A stretch of 60,663 nucleotides of DNA from Rhodospirillales bacterium (GTDB lineage Bacteria; Pseudomonadota; Alphaproteobacteria; BOG-932; Roseiterribacteraceae). A program made the translations under genes and the position numbers. Within the stretch, counting starts at the first letter, position 1, and every line of letters starts with the position of its first letter. The stretch is taken from positions 526 through 61,188 of the forward strand of contig PLTD01000038.1 in the NCBI GenBank assembly GCA_003165335.1. The letters run 5' to 3'. A model generated the notes under the pieces. It saw nothing but the letters and a program-made list of their open reading frames with translations. It had not been told where the DNA came from and did no database searches. This document shows, one piece after another, positions 1 to 60,663 of the stretch.

Positions 1-101
1 GGAGGTTTCTGGCGCGGCGGCCGCGTTGCGGCGTCAAGCTCGGCCGTTTCCGCCTCGGTCGGTTGGACGGTGATCGTCTCATGTTGCTCGGCGAGGATCA
101 T
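1..101 (-). CDS. N-terminal fragment of an unidentified protein (runs off the left edge)
   Basis: A minus-strand reading frame opens with ATG at 101 and stays open for 33 codons to the window edge. The visible peptide begins MILAEQHETITVQ and is rich in Glu, Thr, Ala and Pro, with no signal peptide or membrane segment. No clear ribosome binding site precedes the ATG. It diverges from the GH16 gene at 234. There is too little sequence to name a family, and the frame could be spurious. Confidence 0.35.
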   Translation of the reverse strand, partial: MILAEQHETITVQPTEAETAELDAATRPPRQKP

Positions 102-233
102 GACAGTATAAAAAGAACAAAGCATGATTATGGCAAAAAGATCTTGCGACTGCGCATTCTATGCGGTGGGCGTGAAATCGCAATTCGATCAAAGCCATGC
201 TAGAAAGTCCGCCCATTCGCACTCGAAAATTCT

Positions 234-1058
234 ATGAATGTCCCCGCAACGATGCCCGATATTCTGAAACGAATTCCTGCCTTCGCCGTTTTGGCAGCCG
301 TCGTTGCGGCGCTCACGCTTCCGGTGCATGCCGCGGCCCTGCTCAGCGACGACTTCGGAGGCATGTCCGTTGACAAGACCCTGTGGCGCCTTCCCAAGTC
401 CGAGACTTCGGCAGACGGCACCTTCGTCGGGCGGACGCAGTTTCGGGGAGGCGACAAAGCCGCGCTTCCGCCTGTCGCCGATGGTAACGTCTGTCTCGAT
501 ATTCAGAGCTTCAACCGCAGACAATCGTCGTTCTACGGGACCGAGCTGATTTCCAACCAGGCGTTCTCGGTCGGGAAGGGGCTGGACATTACCGTTCGGG
601 CCCGGATGAAAAATGCCGATTATCGCGGCATCGTTGGCGGTCTATTCCTCTATTCGCTGAGCACCGGCAGCAACACGATCCACGACGAGATCGATTTCGA
701 GATGCTGACCAACGTGCCGGACAAGATCCAGACAAATATCTACGGCAACGAGGCGCTGGGTATCGGCCATTCGGAAATGGTCCCCTACCGGCTGGGTTCG
801 ATCGCCAACGAACACAGCTACGAAATCAAGTGGCAGCCCAACCGGGTCTCCTGGCTGATCGACGGCGAAGTCGTCCGCACGACGACCAGCAACATCCCGA
901 CCCGCCCGATGAATTTCTATCTGAACATCTGGGCGCCGGATAAATATTGGCCGCAAGGCTTCAGCGACACCATCCAGCCCTCGGACACTCAGGCGTCGAA
1001 CATCGTCCTGGACTCGCTGTGCATCGCATCGGTGACAATCAAGCCGCTGAAGCCATAA
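234..1058 (+). CDS. secreted glycoside hydrolase family 16 protein
   Basis: 274 residues. A signal peptide covers about residues 1-34 (basic start, hydrophobic AFAVLAAVVAALTL, then VHAAA). The rest looks like a GH16 beta-jelly-roll. The diagnostic active-site strand HDEIDFEML carries the E-x-D-x-E triad at E152, D154 and E156, as in beta-1,3/1,4-glucanases (nucleophile, helper Asp, acid/base). Later stretches such as YEIKWQPNRVSWLIDG and PMNFYLNIWAP are also typical of GH16. An alternative start is Met7 at 252; neither start has a strong Shine-Dalgarno. Family assignment is firm. Substrate (laminarin-like, mixed-linkage or other glucan or galactan) is not determined. It stands alone, 114 bp before the amidohydrolase gene. 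Confidence 0.85.
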   Translation: MNVPATMPDILKRIPAFAVLAAVVAALTLPVHAAALLSDDFGGMSVDKTLWRLPKSETSADGTFVGRTQFRGGDKAALPPVADGNVCLDIQSFNRRQSSFYGTELISNQAFSVGKGLDITVRARMKNADYRGIVGGLFLYSLSTGSNTIHDEIDFEMLTNVPDKIQTNIYGNEALGIGHSEMVPYRLGSIANEHSYEIKWQPNRVSWLIDGEVVRTTTSNIPTRPMNFYLNIWAPDKYWPQGFSDTIQPSDTQASNIVLDSLCIASVTIKPLKP

Positions 1059-1172
1059 GGCAGGTTGGCGAAGCGTAACCCACCCTCTGCAACCCGCTTC
1101 CCGCCCGGCATCCGGCAGTGGTATGATCCGCGCAACCGGCCGATCTAGCGGCCGTCGTTTGGGGAGGCAGTA

Positions 1173-2888
1173 ATGGCCGCGGAATTTGATTGCGTGATTC
1201 GGGGTGGAACCGTCGTCGACGGGACCGGGCATGATCCGGTTGTGGCGGATGTCGCCATTCGTGACGGCAAGATCGCCGCGGTCGGCAAGATCGCCGGCAA
1301 GGGCACGCAGGAAATCGACGCTTCCGGCCGGCTGGTGACGCCCGGCTTCATCGATATTCACACCCATTATGACGGTCAGGCGATCTGGTCGACGCGGATG
1401 AACCCCTCGTCCTCCCATGGCGTGACGACGGTGGTGATGGGCAATTGCGGTGTCGGCTTCGCGCCCTGCCGCAAAGCCGATCACGACATGCTGATCAATG
1501 TCATGGAAGGGGTTGAGGATATTCCCGGCGCCGTCATGTCCGAAGGCCTGTCCTGGGACTGGGAAACCTTCCCGCAATATCTCGATGCTCTGGACGCCCG
1601 TCCGCGCGATATCGACACCGCCGCCTATCTGCCGCACTCGCCGCTGCGCGTCTATGCCATGGGCGAACGCGGGGCCAACCGCGAGCCGGCGACCCCTGAG
1701 GATCTGGCCCGCATGCGCGAATTGGCGCGTGAGGCTGTTGAGGCCGGGGCGCTGGGCTTTGCCACCTCCCGACTCCATATCCACCGCACTGCCGAAGGCG
1801 AAGCGATTCCCAGCTTCTCCTCGTCCGAGGCTGAACTTCAGGCCATCACCTCCGGCATGAAGCAGGCCGGCAAGGGTGTCATCCAGATGGTGATGGATTT
1901 CCCAGATGAGCAGTGGGCCAATCTGGCGATGCTGCGCCGTCTGGCTGAACAGTCGGGTCGCCCGGCCACCTTCACTATGGGCTCCGGCAATGCCGGCCCG
2001 GAAGGCTGGCGCGAAGGCTTGAAGCGGGTCGAGGACGCCAACAGTCACGGCGTGCCGATCACGGCGCAGGTTTTTCCGCGCCCGATCGGCCTGGTCCAGG
2101 GACATAATCTCTCGATCAATTCCTTCAGCGAATGCCCGACCTATAAGGCGATGTCGGGCCTGTCTTTCGAGGCCAAGATCGCCGAGCTGCACAAGCCCGA
2201 GGTTCGCGCCAAGCTGCTGACCGAAAAGCCCGGTGAGGGCACCATGCTTGCGATGCTGGCGCGCAATTACGACTGGATGTTCCCGCTCTCCGACCCGCCG
2301 GATTACGAGCCGCCGGCCGAAACCAGCGTCGGCGCCACCGCCCGCAGGCTCGGTGTCCCCCCAGAGGAAGTCATCTATGATTGGCTTCTCAAGGATAACG
2401 GCAAGGCGATGGTCTATGTCGCCTTGGGCAATTTCTATAACGCAAAGCTCGATTCCGTCCGCGAGATGCTGCAGCACGACAATACCGTGCTGGGGCTGGG
2501 CGACGGCGGTGCGCATTACGGCATGATCTGCGATGCCAGCTATCCGACCTTCATGTTGTCGCACTGGACCCGCGACCGGCCCGAGGGGCGTCTGCCGATC
2601 GCCTGGGCGGTCAAAGCCTTGGCCAATGATCCGGCCCGCGCCGTCGGGCTCAACGATCGCGGCATTCTGGCTCCCGGTTATAAGGCCGACATCAATGTCA
2701 TCGATTACGACAAGCTGGCGCTCAACCAGCCGACCGTTGTCTACGATCTGCCGGCCGGCGGACGTCGCCTGGACCAGACCGCGCGCGGCTATGACATGAT
2801 GATCGTCGCCGGCAAGGTCGTCTATCGCGGCGGCCAACCCACCGGCGAACTGCCGGGCAAGCTGGTGCGCGGCGCGCAGGCAATTTAG
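1173..2888 (+). CDS. amidohydrolase, N-acyl-D-amino-acid deacylase family
   Basis: 571 residues, cytoplasmic, a usual length for D-aminoacylase-type metal-dependent amidohydrolases. The N-terminal beta-sandwich strand (DCVIRGGTVVDGTG) leads into the barrel motif GFIDIHTHYDG with metal ligands H63 and H65. The NCGVGFAPC segment places a Cys at 92, where D-aminoacylase has a zinc-ligand Cys. LGLGDGGAHYG near the C-terminus holds the conserved catalytic Asp. A GGGGAGG Shine-Dalgarno lies 5 nt before the ATG. It is the first gene of a same-strand run with a second amidohydrolase and two AtuA-like proteins, so it probably cleaves an amide, lactam or ester in an unknown catabolic route rather than a D-amino acid; the substrate is inference. 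Confidence 0.85.
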   Translation: MAAEFDCVIRGGTVVDGTGHDPVVADVAIRDGKIAAVGKIAGKGTQEIDASGRLVTPGFIDIHTHYDGQAIWSTRMNPSSSHGVTTVVMGNCGVGFAPCRKADHDMLINVMEGVEDIPGAVMSEGLSWDWETFPQYLDALDARPRDIDTAAYLPHSPLRVYAMGERGANREPATPEDLARMRELAREAVEAGALGFATSRLHIHRTAEGEAIPSFSSSEAELQAITSGMKQAGKGVIQMVMDFPDEQWANLAMLRRLAEQSGRPATFTMGSGNAGPEGWREGLKRVEDANSHGVPITAQVFPRPIGLVQGHNLSINSFSECPTYKAMSGLSFEAKIAELHKPEVRAKLLTEKPGEGTMLAMLARNYDWMFPLSDPPDYEPPAETSVGATARRLGVPPEEVIYDWLLKDNGKAMVYVALGNFYNAKLDSVREMLQHDNTVLGLGDGGAHYGMICDASYPTFMLSHWTRDRPEGRLPIAWAVKALANDPARAVGLNDRGILAPGYKADINVIDYDKLALNQPTVVYDLPAGGRRLDQTARGYDMMIVAGKVVYRGGQPTGELPGKLVRGAQAI

Positions 2889-2890
2889 GG

Positions 2891-2974
2891 GTCATTGCGA
2901 GAAGCACAGCGACGAAGAAATCCAGAGCTGCAGGCACCTCGGCTTCTGGATTGCTTCGCTGCGCTCGCAATGAC
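2891..2974. repeat. REP-like intergenic palindrome, copy 1
   Basis: The 84-bp element begins GTCATTGCGAG and ends with its exact inverse complement CTCGCAATGAC. Inside are a second arm pair (AAATCCAGA and TCTGGATT) and GCTTCGCTGCG. It fills the gap between the two amidohydrolase genes and could fold into one long mRNA hairpin. Sequences of this type recur in many alphaproteobacterial genomes as short intergenic repeats. The same element occurs at 6021-6120. Confidence 0.85.
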
Positions 2975-3003
2975 GGCGTTTAGAATCGACGAGGAGCAAA
3001 ACC

Positions 3004-4176
3004 ATGACCGCATCCGCAGCCTATCGTTTCATCGACAGCGACACCCATCTGACCGAGCCGGCGGATGTCTGGACCAGCCGGGTGCCCGCGAAGTGGAAGG
3101 ACAAGGTTCCCAACGTCCGCTGGGTGAACGACGGCAAGTCGCAATGCTGGTTCGTCGGCGACAAGCAGATGTACGATGTCGGCTCCAGCGCCAACGCGGG
3201 CTGGCCGGAACCCTTTCCCAGCCATCCGCCGACCTATGCGACGGCCCATCCCGCGTCTTACGACGCTAAGGCGCGGCTCGAATATATGGACAGCATCGGC
3301 TGCTGGGCCCAGGTGGTCTATCCCAATGTCGGCGGGTTCGGCAGTCAGGAATTCCTCAAGATGGGGGACTCCGAACTCATGTTGGCCTGCGTCCAGGCCT
3401 ATAACGATTTTCAGCGCGATTGGGCCGAGCCCGACCCGCGCCGCTTCGTCACCATGATCGCCCTGCCGTTCTGGAATGTCGAACAGGCGGTCAAGGAGAT
3501 CGAGCGTTCGGCGAAGAAGGGACACAAGGGCGTTCTGTTCACCGCCGCGCCCCAGGATTACGGCTTGCCGGTTCTGGCGGACCGTCACTGGGACCCGCTG
3601 TGGGCTGCAGCGCAGGCGCATGATCTGCCGATCAGCTTCCATATCGGCAGCGGCGATTTCCTCGAGGAATCGAAGGATAACTACACGCAGAAACGGCTGA
3701 AGGCCGACGGCTGGGCCGTCACCTATGCACGGACGACGACCAATCTGCTTTTGGCCAATGCGATGCAGCTCGGCGATCTGCTGTTGTCTGGCGTATTGGC
3801 GCGCTATCCCACGCTGAAATTCGTCTCGGTGGAAAGCGGCATCGGCTGGATCCCCTTCCTGCTGGAATCGACCGATTATCATTTCAAGGCGGCCGATGTG
3901 CGCGGCGCCCGGCCCGAGTTCAAGATGCTGCCCAGCGAGTATTTCCACCGTCAGGTCTATGGCTGTTACTGGTTCGAAAAGGGCGTATCGGACGAGTTGT
4001 TGGACAAGGTCGGCATCGACAAGATCATGTTCGAAACCGACTTCCCGCACGTCACCTGCCTTTACGGCAATGTCGACGAGTCGATCGAAGCCGGTATCGG
4101 CGACAAACCCGAATCCGTGAAGCGCCGGATACTGTTCGATAACGCTGCCGAACTTTACAAAGTCGATCTGAATTAA
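3004..4176 (+). CDS. amidohydrolase family 2 (PF04909-type TIM-barrel) protein
   Basis: 390 residues. The opening FIDSDTHLTEP holds the D-x-H metal motif (D13, H15). Further barrel motifs are ISFHIGSGDF and FETDFPHVTCLYG near the C-terminus, with the metal- or proton-relay Asp. This is the superfamily of ACMSD-like decarboxylases and hydrolases, many of which act on ring-cleavage or acyl intermediates. A GAGGAG Shine-Dalgarno sits 8 nt before the ATG. It lies 115 bp downstream of the D-aminoacylase-like gene, with a REP-like palindrome between, and 26 bp before the first AtuA-like gene, so co-transcription is likely. Hydrolase versus decarboxylase cannot be told from sequence. Confidence 0.85.
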   Translation: MTASAAYRFIDSDTHLTEPADVWTSRVPAKWKDKVPNVRWVNDGKSQCWFVGDKQMYDVGSSANAGWPEPFPSHPPTYATAHPASYDAKARLEYMDSIGCWAQVVYPNVGGFGSQEFLKMGDSELMLACVQAYNDFQRDWAEPDPRRFVTMIALPFWNVEQAVKEIERSAKKGHKGVLFTAAPQDYGLPVLADRHWDPLWAAAQAHDLPISFHIGSGDFLEESKDNYTQKRLKADGWAVTYARTTTNLLLANAMQLGDLLLSGVLARYPTLKFVSVESGIGWIPFLLESTDYHFKAADVRGARPEFKMLPSEYFHRQVYGCYWFEKGVSDELLDKVGIDKIMFETDFPHVTCLYGNVDESIEAGIGDKPESVKRRILFDNAAELYKVDLN

Positions 4177-4202
4177 CGTCCCTTTTTCGAGGCCAATTCG
4201 TC

Positions 4203-6014
4203 ATGTCAGAAAAAATCGTCCGTATCGGCGGCGCTTCGGGTGCGTTCGTCGACAGCGCCATGGCTGTCCCGCAGCTTTTGACCGTACCGGGGATCAACTA
4301 TCTGATCTTTGACTATCTGGCCGAAGGGTCGATGGGTGTGTTCGGCCGGATGCAGGCCGCTAACCCGGCTTCCGGCTATTTGCCGGATTTTGTCGATGTC
4401 CATGTTGGCCCCTATCTGCAGGAGATAAAGGCCAAGGGAGTCAAGATCGTCTCCAATGCGGGCGGCCTCAACCCGCAAGGGTTGGCCGATGCATTGCGGC
4501 GCCGGGCCGACGAGATGGGTGTCAAGCTCACCATCGCCACCGTTGACGGCGACGATCTGCGGTCGCGCCTCGATGAACTGCGCAAGCGCGGCGTTAAGGA
4601 AATGTTCACCGGCGCCCCGCTACCGGACAAGATCCTCACCGCCAATGCCTATTTCGGCGGCTTCCCGATTGCCGACGCGCTGGCGCGCGGGGCGGATGTC
4701 GTGCTGACCGGCCGCGTGGTCGACAGCGCGCTCATACTTGGGCCGCTGATCCACGAGTTCGGCTGGAAACCTGAGGATTATGATCTTCTGTCGGCCGGAA
4801 CCGTTGCCGGCCATCTATTGGAATGCGGCGCTCAGGTTTCGGGTGGCACCTTCACCGATTGGGCCGACGTGCCGGATTGGGCCCACACCGGTTATCCCGT
4901 CGGCGAATGCCGGGCCGACGGCAGTTGCGTCATCACCAAGCCGGATGGCACCGGCGGTCTTGTCTCGGTCGGCACGGTCGCCGAGCAACTGATGTACGAA
5001 GTGACCGACCCACAGGAATATATCGTCCCCGACGTGGTCGTCGATTTCACCACGGTGAATCTGAAACAAGAGGGGCCGAACCGGGTCCGCGTCTCAGGCG
5101 CCACAGGTTATGCGCCGACGCCCACCTATAAGGTCAGCGTCACCTATGACGACGGCTGGCGCTCTGTGGCGGTGACGCCGATTATCGGCGTCGACGCGGT
5201 AAAGCGGGCCGAGCGGCAGGCTGCAGCGATCCTGGAACGCACGCGCGAGATGCTGCGCGACCGCAATCTTGCCGATTGGCGTATCAGCCATACGGAAATC
5301 CTGGGCAATGAGGCCGGCTATGGTCACCGCGCCCGCCAGCAGGGCAGCCGCGAAGTGCTGATGAAGCTGGTGGTCGAACATGAAGACAAGAAGGCGGCCG
5401 ACCTGTTTTGGCGCGAGCAGAACTCGGCGATCATGAATATGTCGGTCGGCTCCTCGATCGGGCTAGGCGGGGTCAGCATGCCGATCACTCAGCATTACTC
5501 CTTCCTGATCGACAAGACCGAACTCGAAGCCCGCGTGACGGTGGAAGGCGAAGCCCGGATTGTAAAGGTGCCGACCGCCGGCGGTTACCGGAAAGACAGC
5601 ACGGTGCGCCCGCCGGTGCCGGCAGCGCCGCATGAGGCAGCCAACACGACCGTCCCGCTGGTGTCGCTCGCCTGGGCGCGCAGCGGGGAGAAGGGCGATC
5701 TGTTCAATGTCGCCGTCATCGCGCGGCGTCCGGACTATCTGGGATACATCCGCCAGGCCATGACCCCGGCGGCTATAGCCGACTGGTACCGGCATTTCCT
5801 GGCCGACAGCAATGCGCCCAAGATCCAGTCCTATGAAGTTCCGGGCATCGACGCGCTCAATTTCGTGGTAGATGAATCCATGGCCGGCGGCATCAACAAG
5901 TCCCCGCGGCTGGATTCCGGCGCCAAGGGCATGGCCCAGCAGCTCCTGGAGTTTCCGATCCCGGTGCCGGAAGCGGTGGCCTCCCGGGTCAACGCGTCGG
6001 CGCGAGCGGCATAA
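4203..6014 (+). CDS. AtuA-like acyclic terpene utilization family protein, copy 1
   Basis: 603 residues. It starts KIVRIGGASGAFVDSAMAVPQL, typical of the AtuA/DUF1446 core (about residues 1-450). A C-terminal AtuA-like ferredoxin-fold domain follows (about 490-595), with the hallmark SLAWARSGEKGDLFNVAVIAR and a late LNFVVDESMAGGINKSPRLD. AtuA was defined in the Pseudomonas citronellol/geraniol cluster, where its biochemical role is unclear. Here there are no geranyl-CoA carboxylase subunits nearby, so naming it AtuA in the strict sense would overreach. The next gene is a close paralogue of the same architecture (copy 2 at 6140), a likely local duplication. Confidence 0.85.
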   Translation: MSEKIVRIGGASGAFVDSAMAVPQLLTVPGINYLIFDYLAEGSMGVFGRMQAANPASGYLPDFVDVHVGPYLQEIKAKGVKIVSNAGGLNPQGLADALRRRADEMGVKLTIATVDGDDLRSRLDELRKRGVKEMFTGAPLPDKILTANAYFGGFPIADALARGADVVLTGRVVDSALILGPLIHEFGWKPEDYDLLSAGTVAGHLLECGAQVSGGTFTDWADVPDWAHTGYPVGECRADGSCVITKPDGTGGLVSVGTVAEQLMYEVTDPQEYIVPDVVVDFTTVNLKQEGPNRVRVSGATGYAPTPTYKVSVTYDDGWRSVAVTPIIGVDAVKRAERQAAAILERTREMLRDRNLADWRISHTEILGNEAGYGHRARQQGSREVLMKLVVEHEDKKAADLFWREQNSAIMNMSVGSSIGLGGVSMPITQHYSFLIDKTELEARVTVEGEARIVKVPTAGGYRKDSTVRPPVPAAPHEAANTTVPLVSLAWARSGEKGDLFNVAVIARRPDYLGYIRQAMTPAAIADWYRHFLADSNAPKIQSYEVPGIDALNFVVDESMAGGINKSPRLDSGAKGMAQQLLEFPIPVPEAVASRVNASARAA

Positions 6015-6020
6015 CATTCT

Positions 6021-6120
6021 CCGTCATTGCGAGCACAGCGAAGCAATCCAGAGCCCTACCGCGCTGAAACTGGGCAAGCGGCTCTGGATTGCTTCGTCGC
6101 TGCGCTTCTCGCAATGACGG
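6021..6120. repeat. REP-like intergenic palindrome, copy 2
   Basis: The 100-bp element has perfect 13-bp terminal inverted repeats, CCGTCATTGCGAG and CTCGCAATGACGG. Nested internal arms are AAGCAATCCAGAGCC and GGCTCTGGATTGCTT, so it forms a nearly continuous hairpin. It lies exactly between the two AtuA-like paralogues and shares its ends with copy 1 at 2891-2974. It may have been mobilised as a non-autonomous element; no target duplication is obvious. Confidence 0.9.
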
Positions 6121-6139
6121 TGCGAGGGGAGCGTCAACA

Positions 6140-7936
6140 ATGACGGACAAAATCGTCAAGATCGGCGGCGCGGCCGGCGCCTCGATCGACAGCGCCATTG
6201 CAGTGCCGCAGCTGCTCGCCGTGCCTGGCATGAATTACCTGATCTTCGACTATCTGGGCGAAGGCGCAATGGGCCTGTTCGCCAAGCTGCAGCAGATGGA
6301 CCCGAACTCGGGCTATATGACCGATTTCATCGACGTCCATGTCGCGCCTTACATGAGCGAGCTGAAGGCCAAGGGCGTTAAGTTCGTGGCCAATGCCGGG
6401 GCGCTGAACCCGCGCGGGCTTGCGGCGGCTCTGGCCAAACGTGCGGCAGAACAGGGCGTGTTGCTCAAGATCGGCGTGGTCGACGGCGACGATCTGCGCG
6501 GCCGCGTGGAAGAACTGCGCGCCGAGCGCCATCGCGACATGTTCTCGGGCGCAGCCTTTCCCGACACGGTGCTCAGCATCAACGCCTATCTCGGCGGCTT
6601 TCCCATCGCTGCGGCGCTGGCCGAAGGGGCAGATATTGTCGTCACCGGCCGTGTTGTCGACAGCGCGCTGATCTTGGGTCCTTTGATCCATGAATTCGGC
6701 TGGAAGCCGACGGATTACCAGTTGCTCGCCGCCGGCACCGCTGCCGGCCACCTGCTGGAATGCGGCGCGCAATCGACCGGCGGCACATTCACCGATTGGC
6801 GCGACGTCCCCGATTGGGCCCACGCCGGCTATCCGGTCGGCGAATGCCATGCCGACGGCACCATTGTGATGACTAAGCCCGAGGGCTCCGGCGGCCTCTG
6901 CTCCGTCGGCACGGTGGCCGAGCAGCTACTTTACGAGGTCAGCGACCCGCAGGCCTATATCGTGCCCGATGTCGTCTGCGACTTCAGCGGCGTTAGGCTG
7001 GAGCAGATCGGTCCAGACCGCGTTAAGGTCACCGGCGTAAAAGGCTATGCCCCGACAGCGACCTACAAGGTCTGCGTCATCTATGAAGACGGCTGGCGCG
7101 CGACTTCGGTGATGCCGATCGTCGGCATCGACGCCGCCGCTAAGGCCGAGCGTCAGGCCGGCGCGATCCTGGAGCGAACCCGAGAGATGTTGCGCGACCG
7201 CAACCTGGGCGATTTCCGCATGACCCATGTCGAGATTCTGGACGGGGAGGGCAGCTACGGCGCTCACCGCCGCGGCGGTGGGATGGCGCGCGAGGCGATC
7301 TCCAAGGTCGCGGTCGAGCATGACGACAAACGCGCTGTCGATATCTTCTGGCGGGAACAGTTCTCCGCGATGATGAATATGTCTGTCGGTAGCACCATCG
7401 GCAGTCTGGCAGGTTTCGGCCGCGGGCCCGGGCCGGTGACCAGGATGTTTTCCTTCCTGTTGCACAAGGAGAAGTTGTACGCCAACGTGCTGGTCGACGG
7501 GCGCGAAGTTCCGTTCCGTGCGGGCAGGGCGGATGTGTTCCGGCCGTCTATGGTCGAACGACCACCGGCGCCGCCTGAACCGCAAGACGCCGACACCGTG
7601 TCCACTGTGCCGCTGATTTCGCTGGCTTGGGCGCGCAGTGGCGACAAGGGGGACCTGTTCAATGTCGGCGTTATCGCCCGCAAACCGGAATATTTGCCCT
7701 ATATTCGTGCCGCACTGACGCCTGAGGCGGTGAGGGACTGGTACGCCCATTTCGGTGCGACACGGGTCGACCGCTTCGACCTTCCCGGCTTCAACGCGCT
7801 CAATTTCGTCGTCGACGAATCGCTTGCGGGCGGCATCAACAATTCCCCGCGTCTGGACGCCGCCGCTAAGGGAATGGCCCAGCAGCTGTTGGAATTCCCG
7901 GTACCGGTGTCGCGCGCGCTGGCGGGGGCGCTGTAA
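6140..7936 (+). CDS. AtuA-like acyclic terpene utilization family protein, copy 2
   Basis: 598 residues with the same two-domain layout as copy 1: DUF1446 core from KIVKIGGAAGASIDS, then a C-terminal domain with SLAWARSGDKGDLFNVGVIAR and LNFVVDESLAGGINNSPRLD. I place the start at 6140 (MTDKIVKIGG). It aligns with copy 1 and follows GAGGGG at 10-15 nt. An upstream in-frame start at 6089 would translate the REP-like palindrome and is rejected. The paralogues may form a heteromer or act on different chain lengths; that is inference. The TAA stop overlaps the ATG of the SRPBCC gene, so the two are translationally coupled. Confidence 0.85.
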   Translation: MTDKIVKIGGAAGASIDSAIAVPQLLAVPGMNYLIFDYLGEGAMGLFAKLQQMDPNSGYMTDFIDVHVAPYMSELKAKGVKFVANAGALNPRGLAAALAKRAAEQGVLLKIGVVDGDDLRGRVEELRAERHRDMFSGAAFPDTVLSINAYLGGFPIAAALAEGADIVVTGRVVDSALILGPLIHEFGWKPTDYQLLAAGTAAGHLLECGAQSTGGTFTDWRDVPDWAHAGYPVGECHADGTIVMTKPEGSGGLCSVGTVAEQLLYEVSDPQAYIVPDVVCDFSGVRLEQIGPDRVKVTGVKGYAPTATYKVCVIYEDGWRATSVMPIVGIDAAAKAERQAGAILERTREMLRDRNLGDFRMTHVEILDGEGSYGAHRRGGGMAREAISKVAVEHDDKRAVDIFWREQFSAMMNMSVGSTIGSLAGFGRGPGPVTRMFSFLLHKEKLYANVLVDGREVPFRAGRADVFRPSMVERPPAPPEPQDADTVSTVPLISLAWARSGDKGDLFNVGVIARKPEYLPYIRAALTPEAVRDWYAHFGATRVDRFDLPGFNALNFVVDESLAGGINNSPRLDAAAKGMAQQLLEFPVPVSRALAGAL

Positions 7937-8418
7937 TGAGGATCGAACAAAACCCCGGTTACGATCCGGCCAATGTCGTGCGCTCCGAAATCGTTGAGAT
8001 CCAAGCCCCGGCCTCGGTCGTCTGGGAAATCCTGACGGACCTGCCGCGATACGGCGAATGGAACCCTTTTTGCGTGAAAGCGGTCTCGACGCTGCAGATA
8101 GGCGCGCCGATCGAGATGACACTCACCAACTATTGGAACAGCGAATTGGCAGTCAACGTGGAGTATGTGTGTGCTGCGGACCGCGAAAAAATGTTGTCCT
8201 GGCAGCTCCCATATACGCCCGAATGGCCCTACGCCGCGCGCCGCGACCAGGTACTCGTGGCGCTGGGGCCAAGCCGCTGCTCATACCAGTCTATCAATGC
8301 CTTCTTCGGCGACACCGGTGTGCACGTAAAGCGCTTCTGCGGCGATTGGGTGAAGACCGCCTTCGACGCCACGGCGCAGGCGCTCAAAGCCCGGGCCGAG
8401 GCGATGTACCGGCCTTAA
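7936..8418 (+). CDS. SRPBCC (START/Bet v1-like) domain protein
   Basis: 160 residues. The opening VRSEIVEIQAPASVVWEILTDLPRYGEWNPF is the signature of the polyketide-cyclase/SRPBCC fold, a helix-grip domain with a deep hydrophobic ligand cavity. There are no catalytic residues to point to; members bind or cyclise lipids, polyketides and aromatic compounds. It overlaps the stop codon of the second AtuA-like gene (TAATG), so it belongs to that operon and probably binds the pathway substrate or an intermediate. It ends 10 bp before the convergent luciferase-like gene. Confidence 0.75.
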   Translation: MRIEQNPGYDPANVVRSEIVEIQAPASVVWEILTDLPRYGEWNPFCVKAVSTLQIGAPIEMTLTNYWNSELAVNVEYVCAADREKMLSWQLPYTPEWPYAARRDQVLVALGPSRCSYQSINAFFGDTGVHVKRFCGDWVKTAFDATAQALKARAEAMYRP

Positions 8419-8428
8419 GGCGTCGTCG

Positions 8429-9298
8429 TCAGGCAAACTTGGAAATTACGTCGTCCGCATAGCGCCTGATGGCGTCGGTCTCGAGCTGCAGGTCCTTCGT
8501 ACCGGGGCTATAGATTTGCCATGGCTGGGTCATGATGCGTGTCACGCCCTGGTCCTCCAGGCGCCTGTAGCCGTCGATGTCGAACACGTCCATCGGCGTT
8601 GCCAGCACATCGAAATCGTTCGGCTCGCGGCCGTATTCCTTGCGATATTCGCGGATCTTCTTGATGCTCTCGACGATATCGGCCGCCGATTGCAGATCTG
8701 TCAGCCAGCCGTCGGCGATGCGCGCTGTGCGGCGCAGCGCGGCTTCCGAAATGCCGCCCACCCAGATCGGAATCGGCTTAGTCGGAGGCGGGTTCATCTC
8801 AATACGGTCGAAATTATAATGCTTGCCGTGATACTCGACATATTCGCCGGTCCACAGCAGCTTCATGATCTCGATCATCTCGTCCGCACGTTTGCCGCGA
8901 GTTGAGAATTCCTGCCCCAAAAGTTCGAACTCGTCTTTCGACCAGCCTACGCCGATGGTCAGCACGACCCGGTTGTCCGAAATGACCGCGGCGGTCGAAA
9001 CCGCTTTGGCGACCAAGAACGGGTTGCGCGCCGGCAGAACGAAGGCATTGGTGGTAAAGCGCAGCCGCTTGGTCACCGTCGCAAAGGCGCCCATCATGAC
9101 GATCTGGTCGGGCCAATCGGTATATTCGGGCCAGCGCCGCGAACCGTCCTCAGTGTAGGGATAGGGGACGGTCAGCGTCTCGGGGTTCACCGTGTGGTCC
9201 GACAGCGTGATCATGTCCCATCCGGTCTGGTCTGCCGCAATGGCCAATGCCGGCAAATGTGCGACCGGTGTGAATGAGCCGGAAAGAACGAATTTCAT
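8429..9298 (-). CDS. luciferase-like (LLM class) oxidoreductase
   Basis: 289 residues, a TIM-barrel of the bacterial-luciferase superfamily resembling the TIGR03619 F420-dependent subgroup. Supporting stretches are WDMITLSDHTVNP, TLTIGVGWSKDEFELLG and PPPTKPIPIWVGGISEAALRR. The start at 9298 (MKFVLSGSFTP) follows a GGGGAAA Shine-Dalgarno; an earlier in-frame start at 9415 adds 39 residues without family character. Whether it uses F420 or FMN is open, since F420 is not general in alphaproteobacteria. It is convergent with the AtuA/SRPBCC run and divergent from the sigma factor, and probably supplies an oxidation or reduction step to the same catabolic region. Confidence 0.8.
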   Translation of the reverse strand: MKFVLSGSFTPVAHLPALAIAADQTGWDMITLSDHTVNPETLTVPYPYTEDGSRRWPEYTDWPDQIVMMGAFATVTKRLRFTTNAFVLPARNPFLVAKAVSTAAVISDNRVVLTIGVGWSKDEFELLGQEFSTRGKRADEMIEIMKLLWTGEYVEYHGKHYNFDRIEMNPPPTKPIPIWVGGISEAALRRTARIADGWLTDLQSAADIVESIKKIREYRKEYGREPNDFDVLATPMDVFDIDGYRRLEDQGVTRIMTQPWQIYSPGTKDLQLETDAIRRYADDVISKFA

Positions 9299-9440
9299 GG
9301 TTTCCCCAAATTTGCACGTCGGATTGCGGCCGGTCCCGGTCCTTAGGGCCTGCGCTTGAAAGAACAACTGACTAAGCCCACGACGCCATGGCGGTCCAGA
9401 GGCAAATCGCAACAATTTATAGCCAGTTGTGAGAATTCGG

Positions 9441-9465
9441 GGAACTAGATCGCCCGGCGGCTGTT
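9441..9465 (+). promoter_or_regulatory. EcfG-type promoter before the ECF sigma factor
   Basis: GGAAC at 9441-9445 is followed after 16 nt by TGTT at 9462-9465. The consensus of the alphaproteobacterial general-stress sigma factor EcfG is GGAAC-N16/17-CGTT, so this differs at one base with correct spacing. It lies 58 nt before the sigma gene start and suggests autoregulation. Confidence 0.5.
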
Positions 9466-9523
9466 CTTACAGCACTACGGAAATTTTATCCGTGTCCGGA
9501 CAAAAATATAGAGGCTAATCCAA

Positions 9524-10111
9524 ATGCAAGCCCCGACCCCAAATTCGGCCGTCAGCACCGCCTCCAAGTCACTTTGGGAGCGTCGCGCTTTCGAGAAGCA
9601 GCTGCTGAACATCATTCCCGACCTTCGCGCCTTTGCCCGCTTTCTGGCCGGTAACCCGACTGAAGCCGACGATCTGGTGCAGGATACAGTCGTGCGCGCG
9701 CTTAATGCCTATGAGCATTTCGACCTCACCACCAATATCAAGGCCTGGACCTTCACCATCCTGCGCAACATCAGGATCAATTCCTATCGTAAGCGCCGGT
9801 TCGAGGAATTGGATGACGCGACCATGGCGACAATGTCGGTCAAGGCCAACCAGGAAGACTGCATTGAATTGAAAGAGGTTATTTGCGCCCTGGAGACTCT
9901 GCCCAAAGCGCAGCGCGAGGTCATCACCTTAGTCCGCGCAGGCGGCCTTTCCTACGAAGAAGCGGCCGTTATCATGGGCTGCAAGCTCGGTACGATCAAA
10001 AGCCGCGTCAACCGCGCCGACGCCGCTCTTCGCGCCGTGCTTGGCACAGATTTCCGCGGCCCGCGCCCGGTGCGGCAGACCTCGATCGCGACCGAGGATT
10101 TGCACGTCTGA
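9524..10111 (+). CDS. ECF sigma factor, EcfG-like
   Basis: 195 residues. Region 2 spans about 25-95 (IPDLRAFARFLAGN, ADDLVQDTVVRAL, then IKAWTFTILRN). Region 4 spans about 125-185 (LPKAQREVITLVRAGGLSYEEAA, CKLGTIKSRVNRA). This pattern matches EcfG/ECF15 sigma factors that drive the general stress response in alphaproteobacteria. The usual partners nepR (anti-sigma) and phyR (response regulator) are not next to it, which suggests an additional EcfG paralogue or a dispersed system. A matching promoter lies upstream and a strong terminator downstream, so it is a single-gene unit. Other group 15-like ECF sigmas cannot be excluded. Confidence 0.8.
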   Translation: MQAPTPNSAVSTASKSLWERRAFEKQLLNIIPDLRAFARFLAGNPTEADDLVQDTVVRALNAYEHFDLTTNIKAWTFTILRNIRINSYRKRRFEELDDATMATMSVKANQEDCIELKEVICALETLPKAQREVITLVRAGGLSYEEAAVIMGCKLGTIKSRVNRADAALRAVLGTDFRGPRPVRQTSIATEDLHV

Positions 10112-10137
10112 TCGCCTGATCCGTCAAGCACAGTTCT

Positions 10138-10169
10138 AAACGCCCCTGTGGGAAACTGCAGGGGCGTTT
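10138..10169 (+). terminator. intrinsic terminator after the sigma factor gene
   Basis: A perfect 11-bp stem, AAACGCCCCTG (10138-10148) and CAGGGGCGTTT (10159-10169), with a 10-nt loop. The stem ends in a short T tract. It lies 26 bp after the sigma factor stop and isolates it from the VOC gene. Confidence 0.85.
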
Positions 10170-10277
10170 CCATGTCCGCCTCGCAACAAAACTCCGGGAC
10201 GCGCAAGCATCTAGCTGCTACATAGCCGCTTCTGGCGGCTTTAGACCGCGATCCATAGGGCAGGGAACGCAAGCACG

Positions 10278-10814
10278 ATGAACGCGCACTCTTTCGGTTC
10301 GATCAAACAGGTCGCCTATATGGTCGAAGATCTGGAGGCCACCCTCGAGCATTGGAGCCGCTTTTCCGGCATCGGTCCCTGGACGATCTATAAGAATGTC
10401 ACCATGAACGGCTGGGTTCGGGGCCAGGACACGACCATCACGATGCATGTCGGCCTATCCTATCAGGACGAGCTGCAGATCGAGATCATCCAACCGGTCA
10501 GCAAGACGGTGTCGCCTTATCAGCGTGCAGATGGCAGCATAATGGTTGGCATGCACCATATGGCCTGGATGACCGAAACTTTCGATGAAGATGTCGCCAA
10601 GGCCAAGGCGCGCGGCATGATCCACTGTTTCTCCGCGTCCAATGCGGCCTCCAAAGTCGCCTATTTCGAATCCCCGTTGGAGCCTGGCATCCTGTTCGAA
10701 TTCATCCAGGTGAACCCGGTGATTCAGGATGCGTTTGATCAGGGCGTCATTGCTTCGCGCAACTGGGACGGCCGCGAGCATATCGCCCAGGTCATCGATT
10801 TCTCGGCGTTCTGA
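10278..10814 (+). CDS. VOC/glyoxalase-fold protein
   Basis: 178 residues. It begins FGSIKQVAYMVEDLEATLEHW, the first beta-alpha module of the vicinal-oxygen-chelate fold. The second module includes MHHMAWMTETFDEDV and ends around ILFEFIQV. The paired-module His and Glu (MHHMAW, LFEFI) are in positions used for metal binding in methylmalonyl-CoA epimerase and extradiol-dioxygenase relatives. The exact reaction is unknown. It is followed after 3 bp by the FAD-dependent dehydrogenase, so the two are an operon, probably acting on successive intermediates. Confidence 0.75.
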   Translation: MNAHSFGSIKQVAYMVEDLEATLEHWSRFSGIGPWTIYKNVTMNGWVRGQDTTITMHVGLSYQDELQIEIIQPVSKTVSPYQRADGSIMVGMHHMAWMTETFDEDVAKAKARGMIHCFSASNAASKVAYFESPLEPGILFEFIQVNPVIQDAFDQGVIASRNWDGREHIAQVIDFSAF

Positions 10815-10817
10815 ATC

Positions 10818-12284
10818 ATGAGCGGATTTGCTAAGCCGGCGCTGCTGAAGGCGTCGGCCGTCGTCACCTGGACCGAGGAGGCGGACGTAGTCGTGGTCGG
10901 GATGGGCATCGCCGGTGCCTGCGCGGCGCTCGAGGCCAAGGCTGCCGGTGCAGACGTGCTGGTGCTTGAGCGCGGTAGTGGCGTCAGCGGCACAACAACC
11001 AATGCTGCCGGCCATTTCTATCTGGGCGGCGGCACGCCGGTGCAGGTCGCCTGCGGCTTCGAAGATACCGCGCAGGATATGTACGATTACCTGACTGCGG
11101 TGACACCAGACCCGGCACCCGCAAAGATCCGCCTCTACTGCGATGAAAGCGTCAGTCACTTCCATTGGTTGGAAGCTCATGGCGTTCCCTTCGACCGGTC
11201 CTACTATCCATATAAAAGCGTGGTCCAGCCGACCCGCGAATGCCTGATCTGGACTGGAAATGAGAAGGTCTGGCCCTATCGCGAACAGGCGAAACCGGCT
11301 CCGCGCGGCCATAAGGTCGCCTTTGACGGTGAAGAGGGCGGTGGTGCCCTAGCAGTTCAGACGCTTGCCGCAAAGGCGCAGGAATTGGGCGTGCGCGCCC
11401 TGTTTGATGTTCGTGTGCGTGAATTGATCGCCGACGAGAGCGGCCGCATCGTCGGCGTCCGTGCCACCCATTTCGATGAGGTATTGTTTATCAAGGCCCG
11501 CCGCGCCGTGATCCTGGCCGCAGGCGGATTCGGCATGAATCTGGAGATGGTCGCGCATTATGTGCCCGACCTGTCGCCGCCGACATTCGTTCAGGGCGGC
11601 CCGAACGATGATGGGACCAGCATCTTGCTCGGTATGTCCGCGGGTGGCGATGTCCGCAATATGGAAAAGCCCTTCATAACCTGCCCTTTCTACCCGCCGG
11701 AGCAGTTGCTGAAGGGCATCTTGGTGAACAAGTTAGGCAAGCGGTTCGTCGCCGAAGACAGCTATCACAGCCGCAGCGCCGTGATCTCCCGCGAGCAGCC
11801 CGACGGTATCTGTTACCTGATCGTCGACGCCTCCATATTTGCCTATCCGCGCTTTGCCGAGATGATGAACCAGCAGCTTGTCGACGGCTGGGAGTCGATC
11901 GCCGAGATGGAGGCGGGCCTCGGCCTGCCTCCGGGCTCTCTAGTGAAAACCATGGGCGACTATAACTTCCATGCCCAAAGCGGTCAGGACCCCGAATTCC
12001 ATAAATACCCCGATTGGGTCGCGCCGCTGACCAACGGGCCGTACGCGGCCTTCGATCTGTCCGTCGGAAAGGCGGTATACACCGGCTTCACCCTGGGCGG
12101 ACTCGCGGTCTCGGTCGATGCGGAGGTGCTGACCCCTGAAGGCAAGCCGGTGCCCGGCCTCTACGCCGCCGGCGCCTGCGCCTCCAACATCGCTCAGGAC
12201 AGCCGCGGCTATGCCAGTGGTACCTGTATCGGCGAAGCTTCCTTCTTCGGTCGGCGAGGTGGAAGACACGCGGCGCGCTCTTAA
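10818..12284 (+). CDS. FAD-binding dehydrogenase (fumarate reductase/ketosteroid dehydrogenase type)
   Basis: 488 residues. The dinucleotide-binding motif VVVGMGIAG has glycines at 28, 30 and 33, followed by the acidic LVLERG end of the second strand. A second FAD region, RAVILAAGGFGMN, and the C-terminal GLYAAGACASNIAQDSRGYASG complete the FAD_binding_2 signature. This superfamily includes 3-ketosteroid delta-1-dehydrogenase, fumarate reductase and tricarballylate dehydrogenase; the specific substrate is not evident. It is soluble, with no signal peptide or Tat motif. It is coupled to the VOC gene upstream and lies 86 bp before the PQQ-type dehydrogenase. Confidence 0.85.
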   Translation: MSGFAKPALLKASAVVTWTEEADVVVVGMGIAGACAALEAKAAGADVLVLERGSGVSGTTTNAAGHFYLGGGTPVQVACGFEDTAQDMYDYLTAVTPDPAPAKIRLYCDESVSHFHWLEAHGVPFDRSYYPYKSVVQPTRECLIWTGNEKVWPYREQAKPAPRGHKVAFDGEEGGGALAVQTLAAKAQELGVRALFDVRVRELIADESGRIVGVRATHFDEVLFIKARRAVILAAGGFGMNLEMVAHYVPDLSPPTFVQGGPNDDGTSILLGMSAGGDVRNMEKPFITCPFYPPEQLLKGILVNKLGKRFVAEDSYHSRSAVISREQPDGICYLIVDASIFAYPRFAEMMNQQLVDGWESIAEMEAGLGLPPGSLVKTMGDYNFHAQSGQDPEFHKYPDWVAPLTNGPYAAFDLSVGKAVYTGFTLGGLAVSVDAEVLTPEGKPVPGLYAAGACASNIAQDSRGYASGTCIGEASFFGRRGGRHAARS

Positions 12285-12370
12285 GGGAATCCTTGCCAAC
12301 CAAGCGCTCGAATGGTTTCGTGCTAAAAAGGCAGCGCGACTTTGCGGGAAATATTGGGGAGGGCAGGGCA

Positions 12371-14194
12371 ATGAGATTGCTGGCGACGGTTGGACTATGT
12401 CTCGCAATATCGGCAGCCCATGCCGCTAACGCGCCGGACGGTGCGAAGCTCTTCGCCGACCGCTGCGCCGCCTGCCACGATCATCCCCAGGGTCGCATTC
12501 CGCCACGCTATATTCTGAACCGCCTGTGGCCCGATCAGGTTGTGACCGCCCTGACCGCCGGGCCGATGAAGCAGCAGGCAGCGGGCCTCAGCCAGGACGA
12601 TATCGGCGCACTGGTCTTCTTCCTGACTCGCAAGCAGGCCGGCGGCGCCGAGCCCGATCCCAATGCCAATCTCTGCACAACGCCTGCCGGGCCGATCGAC
12701 CTGGACGGGCCGCGCTGGAACGGTTGGGGCCGCGACATCGAGAATACCCGCTTCCAGCCCGACCCGGGCATTGCCGCCCAGGACGTGCCGCGGCTCAAGG
12801 TCAAATGGGCCTTCGCCTATCCGGGCGGCGAGACGGTGGGCCAGCCGGTGATCGTCGGCGACAGGCTGTTCGTCAGCAGCGTCAATGGCCGCATCTTTTC
12901 CCTCGACGCCAAGACCGGCTGCACCTATTGGAGCTTCAAGGCCGAGGCCCCGGTCAAGGGGGCGATCACCATCGGCGCGCGTATCGGGAAAGGGCCTGCA
13001 GCTGCAGCCTATTTCGCCGACATGGATGCATTCATCTATGCGATCGACGCCGAAACCGGGAAATTGATCTGGAAGGTCAAGGGCGATCCACACCCGATGG
13101 CTCAGATCCGCGGCTCAGTAAAGCTCTATCGCGGACGGCTTTATGTCCCTATCTCCTCGGGTGAGGAGAATGCCAGCGCCGACCCAGCCTATCCCTGCTG
13201 CACTTTCCGCGGCGGTGTCGTCGCGATTGATGACGCGACGGGAAAGATTGTCTGGCGGGCCCACACGATTACTGAGAAGCCCAGGAAAATCGGCAAAAAT
13301 CCCGCTGGATCTCAGATTTACGGCCCGGCCGGCGCTTCGGTATGGAATTCGCCGACCATCGACGCTGAGCGGCGGCGGATCTATGTCGGCACGGGCAATT
13401 CCTACAGCCGGCTCGACAATCCTGCGACCGATTCCGTCATGGCCTTCGATCTCGATACCGGCAAGCGCATATGGTTTACCCAGGCGACCCAGCACGATAC
13501 CTGGGTCATCTGCACGGAGCCGGGAACGGGGAACTGCCCCGCGAAAATCGGCCCCGACTTCGATTTCGGCAGTTCGGTCGCGCTACGCACCGCCTCGAAC
13601 GGCAGGCAGGTGCTGCTGGCGGGGCAGAAAAGTGGCGCGGTCTACGGATTTGATCCCGAAGACGGCAAGATCCTTTGGCGGGTCAAGGCTGGCCTTGGCG
13701 GGGCCTTCGGCGGGATCGAGCATGGTGTCGCCGCCGAAGGCGACAAGCTCTATGTCCCTGTGTCGGATTTCACCCCGACCATCGCTGTCCCGGCCGATCA
13801 GTTGGTGCCGCATAAGGCGGGCGGTCTGTTGGCACTCGACATCACAACCGGCAAACAGCTTTGGCGCACCCCATCGCCCGAACCGGGTTGCGCCTGGGGA
13901 ACTGAGAACTGTTCCGCCGCGCAGGCGGCTTCGGCCGCGGTAATTCCCGGCATCGTCTTCTCCAGCGCCCTCGACGGGCATATCCGCGCCTATGCGTCCG
14001 ATACCGGCGCAATCGTTTGGGATTACGACACCGCCCACGGCTTCGACGGTGTCAACGGCGCCAAGGTCAACGGCGGCGCAATTTCAGGCTATGGACAGAC
14101 CATCGCCGGCGGCATGGTCTATGTGAACTCCGGCGGCGGCTATTTCGGCCCACCGGGCAACGCGCTCCTGGCCTTCACGGTGGACGGGAAGTAA
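12371..14194 (+). CDS. periplasmic cytochrome c-PQQ beta-propeller dehydrogenase (polyvinyl-alcohol-dehydrogenase-like)
   Basis: 607 residues. A signal peptide covers residues 1-19. A small cytochrome c domain follows with heme motif C32-A-A-C35-H36. A quinoprotein beta-propeller begins about residue 110 (RWNGWGRDIENTRFQ) and shows repeated W-motif segments such as DAKTGCTYW, DAETGKLIWK, DDATGKIVWR, DPEDGKILWR. The vicinal Cys pair in PAYPCCTFRG is characteristic of the polyvinyl-alcohol-dehydrogenase-like group. Start 12371 is chosen because it follows GGGGAGGGCAGGGCA and opens directly with the signal peptide; the frame is open further upstream to 12293. It likely oxidises an alcohol in the periplasm and passes electrons to its own heme. 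Confidence 0.85.
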   Translation: MRLLATVGLCLAISAAHAANAPDGAKLFADRCAACHDHPQGRIPPRYILNRLWPDQVVTALTAGPMKQQAAGLSQDDIGALVFFLTRKQAGGAEPDPNANLCTTPAGPIDLDGPRWNGWGRDIENTRFQPDPGIAAQDVPRLKVKWAFAYPGGETVGQPVIVGDRLFVSSVNGRIFSLDAKTGCTYWSFKAEAPVKGAITIGARIGKGPAAAAYFADMDAFIYAIDAETGKLIWKVKGDPHPMAQIRGSVKLYRGRLYVPISSGEENASADPAYPCCTFRGGVVAIDDATGKIVWRAHTITEKPRKIGKNPAGSQIYGPAGASVWNSPTIDAERRRIYVGTGNSYSRLDNPATDSVMAFDLDTGKRIWFTQATQHDTWVICTEPGTGNCPAKIGPDFDFGSSVALRTASNGRQVLLAGQKSGAVYGFDPEDGKILWRVKAGLGGAFGGIEHGVAAEGDKLYVPVSDFTPTIAVPADQLVPHKAGGLLALDITTGKQLWRTPSPEPGCAWGTENCSAAQAASAAVIPGIVFSSALDGHIRAYASDTGAIVWDYDTAHGFDGVNGAKVNGGAISGYGQTIAGGMVYVNSGGGYFGPPGNALLAFTVDGK

Positions 14195-14244
14195 GGCTGA
14201 GGAAGCTCGCGTAATCTGGTTTTAGCTATGATTAATATTTTCAG

Positions 14245-14282
14245 TTGCTAGTTGCACCCTAAGTGTTATCATAAGTAACACT
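14245..14282 (+). promoter_or_regulatory. promoter with overlapping palindromic operator before the BlaI-type gene
   Basis: TTGCTA (14245-14250) and TATCAT (14267-14272) are spaced 16 nt apart, a credible -35/-10 pair. The -10 lies inside a dyad with perfect 7-bp arms, AGTGTTA (14262-14268) and TAACACT (14276-14282). BlaI/MecI repressors bind dyads over their own promoters, so this is the expected autoregulatory operator; its sequence differs from the staphylococcal TACA/TGTA box. Transcription would start close to 14279. Confidence 0.6.
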
Positions 14283-14285
14283 ACT

Positions 14286-14681
14286 ATGGATAGCGGACTC
14301 ATGGACGACAGCCTTCCCGATCTCGGCGATGTTCAGCGTGAGATTATGCATTTGGTCTGGGAGCATGGTCCCGTGAGCGCAGAGACCGTGCGGGAGCGGC
14401 TGGACCGCCCGCTTAAGGAATCCACTGTCCGGACGGTTCTACGGCGCCTGGAAGAAAAGGGTTACGTCACTCACAGGGTCGACGGGCGTACCTATATCTA
14501 CAAGGCGGCCGAGGCGCGGGAGCGGGTGGCTGCCAAGGCAGTGAAGCAGATCGTCGACTGGTTCTGCAACGGGTCGCTCGAAGAGGTGCTGTTGGGCATG
14601 GTCGACAGCAAGATACTGGACCGGGGGGAGTTGCAGGCGCTCGCCGACAAGATCGCCGATGCCAAGGGGAGGAAGACATGA
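14286..14681 (+). CDS. BlaI/MecI/CopY-family transcriptional repressor
   Basis: 131 residues. An N-terminal winged helix spans about 10-80 (LGDVQREIMHLVWEHGPVSAETVRERL, TVRTVLRRLEEKGYV, DGRTYIYKA), followed by a C-terminal dimerisation region ending in a penicillinase-repressor-like tail. Met6 at 14301 is an alternative start that fits family length and the predicted transcription start better. The stop overlaps the ATG of the BlaR1-like gene (ATGA), the standard coupling of repressor and receptor-protease. In known systems the activated receptor leads to repressor cleavage; the inducer here is unlikely to be a beta-lactam because the partner lacks that sensor. Confidence 0.9.
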   Translation: MDSGLMDDSLPDLGDVQREIMHLVWEHGPVSAETVRERLDRPLKESTVRTVLRRLEEKGYVTHRVDGRTYIYKAAEARERVAAKAVKQIVDWFCNGSLEEVLLGMVDSKILDRGELQALADKIADAKGRKT

Positions 14682-16720
14682 CGCTCTGCCTGTTTCTGGA
14701 ATCCGCGCTTCGCTCGCTCGTGCTCGGTGTCGTCATGTGGCTTGGCCTGAAAACCTTTCGAGTACGAAATCCTCAAGTTGAGCTCATGGCCTGGACTGTT
14801 GTCCTCGCCACCGCCCTGGCGATGCCGCTTCTGCTGCAAGTCGCGACGGTTTCGATCCCGCCTCGCATGTCAGTGCCGGCATCGGTCGCCAGTGTCATGA
14901 CGGCACAACCTGCGCCCGTGTCCTTCGAGGCGCCTTCGTCTTGGGTCGATCCCATCATGCCGCCACCGTCGCAAGCGGTGACGCCGCAGCCGTTCGATTG
15001 GGCGGCATGGGCCTGGGTGGGCTATCTGCTGATCACCGGCGTGCTGCTGCTCAGACTGTCGATCGGCGTCGCGATGACCTGGCGCCTGTCACGCACCGCC
15101 CGGCCGGTTCGGGAGGATTGGGCAGGCAACGCTGACGTTCGGATCTGCAATGAAATCGGTATGCCGGTCACCTTCGGGTGGGTCATCCTGCTGCCCGCCG
15201 ACTGCGCTGAATGGTCCGCGCTCAAGCGGCAGGCAGTGCTGTCGCATGAGCGATCCCATGTCGCGCGCGGCGACTACCTTGTGTTGCTGCTGGCCACTCT
15301 TCACCGCGCGCTGTTCTGGTTCAATCCGCTATCCTGGTGGCTGCTCAATCGCCTAGCCGTATTGATGGAATCCGCCAGCGACGATGCGGCGGTAGCGGCT
15401 TTGCGCGACCGTTTCTCTTATGCCGAAGTCCTGCTCGACATCGCTTCGTGCGGAGGCCGCCCGCCCGCCGGTGTCGCGATGGCTCGAGCGTCGACTGTAG
15501 CTGGCCGTGTCGCACGAATCCTGCGCGAAAACACGCTTCCGGTGAAGCTCGGATGGCAGGGGCGGGCGCTTGTGGCCGCGACCCTATTGCCGGTAACCGC
15601 TATGGCAGCAGTAACGATTACGCAATCAATGCCGACAGAGTCCCTCCAGTCCTTTGCCGAAGGGATGCCTGCGCTCAGCGCCGTCGAACTCGCTCCCGTT
15701 TCACTGGGGAACCTGGCGCCAAACTTGCTTGCACCGCCGCGCATGCAATACAGAGTTTTGCCGGTTGCTATAAAAGCTCAGGTAACTGTCGCCCCGATGC
15801 CGGCAACGATTCCTGCCGTGGCATCCTCAGATACGACAGACGCATCCTCTCAGCCCCCGGCGTCGGATGGCGCCAAGCCCGTGGATATGAGTGGGACATG
15901 GACCATGGTCTCGGGGGGCCTCGGCGTATCATGCACCTTTCAGCAGACCGGCAACACACTGGCTGGAACTTGTAAGACGCTCTCACAAGAAGGTCCTGTA
16001 AAGGGCTTGATCGATGGCCGAAAAGTCGAGTGGCGATGGCTCTTTAACGGCGGGAAAGTCGGTATTATCCACGATTTCAAGGTTGCGGAATATAAGGCTA
16101 CCTTGCTTCCGGACAACCGCCTGGAAGGCGGATATTACGTCTACAACACTTACGACAAATTCCATCCCAGCTTCGATTACAAAACTTCAATTCTTATCCC
16201 GCGGCCACCCGGGCGATATTTTATGGCGAAACACGCCGTTGCTCCGGTATCCGCGATACCGACACTGCCGGCGCAATCGGCCGCTGTTCAGGAACCTGCC
16301 GCGCGCCCCGTCGCCGCTGACGGAATCCAACCGGCAAATATGACCGGAACCTGGAGCATATTCGGAATCCCGCCGAACCAGAGATTGCGCAGCGACGTGG
16401 GGCCGCCCTTGCGGCCTTCCTACTGCTCCTTCCGGCAAACCGGTAACACGCTCAGCGGCACCTGCAAGAATAACTTTTTCGAAAACGCGGTGACCGGTTC
16501 GGTGACAGGCCGGACTGTTCATTTCGATTGGATATACTGGTTGGGATTGCACCCCAACGACAACCCGGCATTCACGCTCCGGCGTGCCTCGTTCGACGGA
16601 ACGATCGGCCCCGACAACGTTCTCCACGGCACATACAAGAACAGATTCGCCTACCGGCCCGAGCCGCGTACCCCAGGGGGAACCTTCTGGGCAGAAAAAC
16701 AGCCATCCGACCCGTCGTGA
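14678..16720 (+). CDS. BlaR1-like M56 membrane metallopeptidase with a duplicated novel sensor domain
   Basis: 680 residues. Transmembrane segments lie at about 5-25, 36-55, 108-135 and 290-312. The M56 zinc motif H190-E-R-S-H194 sits in the cytoplasmic loop between the third and fourth. Beyond residue 312 is a long exported part. It lacks the penicillin-binding transpeptidase domain of BlaR1/MecR1. Instead, two copies of a domain begin near Met404 and Met555. Each opens with M-S/T-G-T-W and has a conserved TGNTL(A/S)GTCK segment with two Cys 13 residues apart (C-T/S-F then GTC), probably a disulfide. Proline-rich linkers precede both copies. Overlap with the repressor gene supports a BlaI-BlaR-type pair responding to an unknown extracytoplasmic signal. 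Confidence 0.85.
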   Translation: MTLCLFLESALRSLVLGVVMWLGLKTFRVRNPQVELMAWTVVLATALAMPLLLQVATVSIPPRMSVPASVASVMTAQPAPVSFEAPSSWVDPIMPPPSQAVTPQPFDWAAWAWVGYLLITGVLLLRLSIGVAMTWRLSRTARPVREDWAGNADVRICNEIGMPVTFGWVILLPADCAEWSALKRQAVLSHERSHVARGDYLVLLLATLHRALFWFNPLSWWLLNRLAVLMESASDDAAVAALRDRFSYAEVLLDIASCGGRPPAGVAMARASTVAGRVARILRENTLPVKLGWQGRALVAATLLPVTAMAAVTITQSMPTESLQSFAEGMPALSAVELAPVSLGNLAPNLLAPPRMQYRVLPVAIKAQVTVAPMPATIPAVASSDTTDASSQPPASDGAKPVDMSGTWTMVSGGLGVSCTFQQTGNTLAGTCKTLSQEGPVKGLIDGRKVEWRWLFNGGKVGIIHDFKVAEYKATLLPDNRLEGGYYVYNTYDKFHPSFDYKTSILIPRPPGRYFMAKHAVAPVSAIPTLPAQSAAVQEPAARPVAADGIQPANMTGTWSIFGIPPNQRLRSDVGPPLRPSYCSFRQTGNTLSGTCKNNFFENAVTGSVTGRTVHFDWIYWLGLHPNDNPAFTLRRASFDGTIGPDNVLHGTYKNRFAYRPEPRTPGGTFWAEKQPSDPS

Positions 16721-16765
16721 GATTAAATCGTCATGGCGGCTGCGCTTGCTCGGCAGCCTTGTTCC

Positions 16766-19018
16766 CTAATTCCCGGCCAGCGTGCGTTTGAAAAACGCCA
16801 GATAGGTCTTCCACAACTGGACCGCCTTGGCCGGCGTCCTGACGCCGTGCCGCTCGCCCGGATAGAGCATCAGGTCAAACGGGATCGATTTGCTTTGCAG
16901 CTCGGCCATGATCCGGGTCGAGTTCTCGAAGACGACATTGTCGTCTGCCATGCCGTGCAACAACAGCAGGCGCGGCGCGCTCGGCTTGCCGAGTTCCGCC
17001 AACCGGGGCAGCAGAGCTGCCGCGTCGTAGGCGGCTCCGTCCTGCCGTGGGTCGCCCATATAGCGTTCTGTGTAATGCGTGTCGTACAGCCGCCAGTCAG
17101 ACGGTGGCCCGCCCGCTGCTCCAGCGCGAAAGCCTGAACCGGGCTCGGTCAGCAGGCGAATTGTCATGAACCCGCCATAGGACCAGCCCATGATGCCGAT
17201 CCGCTTGGGATCGACATAGGGCAGGGCGGCGAGGAATCGCTCGCCCAATATCTGATCCTTCACCTCAGGCCCGCCCAACTGCTTGTGGATCGGCGCTTCG
17301 AATTTCAGACCCCGATTCGATGAACCCCGATTGTCCAGCCTGAACAGCACAAACCCCGCCTGGGTCAGCAGCTGATCCCGCCCGTCGGCCCAGCTTTCGC
17401 TGACCTCTGATGCCAGCGGCCCGCCATATACGCTGACGATCGCGGGGTAGCGCCGCTTGGGGTCGAACCCATAAGGCTTGGTGATCGCATAATGCAGAAC
17501 CTGGCCGTCCTCGGCGATCAGCGTGCCGAACTCCGGATAGGTCTTGTGATCCAGATAGGCGAAATAGGGGTGGCTGGAATCCAGCCTGTTCTCATCGATC
17601 CACGACAGACGCTTCCCGTCGATGCCATAGAGCGCGGTCTGCCGCGGCGTGTGCGGGTCGCTATAGGCGCCGACAAAGCTGCCGCAGTCCTTGGCAAGCT
17701 CAATGGTCCACCAGCCATGGCCGGTGGTCATTTTTTTGGGCTCGCCCGCCTCACGATAGTTGACGGCGTAAAGATGCCGCTCCAATGGGCTGTCCTTTGA
17801 GGCGATGAAATAGAGAATGCCGCTTTCTTCATCGATTCCTGCGACCGCTCGTGCATGAAGTCCGGCCCCGCTTCCCTCGGCCAAAGGCCAGTCGCCGTGC
17901 GTGATCGGGCGGATCAGAGTGCCGTCTGCCTTATAGAGATACAGGTGGTGAAAGCCGGTGCGCTCGGACCCCCAGACGAAATCGCCGTTCTTCAGCGGCG
18001 TGAAATCGTCGTTGAGATTGATCCACGGGTTTTGCTGTTCGCTGACGATGATCTTGGCCGCCCCGGTTAGCGGATCGACCGCCAGCAGGTCGAGACCGGT
18101 CTGGTCTCGGCTTTCACGCTGGACATACAGCGTCTTGGAATCCTTCGACCAATCGACGCGTGAGAGATAGATATCTGCGTCTTGTCCAAGGTCCACCTTG
18201 ACCCTCGGGCCTCCGCCGGTCGCCGTCACATAAAGCTCGACGAGCGCGTTCGGCCGACCGGCGCGGGGATAGCGCTGACTGACGACGCTGACGCCCTCCG
18301 CCCCGATATCGAACCGCGGCACGATATCGACACCGGATTCATCGACACGGGTAAATGCGATCCGCTGGTCGTCCGGCGATGTCCAATAGCCGGTGAAGCG
18401 GTTCATTTCCTCTTGCGCGACGAACTCCGCCACGCCGTAAGAAACTGCATCCTTGCCGTCGGTGGTCAGTGCCGTGTCCTGGCCCGATTTAAGGTCGATC
18501 AGACGCAGATTTTGGTCGCGCACATAAGTAACGAAGCCGCCCTTTGGGCTGATCTTGGCATCGGTCGCGCCGCCGCCCGTGTTACCCAGCTTTTTGACCG
18601 CGCCCGTCTGTGCGTCGGCGAGATAGAGTTCGCCCGCCGCGGGGATCAGGATCGCCCTGCCTGCCTCATCCCAAATGTAGTCGGTGACGCCATGGTCGCC
18701 GGCGATGCGCTGCCTCTCGCGCCGGCCCTTTTCTGCTTCGCTTAAGCGCGCGCCCTTGGGCTCGACCACAGATCCCTCGATCAGCCGCCTTGCTTCGCCG
18801 CCTGAGATCGGCCTGATCCAAAGATCGAATGTGGTCTGGTCGTCCGGCTCGGCCTTCAAATAGGTGACGGCGCTGCCGTCGGGCGACAGTTGTACCCCGC
18901 GCGGGGCCGGCCCGTTTAACGACGGCGGTGCGAACACCCGCTCGACCGGCAGTTCCGCTGCCGTGGCGATGACGGAAATTGCGGCCAGCAGGCCGCCCAG
19001 CAAAACAGTCTTGATCAC
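16766..19018 (-). CDS. S9-family dipeptidyl peptidase IV-like peptidase
   Basis: 750 residues, exported (signal peptide 1-20). An N-terminal beta-propeller (about 25-480) is followed by an alpha/beta-hydrolase domain. The nucleophile elbow GWSYGGF puts Ser at 613. The Asp and His lie in LLLHGMADDNVVFENS and PGERHGVR near the end. The propeller has the FVAQEEMNRFTGYWTSPD segment with a Glu pair as in DPP-IV, where it anchors the substrate N-terminus. The start is GTG at 19018, 1 nt after the stop of the isomerase gene, so it is the last gene of a three-gene minus-strand operon. Probable role: release of Xaa-Pro or Xaa-Ala dipeptides in the periplasm. Confidence 0.9.
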   Translation of the reverse strand: MIKTVLLGGLLAAISVIATAAELPVERVFAPPSLNGPAPRGVQLSPDGSAVTYLKAEPDDQTTFDLWIRPISGGEARRLIEGSVVEPKGARLSEAEKGRRERQRIAGDHGVTDYIWDEAGRAILIPAAGELYLADAQTGAVKKLGNTGGGATDAKISPKGGFVTYVRDQNLRLIDLKSGQDTALTTDGKDAVSYGVAEFVAQEEMNRFTGYWTSPDDQRIAFTRVDESGVDIVPRFDIGAEGVSVVSQRYPRAGRPNALVELYVTATGGGPRVKVDLGQDADIYLSRVDWSKDSKTLYVQRESRDQTGLDLLAVDPLTGAAKIIVSEQQNPWINLNDDFTPLKNGDFVWGSERTGFHHLYLYKADGTLIRPITHGDWPLAEGSGAGLHARAVAGIDEESGILYFIASKDSPLERHLYAVNYREAGEPKKMTTGHGWWTIELAKDCGSFVGAYSDPHTPRQTALYGIDGKRLSWIDENRLDSSHPYFAYLDHKTYPEFGTLIAEDGQVLHYAITKPYGFDPKRRYPAIVSVYGGPLASEVSESWADGRDQLLTQAGFVLFRLDNRGSSNRGLKFEAPIHKQLGGPEVKDQILGERFLAALPYVDPKRIGIMGWSYGGFMTIRLLTEPGSGFRAGAAGGPPSDWRLYDTHYTERYMGDPRQDGAAYDAAALLPRLAELGKPSAPRLLLLHGMADDNVVFENSTRIMAELQSKSIPFDLMLYPGERHGVRTPAKAVQLWKTYLAFFKRTLAGN

Positions 19019-19019
19019 G

Positions 19020-19811
19020 TTAAGCCAACACGAACCTCAGCGCGCCTTCCAGAGTCCGTCTTGCCCGTTCCAGCGGCGTTACCCCGGCGTCGCGCAGAGA
19101 TTTCAATGGCACTTCGACGCCCATCGTGACGCCCTGTGGAATTGCCGCAACGAAGTCCGCCAGCGGGAACTCGCCCTCGCCGGGGATCTGCCGCTGCTCG
19201 AAACCTTCGTTGGTCCATTCCTCCTGCGGCAGGTCCATCGGTCCGTCGCAGATCTGGGCATAGCCGATCAGCTTCGGGTCGATGGCCTTGAGCGCGGCGG
19301 GCGTGTCCCCGGTGCGGATCAGATGCATGATGTCGACTGTGATACCGGCGTTGCTTTGCCCGGTTCCGGTGACGAAGGCGACCGCATCAGCCAGGGTGCG
19401 GACCTGACCCATGGAAATGAACTCGACATTGACCTTCAACCCGTATTCCGCCCCCATCCGGCACAGAGCGCCGAATTTATCCAGCGCGCGCGCCGCCTCC
19501 GGGTCCCAGGCGTTGATCGCCACCAGCGAACTCGCACCCAGTTCTGCTCCGAGCGCCACAGCAGGACGAAAATCCGCAACCACCGCTTCGGGTGTCAAGT
19601 TGAAACATTCCATATTGCCGAGCCTAACACCGGTTTCGCGCATCCGGCTCTGGGTTTCGGCCCGGTTCTGCTGGGTCACCAGCGGCAATTCCGCCTTGAG
19701 CGGAAGCTGCGTCCACAGGCTGACAAATGGGTAACCCAGCTCCGCCGCGATCGTGATTAGTTCGGGTGCGGACGCATCGAAGATCGACAGATGGTCGAGC
19801 GATAACTGCAT
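19020..19811 (-). CDS. sugar phosphate isomerase/epimerase family TIM-barrel protein
   Basis: 263 residues. The pattern fits the xylose-isomerase-like/AP-endonuclease-2 barrel: LSLDHLSIFDASAPELITIAAELGY at the start, KVNVEFISMG in the middle, GITVDIMHLIRTGDTP and LIGYAQICDGPMD later, and TMGVEVPLKSL near the end. The acidic and His residues on these strands are the usual divalent-metal ligands. The start at 19811 has a GAGGAG Shine-Dalgarno 9 nt upstream. It sits between the 3-hydroxyacyl-CoA dehydrogenase and the peptidase, in one operon. The substrate is not deducible; many such proteins act on inositols, keto-sugars or hydroxypyruvate. Confidence 0.8.
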   Translation of the reverse strand: MQLSLDHLSIFDASAPELITIAAELGYPFVSLWTQLPLKAELPLVTQQNRAETQSRMRETGVRLGNMECFNLTPEAVVADFRPAVALGAELGASSLVAINAWDPEAARALDKFGALCRMGAEYGLKVNVEFISMGQVRTLADAVAFVTGTGQSNAGITVDIMHLIRTGDTPAALKAIDPKLIGYAQICDGPMDLPQEEWTNEGFEQRQIPGEGEFPLADFVAAIPQGVTMGVEVPLKSLRDAGVTPLERARRTLEGALRFVLA

Positions 19812-19841
19812 GATTGAAGACTCCTCAGGCGACGCGTCTGT

Positions 19842-20777
19842 TTACGGCAGATTCTTCGCTTCCGATTTCAGCCGCAAAAGTTCCAGTAAAACGCGGTCGC
19901 GGTCTTGGGTCACGATTTCGATCGATCGTCCGGACAACTCGTCGTCCCCTCCAGCCACCAGCTTGGCTTTCAGTGGTTCGTCGATCGTGATGTCGTGCAT
20001 GTCTGCCCACCAACTCTCGATCGGCGGTCCCAGATGGTCCAGTACATGTTTGAGACCGCCCGCTCCACCGGAGAGATGCAGGTTGAGGAACGGACCCAGC
20101 AGCGCCCAGCGCAGTCCCGGTCCCTCTGCAATCGCCGTGTCGATATCCGCAACCGAAGCGACGCCTTCTTTCACGAGAGAGAAGGCCTCGCGCCACAGCG
20201 CCGCCTGCAGGCGGTTGGCGACATGGCCCTTCACCTCTTTCTTCAGATGGATCGGCCGCTTGCCCACTGCAGCATAGAATGCCATTGCGGTCTCAATCGC
20301 CGCGGCGGACGCTGCAGCCCCACCGACGACCTCGACCAGCGGGATCAGATGCGGCGGGTTGAACGGATGGCCGACCAGCACGCGCTCAGGCCGCGAACAG
20401 GCGGTTTGAACCTCGCTGATCAATATGCCGGACGAACTCGTGGCAATGACGACATCCGGGCGCGCGGCGGCGTCCATGCGGCGATAAAGCTCACGCTTGA
20501 TCTCCAGCCGTTCCGGGCCGCTTTCCTGAATGAAATCGGCGTCGCGAACCGCCTCTTCCAGCGATGATGTGAAGGTGAGGCGCGATTGCGATGCCCCCGC
20601 CGACAGGCCCAGCGTCTCCATTGCGGCCCATTGGCGAGCGACAATGGCGCGTAGCGTTTTTTCTGCCTCGGGGGCAGGGTCGGTCGCGACGACATCCAGC
20701 CCTTTTGCTAAAAACAAAGTGGCCCAGCTCGCGCCGATGACGCCGGTTCCCACCAATGCAACTTTACTGACTTTCAT
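19842..20777 (-). CDS. 3-hydroxyacyl-CoA dehydrogenase family NAD-dependent dehydrogenase
   Basis: 311 residues. The N-terminal Rossmann motif VALVGTGVIGASWA is followed by Asp in VVATDPAP, an NAD preference. The catalytic His is in VGHPFNPPHLIPLVEVV, with the partner Glu in the same segment. At this length, without a crotonase half, it resembles L-carnitine dehydrogenase, L-gulonate 3-dehydrogenase or a short-chain 3-hydroxyacyl-CoA dehydrogenase; I cannot separate them. A GGGAGGG Shine-Dalgarno lies just before ATG 20777. It is the first gene of the isomerase-peptidase operon and diverges from the SDR gene with 59 bp between starts. Confidence 0.85.
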   Translation of the reverse strand: MKVSKVALVGTGVIGASWATLFLAKGLDVVATDPAPEAEKTLRAIVARQWAAMETLGLSAGASQSRLTFTSSLEEAVRDADFIQESGPERLEIKRELYRRMDAAARPDVVIATSSSGILISEVQTACSRPERVLVGHPFNPPHLIPLVEVVGGAAASAAAIETAMAFYAAVGKRPIHLKKEVKGHVANRLQAALWREAFSLVKEGVASVADIDTAIAEGPGLRWALLGPFLNLHLSGGAGGLKHVLDHLGPPIESWWADMHDITIDEPLKAKLVAGGDDELSGRSIEIVTQDRDRVLLELLRLKSEAKNLP

Positions 20778-20836
20778 GATCCCTCCCCGAAGAATTGTGC
20801 TTTAACATGTCGCAAACAGGTTCGGGGAAAAACAAT

Positions 20837-21706
20837 ATGACAAAGACGAATGAGGTCGCGCTGGTCGGGTTGACTGGCAAGGTTGCCCTAGTGACCGGCG
20901 GCGGCGCCGGGATCGGCCGCTCGATCGCCGAGACATACGCCGCCTTAGGCATGAAGATCGCGGTCATCGAGATCGACCCGCAGCGCGCCGAGGCTGTACG
21001 AGCCTCCCTTCAAGTCGCTGGCGCCGATGCTCTGGTGATCGAAGGCGACGCCGATAACATTCCGCAGGTCACTGCGGCGATGGCGCGGATCGGGGAGCGT
21101 TTCGGCAGGCTGGACGTGCTGGTCAATAATGTCGGTGATTTCCTGAAAATGGGCGGCCCGTTCGGCAACTCGACCGAAGACCAGTGGGACGCGCTCTATC
21201 GCGTCAATCTGCGCAATATGTTCGTCGTCACCCGGGCTGCCATTCCGCTGCTCCGCAAGGCCGGGGTCGCCAGCATCATCAATGTCTCGACCATCGAGGC
21301 TTTCCGCGGCATTCCCCGTTTGACCGTCTATGGCGCTTTCAAGGCGGCGATCACCGGCTTTACCCAAAGCCTGGCGGTGGAACTGGGGCCAGACCATATC
21401 CGGGTGAACGCCATCGCGCCCGAGACGACGAACACCGAACAGGTCAAGGCGACGCCGCGTGTGCCGCCGGCGAACAAGGATTATATCGCCCGCTGGTTTC
21501 CTATCGGCCGCTTCGGCGAGCCAGAGGATTGCGCTGGCGCGGCTGTGTTTCTGGCCTCGGAGGTGCTGTCGGGCTGGGTGAGCGGCAGCACGATCCATGT
21601 CGACGGCGGGGCGCTGGCGGCCGGGGCCTGGCTGCAGCTACCTGAGGGTGGCTGGACCCATTTGCCCATCATCGAGCGCGACGGATATGTGCCGCCCAAG
21701 GCATAA
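20837..21706 (+). CDS. short-chain dehydrogenase/reductase
   Basis: 289 residues, classical SDR. The coenzyme motif TGGGAGIG lies at about 20-27, then NNVGD, the catalytic Ser region IINVSTIE, and YGAFK with active-site Tyr and Lys. The end GSTIHVDGGALAAGAW is typical. Start 20837 (MTKTNEVALVG) is preceded by GGGGAAA at 7 nt; an in-frame ATG at 20795 adds 14 residues overlapping the divergent promoter region and is less likely. It precedes an EthD-type gene by 21 bp, so the pair is an operon, probably in degradation of a cyclic or acyl compound. Confidence 0.85.
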   Translation: MTKTNEVALVGLTGKVALVTGGGAGIGRSIAETYAALGMKIAVIEIDPQRAEAVRASLQVAGADALVIEGDADNIPQVTAAMARIGERFGRLDVLVNNVGDFLKMGGPFGNSTEDQWDALYRVNLRNMFVVTRAAIPLLRKAGVASIINVSTIEAFRGIPRLTVYGAFKAAITGFTQSLAVELGPDHIRVNAIAPETTNTEQVKATPRVPPANKDYIARWFPIGRFGEPEDCAGAAVFLASEVLSGWVSGSTIHVDGGALAAGAWLQLPEGGWTHLPIIERDGYVPPKA

Positions 21707-21727
21707 GAATTAGGGAGGAGAGTCGTT

Positions 21728-22357
21728 ATGAAAACCATCGGGCTGATGCCGAAGCGGACGGATATTTCCCGCGCCGCCTTCCGCGACCATTACGAAAACC
21801 GCCATGCGCCTCTGGCGCTAGGCAAGTTCCCGTTCGAGAAATATGTTCGCAACCATGTAGTTGCCTGCGACCCTGACCCGATCGGCTTCGACTGTCTGTC
21901 GGAATTCTGGGTCGAGCGGGTCGAGGAAATCTACAAAATTATGGTCGGCCCAATCGGCGACATCATGCGCGAGGACGAGCTGCGCTTTACCGACCAACCC
22001 AATATCGGTCCTGCGGTGGCGGAGGAGATCCACATCGCTGGTCCGGCGCGGATTGTCGATGACGGGATTACGCATAAGGAAATACTGCTGATCCGGCCCG
22101 CGGCGGGCGTCGCCCAGGCGGATTTCGTCGGCGGCGCTGTCGCCTGGGGCAAGGCGCTGTGCGCCGGCGCGCAAGGGAGGCTGCTACGGGTGACGATGGA
22201 CACGGTCGTACCCTTTGAAGGCCGTCCGTTCCCGAATTTCACCGCCGTACTCTACGGCTGGGGCGATAGCTGCGGCCTATACGACGCCGCGGCGCCGACC
22301 GGGATCGAGATTTACGGACGGATCAAAACGGAAGGGACCGAGACGCGGTTTTCTTAG
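21728..22357 (+). CDS. EthD-domain (dimeric alpha-beta barrel) protein
   Basis: 209 residues. The first half, MKTIGLMPKRTDISRAAFRDHYENRHAPLA, is the EthD pattern with the conserved H-Y-E-x-x-H-A region. The second half, EILLIRPAAGVAQADF onward, appears to be a second, diverged alpha-beta module. EthD-type domains occur in ether-, polyketide- and catechol-degradation clusters and usually form small-molecule-binding dimers. A GGGAGGAGAG Shine-Dalgarno directly precedes the ATG. It is co-oriented and close to the SDR. No catalytic role can be assigned. Confidence 0.75.
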   Translation: MKTIGLMPKRTDISRAAFRDHYENRHAPLALGKFPFEKYVRNHVVACDPDPIGFDCLSEFWVERVEEIYKIMVGPIGDIMREDELRFTDQPNIGPAVAEEIHIAGPARIVDDGITHKEILLIRPAAGVAQADFVGGAVAWGKALCAGAQGRLLRVTMDTVVPFEGRPFPNFTAVLYGWGDSCGLYDAAAPTGIEIYGRIKTEGTETRFS

Positions 22358-22380
22358 AGGCGGTATCTAAGAATTAATTA

Positions 22381-22420
22381 CCAAGGCACCAAGGTAGGAA
22401 CTGCTTTCTTGGTGTCTTGG
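22381..22420. terminator. bidirectional terminator-like hairpin between convergent genes
   Basis: CCAAGGCACCAAG (22381-22393) pairs with CTTGGTGTCTTGG (22408-22420) with one mismatch in 13, leaving a 14-nt loop. It lies between the convergent EthD and ACT genes and is followed by a T-rich tract (22421-22446). The surrounding 60 bp is much more AT-rich than its neighbours. CCAAGGCACCAAG/CTTGGTGTCTTGG is also a repeat-like motif found dispersed in diverse bacteria, so it may be a small repetitive element acting as terminator. Confidence 0.7.
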
Positions 22421-22441
22421 TATTTCGATTTCATTTTTATC

Positions 22442-22855
22442 TTATTTCTTGCGCGGTGCCCTTCCAGCCGCCATCGTCTCCAAAATCTCCATCACTTCCT
22501 CCGCCCGCATCTCAGGCACGAAGAGATGGTCGTGATGGAACGCCGACACGGCGTTGACCGCGATCCCGGCCTCCGCCAATCGTGCTGCGATCGCCGCCAG
22601 GAAACCGACCGCCTCCAGGCTGGAATGAACATCCAGCGCTATCATGCGGGATGAGAAGCTGTAAGGCAGGCCCACCCCCTCAGCCTGGTCGCGCGGCGCG
22701 ATCAGGGTCAGGCCTTCGGCCTCCTGAAACATCATGATCGGGGCAATCCCCCCGGGGATCGCAGTGCCGGGCGGAATGGTGACGAAGACGAAGACGCCGG
22801 CATTCAGCCGCGGTTTCATCGATTTTATGAGGGCGGAGAGATTCGTTTCGTTCAT
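22442..22855 (-). CDS. ACT-domain protein
   Basis: 137 residues. Two ACT-like modules are visible: one around VFVFVTIPPGTA to GLTLIAPR, the second around FSSRMIALDVHSSLEAVGFLAAIAARLAEAGIAVNAVSAFHHDHLFVP, the usual small-ligand-binding beta-alpha-beta layout. The start at 22855 (MNETNLSALI) follows AAGGTCAG; an in-frame codon at 22894 adds 13 residues. Proteins of this kind are often annotated only as ACT-domain proteins and probably sense an amino acid. It is monocistronic and convergent with the EthD gene. Confidence 0.75.
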   Translation of the reverse strand: MNETNLSALIKSMKPRLNAGVFVFVTIPPGTAIPGGIAPIMMFQEAEGLTLIAPRDQAEGVGLPYSFSSRMIALDVHSSLEAVGFLAAIAARLAEAGIAVNAVSAFHHDHLFVPEMRAEEVMEILETMAAGRAPRKK

Positions 22856-22913
22856 CTGACCTTGGCAATGGCATAATTCGGCCAAGGCTTGCAACTTAAT
22901 GGGGGAGGGCGCA

Positions 22914-23888
22914 GTGCGTCGTGGATTCGCTACATTGGCTTTTGCTGCGGTCTTGGCGATCGGCGCCGTCGGTTATGCCGCCGAGAATGGACCACCGCCC
23001 TGGGCCTTCGCGGCCAATCCGCTGGCGCCCCAGCCTGCGGCGCCCGTGGCTGATGACGGAACGCAAAAGCATGTTGCGAACAGTTCGGTCGGTCTAACCC
23101 TGTCGCAGATCAAGGACCCGTTCAACATCCCGGAGTGGCATCCCGACAATCATCCAGCGGCGCCAGACATCGTTACCCACGGACGAAAGCCCGGTGTTCT
23201 GGGCTGCGGCTATTGTCATCTGCCGAACGGGCTTGGCCGGCCTGAGAATGCCGCCCTCGCCGGATTACCTGCCGCCTATATAACCCAGCAGATCGCCGAT
23301 TTCCGCAACGGCGCCCGCAATAGCGCGATCCCCGATCTGGTGCCAGCGAAACTCATGGTCGGTATCGCCAAAGCCGCCACCGACGATGATATCAAACAAG
23401 CCGCGGAGTATTTTTCCGGACTGAGTTTTACGCCCTGGATCAGGGTAGTCGAGGCCGCGACCGTCCCTAAAACCCATGTCGCCGGCTACATGCTGGCGCC
23501 CGATGCCGCGGGCGGGTCTGAGCCCATCGGCCAGCGCATCGTCGAGACTCCGGAAAATCTGGCTGAGACCGAGCTTCGGGATTCCGGCTCGGGCTTCATC
23601 GCCTATGTTCCCCCGGGCAGCATCAAGAGGGGCGAACGCCTTGTAATGAAGGGCGGGGCCGGCAAGTCGATGCCCTGCGGGACTTGCCATGGCATAGATC
23701 TGAAAGGGCTGGGTCCGGTGCCGCCCCTGGCCGGACGTTCGCCCAGCTATGTCGTGCGCCAGCTTTATGACATGCAGCACGGCAACCGGGCCGGTTTGTG
23801 GAGCCCGCTAATGGTCGGCGTGGTTCGCGACCTGACCCCCGAAGATTTAGTCGACATCGCTGCCTACACGGCGTCTCGGCGGCCCTGA
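22914..23888 (+). CDS. exported diheme cytochrome c
   Basis: 324 residues from a GTG start. A signal peptide covers about 1-22. Two c-type heme motifs are visible: C98-G-Y-C101-H102 and C255-G-T-C258-H259, each in a c553/c4-like domain (QIADFRNGARN and RQLYDMQHGNR helices). I chose GTG 22914 because GGGGGAGGGC stands 4 nt before it; an in-frame ATG at 22899 has no such signal and adds 5 residues. It is likely a periplasmic electron carrier, perhaps for the PQQ-type dehydrogenase at 12371, but that link is inference. A strong bidirectional terminator follows. Confidence 0.85.
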   Translation: MRRGFATLAFAAVLAIGAVGYAAENGPPPWAFAANPLAPQPAAPVADDGTQKHVANSSVGLTLSQIKDPFNIPEWHPDNHPAAPDIVTHGRKPGVLGCGYCHLPNGLGRPENAALAGLPAAYITQQIADFRNGARNSAIPDLVPAKLMVGIAKAATDDDIKQAAEYFSGLSFTPWIRVVEAATVPKTHVAGYMLAPDAAGGSEPIGQRIVETPENLAETELRDSGSGFIAYVPPGSIKRGERLVMKGGAGKSMPCGTCHGIDLKGLGPVPPLAGRSPSYVVRQLYDMQHGNRAGLWSPLMVGVVRDLTPEDLVDIAAYTASRRP

Positions 23889-23893
23889 AAAAG

Positions 23894-23931
23894 AAATCGC
23901 GCGGACCGACTTTCACCGGTCCGCGCGATTT
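23894..23931. terminator. strong bidirectional terminator
   Basis: A perfect 15-bp stem, AAATCGCGCGGACCG (23894-23908) and CGGTCCGCGCGATTT (23917-23931), with an 8-nt loop. A/T runs at both ends let it serve both the diheme cytochrome gene and the convergent glutathione peroxidase gene. Confidence 0.95.
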
Positions 23932-23944
23932 TAGTACGGAACGC

Positions 23945-24505
23945 TCAGCCCTTGGCTCCGAGCGATGTCTCGATAGCTTTCTCGACGTCGGGGGCATCAG
24001 GCTTTGTCTTGGTCGGGAATTCCGCGATCAGATTGCCATTGGCGTCGATCAACAGTTTGTGAAAATTCCACTTCGGAACGGCTGCGTCGCCGCCGGTGGC
24101 CGCGGCCCATTTGTAGAACGGGTGCGCTTCGTCGCCCTTGACGTCGTACTTGGTCGTCAGCGGGAAATCGACATCGTAATTGCCTTCGCAGAACTTCTTG
24201 ATTTCCGCATTGCTGCCTGGTTCCTGGCCGCCGAAATCGTTGGAGGGCACGCCCAGAACGACTAGGCCCTTATCCTTATATTTCTTATAGACGGCCTCAA
24301 GGGCCGAATATTGCGGGGTGAAGCCGCACTGCGATGCCGTGTTGACCACGAGGACGGTCTTGCCCTTGAAGTCGGCCATCGACATCGGCTTGCCGTCGAT
24401 CGAGGTGAAACTGAACTGATGGGCGTTGCCGACATCCGCGGCCTTGACTGCCCCCGCCGCAGCGATTGCTGTGGCAGAAATCAGGGTGAGCGTTAGGAGG
24501 CGCAT
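23945..24505 (-). CDS. periplasmic glutathione peroxidase-like thiol peroxidase
   Basis: 186 residues. A signal peptide covers about 1-23 (ending AVKAAD). The catalytic tetrad of Cys-type GPx is complete: C60 in NTASQCGFTP, Q94 in FGGQEPGS, and W146-N147 in PKWNFHK. A second Cys (CEGNYDV) is placed as the resolving Cys of thioredoxin-dependent GPx enzymes, so thioredoxin-like proteins may be the real reductant. Export to the periplasm is less common than the cytoplasmic form. The gene is monocistronic, 70 bp downstream of lptD on the same strand. Confidence 0.9.
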   Translation of the reverse strand: MRLLTLTLISATAIAAAGAVKAADVGNAHQFSFTSIDGKPMSMADFKGKTVLVVNTASQCGFTPQYSALEAVYKKYKDKGLVVLGVPSNDFGGQEPGSNAEIKKFCEGNYDVDFPLTTKYDVKGDEAHPFYKWAAATGGDAAVPKWNFHKLLIDANGNLIAEFPTKTKPDAPDVEKAIETSLGAKG

Positions 24506-24574
24506 GATTGTTTCCTTCCGTCTTGTGTTTCTACCAGCGCGTGTTGGACGACGCGTTTGGGATGAATTTATTTC

Positions 24575-26833
24575 TTAGTGTACGCTCGGAGTCTTGAAAA
24601 TTCCAAGGTCCTTCAGGCTGAAGGTGAGCAGAACCGCCGTGCCAGAAGTGCCGCCGCTGATGCGCGTTTGGTCGTGGCTTATAAGAAGAGTGAAGGAGGA
24701 GCAGTCGTCCGCGTAGCCCCCGCTAATACCGTAACGCAGTACGGTGCGCGGCTGGGTGAGTTCGGCTGTTTCTGTGCCCGAAATAGACCAGTGGGCGTTG
24801 AATTTGTAAAAGGTTCCCAGCGATATTTCGTTGGTTTCCGGTGCAAGGAAATTAGGCTCTTTTATCGCGCCTCCAAAGAGATAGGTTTTTATCGCGCCTC
24901 CAAAGAGATAGGTTCCGGTAAAGCCGTAATCGTCGGGCCCGACTTTGAAATTAATCTCTTGCAGATGGTCGCTCTTTAAATCATTTGCGAGTTGGAAACG
25001 ATAATCGATGTCTATCAGTTTTCCGGGAGCGATTTCGAGCTCTCCGACAATGTCCGAAAACCGGGTCACGAGGCCGGAATCGGTCGGATACAACGTGTCG
25101 CCGGAAATGCGGTAGCTCTCACCAAGAAAGAAGTTCGTGTAGCCGGTGCCCAAATTATAAAGGCCCGTCCGCACGCCATAGGTCACGCGCGAACCTCCCT
25201 CGATCCGATCGACGCCGGGAAAGCGATTGCCGGAAAAGATATTCGACTCTTCTATTTGAATGTCGTTGCTATCCTCGTTCGGAATGGCCTTGTTGTTGGC
25301 GTAGGCAGGTGCGACGACGAACGAGACGATCGGCTCGACAATCATATTTGCGTAGCCGACCGGTCGCTCTAGGGGATAGCTCAGTACGGCGTAGGCTTGC
25401 GGGAAAACGCGGCCCACGCTCGGCTTTGCCGTGGTCTGATCCGTAATCGGGTCTGGCTGTGCGTTCTGAGTCCAGTAATAATCGGTCTCGGCGGAAGCGT
25501 TCAGAACGGTCACCAGGCCACTATCACCGATCAGCTTGCGGCTCCAACTGGCATTGTTGGTGAAACGCTCGACGCTTTCCCCTGGGATGATGCCGGGCAA
25601 TCTCTGGAGATCGAGAATACTGCCGCTATCGGCCCAACGACCACCCAAGGTATCGCCTGGATCGCCGAGAAACGAATAAGAAACATAGGGCAGGGCGTGT
25701 GGCTGGTCGGAATTTATATTGGCGCGCAAATCTTGAAATGAGTAAACGCTGGCTATTATGTAATCTCGATCAAAAAAACCTTCAACATATGCCGTCGAAG
25801 GAAGTACCTGTAGGGATGAGTACTGATACTTGAGGACGTAGATGTCATCTTCCGTGCGAGCAAAATTGAATCCCGCCCGCCAATTATCGGAAAGGTCGAA
25901 TTCACCTTCTGCGAAGATATGACCTCGAATTGTTTTATCGTCCGGATTGGGCGAGTTTTGGGGATATTGCCTGATGTTCGATTCCGCCAGACTTCCCGAC
26001 AGTTGGATCTGTCCAGTGTCGAACCTCTCGCGGAATATCCCACCCAGCAACGGTCCCTGCTCACTGTAGTATCCGCCGTCGAGCTGCAGATCCATGTCGG
26101 GCGCAATGTCGAAGTAATAGGCGCTGAGACTGAATATGCCGAGCTGGCTGCGATACCCGATCTCTGAATAGAGAAGGCCGTCGGCTCGTTTGACGCTGGG
26201 ATCGTAGGTAGAAAAATAGGGTGTCCAGGCAATCGGTAAGCCGTCGAGCTCAAAGGTCGCGTCGTGATAATAAAGCCGTTTGTTGTCGCTGTCGTGAATG
26301 ACCTTAACGGCTTTGATTTGCCAGGTCGGCGGCTGTGTCGGATCGTTCTTGCAAAGTTCGCATGACGAATAAACGCCGCGGTTTATCGTCATTACATCCC
26401 CGTCTTTATCTGCTTGCTGTCCAACCAAACGGGAGTTGTCGGCCAGAAGTCCTGAGACATTGCGCATGAAGGCTTGGCGCATATCGTCGGTAATCTCAAG
26501 GTAGTCGCCAAAATAGATATTGCCCACATCATCGACCAATTTCACGTCGCCGGTGGCGATCACAATGTCGGTCGACTGATTCCAGATCACATGCTCGGCA
26601 AGCAGCATGCTGGCCCCTTGCACGAGTTCGACATGCCCGTTGGCGGAAACGGTGTTGTTCACATCGTCCTTGGTCACCGTATCGGCTGAGAGGACGACAT
26701 TCTTGTCGGATTTATCGACGCCGGCAGCGTGTTGGACTTGTGCGTCGACCGGCATCCCAGGCAGGGCAAGCGCCAAGGTGGTAAGGCCGAGAGAGGCCAA
26801 GCGAGTCGTGGCACGGGGAATACGATGCGGCAT
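24575..26833 (-). CDS. lptD: LPS-assembly outer-membrane protein LptD
   Basis: 752 residues. A signal peptide covers about 1-32 (ends PVDAQ). An OstA/LptA-like beta-jelly-roll spans about 45-180 (VVLSADTVTKDD, ANGHVELVQG, IYFGDYLEITDD). A large C-terminal beta-barrel follows, with alternating aromatic strands. Cysteines in SSCELCKN are the expected disulfide site. LptD with LptE inserts LPS into the outer membrane. The start at 26833 (MPHRIPRATTRL) gives a clean signal peptide; the frame extends upstream only through a TTG codon. An exact 9-residue tandem duplication (TYLFGGAIK twice) lies in the C-terminal barrel. surA/pdxA, common neighbours, are not here. Confidence 0.9.
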   Translation of the reverse strand: MPHRIPRATTRLASLGLTTLALALPGMPVDAQVQHAAGVDKSDKNVVLSADTVTKDDVNNTVSANGHVELVQGASMLLAEHVIWNQSTDIVIATGDVKLVDDVGNIYFGDYLEITDDMRQAFMRNVSGLLADNSRLVGQQADKDGDVMTINRGVYSSCELCKNDPTQPPTWQIKAVKVIHDSDNKRLYYHDATFELDGLPIAWTPYFSTYDPSVKRADGLLYSEIGYRSQLGIFSLSAYYFDIAPDMDLQLDGGYYSEQGPLLGGIFRERFDTGQIQLSGSLAESNIRQYPQNSPNPDDKTIRGHIFAEGEFDLSDNWRAGFNFARTEDDIYVLKYQYSSLQVLPSTAYVEGFFDRDYIIASVYSFQDLRANINSDQPHALPYVSYSFLGDPGDTLGGRWADSGSILDLQRLPGIIPGESVERFTNNASWSRKLIGDSGLVTVLNASAETDYYWTQNAQPDPITDQTTAKPSVGRVFPQAYAVLSYPLERPVGYANMIVEPIVSFVVAPAYANNKAIPNEDSNDIQIEESNIFSGNRFPGVDRIEGGSRVTYGVRTGLYNLGTGYTNFFLGESYRISGDTLYPTDSGLVTRFSDIVGELEIAPGKLIDIDYRFQLANDLKSDHLQEINFKVGPDDYGFTGTYLFGGAIKTYLFGGAIKEPNFLAPETNEISLGTFYKFNAHWSISGTETAELTQPRTVLRYGISGGYADDCSSFTLLISHDQTRISGGTSGTAVLLTFSLKDLGIFKTPSVH
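24861..24914. repeat. 27-bp perfect tandem duplication inside lptD
   Basis: Two identical adjacent 27-bp units (24861-24887 and 24888-24914) start TTTATCGCGCC and end GATAGGTT. On the coding strand they encode TYLFGGAIK twice. The unit is a multiple of three, so the frame is kept. It adds residues within a predicted barrel strand or hairpin. Exact identity suggests a recent slippage duplication or an assembly artefact. Confidence 0.95.
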
Positions 26834-26930
26834 GAACCGGATCAACTCAGTAGGACCTATGAACGGCAAAAGCTGTCCCGCGAAAGCGCAACCGAGTCAA
26901 TGGCGACTGTTGCAATTTTGATGACGCAAG

Positions 26931-28370
26931 TCAGTCGCGGCGGGGGCGGGGTACTGCTTGAAGGAAGGCCGGGATGCGATTTCCGAAACCAACGACAGTC
27001 TCCGGCTCATCCTGGTCCTCATCCGCGCGCTGCCGACGCCGACTTTCGTTGGCCGATCTGCGGATTGGCTCCGACTTGGGGGCAGTTGGGCGGTTTGAGC
27101 GATGTCTTGGCGGCGGCGCCGCGGTGCTCGTCGCCATCTCATCCGGCTCCGGCGAAGGTGCTTCTGCTGCCGCTTCGCGGGTTTTGCGGCCTGACGGCCT
27201 GCGAGCCCTGGCGGGTGGCTCCTGATCTTCATTGTCAGATGTGTCAACCGCAAAGCCATCGAGTGCGACTTCCGGAATCGTCGTCCCGATCAGTTTTTCG
27301 ATGCCTGCCAGCAACTTCGCATCGTCGCCGGTCACCAGCATGAAGGCCCGCCCTGACATTCCGGCGCGGCCTGTGCGGCCGATGCGATGGACGTAATCCT
27401 CCGAATGGGTCGGAACGTCGAAATTGAACACGTGGCTCAGGCCTTTAATGTCCAGACCACGGGCGGCCACGTCGCTGCATACCATCAACCTAAGCTCGTT
27501 CGCCTTGAACTTCGCCAGAGTCTCGGTGCGGGCCGATTGCGCCATATCGCCATGCAGCGCGCCGGCGTCGAAACCGTGGCTGACGAGCGATTTATGGACG
27601 ATCGCCACATCGCGTTTGCGGTTGCAGAAAATCAGCGCGTTTTTGACGTCTTCCGATTTGATCAGGAACCGCAGAGCATTACGCTTTTCGGCATGCGTTA
27701 CGCGAACGATCGCTTGGGTTACGGTGGTCGCTGCGGATGCGGGCGGCGACACCGAAACCTCGACCGGATTGTTCAGGAACTGGTCGGATAAGCGGCGAAT
27801 TTCGGGCGGTAGGGTGGCCGAAAACATCAATGTCTGCCGCGATGGGCGCAGCTTCGAGACGATCTTCTCGATGTCCGGGATGAAACCCATATCCAACATC
27901 CGGTCGCATTCGTCGATGATCAGGAATCGAATGTCGGTCGGCAGAATATTGCCGCGCTCGATCTGATCGAGAAGTCGGCCTGGCGTTGCGATCAGCACAT
28001 CGACCCCGCGGTCCAGCTTTTTTGTCTGGTCCGACATCGATTCGCCGCCGATCAGCAGCACCGTGTTCAGCTTGTGATATTTTCCATAGACGGCGAAGCT
28101 TTGTTCGACCTGCGCCGCAAGCTCACGGGTCGGCTCCAGGATCAGTGAACGCGGCATCCGTGCCTTCGCTCGACCAGCCGCCAACGCGTTGATCATCGGC
28201 AGCGTAAAGCTGGCGGTCTTGCCCGTCCCGGTCTGCGCAATTCCAAGCACATCGCGTCCCGCCAAGACATGCGGAATCGCCTTTTCCTGGATAGGAGTCG
28301 GGCTTTCATAGCCGGCCTCCACAAGCGCGCGAAGCGTCTCGGGATGTAGCCCCAATTCCGAAAACAACAT
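26931..28370 (-). CDS. DEAD-box RNA helicase, RhlE type
   Basis: 479 residues. All helicase motifs are visible: Q-motif TPIQEKAIP, Walker A AQTGTGKT (K51), PTRELA, TPGRLLD, motif II D153-E-C-D156, SATLP, ARGLDIKG and HRIGRTGR. The catalytic box reads DECD rather than DEAD; the first Glu and both Asp are kept, so ATPase activity is expected. After residue 375 a basic, low-complexity tail rich in Arg, Pro and Glu probably binds RNA non-specifically, as in RhlE. Roles in ribosome maturation and cold-adapted RNA turnover are usual. A 245-bp non-coding stretch separates it from the divergent hydrolase gene and may hold a long leader. Confidence 0.9.
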   Translation of the reverse strand: MLFSELGLHPETLRALVEAGYESPTPIQEKAIPHVLAGRDVLGIAQTGTGKTASFTLPMINALAAGRAKARMPRSLILEPTRELAAQVEQSFAVYGKYHKLNTVLLIGGESMSDQTKKLDRGVDVLIATPGRLLDQIERGNILPTDIRFLIIDECDRMLDMGFIPDIEKIVSKLRPSRQTLMFSATLPPEIRRLSDQFLNNPVEVSVSPPASAATTVTQAIVRVTHAEKRNALRFLIKSEDVKNALIFCNRKRDVAIVHKSLVSHGFDAGALHGDMAQSARTETLAKFKANELRLMVCSDVAARGLDIKGLSHVFNFDVPTHSEDYVHRIGRTGRAGMSGRAFMLVTGDDAKLLAGIEKLIGTTIPEVALDGFAVDTSDNEDQEPPARARRPSGRKTREAAAEAPSPEPDEMATSTAAPPPRHRSNRPTAPKSEPIRRSANESRRRQRADEDQDEPETVVGFGNRIPAFLQAVPRPRRD

Positions 28371-28615
28371 CAGGGACGCATTGCTCCTGTTTTCCGCTGA
28401 GCGGAAGATATGACCGGATTCTCTTTGGGCCGCATAGGCGGTCCCTGGAGTCCATGCCGATCCACGCCGGATGGCGCTTCGTGCGCGGACAATTGGGGAT
28501 CAGGCGCCCGAAGTCAAATGCCAATGCCGGGTTGGCCGAAAAGCGTGACGATATTATCGCAACACTTGGAAAAAAATCGGTGGCACAGGCCCGGTCGCGC
28601 GGGTAACGAGGCATT

Positions 28616-29317
28616 ATGGGAACAAAACCGACTCTGATCCTTCTGCCGGGGCAACTTTGCGATGCCGCGTTGTGGACCGCGCAGCTCGGCTCCTTGAGAG
28701 ACGTCGCCGACATGGTCGTCGGCGACCTGACGCTGGACGATACGGTGGAGGCAATGGCCGAGCGTGTGCTTGCCGCCGCTCCCCCGCGTTTCGCCCTTTG
28801 CGGCCTGTCGCTGGGTGGCTATGTCGCCTTCGAACTTCTCCGCCGCGCACAGAGCCGGGTGACCCATCTGGCGCTGATGAACACCTCCGCCCGCGCCGAC
28901 GCCGAGGAACAGGCCCGCCGCCGGGAACGGAGTCTGCGCGCCATCCAGATCGGAACCTTCAAAGGCGTAACCCCGCGCTTCCTGCCCACCATCATCCACC
29001 CCGTCCACGCCGCCGACCCGGCGATGGCGAAGATCGTGCTGGAGATGACCGAACGTGTCGGCCGCGTCGCCTTCGAGAAACAGCAACATGCGGCGATCAC
29101 GCGGCCCGACAGCCTGGCTCTACTGCCTGGCGTCGGCTGCCCGACACTAGTGATTGGCGGTCGGCAGGATCGTGTTACACCGCCGATTTTGCAGGATGAA
29201 ATTGCGGCGGGCATTTCCGGTGCACGGCTCGAGATTTTGGATGTCTGCGGCCACCTCGCGCCGATCGAACAGCCCGAAAGCGTCAACCGGCTGGTGCGCG
29301 ACTGGCTGAGAGGATAG
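28616..29317 (+). CDS. alpha/beta-fold hydrolase
   Basis: 233 residues. The nucleophile elbow CGLSLGGYVAFELL (G-x-S-x-G) follows the first strands (TLILLPGQLCDA). The acid lies in LVIGGRQDRVTP and the catalytic His in DVCGHLAPIEQPE. No signal peptide is present, so it is cytosolic. It resembles the small serine esterases near MhpC/BioH; the substrate is unknown. A GAGGCATT segment precedes the ATG. The last 35 bp overlap the 3' end of the convergent HAD gene. Confidence 0.85.
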   Translation: MGTKPTLILLPGQLCDAALWTAQLGSLRDVADMVVGDLTLDDTVEAMAERVLAAAPPRFALCGLSLGGYVAFELLRRAQSRVTHLALMNTSARADAEEQARRRERSLRAIQIGTFKGVTPRFLPTIIHPVHAADPAMAKIVLEMTERVGRVAFEKQQHAAITRPDSLALLPGVGCPTLVIGGRQDRVTPPILQDEIAAGISGARLEILDVCGHLAPIEQPESVNRLVRDWLRG

Positions 29318-29975
29318 AGCTTTTTGCCAGCAAGACCTTCACCTCATGAAGATCGTCGGCGACGGCGACGCTCAGCGTCCTCATTTCGTCGGTCGCCTCA
29401 AGCAGGTCGGGCACCATTACTGTCATCATGCCGGCGGCGTGGGCTGCGCGGACGCCGTTGTGGGAATCTTCCAGGGCGAGACAGTCCACTGGGTCCAGGC
29501 CCAGCCGTTCGGCGGCCTTCAGGAACGGGTCGGGGTTGGGTTTGCCGCGTGCATAGTCGCCGGCCGCGATCACAGTTTGAAATCGCGAGAGGACCCCGCT
29601 GGGGCTCAGTTGCAATTTGACTGCTGCGTGGCTCGATGAAGTGGCGATAGCCTTGGGTAGGCCTACACTCTCAAGATAATCGAGCAGTTCCAGCGCCCCG
29701 GGCTTTAGCGGCACGCCGGCTTCGTGCTGACTGCGCGCATGGGCCCAGACAGCTTCGTTATAGGCATCGATCGGGAAGTTTTCGCCGAAATGCTCCATTG
29801 CCACGGCCTGCCACGCCGGTCCCGGAAGCCCGACCATGCGCAGATGTACCGAAGAGGGCAGGTAGTGCCCCTGTGTCTTGGCGACATGCATCATCGCCTC
29901 GCGATAGACGACCTCGCTGTCGATCAGTAGGCCGTCCATATCGAAGACCACGCCAAGAACCCGACGGGGCAGCAT
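29283..29975 (-). CDS. HAD-superfamily phosphatase (beta-phosphoglucomutase-like)
   Basis: 230 residues. Motif I GVVFDMDGLLIDSE holds the nucleophile and acid/base Asp pair. Motif II TSSS (AIATSSSHAAV), motif III Lys in ARGKPNPDPFL, and motif IV LALEDSHNGVRAAHAAGM complete the HAD subfamily IA set with a helical cap. Likely a sugar-phosphate phosphatase or phosphomutase. Its ATG overlaps the stop of parE (TAATG), so it is translationally coupled to it. The 3' end overlaps the alpha/beta hydrolase by 35 bp. Confidence 0.85.
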   Translation of the reverse strand: MLPRRVLGVVFDMDGLLIDSEVVYREAMMHVAKTQGHYLPSSVHLRMVGLPGPAWQAVAMEHFGENFPIDAYNEAVWAHARSQHEAGVPLKPGALELLDYLESVGLPKAIATSSSHAAVKLQLSPSGVLSRFQTVIAAGDYARGKPNPDPFLKAAERLGLDPVDCLALEDSHNGVRAAHAAGMMTVMVPDLLEATDEMRTLSVAVADDLHEVKVLLAKSSILSASRAPAG

Positions 29976-31969
29976 TAGACGTCGAGGTCGAGGTCGCGGA
30001 CGAAGCGGGCGTTTTCCTGGATGAAACGGAAACGCGGTTCGGCGTTGCGGCCCATCAGCCGGTCGACGAGACCTGCGGCATCGGCACGGCCGTCTTCGGT
30101 GTCTGCCAGAGCCACCTTGATCAGCGTGCGCTTTTTCGGGTCCATGGTCGTGTCGCGCAATTGTGCCGCCGGCATTTCACCCAGGCCTTTGAAACGGCTG
30201 ATCTCGATTTTGCCGCGTTTGCCCTCGGCTTCGGCCAAGATCCGTTCCTTGTCGGCATCGTCGCGGGCATAAACGGCGTTGTTGCCCTGCACGATGCGAT
30301 AAAGCGGCGGCATCGCCAGGAACAGCCGGCCGTCCTTCAGCATCGGCAGCATCTCGCGATAGAAGAAAGTAATCAGCAACGAGGCGATATGGGCGCCATC
30401 CACGTCGGCGTCTGTCATGATGATCACGCGCTCATAGCGCAACCGGTCGGATGAGAAGTCTCGTCCGCTCCCGCCGCCCAAGGCCAGGATCAGATCCTGT
30501 ATCTCCTGGTTGGCCCGCATCTTGTCCAAACTGGCGCTTGCGACGTTCAGGATCTTCCCGCGCAGCGGCAGGATCGCCTGGGTTTCACGATTTCGTGCTT
30601 GCTTGGCCGATCCACCGGCGGAGTCGCCTTCGACGATGAACAGCTCGGTCCCTTCCGGGGTGGACTTGGCGCAATCGGCCAATTTCCCGGGAAGGCGCAG
30701 CTTTCGGGTCGCGCTTTTGCGCAGAAGGTCTTTATTGTCCTTCTTGCGCAGCCGGTCCTCGGCCTTGTCGATCAGCCGGTCCAGCAGGGCGCGGCTCGCC
30801 GCCGGGTTGCCGGTCAGCCAGTGGTCGAAATGGTCTTTGATAGCCTGTTCGACCAGCCGCGTCGCTTCCGCCGAGGCCAGACGTTCCTTGGTCTGTCCCT
30901 GAAACTGCGGCTCCCGGATAAAAATCGACAACAGCGCAGCGACACCGGCGGTCACATCGTCGGCGGTCAGTTGTTGGGCGCGTTTGTTTGCAACCAATTC
31001 GCCATAGGCCTTCAGCCCGCGCGTCAGAACGCTGCGCAGTCCCTGCTCGTGGGTGCCACCCTGCAGCGTCGGGATCGTATTGCAATAGGAATGGATGAAC
31101 CCTTCTTCGTCCTCCGGCCAAGCGACGGCCCATTCGACTTTGCCCTGTCCGCTCGGCAGATCGACCAACCCGGTGAAGGGTATCGGCGTCAGGCAGGAAC
31201 GGCCGTCCAGGTCACTGTCGAGGAAGTCGATCAGCCCGTTGGGGAACTTGAAAGTTTCCGACGGGGGAATATTCCCGTCGGGGGACAGCAAGCCGGAATC
31301 GCAGGTCCAGCGGATTTCGACGCCACGCTGTAGATAGGCCTTCGAGCGCGCCATCCGATAGAGGCGGGCCGGAATCATATGGGCATCGGGCCCGAATATC
31401 TCCGGGTCGGGATGAAAACTGATCGAGGTTCCCCGACGGTTTTGGATCGACCCGAGTGTTTGCAGTTTTTCCAGCGGCGCCCCTCGCGCATAGCGCTGCC
31501 GGAACAGCTGCCGATCGCGCGCCACCTCGACGACCAGATTGTCCGACAGCGCGTTCACGACCGACAGGCCGACGCCATGTAGCCCGCCCGACGTCGCATA
31601 GACCTTGCCGGAAAATTTGCCACCCGAATGTAGCGTCGTCAGGATGACTTCCAGCGCCGACTTGCCGGGATAGCCCGGATGTTCGTCGACCGGTATGCCG
31701 CGCCCGTTGTCGCGGACGGTCACCGTTCCGTCGGCTGCAAGCTCAAGCTCGATCCAACTCGCATGACCGGCCACGGCTTCGTCCATGCCATTGTCGAGCA
31801 GCTCGGCGACCAGATGATGCAGCGCCCGTTCGTCTGTCCCGCCGATATACATGCCCGGTCTGCGGCGTACCGGTTCAAGCCCCTCGAGAACCTCGATGTC
31901 CTGCGCGGAGTATGAGTCTCCTGGCTGATTTTTGGGCTGTCTGGCAGTGGAGTGGAAGAGGTCGCTCAT
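29975..31969 (-). CDS. parE: DNA topoisomerase IV subunit B
   Basis: 664 residues, the normal ParE length. The GHKL ATPase domain opens with the ordered motifs EPVRRRPGMYIGGTD and ELLDNGMDEA, then VRDNGRGIPV and GGLHGVGLSVVNALS. The transducer domain follows. The Toprim domain carries FIVEGDSAGGSAKQ and the DADVDGAHI metal site. Length and the lack of a long GyrB insert favour ParE over GyrB. It decatenates daughter chromosomes with ParC (not in this window). It follows the kinase gene at 72 bp on the same strand, and the HAD gene overlaps its stop codon. Confidence 0.93.
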   Translation of the reverse strand: MSDLFHSTARQPKNQPGDSYSAQDIEVLEGLEPVRRRPGMYIGGTDERALHHLVAELLDNGMDEAVAGHASWIELELAADGTVTVRDNGRGIPVDEHPGYPGKSALEVILTTLHSGGKFSGKVYATSGGLHGVGLSVVNALSDNLVVEVARDRQLFRQRYARGAPLEKLQTLGSIQNRRGTSISFHPDPEIFGPDAHMIPARLYRMARSKAYLQRGVEIRWTCDSGLLSPDGNIPPSETFKFPNGLIDFLDSDLDGRSCLTPIPFTGLVDLPSGQGKVEWAVAWPEDEEGFIHSYCNTIPTLQGGTHEQGLRSVLTRGLKAYGELVANKRAQQLTADDVTAGVAALLSIFIREPQFQGQTKERLASAEATRLVEQAIKDHFDHWLTGNPAASRALLDRLIDKAEDRLRKKDNKDLLRKSATRKLRLPGKLADCAKSTPEGTELFIVEGDSAGGSAKQARNRETQAILPLRGKILNVASASLDKMRANQEIQDLILALGGGSGRDFSSDRLRYERVIIMTDADVDGAHIASLLITFFYREMLPMLKDGRLFLAMPPLYRIVQGNNAVYARDDADKERILAEAEGKRGKIEISRFKGLGEMPAAQLRDTTMDPKKRTLIKVALADTEDGRADAAGLVDRLMGRNAEPRFRFIQENARFVRDLDLDV

Positions 31970-32041
31970 AGTGCCGAATTATGGTGAGAGGACGCGCTTA
32001 ACGCAAGCGGTACCGGTTCTTATCTGCACGACACACAACAG

Positions 32042-33412
32042 TTAGTGGAGGACCGGTCCTGTCGATTTTGGGGCGGCGCGAAGCGTGACCATCGCGACAG
32101 TGCCTTTGCCTCGCGCGCTCGTGATCTCGAGCCGGCCGCCGTGCAATTCCACGATTGTCTTTGCAAACGGGAGGCCCAGACCCGTCCCGGCGGATATCCG
32201 GCGGTTGGCATGTTTGACCTGCATGAAGGGTTGAAGGGCGAGTTCGATGTCATCCGGGTCCATCCCGATTCCGGTGTCGGCGACTTCGATCTCGATATCG
32301 CCGTTTGCTGCCTGCCTGCCGGCGAGCGTGATCGTACCGCCCGAGTCGGTGAATTTGATCGCATTGGAAAGAAGATTGTAGATGACCTGCCGTAGACGTG
32401 TGTCGTCGACTAGCCCGATCAGGGGGGCGTCGTCGGCTTCGAGTTGGAATCTCAATTTCGCCGAATCGGCCTGGAGACGCATAACGCTGAAACATTCGCG
32501 GAGCAGATCGCGAATATCGGTTTGCTGCAGGTCCATCTCCAGCCTCGATGCGCGGGTTTTGGCAAGATCGAGGATTGTGTTGATGAGCGACAGAAGATGT
32601 TTGCCGCTCATATGCACATCATGGGCATAGTCGATATAGCGGGGGCTGCCCAGCGGACCCAAAACCTGCTTCTCGAGCATCTCGGCGAAGCCGATGATCG
32701 CGTTTAGCGGGGTGCGCAACTCATGGCTCATGTTGGCCATGATGATGGATTTCCCCTCATTGGCTTCCTCGGCCGCGTTCTTCGCTTCGATCAGTTCGAC
32801 CGTGAGGCTCTCGTTGCGAATGCGCAGGCTGAATATGTCCCAAACCCACCTATTTAGAATTCGCGCGCTCATCAATAGTAACAGCAAATAGACAACGGTC
32901 ATGCTGCCCAGAAAGCGTGCGTTAATCGTGTGTTGCAGAAAGAATGTCATTGCGAGCGTGCCGAGCAACGGGACAGTCATGACGATGACCGCAGGATAGT
33001 AAACTCCGTAGATAGCCGTCGCTCCGGCGGCGAGGCCACCAATCCCCATGACCAGGAACATCCGATCCTCGACGTCCGGCGGCGTCAGCACCTGGGGCGC
33101 CATGAAGGCGATGATAAGTGCCGTCACCCCCAGCATCCCGGCGAATATTCTGCCCCAGTGCAATGTCGCGTGGTCGCTCCATCTGTGGCGCCGATAGACT
33201 AGCCACACGCCAAAGCGCAGCGCGCACCAAGCGATTCCGGTAGAAGCCCAAATCGTCAGCATCGTGCGCGATAGAGTGTTCCATAGTGCCCATACGGTCG
33301 CCAGATGAAGGATGATTGTTGCGATCATCGTCACCGGCGATTTGAGCCAAAGCCGAATTGCTTCGGCCTCGATCCTCTCGGACATGCGGCTATCTGGTGC
33401 CGGTTGTGCCAT
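32042..33412 (-). CDS. membrane sensor histidine kinase, PleC/DivJ-type catalytic core (copy A)
   Basis: 456 residues. About six transmembrane helices (20-200) with short loops form the input region; there is no PAS or extracytoplasmic domain. The HisKA motif MSHELRTPLNAIIGF has phospho-acceptor H230. The HATPase_c domain shows NLLSNAIKFTD (N box), VADTGIGM (G1) and GTGLGLPFAK (G2). The segment around GPLG, Y-x-D-Y-A-x-D-x-H, SGKHLLSLINTILDLAK closely fits the alphaproteobacterial PleC/DivJ kinase subgroup. The start at 33412 has AGGTGAAAG directly upstream; an upstream in-frame start at 33499 is less likely. It is the second of two tandem paralogues and probably shares a transcript with copy B. 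Confidence 0.88.
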   Translation of the reverse strand: MAQPAPDSRMSERIEAEAIRLWLKSPVTMIATIILHLATVWALWNTLSRTMLTIWASTGIAWCALRFGVWLVYRRHRWSDHATLHWGRIFAGMLGVTALIIAFMAPQVLTPPDVEDRMFLVMGIGGLAAGATAIYGVYYPAVIVMTVPLLGTLAMTFFLQHTINARFLGSMTVVYLLLLLMSARILNRWVWDIFSLRIRNESLTVELIEAKNAAEEANEGKSIIMANMSHELRTPLNAIIGFAEMLEKQVLGPLGSPRYIDYAHDVHMSGKHLLSLINTILDLAKTRASRLEMDLQQTDIRDLLRECFSVMRLQADSAKLRFQLEADDAPLIGLVDDTRLRQVIYNLLSNAIKFTDSGGTITLAGRQAANGDIEIEVADTGIGMDPDDIELALQPFMQVKHANRRISAGTGLGLPFAKTIVELHGGRLEITSARGKGTVAMVTLRAAPKSTGPVLH

Positions 33413-33553
33413 AACTTTCACCTGGCTTGGCCCCTTGTAAGCCCAGTTTTCCCGATCCGAACCTATCGGCGGAAGCGGCCGAAAAGCAATCGATTCCACT
33501 CCGGCGACCGCTTTGCATTCTTGGCGGCGGACTCCTGAAATTTTTGTTTGATA

Positions 33554-34903
33554 TCAGGCGCCGGGCAAAGTGATCCTGACTGAAGTGCCTGTTCCTTTTG
33601 CGCTCTCGATCTCAAGCGTTCCGCCGTGAAGTTCGACGATCGTCTTTGCGAAGGGTAGCCCCAGTCCCGTCCCTGCGGAAGTGTGGCGGTTGGGATTTTT
33701 GATTTGCATGAACGGCTGAAGCGCGAGGTCGATATCGTCTCGATCCATTCCGATGCCGGTGTCGGTCACGCGGATTTCGACGCCGCCCGCTGCAATCGCC
33801 TGTCCAACTAGGGTGACCGATCCGCCGGGGTCGGTGAATTTAAGGGCATTTGACAGAAGGTTATAAACGACTTGCCGCAAGCGGGTTTCGTCGAACGATC
33901 CGTAAAGCGACTGATCCGGCAGGTCGATTGCGAATTTAAGCTTGGATTTGTCGGCCTGCAGCTGCATCACATTGAAACATTCTTTCAGCAGGCCGCAGAC
34001 ATCGGTGTGCCTGCGGTCGAGCTCAAGATGGGCAGCCTTGGTCTTGGCGAGATCGAGAATTGTATTGATAATCGACAGGAGATGCTTGCCGCTCATATGC
34101 ACGTCATGTGCGTAGTCGACGTAGCGAGCATTGCCGATCGGCCCGAGGACCTCTTTTTCCAGCATCTCGGCGAAACCGATAATGGCATTCAGCGGCGTTC
34201 TAAGCTCGTGGCTCATATTCGCCATGAATACCGATTTCGCGTCATTTGCCGATTCGGCGGCCTCCTTGGCTTCTATCAGTTGTCGGGTCAAAGCCTCATT
34301 TCGCACGCGTAAGCCGAAAATGTCGACGATCCAGCGGTTGAGCGTCCGCGCACTGGCGATCAACAGGGCCAGATAGATAAGGACAATCGTTCCGAGTAGG
34401 GCCGAGTCGGTCGTTTGGCGAAGAAAAATGGCGCTGGCAAACGCCAAAAGCGGAAAGCTGACGAAAGCCGCGACCGCTGGCGGATAGGCGCCGTAGGTGG
34501 CCGTGGCGCCGGCTGTGAGACCCGCGACCCACATGACGATGAATATTTGATGCTCGATATCGTTCGGCACGAAGGCTTGAAACGCCATATAAGCTGTCAG
34601 CAGGCCTGTCAGCGCCAGCATGGCTAGAAAAAGTCTTCCCCAGCTCAATATCTCGGCGTCTGAGCGCACGCGTCGTTTGTATAGCGCCCATATGCAGTAG
34701 CGCACGACGCTCCAGCCGACGATCGCCGTTGCCCAAACCGCCAATGTCTTGTGATCGATCGAGTTCCTTAATGCCCAGGCGATGATCAGATTGAAGGCAG
34801 TGGTGGTCATAAGCGACCACTGCGAGTGCAGCCATAGCCGGATGAGCTCTGCGTGTAGTCGCTCGGCCTGATGCGTGTTGGCGGCTGGGCGCGATGTAGT
34901 CAC
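33554..34903 (-). CDS. membrane sensor histidine kinase, PleC/DivJ-type catalytic core (copy B)
   Basis: 449 residues from GTG 34903, which has GAGGT 9 nt upstream; an in-frame TTG lies at 34927. Architecture matches copy A: about six membrane helices, HisKA with MSHELRTPLNAIIGF (H232), then NLLSNALKFTDPGG, VTDTGIGMDRDD and SAGTGLGLPFAKTIVELHGG. The kinase cores of the two copies are near-identical over long stretches, while the membrane regions and N-termini have diverged more, suggesting duplication followed by change of input signal. It lies 183 bp downstream of glnB. The partner regulator is not adjacent; DivK and PleD are candidates. Confidence 0.88.
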   Translation of the reverse strand: MTTSRPAANTHQAERLHAELIRLWLHSQWSLMTTTAFNLIIAWALRNSIDHKTLAVWATAIVGWSVVRYCIWALYKRRVRSDAEILSWGRLFLAMLALTGLLTAYMAFQAFVPNDIEHQIFIVMWVAGLTAGATATYGAYPPAVAAFVSFPLLAFASAIFLRQTTDSALLGTIVLIYLALLIASARTLNRWIVDIFGLRVRNEALTRQLIEAKEAAESANDAKSVFMANMSHELRTPLNAIIGFAEMLEKEVLGPIGNARYVDYAHDVHMSGKHLLSIINTILDLAKTKAAHLELDRRHTDVCGLLKECFNVMQLQADKSKLKFAIDLPDQSLYGSFDETRLRQVVYNLLSNALKFTDPGGSVTLVGQAIAAGGVEIRVTDTGIGMDRDDIDLALQPFMQIKNPNRHTSAGTGLGLPFAKTIVELHGGTLEIESAKGTGTSVRITLPGA

Positions 34904-35086
34904 GTGGATACGACCTCGGTCGCCCAATGGAAGATGGACAGGAATTTAGTGCAGATTATAGGGGGCTTGCACTGGGAAGGGGAGTAATTGTTCCGAAGGC
35001 AATAATGCGTACAGGCGCAGGCAAGTTTCGGCTATTGAGACAGACGCCCGGCGACAAGCGCCGCGCCGGGCTTTATCGGATGGGGT

Positions 35087-35440
<354 letters not shown>

Positions 35441-35464
35441 TTACAACATGCTTTGCTTGAATGA

Positions 35465-35480
35465 AGCAAACCGTGTGCCA
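35465..35480 (-). promoter_or_regulatory. sigma-54 (RpoN) promoter of glnB
   Basis: On the minus strand the sequence reads TGGCACACGGTTTGCT. GG and GC are separated by exactly 10 nt, matching the -24/-12 consensus TGGCAC-N5-TTGCW. It lies about 40-55 nt upstream of the glnB start. Only the base after TGGCAC deviates. No convincing NtrC enhancer dyad was found in the 200 bp upstream. Confidence 0.8.
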
Positions 35481-35680
35481 GTTCCGCGCAGGATTCACGA
35501 AGATCGTGCGTAAACGTTCCTTCGGCGTGATGATTGGCGGACTTTGGCGGGATTCCTGGATTTTCAGGGTCGCAGGCCACTCTCGTCCCGCACCTTGCCA
35601 TCGCTAAAAGCAGGACATGGTTATATGGCGGCCTGCGGCCGAGGCATCGCAGCGATGATCCCGAATAATCTGCCTATTAA

Positions 35681-36883
35681 TTAGGCGACGGCAGCGGCGC
35701 GTCTGGTTTCCATATTATCGACAAGAAACCGGTTGATCCGATGAAGCGCTTCCTCGATCTGCTCGGTGCTCGTCGCATAGGACAGACGGATATAGCCTTC
35801 GCCCAGAGAGCCGAAGCTGGTTCCCGACAGCAATGCGACGCCTTCTTCGTTCAGCAGCCGTGATTGCAGATTGGCGGATGAAAATCCGGTGCCGGATATA
35901 TTGGGAAATGCATAGAAGGCCCCGGCCGGCATGGTACAGCGCACGCCGGGCAATTCTCGCAGGCCTTTGACAATGATGTTCCTGCGCTCGCTCCAGGCGG
36001 TAACCATCGCCTGCACCGTGTCCTGCGGACCTTCCAGCGCAGCGATGCCGGCAAATTGCGTCGCGTTGTTGACGCATGAATGGCAATTGATCGCCAGCTT
36101 GACTGCATGTTCGACCAAGGCTTTCGGCCAAACGGCATAGCCCAGGCGCCAACCGGTCATGGAAAAGCTTTTCGACCAGCCGTCTAGCAGAATCAGGCGG
36201 TCGCGCAGAGATTCGTAGGATAGAAGACTGAAATGGGCATGGCCGTCATAGATGATGCGGCTGTAGATCTCGTCGCTGACCACCGCAATGTTGGGGTGTT
36301 GCTCGAGACCTTTGACCAGTCGGTCTAACTCGCCGCGGTCGAGTATACCGCTGGTCGGGTTCGCTGGACTGTTCAGAATGATGGCGCGGGTTTTCGGCGT
36401 GATGCGCGACAGTACATCGTCAGCGTCGAACGAAAAGCCCGTGGCCTCGCTCAGTGGGTAGGCAACCGGGGTCGCGCCTGAGAATGCGATAATCGACTCA
36501 TATCCGGGATAGGCCGGGTTGGGATAGATGATCTCGCTGCCGATCTCTCCCAGCATCTGCAAGGCGAAAAACAGGGCGACTTTGCTGCCCGGCGTTACGG
36601 TGATGTTCGACGGATCGATCGCGACATCGAATCGGCGGTGTAGATCGGCGGAGATCGCTTCGCGAAGCGGCAGGATGCCCGGGGCTGCACTATAGCCGTG
36701 ATGGCCTTCCGCGATTGCGCGCTGTCCTGCTTCGATGACATGGGCGGGCGGCGGAAAATCGGGCTGACCGATGCACAAATTGACGATCGATTTGCCGGTG
36801 GCCGCGAGAGCCTGCGCCTTCGCAAGGATTTCGAACGCAGATTCCGTTCCAAGCCGGTCCATCCGGCTCGCAATTTTGATCAT
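35681..36883 (-). CDS. PLP-dependent class I/II aminotransferase
   Basis: 400 residues, fold type I. Landmarks are NLCIGQPDFPPP, YSAAPGILPLREAI, NSPANPTSGI (substrate-carboxylate Asn), VVSDEIYSRIIYDG (Asp and Tyr contacts to PLP) and LLDGWSKSFSMTGWRLGY with Schiff-base K238 and a phosphate-binding Arg. The start at 36883 (MIKIASRMDRLG) fits family length; the frame continues upstream to 37093 but that part has no aminotransferase character. Close to aspartate/aromatic aminotransferases; substrate not resolved. It lies 200 bp upstream of glnB's regulatory region on the same strand, so a nitrogen-metabolism role is plausible but unproven. Confidence 0.88.
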   Translation of the reverse strand: MIKIASRMDRLGTESAFEILAKAQALAATGKSIVNLCIGQPDFPPPAHVIEAGQRAIAEGHHGYSAAPGILPLREAISADLHRRFDVAIDPSNITVTPGSKVALFFALQMLGEIGSEIIYPNPAYPGYESIIAFSGATPVAYPLSEATGFSFDADDVLSRITPKTRAIILNSPANPTSGILDRGELDRLVKGLEQHPNIAVVSDEIYSRIIYDGHAHFSLLSYESLRDRLILLDGWSKSFSMTGWRLGYAVWPKALVEHAVKLAINCHSCVNNATQFAGIAALEGPQDTVQAMVTAWSERRNIIVKGLRELPGVRCTMPAGAFYAFPNISGTGFSSANLQSRLLNEEGVALLSGTSFGSLGEGYIRLSYATSTEQIEEALHRINRFLVDNMETRRAAAVA

Positions 36884-37093
36884 GGTAATAGCGCATTCCG
36901 ACCCTTGGGAATTCTCCCTGAGGATCCTAAAGTTTATCAGAACGAAATCGCGTAGCGCGATAATGTGGCCCGCGCAAGGCAACTGGCCGGACTTTGCCCG
37001 GAATCCCGCTATGCGTTGCAAGCATGGCAATATGTGAATCGGGTGGTACCCGGCTTGACGCGGGACCGCTGCACGGGATACCACCCGACCCAT

Positions 37094-37170
37094 GGCGGCT
37101 GTAGCTCAGTTGGTAGAGCCCTCGGTTGTGGTCCGAGTTGTCGTGGGTTCGAGTCCCATCAGTCGCCCCA
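37094..37170 (+). tRNA. tRNA-His (GTG)
   Basis: 77 nt with encoded CCA. It has the extra G at position -1 opposite C73, the hallmark of tRNA-His. Acceptor GCGGCTG pairs with CAGTCGC (one G-T). The anticodon arm CTCGG-TTGTGGT-CCGAG gives anticodon GTG. The T arm is GTGGG-TTCGAGT-CCCAT. It lies 19 bp before nnrD/nnrE. Confidence 0.96.
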
Positions 37171-37189
37171 TCTCACCTAATCGACTCCT

Positions 37190-38689
37190 ATGACCGTGGC
37201 TTGGGCTCTGCCGCGCGATGCGCGTTCTCCGCAGGCTTTGCTGGATGTTGCGTCGGCGCGGGCGATCGATAAGGCCGCCATCGCTGCCGGTACGCCGGAA
37301 ATCGAACTTATGGAAAGGGCGGGCGCGGCTACCTTCGCCGCGATTTGCGCTCGCTGGAAGCCCGTTTCGACCGTCGTGCTAACTGGCCCGGGAAATAACG
37401 GCGGCGATGGTTTCGTCATCGCGCGCCTGCTGCACGAAGCCGGATGGCAGGTGCGCGTCGCCGGCGTCTGTCCTGTTGAACGCCTCTCGGGGTCGGCGCG
37501 GGTTGCCGCCGACCGTTGGTCCGGGAGTGTGTCGCCGCTCGAACCCGATGCGCTCAGCGGAGCAGAACTGGTGGTCGACGCTATTTTCGGTACTGGGCTG
37601 GCGCGTGCGCTTGAGGGCGAACTGAGGGCAACGGTCGAAGCCTTGAACGCATGCGCAGTGCCGGTCGTTGCTGTCGATATCGCCAGCGGTATCGAATCGG
37701 ACAGCGGCGCAATTTTGGGTGCGGCGGTAAAGGCCCACCTGACCGTCACTTTTTTTCGCCGTAAGCCCGGTCATCTGCTGCTGCCCGGGCGGTTATTCTC
37801 AGGCGAGCTTGTCGTCTCGACGCTGGCCGTGGCGGATAACGTCTACGCCGCCATCCCGGTATCGCTCTTCGCCAATGCGCCAGAGCTTTGGATCGATGCT
37901 TTCCCCTGGACGACTCCGGAAAGCCATAAATACACTCGCGGCCACGCGGTTGTACTGGGCGGGACAGCAATGACGGGTGCAGCACGACTGGCCGCGCACT
38001 CAGCTCAGCGAATTGGCGCGGGCCTGGTGACCATTGCTGCCGACCCGTCGGTGTTATTGCTTTATGCGGCTTGGCGGGCCGATCTGCTGGTCAGCAAGAT
38101 CACGACGCCGGACGACTTTCGCGAATTACTCACCGATCGGCGGTTGAACGCCGTGCTGTTGGGGCCGGGGGCCGGTGCCGATACCAGGCTGGAGGCCGCG
38201 ATTGCGGCGGCACTGGATGCCGATGTCGGGCTGGCGCTTGACGCCGACTGTTTTCGTATCCTGGCGGACCGCACCAACGGCCTCTTAGGGCGTCTGAACG
38301 AGCGGGTCATAATGACGCCGCATGAGGGCGAGTTCGCCCGCGTTTTCGGGTCGCCTCATCCGCGACTGAAAGCTGCAATCGACGCCGCTCGATCCACGGA
38401 CGCTACGATCGTTCTGAAGGGATCCGACACGGTGATCGCCGGACCCGACGGGACAGCTGTGATCAACAGCGGCGCACCGCCTGAACTGGCGACCGCCGGC
38501 AGCGGTGACGTATTGGCCGGTCTGGTCGTCGGTTTACTGGCGAATGCGCTGCCGCCGATGCTTGCGGGCATGATCGCCTGCTGGGTCCACGGCAGTGCCG
38601 CATCCTTGTTCGGCCCCGGCCTTCTGGCGGGAGATATTCCCGATCTCGTGCCCCGGGTACTCGCTAGGCTTAAGGCGAGTCGCCGCTGA
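37190..38689 (+). CDS. nnrD/nnrE: bifunctional NAD(P)H-hydrate epimerase / ADP-dependent dehydratase
   Basis: 499 residues combining two repair enzymes. The YjeF_N epimerase domain (about 1-215) contains MERAG and the phosphate loop TGPGNNGGDGFV (66-76). The ribokinase-like dehydratase domain (about 225-499) has YTRGHAVVLGG, LLGPGAG, MTPHEGEFARVF and LATAGSGDVLAG, the ADP-binding and catalytic Asp motif. It converts damaged NAD(P)HX back to NAD(P)H. The start at 37190 lacks a good Shine-Dalgarno but the N-terminus is family-like. In several alphaproteobacteria this gene lies beside glnB-glnA; here it is 2 kb away and oppositely oriented. Confidence 0.92.
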   Translation: MTVAWALPRDARSPQALLDVASARAIDKAAIAAGTPEIELMERAGAATFAAICARWKPVSTVVLTGPGNNGGDGFVIARLLHEAGWQVRVAGVCPVERLSGSARVAADRWSGSVSPLEPDALSGAELVVDAIFGTGLARALEGELRATVEALNACAVPVVAVDIASGIESDSGAILGAAVKAHLTVTFFRRKPGHLLLPGRLFSGELVVSTLAVADNVYAAIPVSLFANAPELWIDAFPWTTPESHKYTRGHAVVLGGTAMTGAARLAAHSAQRIGAGLVTIAADPSVLLLYAAWRADLLVSKITTPDDFRELLTDRRLNAVLLGPGAGADTRLEAAIAAALDADVGLALDADCFRILADRTNGLLGRLNERVIMTPHEGEFARVFGSPHPRLKAAIDAARSTDATIVLKGSDTVIAGPDGTAVINSGAPPELATAGSGDVLAGLVVGLLANALPPMLAGMIACWVHGSAASLFGPGLLAGDIPDLVPRVLARLKASRR

Positions 38690-38720
38690 TAAATGTGTCA
38701 TTCTGACGCACCACTGAATT

Positions 38721-38736
38721 GCCTAAAATTTTAGGC
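38721..38736. promoter_or_regulatory. perfect 16-bp palindrome before a small gene
   Basis: GCCTAAAATTTTAGGC is a spacer-free perfect palindrome, 32 bp after the nnrD/nnrE stop and 61 bp before the 80-residue gene. A TATACT hexamer at 38765-38770 could be the -10 of that gene, which would put the palindrome near -53. It could be an operator for a homodimeric regulator or a weak terminator; the AT-rich centre and absence of a T tract favour an operator. Confidence 0.45.
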
Positions 38737-38796
38737 TGACGCTGCTCCACAAAATCTGTCAACCTATACTCAATTTTCGGTAGAGAAGGGGATAGC

Positions 38797-39039
38797 ATGC
38801 GGTTTTGGTCCCGCAGGTCGCCGGTACCTGACGTTAATCACGGCTCAAGCTATCTCAGGCGGCGGGACGGTGACCTCATCGAAACGGCGAAGGTTATTGC
38901 CGTGTCACCCGATGCCGCCGGAATCGTTCACGTCCATTTCAACCTTAAGATTTCCGGGCCGCGGATAAGCGAGGAAGAGCAAAGAACGCTCTCGCTCGAG
39001 TATTTTCACCGGCTTTACGGCGAGGCGGTAACGGCCTGA
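38797..39039 (+). CDS. small hypothetical protein (80 aa)
   Basis: 80 residues, unrecognised. The N-terminus is basic (MRFWSRRSP). The middle looks like a beta-rich domain (ETAKVIAVSPDAAGIVHVHFNLKIS), and the C-terminus is a helix with SLEYFHRLYGEAV. No signal peptide or membrane helix. An excellent Shine-Dalgarno, AAGGGGAT, 4 nt before the ATG and a TATACT -10-like hexamer support expression. It is flanked by a palindrome upstream and a convergent small membrane protein gene 33 bp downstream. Confidence 0.7.
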   Translation: MRFWSRRSPVPDVNHGSSYLRRRDGDLIETAKVIAVSPDAAGIVHVHFNLKISGPRISEEEQRTLSLEYFHRLYGEAVTA

Positions 39040-39072
39040 AGCGTTAGGTCCGACCGTGTCTCTAGATCGGCG

Positions 39073-39294
39073 TTACGCTCTTCGTCGGCCGACAACGACC
39101 AGTAGCCCGCCGATCAAGATAGCCGCGATACCGGCTGCCGGGTAGATGAAGACATCGTGTTCCTTATCGGCGGTCGCGTGGATCGGTCCTAGATCCATCA
39201 CTTTTTCAGTCGTCGTATAGGTAAATGTGCGCACCGCGAGACCGGTTACGCCTAAAATTACCAGCAGAACGCCAATCCAGGCGATTGCACGCAT
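39073..39294 (-). CDS. small two-helix membrane protein (DUF3185-like)
   Basis: 73 residues. Helix 1 is about 4-24 (AIAWIGVLLVILGVTGLAV) and helix 2 about 49-68 (YPAAGIAAILIGGLLVVVG), joined by the conserved TYTTTEKVMDLGPIHATA segment and ending in basic RRRA. Short proteins with this layout are widespread, of unknown function, and often annotated DUF3185. GGAGGG lies 5 nt before the ATG. A GGAAC-N17-AGTT sequence upstream suggests control by an EcfG-type stress sigma factor. Confidence 0.75.
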   Translation of the reverse strand: MRAIAWIGVLLVILGVTGLAVRTFTYTTTEKVMDLGPIHATADKEHDVFIYPAAGIAAILIGGLLVVVGRRRA

Positions 39295-39326
39295 AGCATC
39301 CCTCCGCGATACATTGTCCTATAGGT

Positions 39327-39352
39327 AACTGTAGGTTGGTTGATTCTGTTCC
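39327..39352 (-). promoter_or_regulatory. possible EcfG-type promoter of the small membrane protein gene
   Basis: On the minus strand GGAAC (39352-39348) is followed after 17 nt by AGTT (39330-39327). This is close to GGAAC-N16/17-CGTT, with one mismatch, and lies 33 nt before the start codon. It also overlaps the region upstream of the oppositely oriented ATPase gene. Confidence 0.4.
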
Positions 39353-39369
39353 ATGGGGAGAATGCCGAT

Positions 39370-40608
39370 ATGCCGAGCGATACAAGCGCAAGCCTGCTGC
39401 CCCGAAAAAGACCGCTCCTCATTCCATTTCACCCGGCCAGCAACCAGACACGTTCTAGCCGCCTGGCGAACAGCTTAGACCGGGTTAATGCCGACCCCTT
39501 GGGTGTTCGCCGTGTCTTTACTCAAGTGGCGCACGATCTTTATGGCACCAAGGATGTCCAGGACATCATTACCGCAAGTTATGTCTGGATGGCCGATCAG
39601 ATCGGCCACATTTTCCTCGGTCTCGTGCCAACCTTGCTACTCGCCTGGCTTTGCATACTGATTCCCATTTCGTGGCTGCGTGAAACGCTGACGATCATCT
39701 TGGCGCTGGCAATGTTCGGCTATTGGGTATCGAAGGAAATAACTGACTATCACGATACATTCGCGCGCCGCGGCGGAGTATTTCCATTCGATTCGAGCGA
39801 CATTTGGTGGAACGTCAAAACCGCGCTGCTCTATTTCGGAATCGGCGGAACCTGGGCCGTTGCGGCATTCACCGGCCCTGGATATCTTCTTCTCACGATA
39901 ATTGTCGCCGTCTGGCCGGGAGTGTTCGTGGCCTTCTGGTGGCTGCAGCGCAAGCTCGCCTTTCAGCAGGCCGGTTTGCCCTATCTATATCGGCTGGCCA
40001 ATTTCAAGACCGCACTCGGCGCCTCAACCGAACGGGCGATTGCCGACCTGGCGAACCTTAAGGAACGGAAGGTCGTGATGTGGCGGGTTCTGTTTGGACT
40101 CGACAAGGTGCCCAGCCGACAGGCTTCGATCCGTCATCTTCTGATCACCGGTCCTATGGGCGCCGGCAAGACGAGCCTGGCTGTCGGCATCGGTACTGAG
40201 TTCGCTTTTGGACTCGGCTTGGGTCGCTATTTGTCGGCAACGGATCTGGTCCAGATTGTCGCCGCGTCCTCCGGTCCGATCAATCAGATGGAATATGCCG
40301 ACGGGCGGGTCCTGTGGCCCTGGCGCGAATGCGAACTATTGGTCGTTGATGATCTCGATGCGGGCGTCGCGACGCCCGCAGGGGGCCACTTGCACATGAT
40401 CGAGCCGGCAGTCCTGGCTTCAACGCTGACAGTAAATGGGGCCGATACTCTGTACTGGTTGGGCAGACGCCGATCTGTGTGGGTAATCGGAGATGCGAGC
40501 GATGCCGACAGTTGGAAAACCGCTATCGCCGGGCTTCTCAATATCGCACCGGCCGAGATACTGACTGTCGAGCTTACACTTCAGCCTTCGACGTCGCCCG
40601 TCGTTTAG
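39370..40608 (+). CDS. membrane-anchored P-loop ATPase of unknown function
   Basis: 412 residues. After a basic N-terminus, about four transmembrane helices lie between residues 75 and 190 (IFLGLVPTLLLAWLCILIPI, TLTIILALAMFGYWV, TALLYFGIGGTWAVAAF, LLLTIIVAVWPGVFVAFWW). A cytoplasmic AAA+/DnaA-like ATPase domain follows, with Walker A GPMGAGKTS (K267, T268) and Walker B LLVVDDLDAG (D327, D328). A later strand (VWVIGDASDADSW) could be sensor 1. I recognise no named family for this combination. Start 39370 is chosen over an upstream TTG at 39340 because it is an ATG behind GGGGAG. The last 35 bp overlap the convergent glycosyltransferase gene. Role (membrane DNA, protein or polymer handling) is open. 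Confidence 0.7.
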   Translation: MPSDTSASLLPRKRPLLIPFHPASNQTRSSRLANSLDRVNADPLGVRRVFTQVAHDLYGTKDVQDIITASYVWMADQIGHIFLGLVPTLLLAWLCILIPISWLRETLTIILALAMFGYWVSKEITDYHDTFARRGGVFPFDSSDIWWNVKTALLYFGIGGTWAVAAFTGPGYLLLTIIVAVWPGVFVAFWWLQRKLAFQQAGLPYLYRLANFKTALGASTERAIADLANLKERKVVMWRVLFGLDKVPSRQASIRHLLITGPMGAGKTSLAVGIGTEFAFGLGLGRYLSATDLVQIVAASSGPINQMEYADGRVLWPWRECELLVVDDLDAGVATPAGGHLHMIEPAVLASTLTVNGADTLYWLGRRRSVWVIGDASDADSWKTAIAGLLNIAPAEILTVELTLQPSTSPVV

Positions 40609-41614
40609 TCGGCGCTGGCTTGGATGCCGTTTTGTGCGGGCTGCCGACGATTTCGCGCAGGAAGTAAAGCGGCCGCCCCTTAGTCTGAACGAAGGTTCGG
40701 CTCACATATTCGCCGATCATCGCCAGCATGAAAATCTGCGCGCCGCCAAGGAACATGACTGCGATGATCAAGCTGGTCCAACCTGGTTGGGTTGAGAAAA
40801 AAGCCCATGAGATCAGCGAATAGACGATACCCAGCCATGACAGGCCCAAAAGTCCGACGCCGGCGTAAAGCCCGATGCGCAGAGGTCGGGCCGAAAAGGC
40901 GGTGATCGCATCCAGCGCGAAATTGATCATTTTGGCAAATGTGTACCCGGTCTCGCCGGCAAAACGCGATTGACGGTCATATTCGAGCGGGACTTGGGTA
41001 AAGCCGATCCAGCTCACCATACCGCGAATGAAACGGTGTGCCTCCGGCATGCTGAGGAGCGCTTCCAGCACACGCCGGTTCATCAGGCGGAAATCGCCCG
41101 CGTCGGTCGGTATCTCGAAATCGATCAGCTGGGCGAGCAGCCGATAAAACAGCTTGGCGGTAATCTTCTTGCGCTTGCTTTCGCCTTCACGCTTGCGGCG
41201 TTTTCCATAGACAACGTCCGCCCCGGCATCCATCGCCGCCATCATCGCGCCCAACAGTTCCGGAGGATCCTGCAGGTCGGCATCCAGAATGAAGATACGT
41301 TCGCCGTTGCTTAGAGTCAGGGCTGCGGTCAGAGCCGCTTGGTGGCCGAAATTGCGGGACAGATCGACACCGATGATGTGATCGTCCTTGGCCGACAGGG
41401 ATGTTATCGCCTCCCAGGTGGCGTCGCGCGACCCGTCGTTGACCAGTATGACCTCGTAATCGTCTCCAACCGCCTCATGACAGGCCGCGGTCAGCCGCCG
41501 ATATAGCTCGGGAAGGCCTGCCGCTTCGTTATAGCAGGGTATCGTGACCGACAGGCGTCGGGTCGGGTTCCCGAGCGGGCTCACGATTGTTCCGGGGTCG
41601 GCGATCGCGTTCAT
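40574..41614 (-). CDS. GT2 glycosyltransferase with C-terminal membrane anchor (polyprenyl-phosphate sugar transferase type)
   Basis: 346 residues. A GT-A domain carries SVTIPCYNEAAGL, ILVNDGSRD, LSRNFGHQAALTAAL and the D-x-D-like DADLQDPPE. Two transmembrane helices follow at about 245-268 and 280-305 (AGVGLLGLSWLGIVYSLI, LIIAVMFLGGAQIFML), then the amphipathic tail EYVSRTFVQTKGRPLYFLRE, typical of GtrB/DPM1-like enzymes that load a sugar onto undecaprenyl phosphate. It sits near the mannose-1-phosphate guanylyltransferase gene, so a role in LPS or exopolysaccharide modification is reasonable. Confidence 0.88.
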   Translation of the reverse strand: MNAIADPGTIVSPLGNPTRRLSVTIPCYNEAAGLPELYRRLTAACHEAVGDDYEVILVNDGSRDATWEAITSLSAKDDHIIGVDLSRNFGHQAALTAALTLSNGERIFILDADLQDPPELLGAMMAAMDAGADVVYGKRRKREGESKRKKITAKLFYRLLAQLIDFEIPTDAGDFRLMNRRVLEALLSMPEAHRFIRGMVSWIGFTQVPLEYDRQSRFAGETGYTFAKMINFALDAITAFSARPLRIGLYAGVGLLGLSWLGIVYSLISWAFFSTQPGWTSLIIAVMFLGGAQIFMLAMIGEYVSRTFVQTKGRPLYFLREIVGSPHKTASKPAPTKRRATSKAEV

Positions 41615-41692
41615 GGCTTAGACGCCCTCAAACTCGCTATGCCACAGCATAACATGCCGCGCCTCGGGATTGATATTGCGCCCATCGCGCCC

Positions 41693-43435
41693 TTAACTAT
41701 CGCGAAATGCGTTTGTGATTGGGTATCTGCGATCGCGGCTCAGGTTCCGGCGGGAGATTTTGACCCCGGGGGGCGCCTGTCTGCGCTTATATTCGGCCAA
41801 ATAGAGCATGTGTTGAACCCGACGCACTGTGGCGATCGCAAAGCCGGCTTCGGCAATGCTCGTGGCCGGCTCCTCGCGTTCGATCAGCCCCAGCAATATG
41901 CCGTCCAGCACGTCGTACGGCGGCAACGAATCCTGATCGGTCTGATTGGGACGCAGCTCGGCAGTTGGCGGTTTGACGATGATCGCTTCCGGAATCACCA
42001 GTCCCGCGGGGCCCACTGCCCCATCCGGCCTGGCGCGATTGCGCCAGGATGACAGCGCGAATACCGTCGTCTTATAGACGTCCTTCAGGACCGAATAGCC
42101 GCCGCACATATCGCCATAGAGCGTTGCGTAACCGACCGACATTTCGGATTTGTTGCCGGTGGTCAGAACCATCCAGCCGAATTTGTTGGACAGCGCCATC
42201 AACAGAACGCCGCGGGCCCGAGCCTGGAGATTTTCCTCTGTCGTATCGGGCTCTCGGCCGACGAACAGCGGGGCCAGGGTCGATTCTAGTGCGGTGACGC
42301 TGTCTTTGATCGGCAGGGTTTTGAGATCGACACCCAAAAGGCGCGCACATTCATCGGCGTCGTCTTGGCTGGCATCGCTGGTAAAGCGCGACGGCAGGCG
42401 GATGCAATGAACCTGGTCTGCGCCCAATGCATCGACGGCAACTGCGGCGGACAGGGCCGAATCGATCCCGCCCGACATGCCCAGAACCACGCCCGGAAAG
42501 CGGTTCTTGCGCACATAATCGCGCAAGCCCAGCACCATGGCGGCATAGATTTCGGCCAATTCTGTTTCGGTCGGATCAGTTGCGCCGTTGGCGAACGGCC
42601 TTGTCACCCGCCCGGTAATGGTGTCGCAAGACAGTGAGGCAGAGGCTATTGGCTCCAATCCATTGCCGCCCTTGCGGAAATCGATCGGCAGCACCGCTTC
42701 GCGCCAAGCGGGGAGGGCACCGATCAGATCGCCGGCTGCATCCACGACGAAGGACCCTCCGTCGAACACCAGTTCGTCCTGACCTCCGATCTGGTTCAGA
42801 TAGACGATCGGTAGTCCGGTTTCCTGGGAGCGTTCGTGTGCCAGTTCCAAGCGTTGGGTTACCTTGCCCAGTTCGAACGGGGATCCGTTGGGCACGATCA
42901 GCAGTTCCGCGCCAGCCGAGGCGAGCGCCTCGCAGACGGCCGGGAACCAGACATCTTCGCAGATCGGCACGCCGAGCTTCAGCCCGCGAAACGCGATCGG
43001 CTCGGGCAGCGGGCCCGCTGCAAAGACTCGCTTTTCGTCGAACACGCCGTAGTTGGGCAGTTCGTGCTTACACCGCACCGCCTGAATCTCGCCGTCGGAC
43101 AGCAGATATACCGCATTGAAAACCGCGCCATCCCGGCGCAACGGGGCAGTGACGAGCAGAGCCGGGCCGCCGTCGGCGGTTTCCGCCCGCAACTCTTCCA
43201 GAGCGGCTTCGACCGCTTCCAGCAGGCTGGGCCGCAGTACGAGGTCTTCCGGAGGATAGCCGACCAGGACGAGCTCGGGGAACGCGACCAGCCACGCGCC
43301 ATCAGCCGCTGCAACGGCCCGCGCGCCGCGGATCAAGGCGGCGTTGCCTGCGATGTCGCCGACTGTGGGATTAATCTGTGCCAGAGAAAGCCGGAAATGC
43401 GCGGCCGTGCCAACAGCGCTGGATACATGGTTCAT
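41693..43435 (-). CDS. nadE: glutamine-dependent NAD+ synthetase
   Basis: 580 residues. The N-terminal nitrilase-fold glutaminase has the catalytic triad E54 (FPELVLVGYPPED), K123 (RCKHELPNYG) and C159 (GVPICEDVWFP). The C-terminal synthetase domain has the PP-loop VLGMSGGIDSALSAAVA and later TGNKSEMSVGYATLYGD. It makes NAD+ from deamido-NAD+ with glutamine as nitrogen donor. The start at 43435 (MNHVSSAVG) leaves 19 bp to the upstream guanylyltransferase gene; a start at 43489 would overlap that gene. Both genes probably share a transcript. Confidence 0.93.
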   Translation of the reverse strand: MNHVSSAVGTAAHFRLSLAQINPTVGDIAGNAALIRGARAVAAADGAWLVAFPELVLVGYPPEDLVLRPSLLEAVEAALEELRAETADGGPALLVTAPLRRDGAVFNAVYLLSDGEIQAVRCKHELPNYGVFDEKRVFAAGPLPEPIAFRGLKLGVPICEDVWFPAVCEALASAGAELLIVPNGSPFELGKVTQRLELAHERSQETGLPIVYLNQIGGQDELVFDGGSFVVDAAGDLIGALPAWREAVLPIDFRKGGNGLEPIASASLSCDTITGRVTRPFANGATDPTETELAEIYAAMVLGLRDYVRKNRFPGVVLGMSGGIDSALSAAVAVDALGADQVHCIRLPSRFTSDASQDDADECARLLGVDLKTLPIKDSVTALESTLAPLFVGREPDTTEENLQARARGVLLMALSNKFGWMVLTTGNKSEMSVGYATLYGDMCGGYSVLKDVYKTTVFALSSWRNRARPDGAVGPAGLVIPEAIIVKPPTAELRPNQTDQDSLPPYDVLDGILLGLIEREEPATSIAEAGFAIATVRRVQHMLYLAEYKRRQAPPGVKISRRNLSRDRRYPITNAFRDS

Positions 43436-43454
43436 CAGGGCCGCCTTGAAGAAT

Positions 43455-44879
43455 TCAATTGCGTCCGTAATCGTCAGTGATGCGGACAATATCGTCTTCG
43501 CCCAGATAGCAGCCGGATTGAACCTCGATCAGCTCCAGCGGAACCGTCCCGATATTCTCAAGCCGGTGGATCGCGCCCAGTGGAATCGAAATCGACATAT
43601 TGGGCCGCAAGGTGATCAGATCGTCATCGCGCGTAACGCGTGCCGTCCCATTGACCACAACCCAATGTTCCGCCCGCTTGGCGTGCTTCTGAAGCGAGAG
43701 TTTCGCGCCGGGCTTCACGGTAATGCGCTTCACCTGATAGTTAGGGCCAAAATCGACGCTTTGATAGGTGCCCCAAGGGCGATTGACGACGATGTGCGAA
43801 ACACCCTCCGTTCGGCCGCTTTCGCGCAGGCGGGTGATAAAGCGTTTCACATCCTGCGACCGGTCCTTGGCGACCGCCAGCACCACGTCTCCGGTGGCCA
43901 CGATGACGACATCCTTAAGGCCCAGAGCCGCAATCAACGGCCCATGAGATCGCAGATATGATCCCTCGGTTTCCTCCGCCATCACGTCGCCGATCATGAC
44001 ATTGCCGGTCTTGTCCTTGTCCCCGATATCCCATAGCGCCGACCATGAGCCGATGTCGCTCCAGCCCAGGCTCGCGGGTACGATGGCAGCTCTATCTGTG
44101 CGCTCCATCAGTGCGTAATCGATCGACTTGGAAGGGATATCGGCGAATGCCGCTCCGTCCAGCGCCACGACTTCACCGATATGGGTTGCCGCTTTGACCG
44201 ATTGGATCGCGCCGGCAACCATTTCCGGCTCGAATCGGGCAAGCTCATCCAGCATCAGACCCGCTGGAAAAACGAACATGCCGCTGTTCCAACTCCAGTC
44301 GCCGTCGGCGAGATAGCCCGCGGCCGTTCCCAGGTCGGGCTTTTCGACGAAGCGGGCAATGCGGTACGCGCCGTCGATATGCGGCAGCGCTGCGCCGCTG
44401 CGGATATAGCCATAGCCGGTTTCGGGCGCAGTCGGCGTGATGCCGAAAGAAACAAGGTTTCCGGCATCGGCCGCAAGCGCTGCCGCGCCGATCGCGCGGG
44501 TCAGCGCATGCAGGTCGCGGATGATATGATCGGATGGCAGAACGAGCATCACCGCATCCGGGTCGCGTTCTCGCAGCAGGGCAGCGGCGGCGGCGATGGC
44601 CGGTGCGGTATTGCGCGCTACCGGTTCGATGATGATGGCCTCGGGCTTGATATCGATCGCCTCGAGCTGCTCCTGGACTAGGAAGCGATGTTCCTTGTTG
44701 CAGACGATGGTCGGGCCGGCAAAGCCATCTCCAGACACGCGCTTTGCCGTCGCGGCCAGCAGACTTTCCGGGCCGATCAGCGACAGCAGCTGTTTGGGAT
44801 AAAGGTCCCGTGACAGCGGCCACAGACGGGTTCCTGACCCGCCCGAGAGAATTACGGGATAGATGGTGCGCGACATCAT
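43455..44879 (-). CDS. mannose-1-phosphate guanylyltransferase / mannose-6-phosphate isomerase
   Basis: 474 residues, type II two-domain enzyme. The N-terminal nucleotidyltransferase has GGSGTRLWPLSRDLYPKQLL and the FVEKPD motif. A linker leads to a C-terminal cupin (about 350-470) with RPWGTYQSVDFGPNYQVKRI, GAKLSLQKHAKRAEHWVVVNG and HRLENIGTVPLELIEVQ, the type II isomerase motif. It supplies GDP-mannose for surface polysaccharides. The gene name (manC/xanB/algA) depends on the pathway, so none is given. A GAGGCA Shine-Dalgarno precedes ATG 44879. Confidence 0.92.
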   Translation of the reverse strand: MMSRTIYPVILSGGSGTRLWPLSRDLYPKQLLSLIGPESLLAATAKRVSGDGFAGPTIVCNKEHRFLVQEQLEAIDIKPEAIIIEPVARNTAPAIAAAAALLRERDPDAVMLVLPSDHIIRDLHALTRAIGAAALAADAGNLVSFGITPTAPETGYGYIRSGAALPHIDGAYRIARFVEKPDLGTAAGYLADGDWSWNSGMFVFPAGLMLDELARFEPEMVAGAIQSVKAATHIGEVVALDGAAFADIPSKSIDYALMERTDRAAIVPASLGWSDIGSWSALWDIGDKDKTGNVMIGDVMAEETEGSYLRSHGPLIAALGLKDVVIVATGDVVLAVAKDRSQDVKRFITRLRESGRTEGVSHIVVNRPWGTYQSVDFGPNYQVKRITVKPGAKLSLQKHAKRAEHWVVVNGTARVTRDDDLITLRPNMSISIPLGAIHRLENIGTVPLELIEVQSGCYLGEDDIVRITDDYGRN

Positions 44880-44974
44880 TGCCTCGTCAGAAACGCAAAT
44901 CGCCTTTCGGCATTAGCTTGTCCGAACCATAAGATAATCCCGGCGAACCGTCCATTGATCGGCTCTTGGAACGG

Positions 44975-46159
44975 CTAAGCCGCCACGGCCAGCCGCGCAA
45001 AAGCTTCGATCAGATCTGCCTTCAGGTCGTCCACATCCTCCTGACCGGCATGAATGCGGATCAGGACCCCATCGGGCCAGCCGCGCTTGCTCCGAGCTGG
45101 AAGGTGAAAACCAGGCACGATCAGGGATTCATAGCCACCCCAGCTCCAGCCCATCTTGAACAGGCTCATCCCCTCGACCATCGCCGTCACGGCTTCGCGC
45201 GAATAGGTTTTCAGCAGAAAACCGAACAGGCCGCTGCAGCCGGTGAAGTCACGTTTCCACAATTCATGGCCAGGGTCTCCGGGCAAACCGGGATGCAGCA
45301 CGCGTTGGACCTCCGGACGTCCAGCCAGCCAGTCTGCCAGCGCCAGGCCGGTTTGGCCGTGCCGGTCGATTCTCAGCGGCAGAGTGCGAAGTCCGCGCAA
45401 GCCGAGAAAGAGTTCGTCCGCACCGGCAGATTGCCCGGCCAGATAATGGGTTGTCTTCAATTTTTCATAGGTCGGGCGATCGCGCGCAGTGGTCACGCCC
45501 AGCATCGCATCCGAATGGCCCGCGATATATTTAGTTGCCGCCTGAATCGATAGATCGACGCCATGGGACAGCGGTTTGAAATAAATCGGTGTGGCCCAGC
45601 TGTTATCGATCATCACTGTGATACCGGCAGCCTTGGCCAGTTCGGTAATCGCCGGCACATCCTGAACCTCAAAGCTCCACGAACCGGGGGATTCGAGATA
45701 GATGACCTTGGTATTGGGTCTTAGCAGCGTTCGGATGCCGGCCCCGATCAGGGGGTCGTAAAACTCGATTTCGACGCCGAAGCCGGCCAGAATCTTGTTG
45801 GCGAAATTGCGCGTCGGCCCATAAACACTGTCCGTGATCAGCGCGTGGTCGCCCGCCGTCAGGAAGGCCAGCAGCGTCGTGCAGCAGGCGCCCAGACCCG
45901 AAGAGCTGACGACTGAGGCATAGCCGCCTTCGAGTGCGCTCACCGCATCTTCGAACGCCTTGCTTGTCGGCGTGCCGACCCGCCCGTAGCGCATGCCCTC
46001 ATAGGGTTTGACGTCACCGCGCTCCAGCATTTCCACTGTGGGAAATAGAACGGTAGAGGTGCGATAGACCGGCGGGTTGACGGAACCCTGATGGCTCATA
46101 GGGTCGTATCCGGCATGGGCTGCCAAAGTCGACTGGCCGGGTTTTTTGTCTGTGCTCAT
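44975..46159 (-). CDS. metC: cystathionine beta-lyase
   Basis: 394 residues, Cys/Met-metabolism PLP enzyme. The phosphate-contact region (SSSGLGACCTTLLAFL), Asp in VMIDNSWATP, and the Schiff-base K210 in QAATKYIAGHSDAMLG are present, along with the C-terminal LIRIHAGQEDVDDLKADL. The MRYGRVGTPT and SWGGYESLI motifs favour beta-lyase MetC over gamma-synthase. It cleaves cystathionine to homocysteine, pyruvate and ammonia. It is the last gene of a minus-strand run that includes mercaptopyruvate sulfurtransferase (19 bp upstream) and a sulfite-oxidase-like protein. Confidence 0.9.
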   Translation of the reverse strand: MSTDKKPGQSTLAAHAGYDPMSHQGSVNPPVYRTSTVLFPTVEMLERGDVKPYEGMRYGRVGTPTSKAFEDAVSALEGGYASVVSSSGLGACCTTLLAFLTAGDHALITDSVYGPTRNFANKILAGFGVEIEFYDPLIGAGIRTLLRPNTKVIYLESPGSWSFEVQDVPAITELAKAAGITVMIDNSWATPIYFKPLSHGVDLSIQAATKYIAGHSDAMLGVTTARDRPTYEKLKTTHYLAGQSAGADELFLGLRGLRTLPLRIDRHGQTGLALADWLAGRPEVQRVLHPGLPGDPGHELWKRDFTGCSGLFGFLLKTYSREAVTAMVEGMSLFKMGWSWGGYESLIVPGFHLPARSKRGWPDGVLIRIHAGQEDVDDLKADLIEAFARLAVAA

Positions 46160-46178
46160 GGCGATTTACAGTGTGGCT

Positions 46179-47042
46179 TTAGGTAGGGCCGGTGGCGGCT
46201 GGAAGTTCGGTATGCAGGCCCCATTCGGCCCAGGAACCGTCATACACTGCAATATCGGGGCGACCGATATGATTCAGCGCGAGCGCGATGACGCAGGCGG
46301 TGACGCCGCTACCGCAACTGGCGACAATGGGGCCGTCGATTGCGCCAGCGGCGGTCAGCTTGGCGCGCAACTGCTCAACTGAAAGCAGGGTTTTGGTAAC
46401 CGGGTCGACCAGTTCGGTGAAGGGCAGGGACCGGCTGTTCGGAATATGGCCGCCGCGCCCATTCGCCCAGGGTTCGGGTGCGATGCCCTCAAATCTGCCT
46501 GCCGCACGCGCGTCGACCAATGTCTCACCGCCATTTTCGGAAATCGACTTGACCGCTTCCAGGTCGCGGACGAGTTCGGGTCTGAAATTGGCAAGAAAGC
46601 TTTTCGGTATTGGCGCCGAAGGGGCGCCTCTGTCCATTGGGCGGCCGTTCGCCAGCCAGTTCGGCAGGCCGCCATCCAGAACCGCGACCTTGTCATGGCC
46701 GAAAACGCGGAACATCCACCAAACCCGCGCCGCCGCGCTTGCCATGCCGCCGGCGTCATATGTGACGATTAGATCGTCGTCGCCGATGCCGAGCAGCCCG
46801 GCCTCCGCGGCGAATTCCTCAGCTGTCGGCAGCATATGCGGCAATGACGAGGCATGGTCCGAGATATGGTCGATATCAAAGCGCCGCGCACCGGGAATAT
46901 GCTGTGCGGCGTAAAGCTCATCGGCTGTCGGGTTTGTGCCTTTGGGCGCCCAGGTCGCGTCGAGGACTATAATTCCTCGCTCACCCAGATGGTCGCAGAG
47001 CCATTCGGCGGTGACGATTCCGCTCGATCGGGGCAAGGTCAT
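46179..47042 (-). CDS. sseA: 3-mercaptopyruvate sulfurtransferase
   Basis: 287 residues, two rhodanese domains. The first is degenerate. The second has the active-site loop SCGSGVTACV with persulfide-carrying C243; the CGSGVT loop is the diagnostic for mercaptopyruvate rather than thiosulfate specificity. The start at 47042 (MTLPRSSGIV) overlaps the NUDIX gene's stop (ATGA), showing translational coupling; the frame is open upstream to 47150 but inside the NUDIX gene. It moves sulfur from mercaptopyruvate to acceptors and lies directly before metC. Confidence 0.9.
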   Translation of the reverse strand: MTLPRSSGIVTAEWLCDHLGERGIIVLDATWAPKGTNPTADELYAAQHIPGARRFDIDHISDHASSLPHMLPTAEEFAAEAGLLGIGDDDLIVTYDAGGMASAAARVWWMFRVFGHDKVAVLDGGLPNWLANGRPMDRGAPSAPIPKSFLANFRPELVRDLEAVKSISENGGETLVDARAAGRFEGIAPEPWANGRGGHIPNSRSLPFTELVDPVTKTLLSVEQLRAKLTAAGAIDGPIVASCGSGVTACVIALALNHIGRPDIAVYDGSWAEWGLHTELPAATGPT

Positions 47043-47653
47043 GGCGCGTCCTCTTTCAGCCAGCGTTGGCGCAGCGCGGTATGATTGCGCGCCAGCCAAG
47101 ATATCGCGATCAGCAGTGCGGCATTGTCGATGGTTTGAGCGTCCAGCCACGCGATGGCGGTTTCGACCGTCACGATGTGGGTCTTGATGTCCTCATGCTC
47201 GGCCGCCAGCCCGTGGACGCCGCCGGCTTTTGTACTGTCGGTTTCGCCGACGAACAGGTGGCACACTTCCGAACCTGCGCCCGTGCTGTAGAGGAATTTG
47301 CCGATCGGCTCTATTCTGCCGATAATGCAGCCTGATTCTTCGAGTGTCTCGCGCCGCGCAACGTCGACCGGCGTCTCGCCCTCATCGATGATCCCTGCCA
47401 CGCATTCGATCAACCACGGTCTCATCCCGGCCGCGAAGGCGCCGACGCGGAACTGTTCGACCAGCATGATCCGGTCGGTATGCGGATCGTAAAGCAGGGC
47501 GGCAACGGAATGACCGCGCTCGAACACTTCGCGCATCAGCGGCTTGCTCCAGCCGCCGTTGAACAGCCGGTGACGCAGCATATAGCGGTCGATCCGGAAA
47601 TAGCTCTGGCAGACCGTCTTGCGCTCGAGAACTTCGACGTCGTCTTGGGTCAT
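47039..47653 (-). CDS. NUDIX hydrolase, ADP-ribose pyrophosphatase type
   Basis: 204 residues. The Nudix box GIIDEGETPVDVARRETLEESG is complete. The preceding PLMREVFERGHSVAALLYDP and MLVEQFRVGAF segments match NudF/ADP-ribose diphosphatases. The start at 47653 (MTQDDVEVLERKTV) fits family length; upstream in-frame codons to 47899 run back into the sulfite-oxidase-like gene and lack similarity. Its stop overlaps the sseA start. Substrate: ADP-ribose or related nucleoside-diphosphate sugars (family knowledge, not shown here). Confidence 0.87.
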   Translation of the reverse strand: MTQDDVEVLERKTVCQSYFRIDRYMLRHRLFNGGWSKPLMREVFERGHSVAALLYDPHTDRIMLVEQFRVGAFAAGMRPWLIECVAGIIDEGETPVDVARRETLEESGCIIGRIEPIGKFLYSTGAGSEVCHLFVGETDSTKAGGVHGLAAEHEDIKTHIVTVETAIAWLDAQTIDNAALLIAISWLARNHTALRQRWLKEDAP

Positions 47654-47732
47654 ATGGCCGGCGCGCTCCCGTAATCTGGAGTACAATCCGTTACCACCCC
47701 GCGGGCGTGAACGAAAGCTGCGTCCGCCTGTA

Positions 47733-48401
47733 TCAGTCGTTAGTGTAGCGCTGCTCTTTCCAGGGATCGCCCCGATCGTGATAGCCGCGAACCTCCCAAA
47801 AACCCGGATGGTTATCGGTAATGAATTCGATTTTGCTGATCCATTTGGCGCTTTTCCAGAAATAGAGATGCGGCACCACCAGTCGCACTGGTCCTCCATG
47901 CGCGGCGCTCAGAAGTTTACCCTCCCAATGATGGGCTATTAGGGCGTCCTGGGTCGCGAAATCTTCCAATGTCAGGTTGGTTGTGTAGTTGTCTTGCGAA
48001 TGGAGCAGGACGAACTTCGCGTCTGGTAGCGGGCGCACCGCTTCCAGCAGGTGGCGGGTCGAAACCCCGTCCCAGCGGTTATCATAGCGCGACCAGGTCG
48101 TGACGCAGTGAATGTCGGACACGAAATGGGACTGCGGCTGGGCATTGAAGCCGGCCCAGTCCCAGATCGTGGGATGTGGGACCGCGCCCATGATCTTGAG
48201 CTTCCAGTCCTCAAGTTCGATCTGCGGTTGCATACCCAGATCCAGCACCGGCCAATCTTTGACCAGATGCTGCCCGGGCGGCAAGCGCTCGGTCTGGGGT
48301 CGCGCTGAGCGGCCCGTCAGAAATCGCCCCTCCTCAGCCCAACGCTGTTTGGTTTGCGTCAGTTTGGTCGGGTTAGGGGGCTTCTCGTCGCTGTCGATCA
48401 T
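47733..48401 (-). CDS. sulfite-oxidase-like molybdopterin oxidoreductase
   Basis: 222 residues. A SUOX/YedY-type Moco-binding domain: WKLKIMGAVPHPTIWDWAGF, then DIHCVTTWSRYDNRWDGV with the molybdenum-ligand C99, HSQDNYTTNL, AHHWEGKLLSAAHGGPVRLVVPHLY and WISKIEFI. It lacks the dimerisation domain of animal sulfite oxidase and has no signal peptide or Tat motif, so it looks like a short cytoplasmic member. The true substrate could be sulfite or an organic S/N-oxide. It sits at the head of a sulfur-associated run with sseA and metC. Confidence 0.88.
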   Translation of the reverse strand: MIDSDEKPPNPTKLTQTKQRWAEEGRFLTGRSARPQTERLPPGQHLVKDWPVLDLGMQPQIELEDWKLKIMGAVPHPTIWDWAGFNAQPQSHFVSDIHCVTTWSRYDNRWDGVSTRHLLEAVRPLPDAKFVLLHSQDNYTTNLTLEDFATQDALIAHHWEGKLLSAAHGGPVRLVVPHLYFWKSAKWISKIEFITDNHPGFWEVRGYHDRGDPWKEQRYTND

Positions 48402-48414
48402 GGTGATCGATAGT

Positions 48415-48864
48415 TTATAACGATGGTCGCCGCGGCACCACCAGCTTCATCGTCATGACCTGGACAGTATCTCCGTTCTGGTTGATCGTTTCGCTGCGCA
48501 AAAGGGCCATGCCGCGGTCGGGCTTGGACTTGGACGGCAGAATTTCGACGACTTCGCTTTCGACATGCAGCACATCGCCCGGCCTAGTCGGTTTGGGCCA
48601 GGCGATTTCGCCGCCGCCGCCGATGATGCCTCCGGCCAAGGGCGCGCCGCTTTCGACCAGCATCCGCACCGTCATTGCGGCGGTGTGCCAGCCGCTGGCA
48701 GCTAGCCCGCCGAACAACGTGGACTTCGCCGCTTCGTCGTCCAGATGAAACGGCTGAGGATCGAATTGCGCCGCGAACGCCTTGATATCGGCTTCGCCGA
48801 CGGTGAGCGCCTGACTGGTAAAGCGCTGTCCAACCGAAAGATCGTCGAGGTAGTACTTTCCCAT
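48415..48864 (-). CDS. MaoC-family (R)-specific enoyl-CoA hydratase-like protein
   Basis: 149 residues, single hot-dog domain. The hydratase motif lies in FAAQFDPQPFHLDDEAA (Asp and His catalytic pair), followed by FGGLAASGWHTAAMTVRM and GGGGEIAWPKPTRPGDVLHVESEV. It probably acts on an acyl-CoA or acts as a short dehydratase. It lies 13 bp before the sulfite-oxidase-like gene and 6 bp after the frameshifted SDR reading frame, all on the minus strand. Confidence 0.85.
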   Translation of the reverse strand: MGKYYLDDLSVGQRFTSQALTVGEADIKAFAAQFDPQPFHLDDEAAKSTLFGGLAASGWHTAAMTVRMLVESGAPLAGGIIGGGGEIAWPKPTRPGDVLHVESEVVEILPSKSKPDRGMALLRSETINQNGDTVQVMTMKLVVPRRPSL

Positions 48865-48870
48865 GACGGA

Positions 48871-49670
48871 TCAGACGGTCTTATAGCGCGGGGCTGCGTG
48901 GTCTCGCGACAGGTTCGGACCCAGCTTGAGGCGCGCTGCGGTGAAGTCTTCCCAGTCGGCGATTTCGGGCAGAGCAGGAATGGTGACGAGTTCGCCGCGA
49001 TCCAGTCCGGCTAGGGCGGCATCCACCATCTCGTCTACCTCCATGATCATCGAAGACGGGAAGTTCTCAAGGTCCATACCTGAACGTTCCCAGATTTCAG
49101 TACGGGTCGCACCCGGCAGAACCGCCTGAAGCCGGATGCCGGCTTTCGCCAGTTCCCGATTGAGCGACAGTGTGAAGTTCAGGACATAGGCCTTGGAACC
49201 GCTATAGGCGCCGCCGGAAATCTCGGGCGCCACGGCCAGAACCGAGGCGATATTAATGATTATGCCGCTGCCGCGGGCGACGAAATTCGGCACAACAGCG
49301 CCGGCCAGCCGCGTTACCGCGCGATGTTCAATTGGATCAGCCTCTCCTGCTGATCGAGGTCGGAACCGTTGAATGGGCCCGAAACGCTGATGCCGGCATT
49401 GTTGATCAGCATCGTGACAGTCTTGTCGGTGCGCAGACGCTCTTCGATCCGCGTCAAGCCCGCCTTGTTGGTGAGGTCGCCCTTCAGAACGTCTACGGCA
49501 ATGCCGGTCTGGGTTTTCAGCTGCCCGGACAAATCATTGAGACGCTGCTCATCACGCGCAACGAGGATCAGATCATAGCCGCGCCGTGCCATTCTGTCGG
49601 CATAGACCTTACCGATGCCGGACGATGCGCCGGTGATGAGGGCGGTGCCCTTGCCGTTGGGTTCGCTCAT
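48871..49670 (-). pseudogene. short-chain dehydrogenase disrupted by a single-base frameshift
   Basis: The first half (49670 to about 49320, MSEPNGKGTALITGASSGIGKVY) ends in LIQLNIAR followed by a stop. The second half continues in another frame as AVTRLAGAVVPNFVARGSG, then IIINIASV, AYSGSK (catalytic Tyr and Lys) and a normal C-terminus. Adding one base at about 49320/49321 (ATCGC-GCG) restores LNIA-AVTRLAG and an uninterrupted 266-residue classical SDR. All active-site residues are intact on both sides, so the lesion is recent or a sequencing error. It diverges from the HxlR regulator gene, its likely regulator. Confidence 0.88.
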
Positions 49671-49690
49671 GCAAATCTCTTCTCGGGAAA

Positions 49691-49713
49691 GTGACTTGCA
49701 TAATAATAGTCAC
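49691..49713. promoter_or_regulatory. palindromic operator between the SDR and HxlR genes
   Basis: Perfect 6-bp arms GTGACT (49691-49696) and AGTCAC (49708-49713) flank TGCATAATAAT. It sits centrally in the 60-bp divergent space and includes ACTTGCATAAT, a motif resembling HxlR-family sites. TTGCAT and TATATC (49719-49724), 17 nt apart, could form the hxlR promoter overlapping it, giving a nearly leaderless mRNA. Confidence 0.6.
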
Positions 49714-49730
49714 AGATCTATATCCATTCA

Positions 49731-50240
49731 ATGGAGAAAACCAAACTTTCCAATATGGACTGCCCGATTGCCCGCGCCTTCGACCGCGTCGGCGAATGGT
49801 GGAGCGTTCTGATCCTGCGTGACGCATTTCACGGTTTGACGCGGTTCGATCAGTTCCAGCGGAGCCTTCCGATCGCGCCTAATATGTTGACCAGACGGCT
49901 AAATGCGCTTGTCGATGCCGGGTTATTCGAGCGCCGGCTCTATAACGAACACCCACCCCGCCACGAATATGTGCTGACCGAAACCGGTCGGGACTTCCGG
50001 CCCGTGATGATTGCGATGATGGCCTGGGGCAACCGTCATTTCGCGCCCGACGGCATACAAAGCACCCTGGTGGACGCCCGGACCGGCATTGAAGCCGATC
50101 CGGTGGTAGTGGATCGTGCAAGCGGACGTCTGCTGAGCGAGGAGGACTTCACCTTCGCTGCGGGCCCCGCTGCGACCGATGCAGTGCTAAAACGTATGAG
50201 TTTCGTCGAACGAACACGCAGAGAAAAAACCGACGGATAA
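49731..50240 (+). CDS. HxlR-family transcriptional regulator
   Basis: 169 residues. The winged-helix domain is about 5-100. It begins SNMDCPIARAFDRVGEWWSVLILRDAF, with the conserved single Cys (C11) near the N-terminus as in redox- or aldehyde-sensing HxlR proteins, then FDQFQRSLPIAPNMLTRRLNALV (recognition helix), and YVLTETGRDF (wing). A C-terminal extension of about 60 residues is unusual but seen in the family. It diverges from the frameshifted SDR, and HxlR regulators often control the neighbouring reductase gene. Confidence 0.88.
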   Translation: MEKTKLSNMDCPIARAFDRVGEWWSVLILRDAFHGLTRFDQFQRSLPIAPNMLTRRLNALVDAGLFERRLYNEHPPRHEYVLTETGRDFRPVMIAMMAWGNRHFAPDGIQSTLVDARTGIEADPVVVDRASGRLLSEEDFTFAAGPAATDAVLKRMSFVERTRREKTDG

Positions 50241-50254
50241 AGCGGCTGCGACCT

Positions 50255-50614
50255 CTACTGCGGCTGAGGCGCTTCTTTCCTAAGGCTGAGGATATAGGCG
50301 ATCACGTCATGCGATTCCGTTTGCGACAGAATCAGATTCGGCATGTTCGGATGGGGCGTGTGGAGAAAAACATAGAGGGAGGTCGGGGTAATGCTCGGCG
50401 TGTCGGCGATCGCCACGAAGTCCGGCGGACCATTCGGTTTGGGTATCAATGAGCGTCGCCCGGTTACGAGATGGCATTGCGAGCAGGTCTTTATTGCAAA
50501 TGCACGTCCGGCGGAGACATTGCCGGGCACATCCACTTGTTGCGCGCCGGCGGTAACAAAGGTGACGGTTGCCGCCGCGGCTACGGCGAGCGCCCCATAG
50601 ATCATTTTGCGCAT
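50255..50614 (-). CDS. exported class I cytochrome c
   Basis: 119 residues. A signal peptide covers about 1-25 (IYGALAVAAAATVTFVTAGAQ). The heme motif is C44-S-Q-C47-H48, with the sixth-ligand Met probably in HPNMPNLIL. It is a small monoheme electron carrier. The start at 50614 (MRKMIYGALA) gives a normal signal peptide; an in-frame GTG at 50626 adds 4 residues. It is monocistronic and ends 15 bp from the convergent HxlR stop. Confidence 0.87.
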   Translation of the reverse strand: MRKMIYGALAVAAAATVTFVTAGAQQVDVPGNVSAGRAFAIKTCSQCHLVTGRRSLIPKPNGPPDFVAIADTPSITPTSLYVFLHTPHPNMPNLILSQTESHDVIAYILSLRKEAPQPQ

Positions 50615-50732
50615 GGCGTACGGCACCCAGAAATTTCACGTATATAGCCGACTAACAGGGTTTGACTCATACACGCACTCCATAGCAGGCAGCATTGATT
50701 TAGATCAGCCGGTCGATTGTGCGGACCGGCAA

Positions 50733-51722
50733 TTAGAGTTTCACCAGCATTTTACCGCTATTGCCGCCCGAGAACAGTTCCAGAAAGGCTGCGGGGGTCT
50801 GGTCCAGGCCGTGGCGGAGCGTTTCTGTGCTCTGGATCCTGCCTTCGGCCATCCAGCGGCCCATCTGCGCATGGAACTCGCCGAGCCGGTGGTTGTAGTC
50901 GAAGATGATAAAGCCCTGCATGCGGATGCGGGCGCGGACGATCCGCATCATGTTCCGCAACCCCGGCGGGTTCTGGTCGTTATAGGTTTCGATCATACCG
51001 CACATGGCGAATCGGGCATTGTCCTTGGCCGCGCCCAGGGCAGCGTCCAGATGCGCCCCGCCCAAATTGTCGAAATAGATATCGATTCCGTCCGGCGCGG
51101 CGGCGGCCAGCTTGTCGTCCAGCGATCCTTCCGCCTGATAGTCGATGACCGCGTCGGCGCCCAATTCTCGCACCACCGCGCATTTCTGCGCTCCGCCGGC
51201 CGAGCCGATGACGGTCAGCCCCTTAATCTTGGCGATCTGCACGACCGCTGAACCGACAGCGCCGGCCGCTGCAGAAACGAAAAGCACGTCCCCGGCCTTG
51301 GCGGACGCGACCTCCAGAACGCCGAAATAGGCAGTCATGCCAGGCATGCCCAGATGGCCGAGGAACCGCTGTTCCGGTACATCCAATGAGGGGAGCTTGG
51401 CGAACGATCCCGCTGCGGCCACGACTTCGTCGCGCCAGCCCCAGCTGTGCAATACCAGATCGCCTACCGCAAAACCTGTAGCGCGCGATTCAACAACTTC
51501 GCCTACGGCGCCGCCGACCATGGGCTGGTTGAGCATATAGGGCTGGGCATAGCTTTTCGCGTCGTTCATCCGGCCGCGCATATAGGGGTCGACCGAAAGC
51601 CACAGATTGCGGACATGCACCAAGCCGTCCTCAAGCGGCGGCAGGGCGATATCGACCAAAGAAAAATCTGCAAGTTTCGGCAGGCCTACGGGCCGCGCGG
51701 TGAGGGTCCAGGCCTGCGCCAT
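50733..51722 (-). CDS. zinc-independent NADP-dependent MDR oxidoreductase (CurA-like)
   Basis: 329 residues, medium-chain dehydrogenase/reductase fold. The N-terminus matches the curcumin/leukotriene B4 reductase subgroup: VRNLWLSVDPYMRGRM and GGAVGEVVESRATGFAVGDLVL. The NADP-binding loop is VSAAAGAVGSAVVQIAKIKG, and INDGLDQTPAAFLELFSGGNSGKMLVKL-like C-terminal residues (GLDQTPAAFLELFSG) are typical. It lacks the zinc ligands of alcohol dehydrogenases. Likely reduces an enone double bond. AAGGGAG precedes the ATG. It lies 18 bp after tRNA-Asn on the same strand. Confidence 0.87.
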   Translation of the reverse strand: MAQAWTLTARPVGLPKLADFSLVDIALPPLEDGLVHVRNLWLSVDPYMRGRMNDAKSYAQPYMLNQPMVGGAVGEVVESRATGFAVGDLVLHSWGWRDEVVAAAGSFAKLPSLDVPEQRFLGHLGMPGMTAYFGVLEVASAKAGDVLFVSAAAGAVGSAVVQIAKIKGLTVIGSAGGAQKCAVVRELGADAVIDYQAEGSLDDKLAAAAPDGIDIYFDNLGGAHLDAALGAAKDNARFAMCGMIETYNDQNPPGLRNMMRIVRARIRMQGFIIFDYNHRLGEFHAQMGRWMAEGRIQSTETLRHGLDQTPAAFLELFSGGNSGKMLVKL

Positions 51723-51740
51723 GATCGCTCCCTTGGTCTC

Positions 51741-51815
51741 TGGCTCCGGGGGCCGGATTCGAACCGGCGGCCGATCGGTTAACAGCCGATTGCTCTACCG
51801 CTGAGCTACCCCGGA
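51741..51815 (-). tRNA. tRNA-Asn (GTT)
   Basis: 75 nt with encoded CCA. Acceptor TCCGGGG pairs with CCCCGGA. The anticodon arm ATCGG-CTGTTAA-CCGAT gives anticodon GTT. The T arm is GCCGG-TTCGAAT-CCGGC. All stems pair without mismatch. Confidence 0.97.
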
Positions 51816-51910
51816 AAAGAGGCCGGTCGAAAGAGATTCGACCGCCGCGCCGCTGCATATAGCAAACGACGTCTTCGCATACTACCCCAGCGAACAAGCA
51901 GTTCGGATTT

Positions 51911-51984
51911 TGGAGGCACGGGCCGGAATCGAACCGGCGTACAAGGATTTGCAGTCCTCTGCGTGACCACTCCGCCACCGCGCC
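51911..51984 (-). tRNA. tRNA-Cys (GCA)
   Basis: 74 nt with encoded CCA. Acceptor GGCGCGG pairs with CCGTGCC (one G-T). The anticodon loop CTGCAAA gives anticodon GCA. The T arm is GCCGG-TTCGATT-CCGGC. It lies 95 bp upstream of tRNA-Asn in the same orientation. Confidence 0.97.
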
Positions 51985-52069
51985 TTACCCAAAACTAGGG
52001 GCCGCGATACAAACACCAGCAGAAGGAGCGGGTCAAGCCGTGCGGCCCCCCTTGGATGCGGAAAAAAAC

Positions 52070-52774
52070 TCAGCGCTGCCTTTGATGCAGCGCCTGTTCG
52101 ACTACCGGAAGAATCCTGTCGACCATGACTTCGACGCCCTTTTGATTCGGGTGTTCGCCGTCGCCCTGGATCAGGCTCGCATCTTGGGCAACGCCCTCCA
52201 GAATCGAAGGATAGAGCGGGACGCGGTGCTTTGCCGCCATCGCCGGATAGATCGGGTCGAACGAGGCCTGATATTCTTCGCCGAGGCTTGCCGGTGCGAC
52301 AGCGCCGCACAGCAGGACGCGAACGTGGGCCGCCCGTATCCGGTTCAGCATAATGTCGAGATTCGCCTTGGAAACGGCAGGGTCGAGGCCGCGCTCGGCA
52401 TCGTTCGCGCCAAGTTCCAGAATAATCAGGTCGGGTTTGCTGGCGAGCGTCTTATCCAGCCGCACCAGACCGTCGGCAATGGTTTCGCCGGGAACCCCTT
52501 CGTTGATCACCCGAGCCTTGTGCCCGTGTGATCGCAAAGCCTTCTCGAACTGCACCGGGAAACTGTCTGTCGGGTCGAGCCCATAGCCGGAAAAATAACT
52601 GTCACCGAATGCGACGATGGTTCTTTGCGGTATCGGGTTATAGGCAACTGCGCCGGTGAGCGAGAGGATAGCCAATGCGCCGACGGCGAGGCTGCGACGC
52701 GCCGGTCGCGACTTCGTCCAGCCGATCAGACGGCGGCTGAGGCGTTTGGATACGGTCAGGTTCATGTCGCTCAT
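52070..52774 (-). CDS. TesA-like GDSL arylesterase/lysophospholipase
   Basis: 234 residues. A basic N-terminus and hydrophobic helix (about 28-45) form a signal anchor or signal peptide. SGNH blocks are complete: block I FGDSYFSG with S59, block II NEGVPGETI (G), block III LGANDAERG with N124, block V DGEHPNQKG with D205 and H208. Homologous to TesA thioesterase/arylesterase. The start at 52774 has GGAGA 5 nt upstream; the frame extends to 52876 without family support. The 283 bp between it and wrbA hold no recognisable gene. Confidence 0.88.
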   Translation of the reverse strand: MSDMNLTVSKRLSRRLIGWTKSRPARRSLAVGALAILSLTGAVAYNPIPQRTIVAFGDSYFSGYGLDPTDSFPVQFEKALRSHGHKARVINEGVPGETIADGLVRLDKTLASKPDLIILELGANDAERGLDPAVSKANLDIMLNRIRAAHVRVLLCGAVAPASLGEEYQASFDPIYPAMAAKHRVPLYPSILEGVAQDASLIQGDGEHPNQKGVEVMVDRILPVVEQALHQRQR

Positions 52775-53057
52775 ATCGGTCTCCACGTCTTTAACACCGC
52801 AGGGGCAATCCGGTTCAGTTACCCGGGATGTATCCAGCAAGAACCGTGCCAACGTGGAGCAGCCATTATCGGCCAACTTTGCCCGAACGACTCGGCGTTC
52901 GCGCCAAAGCCGCGAAAAGGCCTGCCTAATACTGCACCGGTTTGCCTAACTCGTGTGCAGTGCAGCGACCGGGTGAGCCTCTTGATCGGTGCCCCGATCT
53001 TAAATGTCCAACCTCCTTGCAACGTTTGCCCGACAAAATTCCTTCACCGCACGGGCG

Positions 53058-53657
53058 TTATCCGAACAGTTTTTGGGCTGTCGTGGCGATGAGCCCCCCC
53101 TGATACCGGGCGCCGGCCAACTCGTTTTCCGACGGTTTGCGTGAGCCGTCGCCCGCCGCAATCGTTGTCGCGCCATAGGGCGATCCCCCGGTGACCTGGT
53201 CCAAGCGCATCTGCCCTTGAAAACTATAAGGCAGGCCGACGATCACCATGCCGAAATGCAACAGGTTGGTGATGATGGAAAACAGGGTTTGTTCCTGTCC
53301 GCCATGCTGCGTTGCGGTAGACGAGAATGCGCCGCCGACCTTGCCGTTCAGCGCGCCGCTTGCCCACAACCCACCGGCCTGATCCAAAAAGCTCGCCATT
53401 TGCGACGACATGCGGCCAAAGCGTGTTCCGGTGCCTATGACGATGGCGTCGTACGCGGTGAGATCTTCGATCTTCGCAACGGGGGCCGCCTGATCCAGTT
53501 TGAAATGATGAGCCTTGGCGGCCTCGTCGGAAATAAGCTCCGGCACGCGTTTGATGTCGACAGTTGCACCGGCTTCGCGCGCTCCCGCCGCGATGGCCTG
53601 CGCCATAGTTTCGATATGGCCGTAGGCTGAGTAATAGAGCACGAGGACTTTCGGCAT
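53058..53657 (-). CDS. wrbA: NAD(P)H:quinone oxidoreductase WrbA
   Basis: 199 residues, the standard WrbA length. The flavodoxin-like FMN site opens [24 protein letters not shown]. The second loop is [24 protein letters not shown], and [15 protein letters not shown] with PYSFQGQ and [15 protein letters not shown] are diagnostic. It reduces quinones by two electrons and avoids semiquinones. The start at 53657 has GGAG 5 nt upstream, better than the in-frame 53669. It lies 26 bp after the pirin gene, so both may be one stress-linked operon. Confidence 0.93.
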
Positions 53658-53683
53658 CTTGATCTCCATCGCTAGATTATTGA

Positions 53684-54382
53684 CTAGGCTGCGTCGACCA
53701 GGACGATTTCCGCGTCGTCCACGGCCGTGATTTGAAGGTTGGATTCCTGACTGATCGCTGCGCCGTCACGGGCGTCGATGCGCACTCCGTTGACCGTGAT
53801 TGAACCGCTTGCCGGCACGAGATAGCCGTTACGATCGGCGCCGAGCGCATATTCGGCGGTTTCGCCTGCCTTCAGCGTGACCCCCAGAACCCTCGCGTCG
53901 GTGCGAATCGGCAATGCCTCTTTGTCGGTCTCGAAACCGCTGGCCAAGGCAACGAATTTGCCGGATCTGTCTGATTTCGGGAACGGTTTGGCGCCCCAGG
54001 ACGGCGCGCCGCCCGGCCGCGTCGGCTCGATCCATATCTGGAATAGAGTTGTTGGGGTTTCTCCCAGATTATATTCGGCATGGCGGATGCCTGTTCCCGC
54101 ACTCATGACCTGTACGTCGCCGGCTTCGGTACGTCCTTTGTTGCCGAGACTGTCTTGATGCGTGATCGCACCCTTGCGGACATAGGTGATGATTTCCATG
54201 TCCGAATGCGGATGGGCCGGAAAGCCGGTGCCGGGGGCGATCTCGTCGTCATTCCAGACGCGCAGTGCGCCCAGGTTCATCCGCTGCGGATCATAGTAAT
54301 TGGCGAACGAGAAATGATGCTTCGCATTCAGCCAGCCGTGGTTGGCGCCCCCTAGTGTATTGAAGGGTCTCCGCTCGATCAT
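53684..54382 (-). CDS. pirin-family protein
   Basis: 232 residues, bicupin. The N-terminal cupin has [18 protein letters not shown] with metal ligands His, His and Glu-equivalent, then [14 protein letters not shown]. The C-terminal cupin is less conserved. Pirins include YhhW-type quercetin 2,3-dioxygenases, and some are redox regulators. A GAGGAG Shine-Dalgarno is 9 nt before ATG 54382. It is the first gene of a wrbA-containing unit and diverges from the kefG-like gene. Confidence 0.88.
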
Positions 54383-54484
54383 GTTCGCTTTCTCCTCGCG
54401 TACTGGCCCGACCTTGAAGCGATCGGCTCGCTGCTGTCTTCATTCAAGATAATGCTGCTGATTGGGATGGAAATAGAAACCTTA

Positions 54485-54499
54485 GAAACTCATAGTTTC
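54485..54499. promoter_or_regulatory. palindrome in the pirin-kefG divergent region
   Basis: GAAACT (54485-54490) and AGTTTC (54494-54499) are exact inverted arms around CAT, 15 bp in all. It lies within the 192 bp between the divergent pirin and kefG-like genes. Such GAAAC/GTTTC dyads are typical for TetR-like or HxlR-like regulators, but no regulator gene lies beside it. Confidence 0.5.
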
Positions 54500-54574
54500 C
54501 ATTTGTGTTCCTGTCCCTATTGGGCGTTTGCGCCGGCGGTAGTCATCTACGCCTCGAAATGGTACCCACGAAAT

Positions 54575-55168
54575 ATGCCGGAACGAGTTGCCAGTGAATC
54601 GTCCATTGCTCCGCCGAAGGCGCGCGGCTTGATCGTTTTTGCCCATCCGGCGCTGGAGCGGGCCAGGGTGGCGCCGGCCATGCTGAGGGCGGTATCGCCA
54701 CTGCCGAACTTCGCGGTGCGCGACATCTACGATCTATATCCGGATATGACGATCGACGTGCTGGCCGAGCAGGTGGCGCTGGCGGTCAGCGACTTTGTCG
54801 TGCTGCAATTCCCGCTCTATTGGTATTCTGTGCCGGCCTTGCTCAAGGAATGGCTCGATCTGGTGTGGATACCCGGCTGGGCTTATGGCAAGGGCGGTAC
54901 GGTTTTGATGGGCAAGACTCTGGCCTGTGCCTTTTCGGCAGGCGGTGCGGGCAATGCCTACGGTCCTAGGGGCACGAACCGCTTTACCATCGCCGAATTG
55001 ATGCGTCCCTGGGAGCAGACCGCAGCCTTGTGCGGCATGCGATGGATTTCGCCCTTCGTCATTCATGGCGCAGGCGATCTCGACGATGCGGCGCTGGGGT
55101 CAGAATCGACGCGCTATGGAAAATGGCTACAGGTTCAATCGGCAAAGGCGATGACGGTGGCCGGGTGA
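54575..55168 (+). CDS. NAD(P)H-dependent flavodoxin-fold oxidoreductase (KefF/KefG-like)
   Basis: 197 residues. GLIVFAHPALERARVAPAML starts the flavodoxin_2 fold, and VLQFPLYWYSVPALLKEWLDLVWIPGWAYG is the strong KefF/KefG/MdaB-type motif. SAGGAGNAYGPRG and PFVIHGAGDL follow. It is the ancillary subunit that, in KefB/KefC systems, is needed for full potassium-efflux activity and has quinone reductase activity. The start at 54575 (MPERVASESS) fits family length; the frame is open from 54452 but that would place a palindrome inside the coding region. Its TGA overlaps the GTG start of the antiporter gene. Confidence 0.87.
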   Translation: MPERVASESSIAPPKARGLIVFAHPALERARVAPAMLRAVSPLPNFAVRDIYDLYPDMTIDVLAEQVALAVSDFVVLQFPLYWYSVPALLKEWLDLVWIPGWAYGKGGTVLMGKTLACAFSAGGAGNAYGPRGTNRFTIAELMRPWEQTAALCGMRWISPFVIHGAGDLDDAALGSESTRYGKWLQVQSAKAMTVAG

Positions 55169-57051
55169 TCGACGGTGTACTGCTTCAGGTCTTCGTCTAT
55201 CTGGCGGCAGCAGTTCTCGCCGTGCCTGTGGCGACGCGTCTCGGTCTGGGTTCGGTACTCGGCTATCTGGTTGCCGGCGCTCTTGTAGGCCCCTGTGCGC
55301 TGAATTTGGTCGGCGATGCTTCCTCTGTCGGCCATATCGCCCAGTTCGGCGTAGTGATGCTGTTGTTCCTGATCGGGCTTGAGGTCCGGCCGGCATTATT
55401 GTGGCAGCTGCGGACGGTCATCGTCGGCTTCGGCGCCAGCCAACTGATCGTCACCGGCTTTGCTATTGCCGCCGTTGCCTTGGTGCTGGGTCAGCCGTGG
55501 CGTGCGGCGCTGGTGTCGGGTTTCATCCTGGCAATGTCGTCGACCGCGATCGTCCTTCAGTTGCTGGATGAAAAGGGGCTTCGGCGCAGGGCGGTCGGCC
55601 GATCCGCCTTCGGGGTCCTGTTATTTCAGGACCTGGCGGTCATTCCCCTGCTGGCCCTATTGCCGCTCGCGGCGATAACGGGCGCGTCGGTGGTCACCGA
55701 ACCGGTTGGTTTTCTCGCCGGACAGCCGGACTGGGTGAAGATATTGGCCTCGCTGTCCGCAGTTGCAGGTTTGGTTATCGGTGGTCGCTATCTGCTGCGT
55801 CCGATATTCCGCATCATCGCCGCGACGCATCTGCGTGAGCTGTTTACGGCATCCGCCTTGTTGCTGGTCGTTGCGGTCGCGCTGCTGATGGAATTGGTGG
55901 GGCTCTCACCCGCATTGGGAGCGTTTCTGGCGGGCGTACTGCTGGCCGAGAGCGAATATCGTCGAGAGCTGGAGACGGATATCGAGCCATTTCGCGGATT
56001 ATTGCTCGGAATTTTCTTCGTAACGGTGGGGGCGGGGCTCGATTTTGGCCTTTTTCGCAGCCAACCGCTGATCCTCGGCGGGCTGGTTGTCGGTCTTATG
56101 GCACTGAAATCGATCATTCTTCTGCTGATCGGTCGCGTATTCAAGTTGACCTGGCGTGAAGCCGGCCTGCTTGGGGCTGCGCTCTCGCAGGGCGGAGAGT
56201 TTGCTTTCGTCCTGCTTTCGCTGGCGGCGGCGATCGGCGCGCTGCCTGCCGGGCTGGCGGCTGTACTAACTGCAGCTGTCGCTCTCTCGATGGCTGCGAC
56301 CCCGCTAGCTGTCGCAGCCTATGAACGGTTGACCCGCTCAGATAATGCTGTCGCGCCTGAACCGGACGGCAAATACGATGCCGGTACGCCAGAAGTGCTG
56401 ATCGCCGGTTATGGCCGGTTCGGTCAGGTGGTTACACGTATTCTCACCGCCAACGGCTACAAGACATCGGTTCTCGAGAATTCGGTCGAGCAGATACAAC
56501 TGGTACGACGCTTCGGCAGAAACGCCTTCTACGGCGATGCGGGCAGAGTTGATCTGCTGCGCGCGGCCGGGGCCGAGAGCGCGCGCATTCTGGTTGTGGC
56601 AATCGACGATCGGGAAAAGGCCAGCGAAATCGTCGAAACTGTCCGGCAGGCATTTCCGCATCTGACGGTGCTGGCGCGCGCCTTCGACCGGCGCCATGCC
56701 TATGAGTTGCTGGACCGCGGCGCCCATGTAGTGGAACGGGAGCTTTTTGAGGGCGGATTGGCGATGGCGAGCAGCGCGCTCGAGGCACTCGGCTGGCGCG
56801 CCTACCGGGCGAACCGCGCGGCCCGCCTCTTTCGCCGCCACGATATACGGTTGTTCGACGAACTGCGCAGCCTGTGGGCGGACGAAACGCGCTATGTCAG
56901 CGCGGTGCGCGAGAGTTCACCGCGGATGGACGATTTGCTGCGCGCTGACATCACGAGGCTCCAGCCTCGGGAGGCTGACACGGGCTGGGACACCGAAACC
57001 CGTTACCGGCAAATGAACACAAGCCCGGGCGACGAAGAGCCCAAGAGCTGA
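55165..57051 (+). CDS. KefB/KefC-type glutathione-regulated potassium-efflux antiporter
   Basis: 628 residues. An N-terminal cation/proton antiporter domain of about 12-13 membrane helices is followed by an RCK domain from about 410 (EVLIAGYGRFGQVVTRIL, a nucleotide-binding Rossmann motif) to about 560. I take GTG 55165 as start: it opens with IDGVLLQVFVYLAAAVLAVPV and overlaps the preceding gene's stop (GTGA). The frame is open from 55030 but the extra part lies in the flavodoxin-fold gene. It would efflux potassium and acidify the cytoplasm in response to electrophiles. KefB versus KefC cannot be separated. Confidence 0.9.
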   Translation: MIDGVLLQVFVYLAAAVLAVPVATRLGLGSVLGYLVAGALVGPCALNLVGDASSVGHIAQFGVVMLLFLIGLEVRPALLWQLRTVIVGFGASQLIVTGFAIAAVALVLGQPWRAALVSGFILAMSSTAIVLQLLDEKGLRRRAVGRSAFGVLLFQDLAVIPLLALLPLAAITGASVVTEPVGFLAGQPDWVKILASLSAVAGLVIGGRYLLRPIFRIIAATHLRELFTASALLLVVAVALLMELVGLSPALGAFLAGVLLAESEYRRELETDIEPFRGLLLGIFFVTVGAGLDFGLFRSQPLILGGLVVGLMALKSIILLLIGRVFKLTWREAGLLGAALSQGGEFAFVLLSLAAAIGALPAGLAAVLTAAVALSMAATPLAVAAYERLTRSDNAVAPEPDGKYDAGTPEVLIAGYGRFGQVVTRILTANGYKTSVLENSVEQIQLVRRFGRNAFYGDAGRVDLLRAAGAESARILVVAIDDREKASEIVETVRQAFPHLTVLARAFDRRHAYELLDRGAHVVERELFEGGLAMASSALEALGWRAYRANRAARLFRRHDIRLFDELRSLWADETRYVSAVRESSPRMDDLLRADITRLQPREADTGWDTETRYRQMNTSPGDEEPKS

Positions 57052-57064
57052 CGTTAGGTCAGCT
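57046..57064. terminator. short hairpin between convergent kef and arsC genes
   Basis: A perfect 7-bp stem AGCTGAC (57046-57052) and GTCAGCT (57058-57064) with loop GTTAG spans the stop codons of both convergent genes. A short TTT follows on the plus strand. Possibly a weak bidirectional terminator; the stem is short and the T tract poor. Confidence 0.4.
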
Positions 57065-57415
57065 TTCGGGTACAAGTTCCTTAACCGTTTCCCATGGTCG
57101 GCAAAGCCTGACTCCGTCCGCGGAAACGACGATCGGCCGTTCGATCAAGACCGGGTTGGCGACCATGGCGTCGAGGGCCTGATCGTCGGTCAATCCCGGC
57201 TTGTCCAGCCCTAGAGAGGCGTACAGATCGCCCTTTCGTCGGATCAAGGCAGCGGGCTTCATCTTCATTTTCTGCAGTAATGATTTCAGCGTCGCGCGAT
57301 CGGGCGGCGTTTTAAGATATTCGATTACAATGGGCTTAAGCCCTTGGTCGCGCAGATATTGTAGGACATTGCGCGAGGTGCCGCAGCCCGGGTTGTGATA
57401 GATGGTGACGGTCAT
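57059..57415 (-). CDS. arsC: arsenate reductase, ArsC glutaredoxin-like family
   Basis: 118 residues. The thioredoxin-like fold opens TVTIYHNPGCGTSRNVLQYLRDQG with catalytic C11. YLKTPP follows, then a LLQKMKMKPAALIRRKGDLY helix, and NPVLIERPIVV with the Arg used for arsenate binding, a strong ArsC marker. The start at 57415 gives the usual length; the frame continues upstream to 57577 without similarity. No arsR, arsB or acr3 lies beside it, so it may be a stand-alone detoxification gene or a Spx/YffB-like relative. Confidence 0.85.
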   Translation of the reverse strand: MTVTIYHNPGCGTSRNVLQYLRDQGLKPIVIEYLKTPPDRATLKSLLQKMKMKPAALIRRKGDLYASLGLDKPGLTDDQALDAMVANPVLIERPIVVSADGVRLCRPWETVKELVPES

Positions 57416-57576
57416 CGCGCGATTATGCCTTTGTTGAGGGATCTTTCGGATCGTCAAATCGTTGCACACTCGAGATCGTGGTGACAACAATGTCACACTC
57501 GCGTTGAATTTCTTCCCGCGCCAGGGAATTGATCTTATGCACTTGAATGCCGCATCTTTTGGACAATACTGTTGCA

Positions 57577-57591
57577 TTAGAGTGACTCTAA
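57577..57591. promoter_or_regulatory. palindrome just upstream of the EipB-like gene
   Basis: TTAGAG (57577-57582) and CTCTAA (57586-57591) are perfect arms around TGA. It lies 26 bp before the gene start, in a promoter-proximal position. The binding protein is unknown; an envelope-stress regulator is a natural guess but not shown. Confidence 0.5.
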
Positions 57592-57617
57592 CATTCGTCT
57601 GCGAGCATTGAGTTTTT

Positions 57618-58484
57618 ATGAAGATTTCAAGTTTCGGCTTCCTTGCCCGCAGCCTGTTGATCGGCTCGTTTGTCTGGGCCCCGTCTCTAGCCTTTGCGGC
57701 CGCGCCGCCTGCTGCGTCTCAGATCGTGCTGGCGTCCCACAAGGCGCTATATTCAGTAACTCTTACCAACACGCGTCCCGGTGGCGATTATCTCGACGTC
57801 AGCGGCAAGATGATATTGGAATTCACGGATGCCTGCGACGCCTGGACGACTAATCAAAAGTCGCTGCTGCGCACTGTTACCGGCGAAGGGACTGAGGCGC
57901 TGAGCCATAGCGATTTCGCTGCATGGGAAAGCAAGGCAGGCGATGATTACAAGTTTTCGGTTCGTCAAACCCAGGATGGCGATGTCAGCGAGTTTCGCGG
58001 TCGGGCAAAGCGTAACGGACCGGGCGATGCAGGCACTGCGGAATATTCAAAGCCCGACCACCTGACCATCAAATTACCGCCGCATTTTCTGTTCCAAACC
58101 GCCCAGCAGGTGAAGCTGATAGAGTACGCGCGCAAAGGTGAGCATTTCATGACCGGCGATATGTTCGACGGCAGCGAAGGCGGCGGGGCGGCTCGTTTTA
58201 ATGCGGTGATCTTGAAGCCCGCGGACGAAACCCACTCAGCTTTAAAGGACCCGTTACTCGATAGCCCCCGCCATCGCGTGCGCGTCGCTTTCTACCCACC
58301 TGCCGGCACCGACGATCCGGCTGACGGCACTAACGCGGCCGAGGCGCGTGAGCAGCCTGAATATGAAATGACCATGACTGTACATGATAACGGTGTGGTC
58401 AGTGATTATGACTATGACTACCAAGATTTCAGCGTCCACGGGCAATTGCAGGCAATCCAATCCTTGCCCAGGCCGCACTGCTGA
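57618..58484 (+). CDS. EipB/DUF1849 cell-envelope integrity protein
   Basis: 288 residues. A signal peptide covers about 1-28 (LAFAAAPP). The mature part is beta-rich: SHKALYSVTLTNTRPGGDY, DVSGKMILEFTDACDAW, YKFSVRQTQDGD, GEHFMTGDMFDGSEGG. EipB proteins of Brucella and relatives have a conserved disulfide joining an early Cys to a C-terminal Cys; here C73 (DACDAW) and the last residue C288 fit. EipB is a periplasmic spiral-barrel protein needed for envelope integrity. It lies 186 bp before divK and may be an independent unit with its own palindromic promoter. Confidence 0.8.
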   Translation: MKISSFGFLARSLLIGSFVWAPSLAFAAAPPAASQIVLASHKALYSVTLTNTRPGGDYLDVSGKMILEFTDACDAWTTNQKSLLRTVTGEGTEALSHSDFAAWESKAGDDYKFSVRQTQDGDVSEFRGRAKRNGPGDAGTAEYSKPDHLTIKLPPHFLFQTAQQVKLIEYARKGEHFMTGDMFDGSEGGGAARFNAVILKPADETHSALKDPLLDSPRHRVRVAFYPPAGTDDPADGTNAAEAREQPEYEMTMTVHDNGVVSDYDYDYQDFSVHGQLQAIQSLPRPHC

Positions 58485-58541
58485 ATGACCGGCTTTAGTC
58501 GGAGGTGAGACTTATCCTTCGCTGCGACTTTAGTAAAAATG

Positions 58542-58556
58542 TAACCATAATTGTTA
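58542..58556 (+). promoter_or_regulatory. dyad upstream of divK
   Basis: TAAC (58542-58545) and GTTA (58553-58556) are inverted with 7 nt between. TAACCAT resembles the CtrA half-site TTAACCAT but the full TTAA-N7-TTAA box is not present, so a CtrA site is only a weak possibility. Confidence 0.25.
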
Positions 58557-58670
58557 TTTTCTGAAAATCGCGCTTATTGGTCTGCACGATCGGTTTTTTG
58601 CGCATGCCGGAACGCATCCGTCGTGCGCCGATCTCAGGTGCGAGTTCAAGATGCGGGATGAATGCGGCCG

Positions 58671-59033
58671 ATGAAAACAATTCTGATTGTCGAAGACAAC
58701 GAACTCAATATGAAGCTTTTCAACGATCTGTTGGAGGCTCACGGTTATGCCACACTGAAAACACGAGACGGAATCGATGCCCTGAAGATGGCCCGCGAGC
58801 ATCACCCCGACTTAATTATCATGGATATTCAGCTTCCTGAGGTTTCTGGACTGGACGTAACGAAATGGCTGAAGGAAGATGAAAAATTAAGGGACATCCC
58901 CGTCATCGCCGTAACGGCGTTCGCGATGAAGGGCGATGAGGAAAAAATTCGTGAGGGTGGATGTCAGGACTATATCGCCAAGCCGATTTCGGTGACGAAA
59001 TTCCTGGAAACGGTTGCCAAGCATCTGCACTAA
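58671..59033 (+). CDS. divK: single-domain response regulator DivK
   Basis: 120 residues, receiver domain only. [23 protein letters not shown] gives the acidic pocket, [21 protein letters not shown] holds phospho-acceptor D52, then [16 protein letters not shown] and the Lys of YIAKPIS. This string is nearly invariant in alphaproteobacterial DivK. DivK controls the CckA-ChpT-CtrA cascade and polar development. The start at 58671 gives [10 protein letters not shown]; an ATG at 58662 adds three residues. pleD follows after 23 bp, the standard divK-pleD operon of this class. Confidence 0.93.
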
Positions 59034-59056
59034 CCGTTGGGCGTCGGTGAACGATC

Positions 59057-60466
59057 ATGCCCGCGCGCGTTCTCGTCGTTGATGATCTGGTTCCCAACGT
59101 AAAACTGCTCTCGGCTAAGCTTCAAGCCGAATATTTTGACGTGATAACCGCATCTTCGGGGCCGGAGGCCCTCCAGAAGGTCGCCGAATCTCCCCCCGAT
59201 TTGATCTTGCTTGACGTGATGATGCCCGGCATGGACGGCTTCGAAGTTTGCCGACGCCTCAAATCCGACCCGAAAACCACCCATATCCCGATCGTGATGA
59301 TTACTGCCCTGTCGGATTCGGAAAACCGTGTTCGCGGTCTGGAGGCAGGCGCTGACGATTTTCTGACCAAACCGGTCAACGACATTGCTTTGTTCGCCCG
59401 TGCGCGCTCACTGATCCGGCTCAAGCTGACCTCCGACCAATGGCGGCTGCGTGAAAAAACCTCCCATCAATTCGCCATGCTGGAAGACGACCGACCGATC
59501 ATTGAGGAGGCTGCGGACCATGCGCGCATTCTCCTGGTCGAAGATGGGCGCGCCGTCGCCGAGCGCATCGTATCGACTCTGGCACACGATCAGGACGAAT
59601 TGACCGTTAAGTCGGGCAGTGCCGATGCCTTGGTGGGAATCGACGATCCACCGGGTTTTGATCTGGTGATGATCAGTCTGCTTCTGGCGGCCGAGGACGG
59701 CCTGCGGCTGTGCTCTCAGCTTCGCTCGCGGGAAGGCACGCGGCAGGTTCCGATTTTGCTCCTGGCCGACGAGCAGGAGATGAAGCGGGTCGCCAAGGGG
59801 CTCGAACTCGGCGCCAACGACTATGTACTGCGGCCGATCGATCGCAACGAGCTCTTGGCCCGTGTCCGCAGTCAGATTCGCCAAAAGCGCTATCAGGATC
59901 GTCTGGTGGCCAACTATACCGCCAGCCTATCGATGGCTTTGACCGATGCTCTGACTGGCCTGTTCAACCGGCGCTATGTCATGGGGCATCTGGAGCGCCT
60001 GCTTCTCAAATCGGGCGAGCAGAAAAAGACGTTTGCTGTGTTGATGCTCGATATCGATCATTTCAAGCAGGTAAACGACACTTACGGGCATGCTGCGGGC
60101 GACATGGTGCTGATGGAGTTCGCGCGTCGTATTTCCCGCCATATGCGCAATTTCGATTTGGTCGCGCGCATCGGCGGCGAAGAATTTCTTGTCATTTTGC
60201 CAGATATCGATCTGGCAATGGCGGGCACTATTGCCGAGCGGCTTTGCGCGGTGATCGCCGACGAACCAATCGTGTGCACGCCAAACGGGACGGCGGTGAC
60301 CGTTAGCACCAGCATCGGCGTGACTTTGGCCGGCGAAACCAGCGAGCCGGTCGACGCCGTATTGAAACGCGCCGATACCGCCTTGTATCGGGCGAAGAAC
60401 GCCGGCCGCAATCGCGTCGAGATAGAACTTATCTCTAACGAAGTGCCGTCGAACCAGACGGCGTGA
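59057..60466 (+). CDS. pleD: PleD-type diguanylate cyclase response regulator
   Basis: 469 residues with REC-REC-GGDEF layout. The first receiver (1-120) has LVVDD and phospho-acceptor Asp in [12 protein letters not shown]. The second (about 150-275) is an adaptor. The diguanylate cyclase domain has active-site G373-G-E-E-F377 and an autoinhibitory I-site R364-N-F-D367, five residues before it. It makes cyclic di-GMP on phosphorylation and drives the motile-to-sessile change. Operonic with divK. Confidence 0.95.
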
Positions 60467-60474
60467 CATTCGCT

Positions 60475-60663
60475 TTACTCTGCGGCAAGCGCGGGTTTGG
60501 CCGGCCGGCGGTGTTTCGCTTTGGCATCCTGCTTGTCGCGCTTCAGCCCATGCTGGGCTAGCCAGACATTCACGCGGTCGAGATAGAGATAGATTACGGG
60601 CGTCGTATAAAGCGTCAGAAATTGCGAGACAATCAGTCCGCCGACGATCGCAATGCCGAGCGG
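60475..60663 (-). CDS. C-terminal fragment of an RND multidrug efflux pump (runs off the right edge)
   Basis: Only the last 62 codons are in the window; the stop is TAA at 60475. The visible end begins [22 protein letters not shown], the last membrane helix of AcrB/MdtB/MdtC-type inner-membrane RND transporters, followed by [13 protein letters not shown] and a basic Lys/Arg/Ala-rich cytoplasmic tail. Convergent with pleD. Partner membrane-fusion genes would lie beyond the window. Confidence 0.85.

Follow-up and report, generated by a model that had tools for sequence, protein, structure and literature searches.

The exported transpeptidase-like domain of BlaR1/MecR1 binds β-lactams, and M56-BlaI systems have nearly always been described via antibiotic resistance. 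Here we analyzed a 60,663-nucleotide stretch of a Rhodospirillales contig (PLTD01000038.1), hereafter the window, in which a BlaI-type repressor gene is followed by the gene of an M56 membrane protease. We propose, at a probability of about 0.6, that the pair is a BlaR/BlaI-type one-step signalling operon in which the sensor was replaced by two disulfide-stabilised calycin barrels, D1 and D2, recruited from small exported proteins. BlaR1 itself combines HEXXH and EXXXD motifs with four helices and an exported C terminus (PMC9834060); the window locus is laid out as follows.

14245–14272, plus strand: sigma-70-like promoter TTGCTA-16-TATCAT of the blaI-blaR pair (consensus scan, 9/12 matches, TG before the -10 box; weak alone)
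14262–14282, no strand: probable BlaI operator AGTGTTA-N7-TAACACT, a perfect inverted repeat overlapping the -10 box (core TGTTAYN5RTAACA, 14264–14280)
14286–14681, plus strand: BlaI/MecI-type winged-helix repressor (PF03965, phmmer to MecI)
14678–15625, plus strand: M56 metalloprotease core with four TM segments, residues 1–316 (Pfam PF05569, hydropathy)
15245–15259, plus strand: HERSH (HExxH) zinc motif, residues 190–194 (sequence)
15368–15382, plus strand: ESASD (ExxxD) gluzincin motif, residues 231–235 (sequence; motif described for BlaR1 in PMC9834060)
15626–15874, plus strand: Pro/Ala-rich exported linker of 83 residues, 317–399, after TM4 (composition)
15875–16234, plus strand: repeat D1, predicted exported calycin-type barrel, residues 400–519, Cys419/Cys432 (AF2, Foldseek, homology to D2)
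16235–16312, plus strand: linker between D1 and D2, residues 520–545 (composition)
16313–16717, plus strand: repeat D2, predicted exported calycin-type barrel, residues 546–680, Cys583/Cys596 (AF2, Foldseek)

The M56 protein is encoded by one uninterrupted frame of 680 aa (14678–16720), the start of which overlaps the upstream 131-aa ORF (14286–14681) by 4 bases, at the blaI stop codon. It matches PF05569 (Peptidase_M56) with 82.1 bits (E 5.3e-23; Pfam cut-off 31). Hydropathy analysis gave four peaks, at residues of about 9–29, 42–60, 114–132 and 297–315, and one weaker hydrophobic stretch at residues 201–219. The HERSH and ESASD motifs are both intact and are placed between peaks 3 and 4; H190, E191, H194, E231 and D235 are invariant in alignment A4. 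The four membrane helices and the M56 HERSH motif named by an earlier, sequence-only reading of this DNA were thus recovered. The topology that we infer has four TM segments, the protease between TM3 and TM4 and an exported C terminus, the latter presumably located in the periplasm. Taken together, these sequence features support the description of the product as a BlaR-type M56 membrane metalloprotease with a BlaI partner. One convergent gene of the DPP-IV/prolyl oligopeptidase type (16766–19018, minus strand) lies directly past the M56 gene, and the plus strand of the window carries no gene after it that could share the blaI-M56 operon.

The 131-aa upstream product is a Penicillinase_R/BlaI protein (PF03965, 103.2 bits; Pfam cut-off 22.6). 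Among solved structures, MecI and BlaI are closest to it (MecI 1sd6/1okr, E 2.4e-8 by phmmer), and a search of a defence library with it gave generic winged-helix matches only. Judged by similarity to its relatives, blaI may really begin at the ATG at 14301. A promoter had been named at 14245–14282; our scan of the region returned two sites versus 1.0 expected, so the site at 14245–14272 is weak by itself, and it is overlapped by the perfect inverted repeat at 14262–14282. In the 5.19 Mb assembly, AGTGTTA-N7-TAACACT has no other site with fewer than three mismatches. The core has one exact match here and one in the congener G001, each just 5′ of the orthologous blaI, and it is also present 5′ of blaI in an Acidobacterium locus (L004). 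Four related loci (L003, L010, L094 and L095) carry the sister operator form GCTAC-N5-GTAGC, seen by eye in L003 and L010. Because no second exact operator is present in the assembly, no output gene was identified; since mismatched sites are no commoner than a reversed control pattern, we do not claim a wider regulon. The operator arrangement fits an autorepressed operon and points to no further target. The partner protease would be expected to cleave the repressor by analogy with BlaR1. The bond that BlaR1/MecR1 cut in BlaI/MecI is Asn-Phe; at the aligned position, the window repressor has Gly-Met, which weighs against the proposed operon but may mean only a different cut site.

The exported part contains two repeats, which carry MxGTW at residues 404 and 555 and TGNTL[AS]GTCK at residues 424 and 588. 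Only four Cys are present in the whole exported part, one in-register pair per repeat. D1 and D2 are clearly homologous: BLASTP aligned them over 135 columns at 33% identity (E 2e-15), and their local alignment score is 139, whereas 2000 shuffles average 27.6 and never exceed 48. The two exported repeats starting near residues 404 and 555, with their motifs and Cys pairs, are therefore where they had been described. Sequence searches with D1 and D2 gave no match in PDB, Pfam, NCBIfam, plasmids or IMG/VR.

AF2 models of D1 and D2 were each built from the window's two repeats alone, and the five models vary, with pLDDT values of 49–76. Both are eight-stranded barrels in the models, with pLDDT of 74.2 and pTM of 0.68 for D1, and 75.6 and 0.71 for D2. 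The nearest PDB structures by Foldseek are avidins, FABPs, nitrobindin, lipocalin-like proteins and the Cap15 receptor, at a best E of 2.5e-3; no match fell below E 0.001, and no penicillin-binding protein is among the best 50 matches of either model. We assign D1 and D2, with moderate confidence, to eight-stranded antiparallel calycin-type barrels with the GxW in strand A. PF13944 (Calycin_like) picks up one distant relative at E 3.7e-4, which is under the family cut-off. By sequence, the last strands of the repeats, where calycins have an Arg/Lys packed on the GxW Trp, end in FMAKH and FWAEK. The proposal of a duplicated β domain holds in that the repeats are homologous and both models are all-β. 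In both models, the two Cys of each repeat lie in register on opposite sides of the hairpin between strands B and C (model residues 20/33 with the turn at 26–27 in D1; 42/55 with the turn at 48–49 in D2). As the Cys, going by strand numbering, face each other across this hairpin and the pair recurs in relatives, a disulfide within each repeat is likely, given an oxidising compartment; of the suggested disulfide stabilisation, the Cys pair stands and the bond itself is only probable.

Calycin barrels are a well-known fold class, mostly of ligand binders, and neither a penicillin-binding fold nor a characterised sensor domain was met in the fold search of the exported part. The M56 core and the BlaI partner are as in BlaR1, which could suggest a β-lactam receptor with a strongly diverged penicillin-binding domain; nevertheless, SxxK is absent from residues 317–680, no transpeptidase or β-lactamase family of Pfam or NCBIfam matches the M56 protein at E up to 10, NCBIfam blaR1_generic reaches 33.4 bits versus a cut-off of 400 and covers the M56 part only, and the repeats are modelled as small all-β barrels. 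We rejected this extremely improbable candidate on the missing SxxK, the missing family match and the barrel fold; the claim that no penicillin-binding domain is present was upheld. Hardly more probable is an avidin-type biotin receptor. The best Foldseek matches of D2 are indeed streptavidins (E 2.5e-3, probability 1.00, TM 0.54–0.56 by query and 0.64–0.69 by target), but for D1, FABPs and an anti-sigma factor are as close as avidins. Furthermore, PF01382 is not matched even with E up to 10 allowed, bacterial avidins taken from other genomes within the class score 0.7% in hhalign, and the NxLGS loop that follows GxW in avidins (GxWxNxLGS) is kept neither in D1 (GTWTMVSGG) nor in D2 (GTWSIFGIP). 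The biotin receptor was rejected on these sequence grounds. Since the profile comparison with bacterial avidins fails, "avidin-like" describes the nearest shape of D2 only.

Relatives of D1 and D2 were found in small exported GxW proteins of ∼100 aa, which we collected by a profile enlarged step by step; hhalign between the two sets gives 97.5% (E 5.9e-12) with the Cys columns aligned. Two stand-alone copies are present in the bacterium's own genome (contigs C13 and C234), three in each of the congeners G001 and G002, and others across the class; one of the G002 copies is a 164-aa exported protein that is not fused to M56. Members of the family include L066, L076, L088–L091 and L019. In the Pfam and NCBIfam versions searched, this ∼100-residue exported family has no model. 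Single distant copies also occur at the C terminus of SelA-like PLP enzymes some 500 aa long (L069–L074 and L085–L087; for example L022:1342–2928, minus strand), where the one GxW barrel is without the Cys pair. At L028:7172–9923, a G002 stand-alone barrel gene follows a PQQ-dehydrogenase-like gene, and the BlaI-M56 pair of the window follows the gene of a cytochrome c/PQQ protein (12293–14194), which may be a coincidence. In overlapping samples of 385, 398, 289 and 133 genomes, the barrel-M56 fusion was found only in the protein of the window. The repeat is fused to M56 here, as the sequence-only reading had it, but it is not specific to receptors: the small exported proteins form a family to which it belongs.

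Within the class, M56 cores of this subfamily are sporadic (7 of 385 genomes, E ≤ 1e-10), and their exported parts vary. The G001 orthologue (42% identity) has two DUF3471 stretches in place of the barrels, an M56 relative from the same family (G004) has a TonB_C domain in the exported position, and the Acidisphaera protein (L010) has three DUF3471; in further relatives the exported part is a coiled coil, as judged from repetitive charged sequence and not by a prediction program, or something else. On the tree of M56 cores, the window protein is placed among DUF3471, TonB, coiled-coil and unannotated rows (fork support 84/88); few branches are starred as well supported, so the domain swaps cannot be counted exactly. 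The exported part is thus readily exchanged, with protease, repressor and operator type being retained. Such exchange is widespread in the subfamily, and an exported part that does not bind penicillin is therefore common there. The earlier proposal of a new input class is overstated, as DUF3471, TonB_C, coiled coils and others swap in at the same site; by sequence, the tandem barrel would be a new variant within an M56 family of widely differing input parts, found in one genome only.

The bacterium's own genome also carries a second BlaI-M56 pair (L024:1471–3495, contig C264), in which DUF3471 is followed by two ∼110-aa repeats starting with TPSPGTEA; segments similar to these repeats are present in two other M56 proteins, those of L093 and L095. 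The related loci suggest that the bacterium is an environmental member of the Alphaproteobacteria. In an Acetobacteraceae relative (L002:2191–3141), the exported C-terminal part has no Pfam match and its ending segment has two Cys. Against PDB sequences, the three DUF3471 domains of the Acidisphaera protein gave one marginal and meaningless match only, and no literature on barrel or DUF3471 domains of M56 proteins was found among openly licensed papers.

In the one-step operon that we propose, BlaI bound to the operator over the -10 box would repress its own operon. Outside the inner membrane, a small molecule or partner would bind to the tandem barrels. As in BlaR1, the signal would then travel by way of the membrane helices and the long loop between TM2 and TM3 and reach the zinc protease in the cytoplasm; cleavage of BlaI by this protease would derepress the operon. 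The repressor is probably switched by some non-penicillin signal outside the cell, which D1 and D2 would sense. By analogy with other calycins, ligand binding by D1 and D2 is plausible. Only tentatively do we take one step further: the tandem barrel could be a true ligand receptor, a sensor of the soluble-carrier type for a small envelope or environmental molecule, with the stand-alone barrels of the genus binding the same ligand.

The barrels might instead serve in anchoring, partner binding or stability, and the signal might enter elsewhere: by the TM2-TM3 loop, by the membrane or through another protein. The same entry routes are required in M56 proteins without a sensor domain, one of which, according to PMC9834060, is the M. 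tuberculosis BlaR1 homologue. The exported part also varies freely among close relatives, and its TonB_C and coiled-coil versions resemble binding parts more than ligand pockets. We nevertheless consider this explanation rather unlikely, as calycin barrels mostly bind ligands and the duplicated copies conserve Cys and Trp positions, which suggests that the fold has been maintained. Because the architecture is known from one genome, no conservation backs the fusion as functional, and stand-alone copies of the barrel are common within the genus; both points would suit a barrel gene that was joined to an M56 gene by chance and is decayed or without function. This is quite improbable: the 680-aa frame is unbroken, the catalytic motifs are intact, the operator is conserved with G001, and the fold and the Cys are kept at 33% identity, which indicates that the duplication is old and not a recent accident.

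The proposed signalling operon with recruited barrels adds to the picture of one protease-repressor core with interchangeable exported parts, seen in the window protein and its relatives; therefore, the annotation "BlaR1 β-lactam sensor" would be misleading for this protein. The fusion to a signalling protease is also a clue that the exported barrel family binds something, which makes the function of the family testable.

Like the BlaR1/MecR1-BlaI/MecI systems of staphylococci and bacilli, the window system has an M56 gluzincin between TM3 and TM4, an exported C-terminal part, a BlaI-type repressor next door and an operator at its own promoter. Different from these systems, in which the exported part is a class-D β-lactamase-like domain, it has a tandem barrel; the N-F scissile bond of BlaI/MecI is not kept in its repressor, and no β-lactamase gene was identified as its target. 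The DUF3471 proteins (G001, Acidisphaera L010, Methylocapsa L003 and the bacterium's own second M56 protein) all share the M56 core and the BlaI partner, with one to three small exported domains after TM4, but DUF3471 is another sequence family and the Pfam scan gave no kinship to D1/D2. The G004 protein likewise has a related core and an adjoining BlaI, and differs in its TonB-like C-terminal domain. Avidin/streptavidin, FABPs and lipocalin-like proteins are alike in predicted fold, and avidins also in the GxW of the first strand, without sequence-level kinship of avidins to D1/D2. The small exported GxW barrels differ in being stand-alone domains of ∼100 residues after a signal peptide, without a membrane protease; they share with D1 and D2 the homologous barrel and the same Cys pair, and occur in the same genome and genus.
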